Below are positions 1 through 27,539 of a stretch of DNA of 27,539 bases, piece by piece. Under the pieces are notes generated by a model. It was given only the letters and a program-made list of their open reading frames with translations. It had not been told where the DNA came from and searched no databases. This DNA comes from Leucogyrophana mollusca. Its lineage: Eukaryota > Basidiomycota > Agaricomycetes > Boletales. Where the stretch lies: positions 1 through 27,539 of the forward strand of contig MU266642.1 in assembly GCA_021014945.1 (NCBI GenBank), given 5' to 3'. A program made the translations under genes and the position numbers. Positions within the stretch are counted from its first letter, which is position 1. Each line of letters starts with the position of its first letter.

Positions 1-714
1 GATATCACCCTTGTGCCTCATTGGCTTCCCGACTTCTACTCCCGTTTTCGAACACCACACCCGGATATCTTGATTCAATGTCGCAGTGACAAGGAAACGT
101 CCATCCGGTGAATACACAACCGACGACACAGAATGCGTGTGGCCTTTGATGGGACCGACAACACTCTCGCCAGTCGAGATATTGATCACCTGGAAATATC
201 CATATTCTAACCCAACAACAATCTGTGACCCATCCGGCGAGAATGCCACAAAGTAGACATTGCCATCGCATTTCAGCGGCTCTCTGCCAGGTCTGCCAGT
301 GTTTGCGTCCCATAACCGTACCGCCCTCTCATTAATAGCCATTGGCACAGTTGCGATCCAGCGTCCATCTGGGGAATAGGCCAGCTTCCAAACACCATGT
401 CCCTCGATCTCATGAACCACTTCCCGCGTCAGTGAATCCCAAATGACCAGCCCGCCCTGCTTCGTTCCACTCGCAATTCTCCTACCATCTGGAGATATGG
501 CTATCCACATGACGCCGGAATCGTGCCGAAGCGGTTGCTTATCTTGCCTCCCGCTATCGACGTCCCAAATGATGACGGTCTTGTCGTCGGATGCGCTCGC
601 AATGTGTCGTCCGTCCGGGAAATACGCAACGGACTGGACCCAATCGGTGTGCCCCTCGAAAATCCTCGCCCAATGCATGGCTGAAGACTCGATGGGGTTC
701 GATGACATCGACAT
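1..714 (-). CDS. WD40 propeller gene A (3' end outside window)
   Basis: The minus strand is open from an ATG at 714 to the window edge (238 codons), so the C-terminal part lies outside. Five WD40 units are visible, ending in VIIWD, LVIWD, VRLWD, FQVIN and IRVWC, each preceded by a strand of the type FSPDG or YSPDGR. It is a close paralogue of genes B, C and D in this window, which have seven units. The start was chosen because all four paralogues share an ATG here followed by S/T-rich residues and an IES or IKA motif. Relative to the others it lacks one codon in the GKPMLGH stretch between units 5 and 6. WD40 propellers are protein-binding platforms; the ligand is unknown. Whether this copy ends in a tail or in a kinase cannot be seen. 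Confidence 0.88.
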   Translation of the reverse strand, partial: MSMSSNPIESSAMHWARIFEGHTDWVQSVAYFPDGRHIASASDDKTVIIWDVDSGRQDKQPLRHDSGVMWIAISPDGRRIASGTKQGGLVIWDSLTREVVHEIEGHGVWKLAYSPDGRWIATVPMAINERAVRLWDANTGRPGREPLKCDGNVYFVAFSPDGSQIVVGLEYGYFQVINISTGESVVGPIKGHTHSVSSVVYSPDGRFLVTATLNQDIRVWCSKTGVEVGKPMRHKGDI

Positions 715-810
715 GGCGCGAGGAGACGGGAGTGATGGATGGGGGTTAGTGAAGATGTTCAAGGCAACGTTGAGGGATGATGATGAGGTGCGGGACACAC
801 ACACTACTTC

Positions 811-860
811 GAGGTGAGCCCCCTCTTATGCCCTCTGTATATGCTGTGAGCATGCTGTGT
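811..860 (-). promoter_or_regulatory. Conserved upstream block of WD40 gene A
   Basis: About 100-145 bases upstream of the gene A start lies a block repeated before genes B, C and D. Read on the minus strand it holds CAGCATGCTCACAGCAT (two CAGCAT words around a SphI-like palindrome), then an ATATACAGAGG run and a TATA-like CATAAGAGG. Conservation in four copies while neighbouring bases drift suggests a core promoter. This is inferred from position and conservation only. Confidence 0.5.
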
Positions 861-1194
861 AATGTTCGGTGCCTCATGCCTTCGGGGAGCGCTTGATGTT
901 TTTAGAATACACAGGCTTAGGACATGGGTGCATCAATTTCATCAACAGCACATACACCGCCCTCCACATTCTTTCCCACATCCCAGCCCTTCCCATTCCG
1001 CTCAACCCAACGTCCCGGCACCCCGCCAACGCAAGTCATGCCTTAAGGCGCTGCAGGCTTCCTCTTGGAAGGTGATGCCGAACTTCGACAAAGACAGCAG
1101 CGCGGCTAAGGTGATGCTACACATGTACCATTCTCTCCCCCCAACTTTGTTCGTCTCCCAATGCCGCAGTCGGTCAGCGTACTGACCCCCGTGA

Positions 1195-1536
1195 TGTCCA
1201 GCTTTTAGTGGACCCCGGGACACTATGGCATCATCAACAGTAGTACCCCAGTGCTCACTGGAGTCATTTCATACCTGCATGTAGCACATTGATGCGAAGA
1301 AGTTGGTGTCAAGCGTCACCCTGTACGGCTTTCCGAAGGTAAACCTCTTCTTCAAGGCCGTCGCCAATCGAGTATCGTCTTCGCCGACGAAGTGGATTCA
1401 CGCCTCACGTTCGGTGCGAAGCGGTGGGTACTTAGTCGTGTGCATGGCTCATCGTCATGCTCCTGTCCCACACACGTATCACTCGATCCTGCACTCGAGC
1501 GTATTGAGTTTCCGCCCCCAGACGTCAAAATGCCAT
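1195..1536 (+). pseudogene. Decayed 26S proteasome ATPase (Rpt2-like) copy, A
   Basis: Plus-strand pieces in different frames match the AAA ATPase core of proteasome subunit Rpt2 in the right order. There is a worn Walker A region (VTLYGFPKV, FKAVANRVSSS) at about 1308-1377, a Walker B region (SSIVFADEVDSRL) at about 1369-1410, and LDPALERIEFPPPDVK at about 1483-1531. Family knowledge: Rpt2 reads [20 protein letters not shown], then SIVFIDEIDA, then [21 protein letters not shown]. The glycine-lysine core of Walker A is destroyed, there are frameshifts and internal deletions, and the LDPAL frame ends in TAG. It is not functional. Two further copies occur at 10540-10830 and 17074-17500, also upstream of a WD40 gene and pointing away from it. 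Confidence 0.72.
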
Positions 1537-1545
1537 AGCATGAGG

Positions 1546-2090
1546 GAAGGTGTTATGGAAACAGAACTTAAATGGGGGCATGTGGTTGAACGAAGCCGCT
1601 ACACAACCTAATTACAGTGCACGCTCGTGCAGACGACCTCAGATTCCGGGATCACATTACGCCTGCGCGCTCGTCGACACCGCTCCAACACACAGCCTTT
1701 CCTCACACCGACGGACCCAGTCCTGGTGGATCAGCGAGGCCGCGTCGTCTCTTGCCAGCAGAGTGACAGTGCTATCCCTGCAACCCACACAGGATTTCAT
1801 CACGTTCCGTCTCCACAACCCACTACTTCTTCTCATCTCGCCAGTAGTATCTCCTCCCATCCCACATAGCATCGCACCTTCGCCGACACAGTACATCCCT
1901 CCTTCTCACCAATACGGCGCACCTTCCCGTTTCCCCACAATTCATGTCGTATGCTGTAGGGGAAATGGCTGGAACGCACGTCGTCGAGTGGGGTGTATGT
2001 AACGGTACAGTAAGGACCACGTACAATGGTACACTTGCTGCATTGTACCATCGCGTGTAGCCTCGACCCATCTCGCCCCGCCCGCAATTC
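1546..2090. other. Non-coding stretch with worn repeats
   Basis: No convincing gene. The minus strand of about 1645-1760 carries a sequence (DAASLIHQDW in one frame) that reappears on the plus strand at about 11375-11466, so the pair is an inverted duplication. The ORFs here differ between copies and show no recognised domain. I take the stretch to be decayed duplicated DNA. Confidence 0.45.
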
Positions 2091-2091
2091 C

Positions 2092-2316
2092 CGGTGACTT
2101 TCGAGCGATGATGTCAGCTGGCGTCAGCTCGATGGCAATATCGACTCGGGCGTTCGAACTTCCCACCAACAGACCCTGGTCTCTTCTCGCCAGCAAGATC
2201 GTCGTCTCGTCCCACCGGAAAGATAGAGACGCAAGGAGGCCCACGGGGCGGAAGAAACCTACGAGTCCACGACGGATGAGAGCGTCATCCAGTATGAAGA
2301 ATGCCCTTGTCCGCAA
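2092..2316 (-). pseudogene. Relic of an unidentified protein gene (copy 1)
   Basis: The minus strand encodes a coherent fragment (LIRRGLVGFFRPVG ... DIAIELTPADI ... ARWVEA). It has a paralogue at 19480-19790, where LIRRGFAG, FAIELTPAGI and VKWIEAL are recognisable in the same order. Two copies that keep the same residues in this frame suggest a former protein-coding exon. I do not recognise the family. This copy is open but has no visible start context or flanking exons, and copy 2 carries a stop between the conserved blocks. Confidence 0.35.
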
Positions 2317-2724
2317 CGACTGTCGGCGGCTCGTCTGAAGGAGAGACAGTGATTTGAGCGCGTGTATGGGTCCCAGCTTATCATAGCGGGGCCTCTAGCG
2401 AGACTTATGCGTGTATGTTTAGGACAATGGGATTCACGAATGCATCGCAGAACGTACACACGCTGCTTGTGACGTCCATTCAGCGGGAGAGTATATTCTT
2501 GGGGGTGGGGTTCTAACATTTGGATACAGGTAGGTGGTGTCTGCATCACTCGGGGTGAGCTGGAGGCGAGCGGGTAGGGCGTATAGGACACGGATGTCAG
2601 TGTGTAAGTCATAAATCAAGTGTATGAAGGTGTGTAGATTGTGTAGGTATCGAGACTAGTAACGCGTACAACACCGCGAAAACAAACGCAAAATGAGTCA
2701 TCAAGTAGCGCCTTTCTCCTGATT
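2317..2724. other. 3' flank of kinase module A, duplicated
   Basis: These bases follow the kinase stop codon. They closely match 12480-12870 downstream of the second kinase copy, including a shared stretch around GCGGGCCTCT...CGAGAG. The ORFs in both copies are not conserved as protein. It is probably 3' UTR plus flanking DNA carried along in the segmental duplication. Confidence 0.55.
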
Positions 2725-4621
2725 TCAGATGGACACAGGCGCCAGCTCGTAGTCGCAGGTATCTGGGTGACGGCGCAGCCGCTGCACAACTTCGCTCGCG
2801 TTGGGACGAGACGCCGGGTCCGTTTCCCGGCATTTCTCGATCAACTCCCAGATCGCATCATCGAGCTCGGTGCAGGCTGGTCGAAGTAGCTTGAGATTTC
2901 GCATGATAGCCATCATTGGGGGAAACTCGGAGAATGGCGGCCGACCAGCATAAATCTGGTACAGTGACGGCGTGAGCGACAGCAAAAAATGAATGGAATG
3001 AAGTTGAACGCGACCTCATAGCCCACACAGCCAAACGCATAGATATCACTAGCACAACTCTTCTGTCTCCGTTCAGGGTTGATGTGGTCGAACAACTCGG
3101 GGGCCATCCACGGGGTGGATCCTTGTCCATTTGAAGTGGCAGTCACAGTGAAGTGGATATTTGAGTCCTCTGCTATAATTGACAAACCAAAGTCGGCAAT
3201 ACAAGCCCTGAGGCCTGATGTAATGAGAATGTTTACCTGTAAGTGTGTATCAGTAACAGTGGGCTGGTCATGCTCGGAGTCCACATACACCTTTCAAGTC
3301 ACCGTGGATCACCGGGGGGGAGAACGAGTGGAGATATTCAAGCCCAAGCGCGATGTCTAACATCTGCCACATAGATCATTACAGTGTCATGCTAACGGCA
3401 CAGCCGACCCACGAACCAGCTGTAGTCGACTCGCTTTTGGGTTTTCTTGAAGGTATTGAGGAAGGCTTCCGTTATCCATCCATGGTGATACGAGGCACGC
3501 TCGAGGGGAGGACTCATTCGTACAGTGCACGCCACAGAATGGTAACACATATGGGCTGGAGAACTGAGCCCACAGAACCGCTTCTTTTGAGTATGCCTGT
3601 GACATCAAAGTCAATCAGGGCGAAGCAAGTGATTAAATGCGGCAAGCCTTCATTAGTGCCTGGACATCACGGGAGCCAAAAACTCGCATTTTCTTGACAG
3701 CGACAGCGCGTCCATCGAGATCGCCTTTCCAGACGTCTCCAAAGGTTCCGCCATCGACTTGATCGCCTCGGATATTGATGTTCGGGAGGATCAGACGTTG
3801 AGGATAAAGCCCAGATCTCTTGGATAGCTCGACTAGTATTTTGACCAAGAACGAACGAACGTTATCGAGATCGAAGGAATCAAGAAGCTGTGTCGAGAAC
3901 GTCAGGTGAAAATAAACATATTACGAGTTGAAGGCTCTTATATGGCTTATACTTTCTGGATGAGGTCGAGCAGCGATTGGGCTAGCGGACCTTTTTGACC
4001 CAGGAGCAGCATTCGGCGTTGCGGCTCCTTGAGCATCAGCAGCATCCGAGCGACTATGGACAGCGCGTCCAGCTTCAAGATCTTATCAACAATTGCTGAA
4101 TCGTTCAGTTGGAACCCCTGTGTTTCGTATGAATTAGATTTTCCTTTTGGAGTATTTGCTCTCAACTCGCCATTTCGTGTTGAGTGAGATAGTGACCCAG
4201 GGTGGCCATGATGGATTCGTGGTTGATGAGTTGGGTGATTTCATCAACGTTGTTGGTCCACTCGATGTACTTCGCCTTCAAACTCTCCACGTCGCTAAGT
4301 GATGTAAGTCGGGAATACACTCCAGCAAGCTAAGGCCATATGAGTGACACACCTAGGCGCATAACATTCCAACAATTCCAGAGTGTACATGAAGAAACGC
4401 TGCAATTCTCGGTTAGAGATCGGTCCGCTTCAAGAAAATAACGGGTTCACTGGATATATCAAGTCGACCTCCACACGCGCGTTTCCATGGATTGATGGGA
4501 CTTGCAAAATCTGCGAGCTGTTCGCACGAAGCCAATCGCTTGGAGCCTCTGCTAGCGACACAGAGATTTGTGGGCTGCTGAGTGTGTTACAAAACTGAGA
4601 GATTGTCTGGACTGTGGATGG
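2725..4621 (-). other. TKL-type protein kinase module A
   Basis: Kinase signatures in exon order: glycine loop [10 protein letters not shown] (~residues 840-849 of the chimera), catalytic lysine in AVAVKK (K859), conserved Glu in SKEAVLW, catalytic loop HGDLKGVNIL (Asp956), DFG in IADFGLS (D974), WMAPELF, then [11 protein letters not shown] and the C-lobe ending ELAPVSI. HGD in place of HRD is usual in expanded basidiomycete TKL kinases. All essential residues are present, so activity is plausible. An accessory helical region precedes the kinase ([45 protein letters not shown]). Two introns seem to use GC donors (ATG/GCGAGT at 4170; AAG/GCTTGC at 3647). Confidence 0.88.
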
Positions 4622-6715
4622 CTACAAGTTGAAAGAGTGTTATCCTCACGAAAGCCAGCAAGAGCAGGGTGCGCACATCGAGAACCGAGGGCGCTGCGCG
4701 GCTCAAACTCAACTCGGCCTCCATCGCACTGATGGTCTTCTCATATTCCTCAATCACAGGTCCCACGATTTCTTCATATTTCGCTGTCCCGCCCACGGAG
4801 CCACCCGATGACGACTCCCGGCGCCGCTCGCCAAGCTCACGCCGCAGCCTCGCAAGTTCCTCCGTCCGGTCAACGTACTTCTCTCTCAAGTTCTCGTAGT
4901 TATTCTGCAGGTCCGTCATCTGCGCAATTATCTTCTTCGACACGCTTTCCGAAGGTTCGTTGGGGATGGGGGTGGAAATAGATTTAGATCCGGAGGCGAC
5001 GATCGGGCCTCCCTCTTTGAGTTGCTTCATTTCCTTCCTCAGCTGCGTGACATAACCCTGCAACCATTTGACATCGTCCCACCCGTCTTCCTTTTCGTTC
5101 AGGATCGCGTGGTTCTTGATATTCCTTGCGCGATTCGCGTATTTGAGCGTGTTGACAGTCTCACCGACGCTCCACTCGGTCGGGCTGACACAGGCAATCA
5201 TGAGGGTGTGCGCATTACCTCCAAGGGAATCTTGTAGGAGTCGCGTAAGCCTGGAGTCCCGGTACGGGATGTGTGTAGCAGTGTGCGACCCGGCACGAGA
5301 AGGATCGCCCAAGGCAGATAGTACATTGCCCAGGGCCAGTAGACCGCGGTCAACCGAAATACCTTCCCCGATGCGCTCACCAGCGGCGGCTGTCCGTTTC
5401 AACTATAGTATAGTGAGAGCAAGCCGTACGCCCTGAAAGGAAATGACACTCACGCGTTCAGACCCAGCAAGGTCGACGAAGTGGAATTTAGAAACAATCG
5501 TGACCCACTCTCCGGAATCTTCATCATCAGGGCGATTATCAGGGGGACGCAGCCCAAGAGAACTAGAGAATCGCAGTCCGCCGCCCCTTCCCATGGCTGC
5601 TGTGACACCCCTTCCCATGGCTGCTGCGGCGCCCCTTCCCGTTGCTGCTGCGGCGCCCCTTCCCGTTGCTGCTGTGACGCCCCTTCCCATTGCTGCTGTG
5701 AAACTAGGCGCGGCGGATCGCCCAAAAGTAGGAGAGGTAATTTGTATGCTGCCCGAGCCTGAGCCAGGTCTAGCGAGACGCGACGGTGAGCGGTCGGCCG
5801 GCAGAAGGGGCGAGGGCGGGCGAGGCGATGGACCTGACCCGTTGTACGTCCTCTGTGCGAGTGTCAAAGAAAAGATGGTGTGCGAGCGAGATGACTGGGC
5901 ATTCATGTCTGTCTCGTTTGTTCTCCTAACAGATATGCCCTGGCGAATGAGACTGCAAGATGGTGAGACTTTCCGTAGGCTCTAGACGCAGATGATGCAC
6001 TCACCTCATGACCTCGTTGCTGTTCCGCACCGATACCTCCCGCAGACCTCTCCATATTATCGATCCATCCTCACCTTGTCTAATTTGAACTTCTCGCCTT
6101 GCCTCAGTTGCCTCATCCGTGCGTATGAGGTCAACTAGGTCCTCGTTGTTCACCTCGATAAAGGATCCCTTGATACTGTAACTCCAGCTCCCACCGCGTT
6201 CCTCCTTGAGTTTCTTCGCCTGCGAGAAGATGGTAGACACAGCCCGCGGGATGATGCCCGCGCCATTATTTGGGTCAGACAAGTTGGCATCTAGATCTAC
6301 ACCGGTCATGGTGAAAGTTTTCCCGCTGCTTGTCTGGCCATAAGCAAGTATTGTACAGTTGAATCCTTCCACGAAACGCGAGATTAGAGGTTCGGCAGTG
6401 CTTCTAAATAGGGCATACTGGGTGGTTGAGGGTGGATGGACTTGGTCGAAGGTGAAGACCTGCTTTTTCCCGGTTCCAGCGGCAGGGGCGGTGACTGCGG
6501 TTGCAGAGCCTGACGCACTCGAGACGTCGATCACCACAGTAGTGGGAGATGTCCTATGTACTACTTGCCGTTGAAAACGAGCAGGAATTGAAACAGCGTC
6601 CTGTGAGGTCCCAGGCCGGATCCGCACGGCTACAATGTAGAAGGAAATTTCCCTCAAATGTTTATACCGCCAGATGGTTCCAGTACTGACCGACTTGCAC
6701 AGACGTCGTCGCCAT
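2725..6715 (-). CDS. Predicted kinesin-TKL kinase chimeric gene
   Basis: A 14-exon minus-strand model: 6691-6715, 6005-6629, 5454-5952, 4677-5402, 4451-4621, 4353-4399, 4171-4294, 3953-4117, 3648-3887, 3417-3596, 3289-3363, 3015-3236, 2725-2955 (the first four are kinesin; 13 segments listed, with the initiator exon only 25 bases). The lengths total 3330 bases, 1109 codons plus stop, with every phase matching. The N-terminal ~615 residues are a kinesin motor and the start of its coiled coil; the C-terminal ~480 are the kinase module also found in gene C. The join uses a 55-base intron (4622-4676) whose donor and body resemble the linker intron of gene E (25828-25882). If that intron is not spliced, the kinesin would end at a stop at 4587 (654 aa) and the kinase would be a separate gene without a clear start. 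A chimera is the better reading because phases agree, but RNA evidence is needed to settle it. Confidence 0.6.
4677..6715 (-). other. Kinesin motor and short coiled-coil module
   Basis: The protein starts [14 protein letters not shown]; a 25-base first exon supplies MATTSVQV and a 61-base intron (6630-6690) follows. The P-loop GQTSSGKT is at residues ~106-113, switch I NAQSSRSH at ~234-241, and switch II DLAGSER at ~377-383. The motor ends near [16 protein letters not shown] at ~483. A coiled coil rich in E, K, R and L runs to ~615. Motifs such as [10 protein letters not shown] and [14 protein letters not shown] fit the kinesin-4 (KIF4/KIF21-like) group of plus-end microtubule motors. A low-complexity G/R/A/T/M insert of about 100 residues sits between the SRSH strand and DLAGSER. 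Family members are usually far longer, so the stalk and tail appear lost at about position 4690. Confidence 0.9.
5584..5706 (-). repeat. 24-base minisatellite inside the kinesin exon
   Basis: About five imperfect copies of a 24-base unit, plus-strand form ccccttcccatggctgctgt plus four bases. On the coding strand each gives eight residues of the type MGRGVTAA or TGRGAAAA. Because the unit is a multiple of three, copy-number change keeps the frame. It lies in the insert between switch I and switch II of the motor. Confidence 0.85.
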
Positions 6716-6893
6716 TGACGGCAATGGCGATGACAATGGGGCCATCGCGTTTGAAGAAGAATCCTTCTGCTTGAGTCGGAGGGGTGTCGTGGAGTTGTAC
6801 AGGGTTCGACTGGTCCGGGGTGCCGTGGGGCATTGGTGCCGAGGCGTAGTAACTCCCTACTCTAAGCCGATTAATTTGGTCACCGGGGGTCAC
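6654..6893 (-). other. Overlapping upstream ORF at the kinesin start
   Basis: A 79-codon ORF in another frame starts at 6893, crosses the kinesin ATG at 6715 and stops at 6654. An in-frame ATG at about 6834 gives a shorter form. It has no recognisable domain. If the mRNA starts upstream of it, it would act as an overlapping uORF and lower kinesin translation. It may equally be chance, because the transcription start is unknown. Confidence 0.3.
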
Positions 6894-6899
6894 ACGGAC

Positions 6900-7549
6900 A
6901 CAGAAACACGTCTAACATAGGGCTGTATTTACCCCAACTTGAACATGACTTACATGGGATGCAAAAAAGAAGATGTAGAGTATTGGTGGATCGTGACCGA
7001 GAAAGCAGTCCATGTTCGCTTCTACTACGTCTATGGCTAACCCACTGGCGCTGATTATTTTCCAGGTCCTCTAGCCGTTCCAATCATGGCTGTTACATAC
7101 GGCCATGAGTTACCACTCCAGACGATCCGTTAGTCGGCCGCCCTCAGGAGTTCGCTGGCATTACTGGGGATAGAGGTGACCCCTGAGTGGGGGATGATGT
7201 TTGCTGTCTGCTACTCCGTAAGTTTTTCGGCTCAGTTTCGAGCGGGGGACGCAAATACCCACGATTGCGTAGCTTTTACAATGTCTGCTTTCATGCTGTG
7301 TCTACTTCTCGTTCGTGAATTCCATCTCAGGGCGATGTTCGGCGTTCCTCTGACCCAATACTGCCCGAGTGGATCTCGATTCTCGACCGACACTTGCTAT
7401 CAAATGGGTAGCTCTCACCTGATGTTACCAGCGCTGCTGTCTTTGGGCTCGGGCACAGAGCATGGTGAGTCTAACTCATAAATTAATACCACTGCGTGGC
7501 GGTTACATGTAGAACTGTGATAGCCCAGGCGAATTCTTCGCTAAAGGAT
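6900..7549. other. Intergenic region upstream of the kinesin
   Basis: No gene recognised. Short ORFs on both strands lack domains. A piece at about 7366-7425 (cgacacttgctatcaaatgg and following) resembles 11055-11105, so worn duplicated DNA is present here too. The proximal part presumably holds the kinesin promoter; no clear TATA element was found. Confidence 0.4.
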
Positions 7550-8043
7550 GGATGTGTGTTGCCGTCAAGCCATGCTACGGTGTGCTAGGAGTGTACTCGG
7601 TCCTCTATTGCCTTAGCGGCACCACCGCTCACCGCTGGCTTGTCATGTACACAGCCATTCTCTGTTTGTCCCTCACTCCGTCTCGCGAGATACTGATTCT
7701 CGCACCCGCAAGACAGGCGAGACGCTCCTCACATGAAAGCGTGGAGGTGCTCGTGTGGAGAGGACGCTTTATTCAGCTCTTCCACTGCTCTCGCGACTAC
7801 AACCAGTGCCTTTCATCATTTCTAGGAGCGTAAACGACCCACCACGAGATCGGGGAACGGACCGGGATTAGATGCAGTAGCAGTAATAGGGCTGCAAGGG
7901 AGACTTTGCGTCGGGATGGATGGTATGTATGGTATGACGACGGGGTATACGGACGGACGTAGCCACTAGTAGTGCAGACGCTCGAGCACTCCAATACCCA
8001 ATACAAGCCGAAGGAACAATGATGGAAGCAGAGCTCGGCTCCC
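7550..8043. other. 3' flank of WD40 gene B, duplicated
   Basis: These bases follow the gene B stop codon. They match the flanks downstream of gene D (about 19990-20591) and, nearer the stop, of gene E (about 24360-24582). The shared words run through non-coding sequence, so this is 3' UTR and flank carried along in duplication. Plus-strand ORFs here are not conserved between copies. Confidence 0.5.
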
Positions 8044-10090
8044 CTACTGCGAGCGCCTGTGCCTCCACCACTGAACGCACTCCAAGAAACAAAAGGCATC
8101 CAAGCACCCCCTGTCCTCGTAGTGTGACTCCGCATCATCATCTTCAGGCTCTGAGTCCGAGTGTGAGCTGCCCCGGACACCGCCGTGCTGCGCTCGGGCA
8201 CGAAAGCGTCGGCCTGCTCTACCCCTGGGAGGGGCGATAGCCAGTCGCTGCGTAGAGACTACTGTTAGATCAAACACGGTTTGATGGGGATAAGACGCAT
8301 ACCACATCAGCTTGCCCGAGCGCTACGTCGGCCTCGATCTGGTTGCTTGACGGCCGTGTTCGGGAACGGGAAACTCGTGTGTTTTCTTGTGCGTCTGCAT
8401 CTCTTTCTCGACGTGCTTGTTGATTAGTCGGCAACTAGGAAGCATGAGTAGATGTAAAAAAACTGGGACCTTTACTCCCGAAACTCACCTCTGGAGAGGT
8501 CGGAGCATCGGTGCGTTCGTCTTGAGGAGGATCTGATGCACCAGCTGGAATGTCTGTGGGGACGCGAGGTGTGCGTTGCCGGATACCCCGCCAGCGTTCA
8601 CGGATGTTGCGTGACCATTTGTGACCATGTTTGGCCGGCCGAACAGGTGCTGTTTCTTGCTCGAGCGGAGGATCCTGCTGAGGTTTAAAGGCACGCGAAT
8701 GAGAGGACGCCACGCAGAAAAGCTCGATGAAAACGTACGAGGCGCGGGCTTATCGACTCGGTGTCCCAGTCGTCATCGACACTCGGCTTCCTTTCTTGCG
8801 TGGCAGGCGGTTGCTGCACGGCGGCGGGAAGCTACGCATAACGCGGGGAATCAGTTCCGAGGTACGCAGAATACAAAAACGCAGGCCCACATCAAGTAGC
8901 GAGGAGTTTATTGAAGACGTATTGTTCTGCAACTTGGCGCGGGTTTGCCTGTGCTGGCGGAGGGGCGTAATTGATTGTGTGATAGGTGACTAGTGTAAAC
9001 GCGGAATGTTGGCGGGCAAAAGGGCACATACACGCGCAGAATGCCTACCGGTGGGTTTTGGTTGCGAGGGGTAGGCGGGGAAGACTGAGGTAGAGAGTTA
9101 GAGGCAGTATTGAAGCAGAATGAAGATACTCACCGAGTCTTGGGTTGCGAATGATTCTGTGTCGAATAAGTACACCGCGCCGTCCATTCCGCCGCCGATG
9201 ACGTATCGACCGTCGGGGGAGAATGCCACACAAAGTACCCTGGCGTCCACGTCGAATGAATCTCCAACCTGCAGCCGCGTCTCCAAGTCCCAAACCCGGA
9301 CTGTATAATCGTCTCCTCCACTGGCAATTCTTCGTCCGTCGACGGTAATCGAAATGCAGTTGATATCGTCTTCGTGCCCCAGCATTGGCTTCCCTACTTC
9401 TACTCCTGTTTTGGAATCCCACGCGCGGATGATTTTATCGAACGACCTGGTGACGAGGAGACGTCCATCCGGTGAATACACAACCGACGACACTTTCCCC
9501 GTGTGACCTTTGATGGGACCGACGACGCTCTTTCCAGTGAATATATCAATCACCTGGAACGACCCATCCAATAACCCAACAGCAATCCGCGACCCGTCCG
9601 GTGAGAACGCCACACACCAGACGTCGCCGTCACATCTCAGCGGTTCCCTGCCAGATCTGCCAGTGTCCGTGTCCCACAGCCGTATTCCCCGCTCATCTGA
9701 CTTTGGCGCAGTTACGATCCAACGGCCATCCGGGGAATAGGCCAGCCTCCAAACGCCGTCTCCTTTGAATTCACCAACCACTTTTCGCGTCTGTGCATCC
9801 CAAATCACCATCCCGCCCACTCGCAGCCCGCTCGCAATTCTCCTGCCATCCGGAGATATGGCCAACCACTCGACACTGGAATCATGTTGAAGCGGTTGCC
9901 CGTCTTGCCTACCATTCTCGACATCCCAAATAATGACCGTCTTGTCATCAGATCCACTTGCAATATGCCGACCGTCCGGGAAATACGCAACGGACCTGAC
10001 CCAATTGGTGTGCCCCTTGAAAACCCTCGTCGGACGGCGGGACGTACAACGCGCGGCGGAAGACTCGATGGAGCTTGTTGATGGTGACAT
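8044..10090 (-). CDS. WD40 propeller-linker-cysteine tail protein B
   Basis: Six exons: 9134-10090, 8891-8989, 8739-8813, 8489-8677, 8306-8434, 8044-8247, totalling 1653 bases (550 aa), all joined in phase 0. Exon 1 encodes a complete seven-unit propeller (units ending VIIWD, MVIWD, IRLWD, FQVID, IRAWD, VRVWD, VYLFD). The linker holds SSINSSLLD, an acidic DDDWDTES stretch, and one copy of a ~60-residue basic/proline repeat (KWSRNIRERW ... RVPTDIP ... TSPE). The last exon gives an R-rich segment, a Ser/Asp/Glu run (SDSEPEDDDAES), then GCLDAFCFLECV and WWRHRRSQ. The three spaced cysteines beside aromatic residues might be lipid-modified or membrane-associated; that is inference. The first intron is 144 bases, the same as in gene D. 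Confidence 0.82.
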
Positions 10091-10182
10091 GGCGCGAGGC
10101 GACGAGAGTGATGGGTGGGGGTTAGTAAAGGTATTTGAGGCGACGTTGAGGGAGAATGGCGAGATGTGGGGCCGTCACTTCA

Positions 10183-10230
10183 AGGTGAGCCTCCTCTTAT
10201 CCCCTCTATACATGCGGTGAGCATGCTGTT
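10183..10230 (-). promoter_or_regulatory. Conserved upstream block of WD40 gene B
   Basis: The same block as upstream of genes A, C and D, about 95-140 bases before the start. The minus strand reads AGCATGCTCACCGCATG, then TATAGAGGGGATAAGAGG. GATAAGAGG occupies the TATA-like position. One CAGCAT word is altered to CCGCAT. Confidence 0.5.
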
Positions 10231-10539
10231 CGAAGCTCGATGATGGGCACCTCATGCCATCGGCGAGCACTTGATCCCTACAGCATACACGTGCTTAGGA
10301 CATGGGCGCCTTGTCATGAACAGCACGTTCACCGCCCTCTACATTCTTTTGCCACATCCTTGCCCTTCCAATTGCCTCTTCCCATGTCGAACAGACGCCC
10401 CGGCGCTTCGCCGACGCAAGCTATGCTTTAAGGCGGCGCAGGCGTCCTCTTCGAAGCAATGTCGAACTTCAACAAAGATAGCAATGCTGCCGAGGCGACC
10501 CTACGCATCCCCACAGCTTGTTCGTCTTCCAGTGCCGCA

Positions 10540-10830
10540 GTAGGTCAGCTTACACAGTACATTGATGCGAAGAAATGGGCGTCAAACATCATCCTGTATG
10601 GCTTTGCAATTGTAAGACAGGAAACCTCTTCGTCAAGGCGGTCGTCAATCAGATGTCCACAACATTCTGGCGCAGAGTCGGTTCCGGCAAGTTAACGCAG
10701 ACACGCAGTTGAGGGTCTCAAGCAGTGCGGGAGCATCGAGGAGTACACATCGAGTATCGCCCTCACTGACGAAGTAGATCCACGACCTACATCCGGTACG
10801 AAGCGGTGGGTATCTCTCCAACCCTGCTCG
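10540..10830 (+). pseudogene. Decayed 26S proteasome ATPase (Rpt2-like) copy, B
   Basis: Pieces in shifted frames recall the Rpt2 ATPase core: NIILYGFAIV (worn Walker A) at about 10587-10616, GNLFVKAVVNQMSTTF then VGSGKLTQT at about 10620-10703, and EEYTSSIALTDEVDPRPTSG (worn Walker B) at about 10733-10795. Rpt2 reads [25 protein letters not shown] and EEHAPSIVFIDEID in these places. Frameshifts separate the pieces, and Walker A lacks its GKT. It lies upstream of gene B in the same relative place as relics A and C. Confidence 0.7.
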
Positions 10831-12479
10831 TGTCCCTGTACTAGAGCCCTGGTGCACCTTCAGGATTACCACACACCACGTATACAAGTGATACGTGGAA
10901 GAGTCGTCATGGCCCACACGGTTTGTCTTCGATCTTATTCGCCAAGTCCTTTGTCGAACACCAGTTTTCCTAGGCGCTGTCATTGTGTTTAACCTACGGC
11001 AGCAGCTGTTTTTCATGGCATTCTATACCACCTTCTTCCGACCCTGATGGTTTAACCCCGATCGACACCTGCTGCTAAATGGGCAGGTCTCACCTGACAA
11101 CGTTCCGTTCTCCACGGAGCCTGAAAGGGGGTGCGACAGGGAAGCAAAGCAAAACACGAAGGGGTAACAGGAGGGGGTGTGCGGTGTGACCAGGAGGCGA
11201 TACGAGTCGAGCACTCTGAGGGTGGGACTAAGAGACGAGGCGCAGGACACACAAGGGAGGGAGAAGGCGTGATGACACGTGGGACGAGAGGAGATAATCT
11301 GCGTAAGGTAGGCTGGGGACATGGGACGTGACGAGACCCTGTGTTGGTGGCGCGGGGTGAGATACTGTCACTGTGCTTGAAGACGCGGCTTCACTGATCT
11401 ACAAGGATTAGAGGTGACGACAGGAGAAGGGCCCTGTGTTGGAGCGATGTCGATAAGCGCTCAGGCATTGAAAGTGGCGAGCACTGACGTCGAGGCTCCG
11501 ACGGGAAGGGTTGGCGGTGAGTTAAATACCACTAAAGGAGATGGATTTTTAGTTGCGCGAACGGGTTCTCGCGATCTACACTTGTTCCTCTACGCGGTCT
11601 GGAGTAACGATCTTGACGCGTTATTTGCACTAGCGTCCAGGGCCTGTTGAGTCCGCACAACTTGGCTGTACCGTTTGCGTGTTTATAGTGTGATGGATCC
11701 CTCTTGGTGGTTGATGGGAACTTAATGCCGCTGTTCGCTGGTGCCCAGAGTCACTATCACAATTCGGCGGCGGCTTGCATCGAGGGGCGGACTCGTCCGG
11801 TCGGAGTTTCAAAACACTTGCGCCAGGCCCGCATTGGTATCGGACCTCGTCGTTGCCGCGGCTCCCTCTACCATTATTGTTGCCATCGAATACACCAGCT
11901 TCGTCATCGCCAGGAATGTCCGTATCCCACTCGCCCACGCTCTCGCTCTCGCGCAAAACGAGCTCATGGCTGTCCTGGCTGCGATCCACGAGCTCATCCT
12001 TACTCCACGCCCCGACTCATCCCCACACCCCAGACCAAACCCACGCACCCGAAACCACTCCATTGCACCGCGTAGACCTCGTCCCCGCACTCCTCTGATA
12101 AGCCACGCGCCTCGCGGCCGAAACCATCTCGGACCTCTGGCACGTGTGCTTCGTGACATCGAACTAGGCGCTGTTCGCCAAAGAGGGTGACAAGTGTGCC
12201 TTTTGTTGTAGCCGAGGCTACTTCGAAAACTAAACTGCATACTGACCCGCCTTCGCCCTATCCTCCACGCAACGCTGGTCCGCCCTTCCTCCAAACGCTA
12301 GCCCATCAAGTCCATGCCGACTCACTAAACCGAACACCACCACGTCCCACGCCCAACGCAACCCCCATGTTTCTCTCTCTAAGCTGGGGAGAGCTTCGGC
12401 GCCGATTTCAGCAGCTCAATGTCCGCGCTACCTCATGTTCTCACATTTACGTGGCACTCGAGAGCCTACACAAAGAGTA
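10831..12479. other. Long non-coding stretch of worn repeats
   Basis: No intact gene found. About 11375-11466 (+) matches the minus strand of about 1645-1760. About 11760-11990 matches 18130-18400, in which a minus-strand frame keeps the motif KLRPDESA...RCKPP. The ORFs at 11741-12190 (+) and 11809-12294 (-) overlap on opposite strands with Arg/Pro-rich or Arg-rich composition typical of GC-rich non-coding DNA. I see decayed paralogous sequence rather than a live gene. Confidence 0.45.
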
Positions 12480-13090
12480 GTCGTTCGCAGGACCGCCCCA
12501 AGCATGGTAATAACCAATCAACAGTATGAAGGATGCCCCTTTCCGCAACGACTGTCGACGGCTCGTCTGAAGGAGAGACAGCGGGAGCAAGTAGTTTGAG
12601 TGCGTGTATGGATCCCAGCTTATCATAGCGGGGCCTCTGGCGAGAGTTATGGGTGTATGTTTAGGGCCATGGGATTCACGTATACATCGAAGAACGTACA
12701 CGCGCTGCTTGCAACGTCCATTCAGCGGTAGAGTATATCTTGGGGGTGGGGGGTTCTAGCATTTGGATACAGGTGAGTGGTGTCTGTGTCACTCGGGGTG
12801 AGCTGGAGGCGAGCGGGTAGGGCGTATAGGAAACGGATGTCAGTGTGTAAGTAATGACTAAGTCTATGTATACTGGCAAAACTGGCTCTGTCCCTGATGC
12901 GACCCACTTGTCTCTCGCCCCGCTTGTGGTTGTTCATGTTCTTGTACAGACACTACCGATAATGCACGTGCATTGATGATACGTATGGCCGTAGTAGAGC
13001 GCGAGGGCAGAGCTCGAAGGGGCGTATATCACGTAGGTATCGAGACCAGTAACACGTAGAGTACCGCCAGAACAAACCTTGAATAAGATA
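12480..13090. other. 3' flank of kinase module B, duplicated
   Basis: This region follows the stop of gene C. About 12480-12870 is a near copy of 2260-2620 downstream of kinase module A. An unmatched stretch at about 12880-13020 is present only here and looks like an insertion or a deletion in the other copy. No gene recognised. Confidence 0.5.
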
Positions 13091-14837
13091 TCAGGTAGCG
13101 CCTTTCTTCTGATGCCAGACAGACAAGGGCGCGACCTCGTAGTCGCGGGCGCCAGGGTGACAGCGCAGCTGCTGCACAACTTCGCTGGCGTTAGGACGAG
13201 ACGCCGGGTCCGTGTCCCGGCATTTCTCGATCAACTCCCAGATCGCATCATCGAGCTCGGTGCAGGCTGGTCGAAGTAGTTGGAAGTTTCTCATGATAGC
13301 CATCATTGGGGAATGAAACTCGGAGAATGGCGGCCGCCCAGCATAAATCTGGTAAAGTGACGGCGTGAGCGAGAGCAGAAAATGAATGGAATGAAGTTGA
13401 ACGCGACCTCATAGCCCACACAGCCAAACGCGTAGACATCACTAGCACAACTCTTCCGTCTCCGTTCGGCATTGATGTCGAACAACTCGGGGGCCATCCA
13501 CGGGGTGGACCCTTGTACATTCGAAGTAGTAGTCACGGTGAAGTAAATGTTTGAGTCCTGTGCGATAATGGACAACCCAAAGTCGGCGATACAAGCCCTG
13601 AGGCCCGATGTAATGAGAATGTTTACCTGTAAGTGTGTATCAGTAAATGTGGGCTGGACATGCTCGGAGATCACATACGCCTTTCAGGTCACCATGAACC
13701 ACCGTGGGGCAAAACGAGTGGAGATACTCGAGCCCAAGCGCGACGTCTAGCATCTGCCAAATATGTCATTACAACACCATGCCAAAAGCACAGCCGACCC
13801 ACGAACCAGCTGTAGTCGATTCGTCTCCGGGCTGCCTTTAAGGTACTGAGGAAGGTTTCCGTTATCCATCCATGGTGAGACGAGGCACGCTCGAGGGGAG
13901 GGCTCATCCGCGCAGTACACGCCACAGAATGGTAGCACATACGGGCTGGAGAGTTGAGCCCACAAGACCGCTTCTCTCGAGTATGCCTATGACAGCAAGG
14001 TCAAGCTAGGCGAAGCAAACGATTAAATGCGACGAGCCTTCATCAATGCCCGGACGTCACTGGAACCGAAAACTCGCATCTTCTTAACAGCGACAGTACG
14101 TCCATCGAGATCAACCTTCCAGACGTCTGCAAAGCCTCCGCTATCGACTTGATCGCCTCGGGTCTCGATGTTTGGGAGGACCAGACGCCTGGGATAAAGC
14201 CCAGATCTCCTGGACAGCTCGACTAATATTCGGACCAAGAACGAACGAACGGTGTCCAGATCGAAGGAATCGAGGAGCTGTGTAGGGAGTATCAGCCGAA
14301 AATAGATGTTACAAAAAGGAGCCCTCATATGGCTTATACCTTCTGCGTGAGGTCAAGCAGCGACTGGGCTTGCGGACCTCTTTGACCTAGTAGCAGCCTT
14401 CGGCGTTGTGGCTCTCCGAGCATCGCGAGTATCCGAGCGACTATACACAGCGCGTCCAGCTTCAAGATCTTATCAACAATTGCTGGATCGTTCAGTTGAA
14501 ATCCCTGTGTTTCGTATGAATTAGATATTCCTCTTGGAGTATTCAGTCTCAACTCGCCGTTTCGTGTTGAGCGAGATAGCGATCCAGGGTGACCTTGGTG
14601 GATTCGTGACTTATGAGTTGGGTTATTTCATCAACGTCGTTGGTCCACTCGACGTATTTTGCCTTCAAACTCTCCACCTCGCTAAGTGATATAGGTCAAG
14701 AATACAGTCCAGCGAGCTAAGATAGAACGAGTGACCCACCTCGGCGCATAACATTCCAACAACTCCAAAGTGTACACAAATGTACGCTGCAATTCTCGGT
14801 TAGACGTCAGTCCGCTTCAAAAAATAGCTAGTTCACT
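13091..14837 (-). other. TKL-type protein kinase module B
   Basis: Paralogue of the module at 2725-4621 with the same intron positions. Motifs: glycine loop SGGFADVWKVD, catalytic lysine in TVAVKK (K686 of gene C), conserved Glu, HGDLKGVNIL (Asp783), IADFGLS (D801), [18 protein letters not shown], ending in QKKGAT. The last glycine of the loop is replaced by alanine compared with module A, which may weaken ATP binding. The C-terminus is longer than in module A by about ten residues. GC donors are used at the same two places (ACG/GCGAGT and AAG/GCTCGT). Confidence 0.86.
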
Positions 14838-16573
14838 GGATATATCAAATCGACCTCCACACGCTCTTTTCCATGGATTGATGGGACTTGCAAAATCTGC
14901 GAGCTGTTCGCACGAAGCCAATCATTTGGAGCCTCCGCCAGCGACACAGAGAATTGTGGGTTGCTGAGTGCGCCACAAAAACGGGAGATTGCTTGATGGG
15001 GGCTGTCCAGGAGGTCCGCCGAGACGCGAGATTGGCGATACCGGATATGTTGCCGGCGTGCACGGACCTCGGGCCTGCGTGGGGATTTACCACTGGACGC
15101 GGCGGGCTGAACAGTCGATGTTTCTTGGTGGTGTGGAGGATCCCGCTGAGGTTCGGTAAGTCGCTTAAAGGGCACACAAGTGAGAGGATACCACGCAGAA
15201 GATCTTGACGGAAACTTACAAGGCGCCGGTGGATCGACTCGGCGCTGTGAGGCCGCTTCTTGTTCGGACGCCGGTTCCCTGACTCGAGCACCACGAGAGG
15301 CTAATTCACCATTGAAGTTGAGCTTTGTTCGTCGAGAGGAATAACGGCAACAGAAGGGTGAACTTACATCGAGTATCGAGTCAAACGAAGAGCCACAAGA
15401 ATATTCGGCCTCGGGGGGGTTCTCCATAAGCCATTGCGGTTCGAGGAGTTCGGGGTCGATGAGGGTAGGGGCACGTGCACGATCTCGGGCCTGGGCTAAG
15501 TTGTCAGGGTAGAAGGATGCATACACGCGGAAAATGCCTACCGGTGGGTTTTGGTCACTAGCGGGAGGCGGGGAAGACTGATGACTGGAGATTTAGAAGC
15601 GGGGTTGAAGCAGAATGAAGATACTCACTGAGCGTCCCATGTCGAATAAGCACACGTCGCGCCTGTTGCCACCGACGACGATATATCGGCCATTGGGGGA
15701 GAATGCTACAGAATATACTCCGTAGTAAGGCACGTCGGGTGAATGTTCAACCTGCAGCCGTGTCTCCAAATCCCAAACCCGGACATGCGGTCCTCCGCCG
15801 CTCGCAATTCTTCGTCCGTCGGCGCTAATCGAAATGGAGTAGACGTCAGCCCCGTGCCCCAGCATCGGCTTCCCTACTTCTACTCCCGTTTTGGAATACC
15901 ACACCCGGATGCTTTGATCCAATGACGCAGTGACAAGGAGGTGTCCGTCCGGCGAATACACAATCGACGACACTCTCTGCGTGTGGCCTTTGATGGGACC
16001 GACAACACTCTCGCCAGTCGAGATATTTATCGCCTGGAAATATCCATCTTCTAACCCAACAGCAATTCGCGACCCGTCTGGTGAGAATGCCACACACCAG
16101 ACGCCGCCGCCGCATTGCAGCGGCTCTCTGCCAGGTCTACCAGTGCTCGCGTCCCACAACTGTACCGCCCCCTCATTGATAGCTGTTGGCGCAGTTGCAA
16201 TCCAGCGTCCATCTGGGGAATAGGCCAGTTTCCAAACTCCACCTCCTTTGAATTCATGAACCACTTCCCGCGTCAGCGCATCCCAAATCACCATCCCCCC
16301 CACTCGCAGCCCACTCGCAATTCTCCTGCCATCCGGAGATATGGCTATCCACATGACGCCGACATCGTGCCGAAGCGGTTGCCCGTCCTGCCTACCGCTA
16401 TCGGCGTCCCAAATGATGACGGTTTTGTCGTCGGACGCGCTCGCAATATATCGTCCGTGCGGGAAATATGCAACGGACTGGACCCAATCGGTGTGCCCCT
16501 GGAAAACCCTCGCCGGAAAGTGGAGCGCACAATGCATGGCTGGAGACTCAATGGAGTTCGATGACGTCGACAT
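13091..16573 (-). CDS. WD40 propeller-linker-TKL kinase protein C
   Basis: Twelve exons: 15625-16573, 15368-15537, 15220-15300, 14837-15163, 14740-14786, 14558-14681, 14340-14504, 14038-14277, 13807-13986, 13679-13753, 13408-13626, 13091-13348. They total 2835 bases, 944 aa, with all phases consistent and no internal stop. Residues 1-316 form a seven-unit propeller, 317-509 a linker that includes FRVYASFYPDN, SSFDSILD and one worn basic/proline repeat, and ~665-930 a TKL kinase. The start at 16573 was chosen over an in-frame ATG at 16660 because A, B and D start here and the extra codons overlap the promoter block. The kinase could instead be a separate gene, but no start fits and the linker exon reads straight into its accessory region. 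Confidence 0.72.
15625..16573 (-). other. Seven-unit WD40 propeller exon of gene C
   Basis: Units end in VIIWD, MVIWD, VQLWD, FQAIN, IRVWY, VRVWD and VCLFD, with inner strands such as AISPDGRRIASG and VAFSPDGSRIAVG. Seven units match a closed propeller. The fourth unit lacks the WD pair in every paralogue. The exon ends at two overlapping donors, GTGAGT (phase 0) and GTATCT (phase 1); only the second keeps the following exon in frame in this gene. Confidence 0.9.
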
Positions 16574-16670
16574 GGCGCGAGGAGACAGGATTAATGGGTG
16601 GGGGGTTGGTGAAGGTGTTCGAGGCCACGTTGAGGGACGATGATGAGGTGCGGGACACACACACTACTTC

Positions 16671-16720
16671 GAGGTGAGCCCCCTATTATGCCCTCCGTAT
16701 ATGCTGTGAGCATGCTGTGC
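16671..16720 (-). promoter_or_regulatory. Conserved upstream block of WD40 gene C
   Basis: About 100-145 bases upstream of the start. The minus strand reads CACAGCATGCTCACAGCAT, then ATACGGAGGGCATAATAGG. CATAATAGG lies in the TATA-like position. It is nearly identical to block A over the CAGCAT words. Confidence 0.5.
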
Positions 16721-17073
16721 ACATGTTCGACGCCTCACGCCATCGGCGAGCACTCGACTCCTACAGCATACACACGCTTGGGACGTGGGCGCCTCGTCTT
16801 CATTAATAGCACATACACCGCCCTCCACATTCTTTTCCCACATCCTCGTCCTTCCCATTCCCATCAACCCAACGTCCCGGCACCCTGTCAATGCAAACTA
16901 TGCCTTAAGGCGCTGAAGGCTTCCTCTTGGGAGGTGATGTCGAACTTCGAAGACAGTAACGCGGCCGAGGTGACCCTACACATGCACCATTCTCTTCCCC
17001 CCGCTTTGTTCGTCTTCTAATGCCGCAGTCAGTCAGCCTACTGACCCCCTCAATATTGTTTAGCTTCTAGTAG

Positions 17074-17500
17074 ACCTCCAGGACACTACGGCATTATCAA
17101 CGGTAGCACCCTAGCGCTCACCGGAGTCGCACTGGAACAGGCACATTGATGCAAAGAATTGGGCATCATCCCGTATGGCCCCGCAACTGCAGACCAGGAA
17201 AACGTCTTCGCCAAAACCGACACCAATCAGACGCCCATACTATTCTCGTACGGAGTAGAGTAGTTGACGCAGACACACGCACTTGAGGGCCGCAAGCAGG
17301 TGCAGGAGTGTCGAGGAGTACACATCGGGTATTGTCTTCGTTGACGAAGTGGATTCATGTCCTACGTCCGGTGCGAAGCGGTGACTTCTTAATCGTGTGC
17401 AATTTTCGCCGTCATGCTCATGTCCCACGTAGGCACGACTCGATTCCCGCTCGATCCAGCACTCGACGCATATTGAGTTCCTACTTCCAAATGTCAACAT
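17074..17500 (+). pseudogene. Decayed 26S proteasome ATPase (Rpt2-like) copy, C
   Basis: Plus-strand pieces match Rpt2 in order: PPGHYGIINGSTLALTGV at 17074-17130 (compare PGCSVLL..KTLSVVGV), GIIPYGPATADQENVFAKTD at 17162-17225 (worn Walker A), EEYTSGIVFVDEVDSCPTSG at 17310-17372 (worn Walker B), and LDPAL at about 17449 followed by IEF in a shifted frame. Stop codons (TGA, TAG) fall between the pieces. It is the best preserved of the three relics around the P-loop but has lost the GKT. Confidence 0.72.
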
Positions 17501-18480
17501 GCAAGAGACCTTGAAGAGCGGCAAGTTTGGCACTGACTCAACGCCGTCTCCAGGTTCTCTATGCTACCCCTCCTGTCCCCGCCTCTCACTTCGACGCCCC
17601 CCTTATAGTGACTGGGGCATATAATTTGTACGTGCTGAGGCGATGTTATCGGTGATACTTGACAGCGAAGTTGAAACTGCGCAATTCTCAGCACCACAGT
17701 TCCCACAATGAACTGCCCATCGAAGACCTGACAATTAAGTCGCACGGACTCAACGGGCTCCTGACACCGGTGCCGATACGCTTGCACAGCGGAATACTAC
17801 ATGGTGATCTCGATGCAGCCAGGCCTTGGAAGTGTTGAGCAGTGACGGAAAGGAACGGGAAGGGTGGGCGGTGGGTGGAATATCGTTATCAATAAATGAC
17901 AAGACTGTTAGGGTGCGAGAATGAGTTCCCGCGATCCACACATGTGCCTCTACGCAGCCTGGACGCCTATGCACCATGCTGTGCGAGGTTGTCTGCACTG
18001 GTGTCAGGAGCCCGTTCAGTTGGTCCGTTTGCGTGTTCCACAGTGACACGGCTTCCTCTTGATGGCTGATGAGAAGAATGTCGCTGGTAGCTACTCACTG
18101 GTGCTCACTGTGACCTGTCCGGTCCGGGAGGCTTGCAACGACGGCGGGCGGACTCGTCCGGTCGGAGCTTGAAAACACCTCCTCCAGGCCCGTGTCGGTG
18201 TCGGACCCGACGACGACTGTCTGGTATCGAGTTACCGTCGTCACCAATTATATTATCTTCGTTGTCCGGCTCGCCCGGCGTTACTTCACCACCGTCTCAC
18301 TCGTCCTCGCTGCCGCCCCAGGACTCGCCCTCGTCGTTCACACTCGCCCTCGCCCACGCTCCCACGCAAAACGAACTCGTGGCTGCCCGTTCTCTCCCTT
18401 GGCACCGTCGCCTAATTGGATTTCCCTTTGCCACGAAGGGCCCTGACATGGCGAGGGATACGCAGCCGATTTCTTCCCGC
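17501..18480. other. Worn sequence with a decayed WD-like fragment
   Basis: On the minus strand at about 18008-18095 a frame reads DILLISHQEEAVSLWNTQTD, which resembles one WD40 unit; the equivalent place in the other copy (about 11650-11740) has a frameshifted relative (HQPPRG...NTQT). Farther right, about 18130-18400 matches 11760-11990. No complete ORF or start is present. It is likely the remains of a different WD-type gene, non-functional. Confidence 0.4.
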
Positions 18481-18483
18481 ATG

Positions 18484-19418
18484 CAAGTTTAACCTTAACG
18501 AATCGAAGAAGATGATACAGAACTGCCAGTACTGGCGACAGACCGTCGGTGATGTAGGCATTGACCAGCTGTACCAACGTATTGACCCATACGGTGTGAG
18601 TCTGCTTGGACTGCAAATTATGCTATCAACAGCTTACGCTTGCGATTGAAGTATCCAGGGCGCGAGGAGTCTTCACATCGTGCAAATGGTCGATGTATTT
18701 CCACAAGGTATATTGGTTTAGTGCTCACATCTCATCGCATCCAATAGTATCATCGACGAACGGACGGACAGGGTCAGTCATCTCTTTGAGTCTCAGTTTC
18801 GACCGCGCTCCAACTCTTCATAGAAAGGCCATCCTTTGAACATCCAATTCCTTGGTAGTCCGAACCGACCTGAACTTTATAAACACGTCACACCTGAGGG
18901 GAGACTGCCGTTTTCGATGCAGATTCTCTTGCTCGCGAGGCTCTATCGGCTGCTTCTCACGCCGCAGGTTGACCCATAGAGCACGCTTTTGTCATCGTGG
19001 ATCTAAAAGGCCTCGGGTAAGCTGCAAAACAATCTGATTGCCTAGTTACACGATTGATCTTTTGACCTTCTAGTAGACTTTCTCATTTCTCCCAAGTGAA
19101 ATCGCTGGCCAGAGACTCGTTCCAGATTTCACAAGATTATTTTCCAGAGACGTAAGCACCCTCGAGCACATGTCACTCCATCATCAGGATCCTCGTTGGT
19201 TTGATCACGATAGGTCATTTCGCAATACTCAACGCGCCCTCGTCATTTACATTTATTCTGGGAATAATGAAACCTTGGCTAAGGTTGACGTCCTCGGATT
19301 GGACTACCAGAAGGTACTCCTCGACTTGGTCAATGTCGAGAATCTTCCAGCAGTGCTAGGTGGCAAGTTCGATTTTCAGAACGACGGTGGGTGTGATCTG
19401 TGTAGCGCCGGTCCGTAG
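18484..19418 (+). pseudogene. SEC14-like (CRAL-TRIO) lipid-transfer pseudogene
   Basis: Several plus-strand exons of a SEC14-type phosphatidylinositol-transfer protein are readable: NESKKMIQNCQYWRQTVG..IDQLYQRIDPY (18502-18594), VFTSCKWSMYFHK (18668-18706), HAFVIVDLKGLG (18978-19016), SHFSQVKSLARDSFQISQDY (19080-19140), GHFAILNAPSSFTFI and MKPWL (19216-19280), KVDVLGLDYQKVLLDLVNVE and ENLPAVLGG (19281-19370), GCDLCSAGP then TAG (19389-19418). Typical fungal GTAAG...AG introns separate them. Damage: one base lost before VFTSC, a frameshift between MKPWL and KVDVLG, and a stop in place of the usual Trp after SAGP. The N-terminal part is missing. It is the only gene-like unit on the plus strand. 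Confidence 0.85.
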
Positions 19419-19419
19419 A

Positions 19420-19790
19420 TGGGCGAGAGAAAAGCGGGAAAGGAGGCAGAGAAGGAAAAGCCACGCCAGAGCAGTTCGACCACGCCGACGGAGGGCCTCG
19501 ATCCACTTCACCCTGCGCGCGATCCTCGACGACTCCCCGGTGATGCCCGCCGGCGTCAGCTCGATGGCAAAATTGAATCAGACGTCCGAACTTGGACATC
19601 GTCCCAGCAAGAACTTCATCTCTTCCCGGCAATACTGGAAGCGTACAAACGCAAGCGGTTCTATGGGCTGGAGGGGGCCTGCGAATCCGCGACGGATGAG
19701 ATCTTTGGGTCCTGTCGTGGATGAGAGCTGTGTCGTGACGAGATATGTTGATTCCACCTTCCCGCCGTTCTTATCCGAACTCTCCACGAT
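19420..19790 (-). pseudogene. Relic of an unidentified protein gene (copy 2)
   Basis: The minus strand carries LIRRGFAGPLQPIEPLAF, FLLGRCPSSDV, a TGA stop, then FAIELTPAGITGESSR and VKWIEALRR. The blocks align with 2092-2316, where the stop is a CGA codon. The single nonsense change together with two-copy conservation marks a former gene. The family is not recognised. It overlaps the 3' end of the SEC14 relic on the other strand. Confidence 0.4.
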
Positions 19791-19989
19791 CTCCCGTCGC
19801 CTCTTCGTGCGTTCGTTTTGACCCGTCTTGGTCAACACCTCGATGCGTTCTACATGTTCCTCCTGCTGCGCGATGTCTATCAATATTTCGTGTCTGGACC
19901 TCGTTTGGCGCAAGGTTTAGCGTCAATAGCTCCACCACTGATGTTTACTACAGCTACAGGAGGAAACTGAGCATACCGAGATGTTGTGG

Positions 19990-20591
19990 TGCAACGCACC
20001 GAATCCACTGTTCCAGAGCTCACGCGGCACGCTTCCTTACTGGTCAACCCGGGTGCCTCGCCGCCCTCGCGACTTGCTCGTCATCTATAGCACCGCCCAT
20101 TCTGTTTATCTCTCGCTGTCAAGCGGAATACTGAGTCTCCCGCACGCCCAGGACAGGCAAGGTGTCCCCTCTACTGAAAGCGTGAAGTGTGCGGTGGCAC
20201 GACGATTCAATCAGCTCTTCTACTACTCTGGACGAGTAATTTTATCCTTTCCAAGAACATAAAGGATCCACCACGATGGAGGAACAGGCCGACATCAGGG
20301 AAAGTACCAGTGGTGAGACTGAGAAAGGTTTTGCATCGGGACGAATGGTACAAGGACGCGGTATAGAGATAGGTGTAGCAGTGAACTAGGATCACGGACG
20401 CTCAACTACTCTAATATCCAATAGAACCTCAGAGGACTACGCTTGGAGCGTGAGGGACTTCATACGACGCGAGATACACAACCTGAAAGTTCGTCGAACT
20501 GAGTGACCATCCGGCCTCCCGCAATACTAGACCCGAGGATAAGATTTGGGATGTACACTACTGCAAAGAGAGAAAAGCAGGGCTCGACTCC
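19990..20591. other. 3' flank of WD40 gene D, duplicated
   Basis: Downstream of the gene D stop. Matches the flank of gene B (7600-8043) through many short shared runs, for instance around gaaagcgtg...ttcaatcagctcttc. Plus-strand ORFs in the two copies are not conserved in frame. Non-coding. Confidence 0.5.
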
Positions 20592-22872
20592 CTACCGCGA
20601 GTGTGAGTGCCTCCACCACCTAAAGCACTCTAGGAAACAGAAGGCATCCAAGCACCCCGTGTTCTCGTAGTAAGACTCCGCATCACCATCTTCGGGCTCC
20701 GAGTCCGAGTCGTCGTTCCTGGCAGCTCTACGTCGTTCTCGGGCACGCCAGCGCCGTCGTTCGTTGATGTCTCTAGGGGGTGCTGCATATAGTCGCTACG
20801 GGGAGCTCACATTTAGATCAAATACAGGTCGATAGCAATTGGGATGCATGCCTCATCAAGCTTTCCGAGCGCAACGTTGGCCTCTTTCTGTTTTCTGGAC
20901 GACCGTGTTCGGGGGTGGGGATCTTGGGTATTGTTTTGTGTGTCTGCGGCCCATTCTTGACGCGCTTCTCGATCTGTCGGCAACTAGATAGCATGGGTAG
21001 ATATCAAATTAAATGTGAGCTTCCCTCCCGAAACTTACCTCTGGAGAGATGGGAGTATTGGGGCGTTCATGGAGGGCTAGGGGTAGATGTACGGGACTGT
21101 TCTGGAGGTCCGCCGGGACGCGAGATGTGCGAGCTCGGATACGCCTCCAGCAGTCACGGATTGCGCGTGACCATGGATGACCAGGTACAGAAGGCTGAGC
21201 GATCGATGTTACGCCTGTTTGTGGGTCGGTCGGCAACTAGTATGTATACATATGAACCAATCGGTATAGTCGACGGAAAGCTTTCCTACTGAAACTTACC
21301 TCCGGGGAGACAGTAACTATGGGCTGGTCGTCTGGAGGGGGATGTGATGGTCCATCTGGGATGTCTGTGGGGACGCGTGATTCGCAGGGTCGCAGGCGTT
21401 CACGGATGTTGTGTGACCATTTGGGACCAGGCTTAGCCGGCCGAAGGGGCGATATTTCTCGCTCGAGTTGAGGATCCCGCTGCACAGCAATGAGACTATA
21501 CTGCACAGGAAGGATCGACGAGCACTTACGAAATGCGGGCGTATGGACTCGGTGTCCCAGTCGTCGTCGTCACTCAGTTTTGTCTCCTGTAGGCGCCGGA
21601 TGGCGGGCGGTTGCTGCACTACGGCGGGAAGCTAGTTACAACACAGGGAATCGGTTTCGAGGTACGTGAAATAAGAAAGCGCGAACTCACATCAAGTAGC
21701 GAGGAGTTTATTGAAGAAATGACATTCTTCGGCTTGCCACAGGCTTTTCGCTGCTGTCGGATAGATGCCTGATGTAAACACGGGACGTTAGCGGGCAGAA
21801 GGACACATACACGCAAAAAATGCCTGCAGGTAGAATTCGGGTGCTAACAGTAAGTGGGGAAGACTGAGGTGGACATTTAGAAGCAGCATTGAAGCAGAAT
21901 GAAAATACTCACTGGGCCTTGGGTCTCGAATGATTCTGTGTCCCACAAGCACACCGTGCCGAGCTTTCCGCCGCTGATGATGCATCGTCCGTTGGGCGAC
22001 AATGCGACAGAAGGTACCCAGCCATGTGCGTCGAATGAATCTCCAACCTGCAATCGGGTCTCCAAATCCCAAACCCGCACTGTTTCATCGTCCGAGTCAC
22101 CTCCACTTGCAATCCTTCGTCCATCTGCGCTAATTGAAAGGCAGTTCACCTCATCCTTGTGCCCCAGCATCGGCTTGCCGAACTCAACTCCTGTTTTGGA
22201 ATCCCAGACGCGGATACTCTTGTCACGTGACCCGGTGATGAGGAAACGACCGTCCGCGGAATACACAACCGAGTTAACCATAGTCTTGTGGCATTTTATG
22301 GGACCGACGACACTCTCTCCGGTGGCGATATCAATCACCTCGAAAGAGCCATCGCGAAAGCCAATAGCAATCCGCGACACGTCCGGCGAGAACACCATGG
22401 AATAGACGTCACCGTCACATCTCAGCGGATCTCTGCCAGGTTTGCCAGTATCCGCATCCCACAACTGTACTACTCTCTCATCAGCCGTTGGCGCAATTGC
22501 TATCCAGTGTCCATCCGGGGAATAGGTCAGCATCCATACTCCATCTCCTTTGATCTCGTGAACCATTTCCCGTGTCAGCACATCCCAGATGACCACCCCC
22601 TTGTGCATTCCACTCGCAATTCTCCTACCATTCGGAGATATCGCTATCCACCTGACGCTGGAATCATGGTGAAGCGGTTGCCCGTCTTGTCTGCCACTTT
22701 CAACATCCCAGATGATGACGGTTTTGTCGCTGGATCCACTTGCTATACACCGACCATCCGGGAAATACACCACAGAGTTGACCGATTTGGTGTGTCCTTT
22801 GAAAACTTTCGTGGGACGGCAGAGCGCACGACGCATTCCTGAAGCCTTGATGGGGTTCGATGATGTCAACAT
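20592..22872 (-). CDS. WD40 propeller-linker-cysteine tail protein D
   Basis: Seven exons: 21913-22872, 21691-21768, 21530-21613, 21300-21479, 21039-21236, 20852-20983, 20592-20795, totalling 1836 bases (611 aa), all phase 0. A full seven-unit propeller (VIIWD, VVIWD, VQLWD, FEVID, IRVWD, VRVWD, VCLWD) is followed by SSINSSLLD, DDDDWDTES, and two successive copies of the ~60-residue repeat (KWSHNIRERL ... RVPTDIP ... VSPE, and PWSRAIRDCW ... RVPADLQ ... ISPE), against one copy in gene B. The tail reads SDSEPEDGDAES, GCLDAFCFLECF, then RWWRHSHSR. The donor after exon 6 is GAG/GCATGC, a GC donor where gene B has GTATGC. The start at 22872 is preferred to the in-frame ATG at 23064 because of paralogue alignment and the promoter block between them. 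Confidence 0.8.
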
Positions 22873-22967
22873 GGCACGAGGAGACGAAAGTGACGGGTAG
22901 GGGGTTAGTGAAGGTGTTCGAGGCGACGCTGAGGGAGGATGGTGGGGTGCGGGACGCAGTTGTTTTC

Positions 22968-23010
22968 GGCCCCCTTTTATGCCCTCTATACATGCTGTGA
23001 GCATGCTGTG
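22968..23010 (-). promoter_or_regulatory. Conserved upstream block of WD40 gene D
   Basis: About 96-140 bases upstream of the start. The minus strand reads CACAGCATGCTCACAGCATG, TATAGAGGG, then CATAAAAGG, the best TATA-like match among the four copies. To its right, homology with the other copies fades by about 23100, and no Rpt2 relic is found here. Confidence 0.5.
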
Positions 23011-23099
23011 TACCTGCTGTTCGAAGATCTCCCGCGTTTGGCGAGCACTTGATGTGTTCGGCACGCGGGCCTAGGACATGGGCGTCTCGCCTTCGTTAA

Positions 23100-24180
23100 C
23101 CAACACGTTCGCCGCGCCGTCCTGTGCATTCATTTACATTCACGCTTACGGTCCTCTTTCCTCCGAATTCAGATGTCGTCTCAAGTGCTACATCACCAAA
23201 CGTCGGTGAGCTTGCAGACCCTCCTGCATCGCAATCCTACTATCCCCATCTGCCTCCCCAGGTTCTATCGTGCGGTCTTTCGTGACTTGCCCTGTTTTTG
23301 CTGTTTACAGTTCTCGCGCCGCTCCTTCGGAGATGCGGTCGAGAGATGCGGGGCAAATGAAGATAGCTCCACAGTCACACCTGCACGTAATGTGAGTTGA
23401 TTTACAAGCATATGTGTGCTGCCACGACTGGCGCATGCTGACTTACTTCATTATCGTTCTGGTACTTCGAATGAGCCTGCCACCACTTGCCGATTGCGTC
23501 AGATGTTGTGCGCTAAACCTTAGAATGAAAAGACGCTACATGCACAGCACCTCGTGGGGGCGCACATTCCACTCTGATGGCGCGTCGTAATCAGGGCGTT
23601 CAGTGATACGATGCGGGGAATGGAGCTGGTGTCCATTTGCGTTTCGTCCTTGCGTCCGTCTCGCACGGAGTTTGTCTCCGTTTCGTGCCGAGTTTTTGGC
23701 GTCCCCCCTCTCCTTTGTGCCTTCGTCTTGCTAATCCTCCTTCACCCCCCAGCAGCTTCCCGTACCTCACGCCGTTGAATTCTCCAAGGTGGGCACCGCT
23801 GGATTATCCCAGGTGGCTGGCACTGAGAGACACATTATTCTAGCTTCTCCCCACCGCAGAACTACATAGAAAACCTGTTTCTTTCCACGCGGTCTCATCT
23901 GGTTCAGACTCTTCTTCGGTGTACCTTCGCAGGATGGTGGATATTGTTCTTGAAGCATAGAATAATCCACCCTGTGATCCACTTGCACCGGCGGCTGATA
24001 CTGTCCGGTCGTCTTATTCGCAGGCGCTTGATATGGTACGCACGGTGCTGTCAATGACGTTAGGGCACTGGTCGATCTGACTTTGATCTCACAGGTCCAA
24101 CTGGCAGAGACGCTCCTTGGCATTGCGGAGCCGCTCCGGAGGCCCAGGGGGTCCTTGCTGCGCCAAATTACATTCGGAGG
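23100..24180. other. Unassigned intergenic region
   Basis: No recognised gene. A plus-strand ORF at 23173-23400 (75 codons, Arg/Ser/Leu rich) could be part of a gene divergent from D but has no domain. A minus-strand ORF at 23767-24123 (118 codons) contains a coherent-looking stretch (QAPANKTTGQYQPPVQVDHR) and, just upstream in another frame, GPPGPPERLRNAKERL before a GTGAGA donor-like site, so it may be a fragment of a spliced gene. Neither is supported well enough to call. Confidence 0.35.
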
Positions 24181-24582
24181 TTATGTTGGTTATCGTTGGT
24201 AGTGCCGAAGACGCGTCCTCGTAATATAGAGGGGGTGCAGAACGAAGGAAACGAGCACGGCGTAGGCAGCGGCAGTGCTGCCTCCGTGCTCACCGCTCGC
24301 CTCCGAAAGACACACCGCTCCGCAAAGGAGCGGTGACCAAATTGAAAGGTAAGCAATCAAGTGTAAAGGCGGATGTAGCAACCAGCAGTGCAGACACTTG
24401 AGCACTCCAATATCCAATAGAAGCCCGAAGGAGCGATGATTGAGCTTCTTGCTCAGACATGAGATACACCACGTGAGAATTGGTCGAATTGAATAACCAC
24501 GCGGCTTCTTGCAAGACCAGACTCGAGGCTAAGATCGTAGATGTGCACTGCTGCGAGAAAGAGAGACGCAGGGCTTGACTCC
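24181..24582. other. 3' flank of gene E, duplicated in part
   Basis: Follows the stop of gene E. The part nearest the stop (about 24360-24582) matches the flank of gene D (20390-20591), including shared runs around ctactgcgagcg and ccaatagaa. The distal part (24181-24350) is unique. No gene recognised. Confidence 0.45.
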
Positions 24583-26055
24583 CTACTGCGAGCGCCTGTG
24601 CCTCCACCACCTAACGCACTCCAGGAAACAGAATGCATCCAAGCACCCCGTGTCCTCGTAGTACGACTCCGCGCCATTATCTTCGGGCTCTGAGTCCGAG
24701 TCCGAGTCCGCGACCGAGTCGTGGTTCCTGGCAGCTCTGCGCCGTTGCCGGGCACGCCAGCGGCGTCGTGTGTTTCTGTCTCTAGGGGGAGCGGCAGCCA
24801 TTCGCTAAGGGGAGCTTATTATTAGATCGGAACACGGTCGATAAAAAGTGGAATACAAACATCAGGAGCTTCTCCGAGCGCTACATTAGCAGCTATTGGT
24901 GGAAACATCTCGTTGTGGTTTCTCGACGGGCGTGTCTGAGAGGAAGCTTGTGCATTTCCTTGTGCATCTGCGTCCCTCTCTAGAGGCACCTGGGGGTCGG
25001 TGGGAAACTAAAAGCACGCATAGATATGAACCAGTCAACACCGTCAATGGAAACATTTACTACTAAAACTTACCCCCGGAGTGGGAACATTGGGTCGCTC
25101 GTGAAGGGGTATATGTGCGGGGCTGTCTGGAAGGTCCGCAGGAACGCGATATTTGCGAGGTCGGATACGCTCCCAGCGCTCACGGATTGTGCGTGACCAC
25201 GGCCGACCAAGTACAGAAGGCTGAACAGTCGATGTTACACGTGTTTGTGGGTCGACCAGCAACTAGTACGAATAGATATGAACCGATCATTATAGTAAAC
25301 GAACAACATTACCACCGAAACTTACCTCTGGGGAGACAGGAACTATGGGTTGTTCGTCCGGAGGAGGATGTGATGAACCATCTGGCATGTCTACGGGGAC
25401 GCGAGACTTGCGAGGTCGCCAGTATTCACGGATTTTGCGAGACCATTTGTGACCAGCCTTGGCCGGCGGAAAGGACGATGCTTCTTGCTCGAGTGGAGGA
25501 TCCTGCTGAGGCACGGTAGGTTGCTTGGAAGGCACACGAATGAAAGGATACCACGCAGAAGAGAACGACAGAAACTCACGAGGCGTGGGGGTATTGGTTT
25601 GGTGCTGTGGGGACGCCTCTTTTTCGGACGCCGTTTTCCTGGCTCAAGCACCGCGGGAAGCTGGTCTCACGAATGAAGTTGAGTGCCGCCCGTCGAGAGG
25701 ACTGACGGGAACAGAAGAACACGCTTACGTCGAGTATTGAATCAAACGAAGAGCCGCGTGAGCGTTGGGACTCATGAGGGTTACTGTCATCTTGATGCGG
25801 TACGACGGGTTTGGGCACGGCAGGTAGCCGAATGTGAAAGAGTGTGATCATCACGAAAGTCGGCAAGGGCAGGAGCACATACGTCGAGGATGGATGAGGT
25901 TACCGAACGGGCACGCTCTCGGACCTGGGCCATTTTGTTAGGACAGAAAGGCGCATACACGCGAAAAACGCCTACAGGTGGATCTTGGTTGCTAGCGGTA
26001 GGCAGGGAAGACTGAGGTGGAGTTAAAAGCCGTATTGAAGTAGAATGGATATACT
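24583..26055 (-). pseudogene. Gene E: linker and cysteine tail without the propeller
   Basis: Seven linker/tail exons are intact and in phase: 25883-25971, 25729-25770, 25580-25660, 25326-25523, 25074-25262, 24861-25007, 24583-24804. They encode FRVYAPFCPNKMAQV, SSFDSILD, an RRPKKRRP segment, two copies of the ~60-residue repeat (KWSRKIREYW and PWSRTIRERW), then SDSDSEPEDNGAES, GCLDAFCFLECV and WWRHRRSQ. Upstream only the last WD40 strand remains (VWDTDSFAIQGSVS, about 26055-26100), and two extra bases shift its frame relative to the preceding GGNRD. The remaining propeller and promoter block are absent, replaced by unrelated DNA. It is probably a 5'-truncated pseudogene, unless transcription begins at a new site; MAAAPPRD in the last exon offers a possible internal start. 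Confidence 0.68.
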
Positions 26056-26100
26056 CACTGAGCCTTGGATTGCGAATGAATCTGTGTCCCACACTAGGAC

Positions 26101-26399
26101 ACGTCGCGATTCCCGCCGCTGTTCGAGGTACAGTGCGTCGCTTTGCTTCACCCCAGGCATGCCTGCGCCGCAGAAAATAGCAAACAATACAAATACACAT
26201 CAGGTTCCATAGAGCAATACACTGGGCTTGTGATAAGATACAAATGCAACGACGAAGGCGAGAGTGATAAGGCTTCGACCTTCCCAGCACCTTTGCTGAA
26301 CAACCGGGACATTGATTCCTGTACCTAGGTTGGATCAGTAGAAGTTGAGCCTGAGGCCTGAAGGACCACGAGTCAAGCACTTACATTATGAGGGGAGGG
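26101..26399. other. Junction region between gene E and the MYND gene
   Basis: Homology to the WD40 genes stops near 26130. The rest resembles 3' UTR or downstream DNA of the MYND gene to its right, AT-richer than the WD40 copies. This is the breakpoint that removed the propeller of gene E. Confidence 0.4.
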
Positions 26400-27084
26400 C
26401 TAGGCTGGCTTATTCGGATACCACTTGAAGTACTCCACAATGGCATCCAAGTCTTTGTCCAGCTTGACATCCAGGAGTTTGTCAGGGTACAGACCGCTAT
26501 GTTTCATCGCGAGCACATTGCCTCTCCACGCAAGAGGTGTGCGGCCACCCGTCATCTTCAAAGCGCACTTGTTGAATGGTGACCCATCGTTGTTGAAGTT
26601 GTCTCGAATGTAACAGGTGATGGGATTTGTCAGCTTGGGGCCATTGTAGCCCATGCGTGAGATTCGCTGACCACCGATGTCTGTGGTTCCGAGGAAAGAC
26701 TCGAGGTCAGGATTGTAGAAGATACTGCCGCCCACATGCGTAGCAGTACACTTGACTGTTACTTCACGCGGACTATCTTCATCGGCAGGGATGAAGATGG
26801 CAGAGATCGAGATGGTGGAAGGAGGGCCGCAGTAATTCTTGTGGGCCCGCCAGTGCTAGCCCACGTGTCAGCTTCCGATATGCAGGAGTTTTTTCTAACA
26901 GAAAGTGAGTGCATACTGTATATTGATGTTCCTCTGTGCAGTAAAAAACCTCCCGGCATCGCGAACATCGCTGTGTGCTCTTTGCACCGCAAAGAGCGCA
27001 TTCGGCTGGAAGATGGCCTCACTTATTATACAAATATATTGGTCCCAAGCCGTTATATGTACCTGCTTTGGATGCCTTCGACAT
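26400..27084 (-). CDS. Small MYND zinc-finger protein
   Basis: Three exons: 27063-27084 (22 bases), 26917-27005 and 26400-26855, total 567 bases, 188 aa. Introns are 57 and 61 bases, both GT-AG; the second has CTGAC near its end as a likely branch site. Residues ~9-46 form a MYND finger: CALC, then CSRC, then FYC, EEH, HWRAHK and a final C, with the Cys/His ligand order of that family (usually a protein-protein interaction domain binding two zinc ions). The rest (~140 residues, GGSIFYNPDLES, GGRTPLAWRGN, ends KWYPNKPA) has no domain I recognise, a usual layout for small basidiomycete MYND proteins. The ATG at 27084 is the only start giving matched phases. Larger ORFs here in other frames would break the finger. 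Confidence 0.85.
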
Positions 27085-27159
27085 TGGAGGCGAGTATTGG
27101 TTGCGATGTGAGACGATGTGGGTCCCAGTATACTACTGTTTGTAAATGTGCACGGACCT

Positions 27160-27539
27160 AGGGATAATTTGATTGAGAAACGCCTTGAACAGAAACTGCT
27201 TGTATGGAAACCCTTACCGTTCATTCTACACGGCCACCTGCGGTATTTGAATTCTAGATATTGTGCGAAAAGGATGTAAATGATATGTAGGGCGGTCCAG
27301 GCCTGATATCTGTGAGATAATTCAGCAATATATTATAAATTTATCTTGTAAATACACGGATGCAGATCACGGATCAATATCCCGGACAAGTTATTGCTGC
27401 TATATTTGTGACACATGGCGCCGAGGTCGCACAGGGCTCGGTGATATATTTCGGACAAATATACTGGGGATGTTGGGGCTGGTATATCTGTCATATATAT
27501 GAATCACACATTGGAGCGATATATGTTCGATATCTCCTC
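27160..27539. other. AT-rich region upstream of the MYND gene
   Basis: Composition shifts to clearly AT-rich with recurring ATATAT/TATATG words and two related phrases (atatcccggacaagttat; atatttcggacaaatata). A TATA-like run (TTTATAATATATTG on the minus strand) lies near 27330-27345. No ORF of note. It may be promoter DNA of the MYND gene or the edge of an AT-rich repeat. Confidence 0.4.

Follow-up and report, generated by a model that had tools for sequence, protein, structure and literature searches.

RESULTS

Gene model of the fusion

The DNA analyzed here (the window, 27,539 nucleotides) is the entire contig C316 of the genome assembly (32.3 Mb, 545 contigs) of Leucogyrophana mollusca (Boletales), a wood-decay fungus. 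On its minus strand, 13 exons between 6745 and 2725 make up a spliced model of 1,119 codons plus a stop, without an internal stop (Table 1). When the model is read from the ATG at 6715, its 1,109 codons and the stop reproduce the sum of exactly 1,110 stop-free codons that had been reported in a first-pass annotation of this DNA, provided that the terminal stop is counted. The single predicted protein contains both a Pfam Kinesin domain (2.7e-93) and a PK_Tyr_Ser-Thr domain (PF07714; 1.1e-36), and the final 15 bases of exon 4 are kinase-family sequence. Two of the introns have GC-AG borders: in the one at 3647-3597, GC is found in 13 of the 14 paralogs, and in the one at 4170-4118, it is found in 4, with GT in the other 10.

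TABLE 1 Features of the kinesin::TKL gene and of gene C in the window
Feature	Position	Strand	Remarks
Fusion exons 1-4	6745-6691, 6629-6005, 5952-5454, 5402-4677	-	Spliced model
Fusion exons 5-9	4621-4451, 4399-4353, 4294-4171, 4117-3953, 3887-3648	-	Spliced model
Fusion exons 10-13	3596-3417, 3363-3289, 3236-3015, 2955-2725	-	Spliced model
Kinesin-derived insert	7008-4693	-	Copy of 5' part (short 5' flank, exons 1-4) of C13:215963-217967
Kinesin exons 1 and 2	6745-6691, 6629-6005	-	Start ATG, P-loop GQTSSGKT; exon borders match C13
Kinesin exons 3 and 4	5952-5454, 5402-4677	-	Switch I SSRSH, switch II DLAGSE, neck, start of coiled coil
Junction	4693-4691	-	Kinesin homology ends at 4693, TKL-family (L011) homology begins at 4691; frame continuous with both
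Joining intron	4676-4622	-	55 bases, GTGCGCAC..ACTTGTAG, phase 0; homologous to a TKL-family intron
TKL module N-terminal region and start of kinase domain	4621-3648	-	Exons 5-9
Stop ending the kinesin frame on intron retention	4589-4587	-	664-amino-acid product
Remainder of TKL kinase domain	3596-2725	-	Exons 10-13; PK_Tyr_Ser-Thr at fusion residues 847-1103
Gene C kinase module	14991-13116	-	Paralogous; 86% identity to the fusion's kinase stretch
Gene C WD40 half	16663-15593	-	Usual N-terminal partner of the module; Pfam WD40, 3e-52

The kinase half is, as had been proposed, the module that ends gene C (see Table 1 for the identity over the kinase stretch), and it is 83 to 88% identical to the genome's 14 other full-length copies. 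Further matches consist of an identical copy on contig C336 and of several copies that are shorter or more distant. The domain is of the TKL type, with TNNI3K, CTR1, RIPK3, and MLKL as the best solved relatives. The N-terminal region of the module is shared by P0248, a relative whose NCBI model lacks a WD40 half. The first-pass view that all catalytic motifs of both halves are present is borne out in the motor by the P-loop, switch I, and switch II, which are kept in the fusion translation, and in the kinase by the Lys, Asp, DFG, and APE (VAVKK, HGDLK, DFG, and APE); it must be qualified by the Gly that replaces the Arg of the kinase HRD motif, giving HGD, and by changes at 10 of 168 near-invariant kinesin columns, considered below.

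Source of the kinesin half

The insert was traced to a kinesin-4/21/27 gene on C13, to which it is 85% identical overall; blastn aligned 6765-5678 at 87.6% and 5608-4693 at 91.4%, together with a weak third block of 33 bases (7008-6976; E, 2e-5), and the approximately 190 window bases between this block and 6765 are absent from C13. The intron positions of the C13 gene match those of the fusion's kinesin half. The motor domain, a Kinesin domain by Pfam, is also closest to kinesin-4/21/27 proteins as judged by its best PDB relatives, which include KIF7 and KIF4, and by the JGI name "kinesin family protein 4/21/27" among its matches. The C13 gene runs on past the end of the homology as a long coiled-coil-like frame, and this tail is missing from the fusion, in which C13 homology stops at 4693, so that the first-pass description of an amputated coiled coil was right. 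What remains includes heptad stretches at fusion residues 501-528 and 549-583, matched by 1 and 3 of 1,000 shuffles, respectively; the heptad stretch at residue 603 is unremarkable, being equaled in 531 of 1,000 shuffles.

The junction and its integrity

Direct reading of the alignment across the join shows the reading frame to be that of both parents. At the other end of the insert, WD40/TKL-cluster homology extends up to 7010 and the weak C13 block starts at 7008. The join sits flush between two independent homologies, and at the far end of the insert the homologies come within two bases of each other. For most other kinase copies, the main block of homology begins near 4605, with shorter blocks before it. 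The closest copy, L011, is the sister of the window kinase (support, 0.98), and a 15-base gap beside the join is common to both.

The junction lies near a contig end, within a stretch that is repeated at the start of another contig, and an assembly error that joined a kinesin copy to a kinase copy must be weighed. C336:1-5255 repeats window positions 5255-1, with identity over the 4,031 and 640 bases compared, which lie on either side of a further 584 bases; this looks like an unmerged end overlap, with the junction 563 bases inside the 5,255-base stretch. Both of these overlapping contigs, which belong to the same assembly, carry the fusion DNA. We regard an error as very improbable. The kinesin copy is 9 to 12% diverged from C13, which is its sole close match in a genome search, and no second copy of the C13 kinesin tail was found in the assembly with the 3,071 bases used as a query, the segment beside the break (C13:214471-215962) lying outside that query. 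Moreover, a misassembly would seldom set an exon in frame against an intron that the family conserves, and a flush chimera of the same kind is present on C113 (see below).

The joining intron had been described as a 55-base intron with usable borders, and this was confirmed: GT and AG stand at the homologous sites in 11 of the 14 paralogs, the acceptor alone is found in L021, and neither border is found in gene C or L015. In L016, one of the 11, a different exon lies ahead of the donor. Two NCBI models, compared by eye, splice at the homologous sites (P0121, between SMLN and LPSIQQ; P0122, between SVPD and PPAVQQ). The data support the presence in the genome of a kinesin::TKL gene that is in frame across the join and whose joining intron is conserved in the kinase family.

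Because the unspliced codon directly before exon 5 is an in-frame TAG, the full module requires the splice, and the first Met of the kinase module is module residue 61. Both facts, along with the conservation of the joining-intron borders in the family, speak against an arrangement of two genes, in which translation through the intron would end a truncated, 664-residue kinesin at 4587 and the kinase would belong to a gene of its own. In its favor, the kinesin frame is open as far as 4587, and a search apart from the kinesin and module searches listed for C336 only a 292-residue partial kinase model; a 664-residue kinesin model, however, would fall within the length limits of the kinesin search and is absent from its best 120 matches. 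We consider this arrangement very unlikely. A fused kinesin-kinase model, which the length limits also admitted, was likewise absent among the best 120 matches of the kinesin search and of the module search. Kinase-only NCBI models were set aside as evidence against the fusion; they say little, because such models are also drawn for the WD40-bearing copies P0243, P0247, and P0250.

Other fronts on the same kinase module

WD40 sequence is present within the upstream flank examined in 11 of the 14 paralogs (L021 through L034). On C113, the front of L018 is a copy of the front of a gene that we take to be Sin3, its PAH domain (PAH1) being confirmed by Pfam (1.8e-16); the Sin3 copy ends at 29598 and module homology begins at 29597, and a frame that starts with the ATG at 30830 stays open into the module without a stop. 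Another Sin3 copy directly downstream on C113 is the likely parent. In L017 (C397), a C2H2 zinc finger precedes the module according to NCBI model P0122. L019 (C62) adjoins a fragment, presumably LST8-like, that looks broken, and C62 was rejected on that ground as a further intact chimera. An origin in a mobile element with fixed ends was also rejected, since the 3' homology among copies stops at many different places. A recurrent signaling module is thus joined to host domains, as would be expected of an integrated-decoy receptor, with kinesin, Sin3 PAH, and WD40 fronts seen in DNA and a C2H2 front in an NCBI model; because it is found with kinesin, Sin3 PAH1, and C2H2 fronts, we suggest that the module acts as an output domain with exchangeable fronts.

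Selection on the two halves

Between the kinesin half and C13, dN is 0.064 to 0.071 and dS is 0.17 to 0.21. Polarization with 13 fungal outgroup proteins, picked from 120 matches (columns with fewer than 8 of the 13 were left out), placed 55 amino acid changes on the window branch and 6 on the C13 branch, with 9 unclear; where conservation reaches 90% or more, the window copy has 34 changes and C13 has none. Branch omega is approximately 0.7 for the window (0.5 to 0.7 over differing synonymous shares) and 0.08 for C13. At columns at least 95% conserved among 120 kinesins (columns with fewer than 80 of the 120 proteins were left out), C13 keeps 168 of 168 and the window copy keeps 158. The changes include N411D and N471S, at columns that are Asn in all 120 kinesins; N411 probably corresponds to an Asn of the switch II helix that, when altered in human KIF5A, leads to disease.

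The 1.9 kb of motor coding sequence nonetheless contains no stop or frameshift, and its splice sites are kept. The absence of a stop under neutral drift has a P value of 0.013 to 0.023 (0.0095 to 0.077 for 150 to 80 substitutions), and there are fewer nonsynonymous changes than neutral evolution would give (P, 0.04 at equal synonymous share). The three internal coding indels (12, 15, and 96 bases) are all multiples of three; a 1-base gap in one motor comparison is a trimmed query end. Constraint on the motor has thus been strongly relaxed since its split from the long-tailed relative, while its frame was kept open. Part of the constraint on the frame may be older than the fusion.

For the kinase half, columns with gaps or X were left out, and only the first 1,440 bases of L023 and of L024 entered the analysis; L016, L018, L023, and L024 each have one stop near the C terminus. 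Pairwise omega is 0.23 to L011 (dN, 0.072; dS, 0.318) and 0.26 to 0.41 to the remaining 13. Counted at columns that do not vary otherwise, private changes number 3 in the window copy and 4 to 10 in the other 14 copies, a count that a close sister lowers; among codons identical in all the other copies, the private changes of the window copy come to 1 nonsynonymous and 0 synonymous, too few to judge. The kinase half shows no excess of private changes relative to its siblings.

These data bear on the possibility that the join is real and the gene a decaying chimera, left behind by rearrangement within an array rich in duplications, with the kinesin half an incipient pseudogene and any useful product a shorter kinase made from an internal start. 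The omega of the motor, not far from neutral, and the 10 lost columns fit such decay; in addition, the similar C62 neighbor, the LST8-like fragment, looks broken, and several of the NCBI family models examined start at an internal Met. Against it stand the intact motor frame, its splice sites and its in-frame indels, the TAG that closes a kinase-only frame before exon 5, the position of the first Met, and the kinase-only models that also exist for WD40-bearing copies. We hold decay to be possible, with a clear minority of the probability.

DISCUSSION

We favor, with modest confidence, a chimeric kinesin::TKL gene that is spliced across the join into a 1,119-residue protein in which the kinesin front would serve as a dimerizing, targeting, or bait part. 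The setting is an array in which WD40 genes and WD40::TKL-kinase genes stand in tandem, and in one unit of it the promoter and WD40 half would have been replaced by a copied kinesin-4/21/27 segment comprising the promoter-side flank and motor exons; the homology of that segment is direct, and the replacement is our reconstruction from it. In the resulting gene, as the alignment has it, the kinesin exon continues, with its frame unbroken, through the final 15 bases of a TKL-family exon, after which the family's own intron follows. One pre-mRNA would begin at the kinesin-derived start and be spliced across 4676/4622, the neck and first coiled coil that were retained would bring two TKL kinases together, and the kinesin head might direct them to microtubules or serve as bait. 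The head could then drift, a good motor being no longer needed, while the kinase, as the working output, would stay constrained. The product is probably a dimerized, microtubule-directed or decoy-like TKL kinase. Judged from its substitutions, the window motor may no longer walk, and motor activity of the fusion is doubtful; the first-pass notion of a motor protein carrying its own kinase is weakened because the motor half is under strongly relaxed constraint.

A broader proposal, which we advance speculatively and think rather unlikely, is that of a fungal surveillance family in which the TKL output module repeatedly captures the fronts of conserved host proteins (kinesin-4, Sin3, and zinc finger) as baits or docking parts and the kinase reports tampering with microtubules, chromatin, or other machinery, the kinesin fusion then being a decoy motor.

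If expressed, the fusion would amount to a kinesin encoded in the germline with a TKL kinase of its own. Such a protein had been called unusual, with no described example known, and the first-pass claim stands to the extent that no natural kinesin with a kinase domain was described in the titles and abstract openings found. The word "kinase" is absent from the main text of PMC2867816; an unnoticed case may exist, the tables of 105 kinesin architectures in that source lying outside this check. The domain pairs in the available passages of PMC11096116 are other than kinesin-kinase.

Among known systems, the nearest on the motor side are kinesin-4/21/27 proteins (KIF4, KIF7, and KIF21) and the C13 gene, which have the motor domain, neck, and first coiled coil in common with the fusion and, in the case of C13, its exon borders; in the fusion, by contrast, the long coiled-coil tail is replaced by a kinase and several near-invariant residues are changed. 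On the kinase side, the WD40::TKL genes of the same genome (gene C and P0121) have the same kinase module in the same array, with a WD40 N-terminal half where the fusion has kinesin; P0121 shares the fusion's joining intron, whereas gene C lacks the borders of that intron. Myosin III (PMC3942036) is a cytoskeletal motor bearing a protein kinase domain, but it is an actin motor with the kinase at its N terminus and is not homologous to the fusion. A parallel is offered by the KIF5B-RET type of fusion kinase in human tumors (PMC7230609), in which a kinesin motor and coiled coil precede the kinase domain; coiled coils contributed by the fusion partner are considered to dimerize and activate the kinase, and a kinesin front can thus be of use to an activated kinase. 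Those fusions are somatic and join kinesin-1 to a receptor tyrosine kinase, whereas the fusion described here is germline and joins a kinesin-4 with a diverging motor to a TKL kinase; if expressed, it would be their natural counterpart and a test of the use of a kinesin head to a kinase. Finally, integrated domains are described in plant NLRs (PMC4759884) and, in fungal NLRs, an exchange of end domains, with WD40 prevailing in those of basidiomycetes (PMC4986451). The fusion differs from NLRs in that no NACHT or NB-ARC domain was reported in it by Pfam, but plant and fungal NLRs resemble the TKL family in combining one signaling core with many unrelated domains, and a single kinase module on unrelated host-gene fronts in one genome provides a tractable example of new multidomain signaling proteins forming.

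WD40 array and overlapping contig ends

Positions 1-5255 of the window and of C336, another contig of the same assembly, are identical where compared, and the two stretches look like contig ends that the assembler left unmerged. The kinase of C336 is probably the continuation of the WD40 protein at window 1-825. Different repeated stretches come after other members of the array, and front and back halves thus look to have been mixed and matched.

WD40 proteins of the window and GC-AG introns in the kinase module of the fusion gene
Feature	Window position	Strand	Remark
WD40 protein	1-825	-	one of four in array
WD40 protein	9098-10174	-	one of four in array
WD40 protein	15593-16663	-	one of four in array; TKL kinase then follows
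WD40 protein	21877-23070	-	one of four in array
Kinase intron, GC-AG	4170-4118	-	paralogs: GC in 4, GT in 10
Kinase intron, GC-AG	3647-3597	-	GC in 13 of 14 paralogs

Kinesin half and other fronts on the TKL module

Relative to the long-tailed kinesin gene on C13, the window holds about 190 additional bases upstream of the kinesin ATG (6766-6975), and a repeat within one of the motor's loops (about 5600-5700, minus strand) is expanded by 96 bases. The TKL module of the fusion also occurs behind other fronts. At L018/L038 (C113:29598-30830, minus strand), it forms an in-frame chimera with a Sin3 PAH1 copy without the PAH2 part, and another Sin3 copy lies directly downstream of this chimera; at L017 (contig C397), the NCBI model P0122 joins a C2H2 zinc finger to it, and the upstream DNA there has matches in the opening stretches of several further contigs as well.
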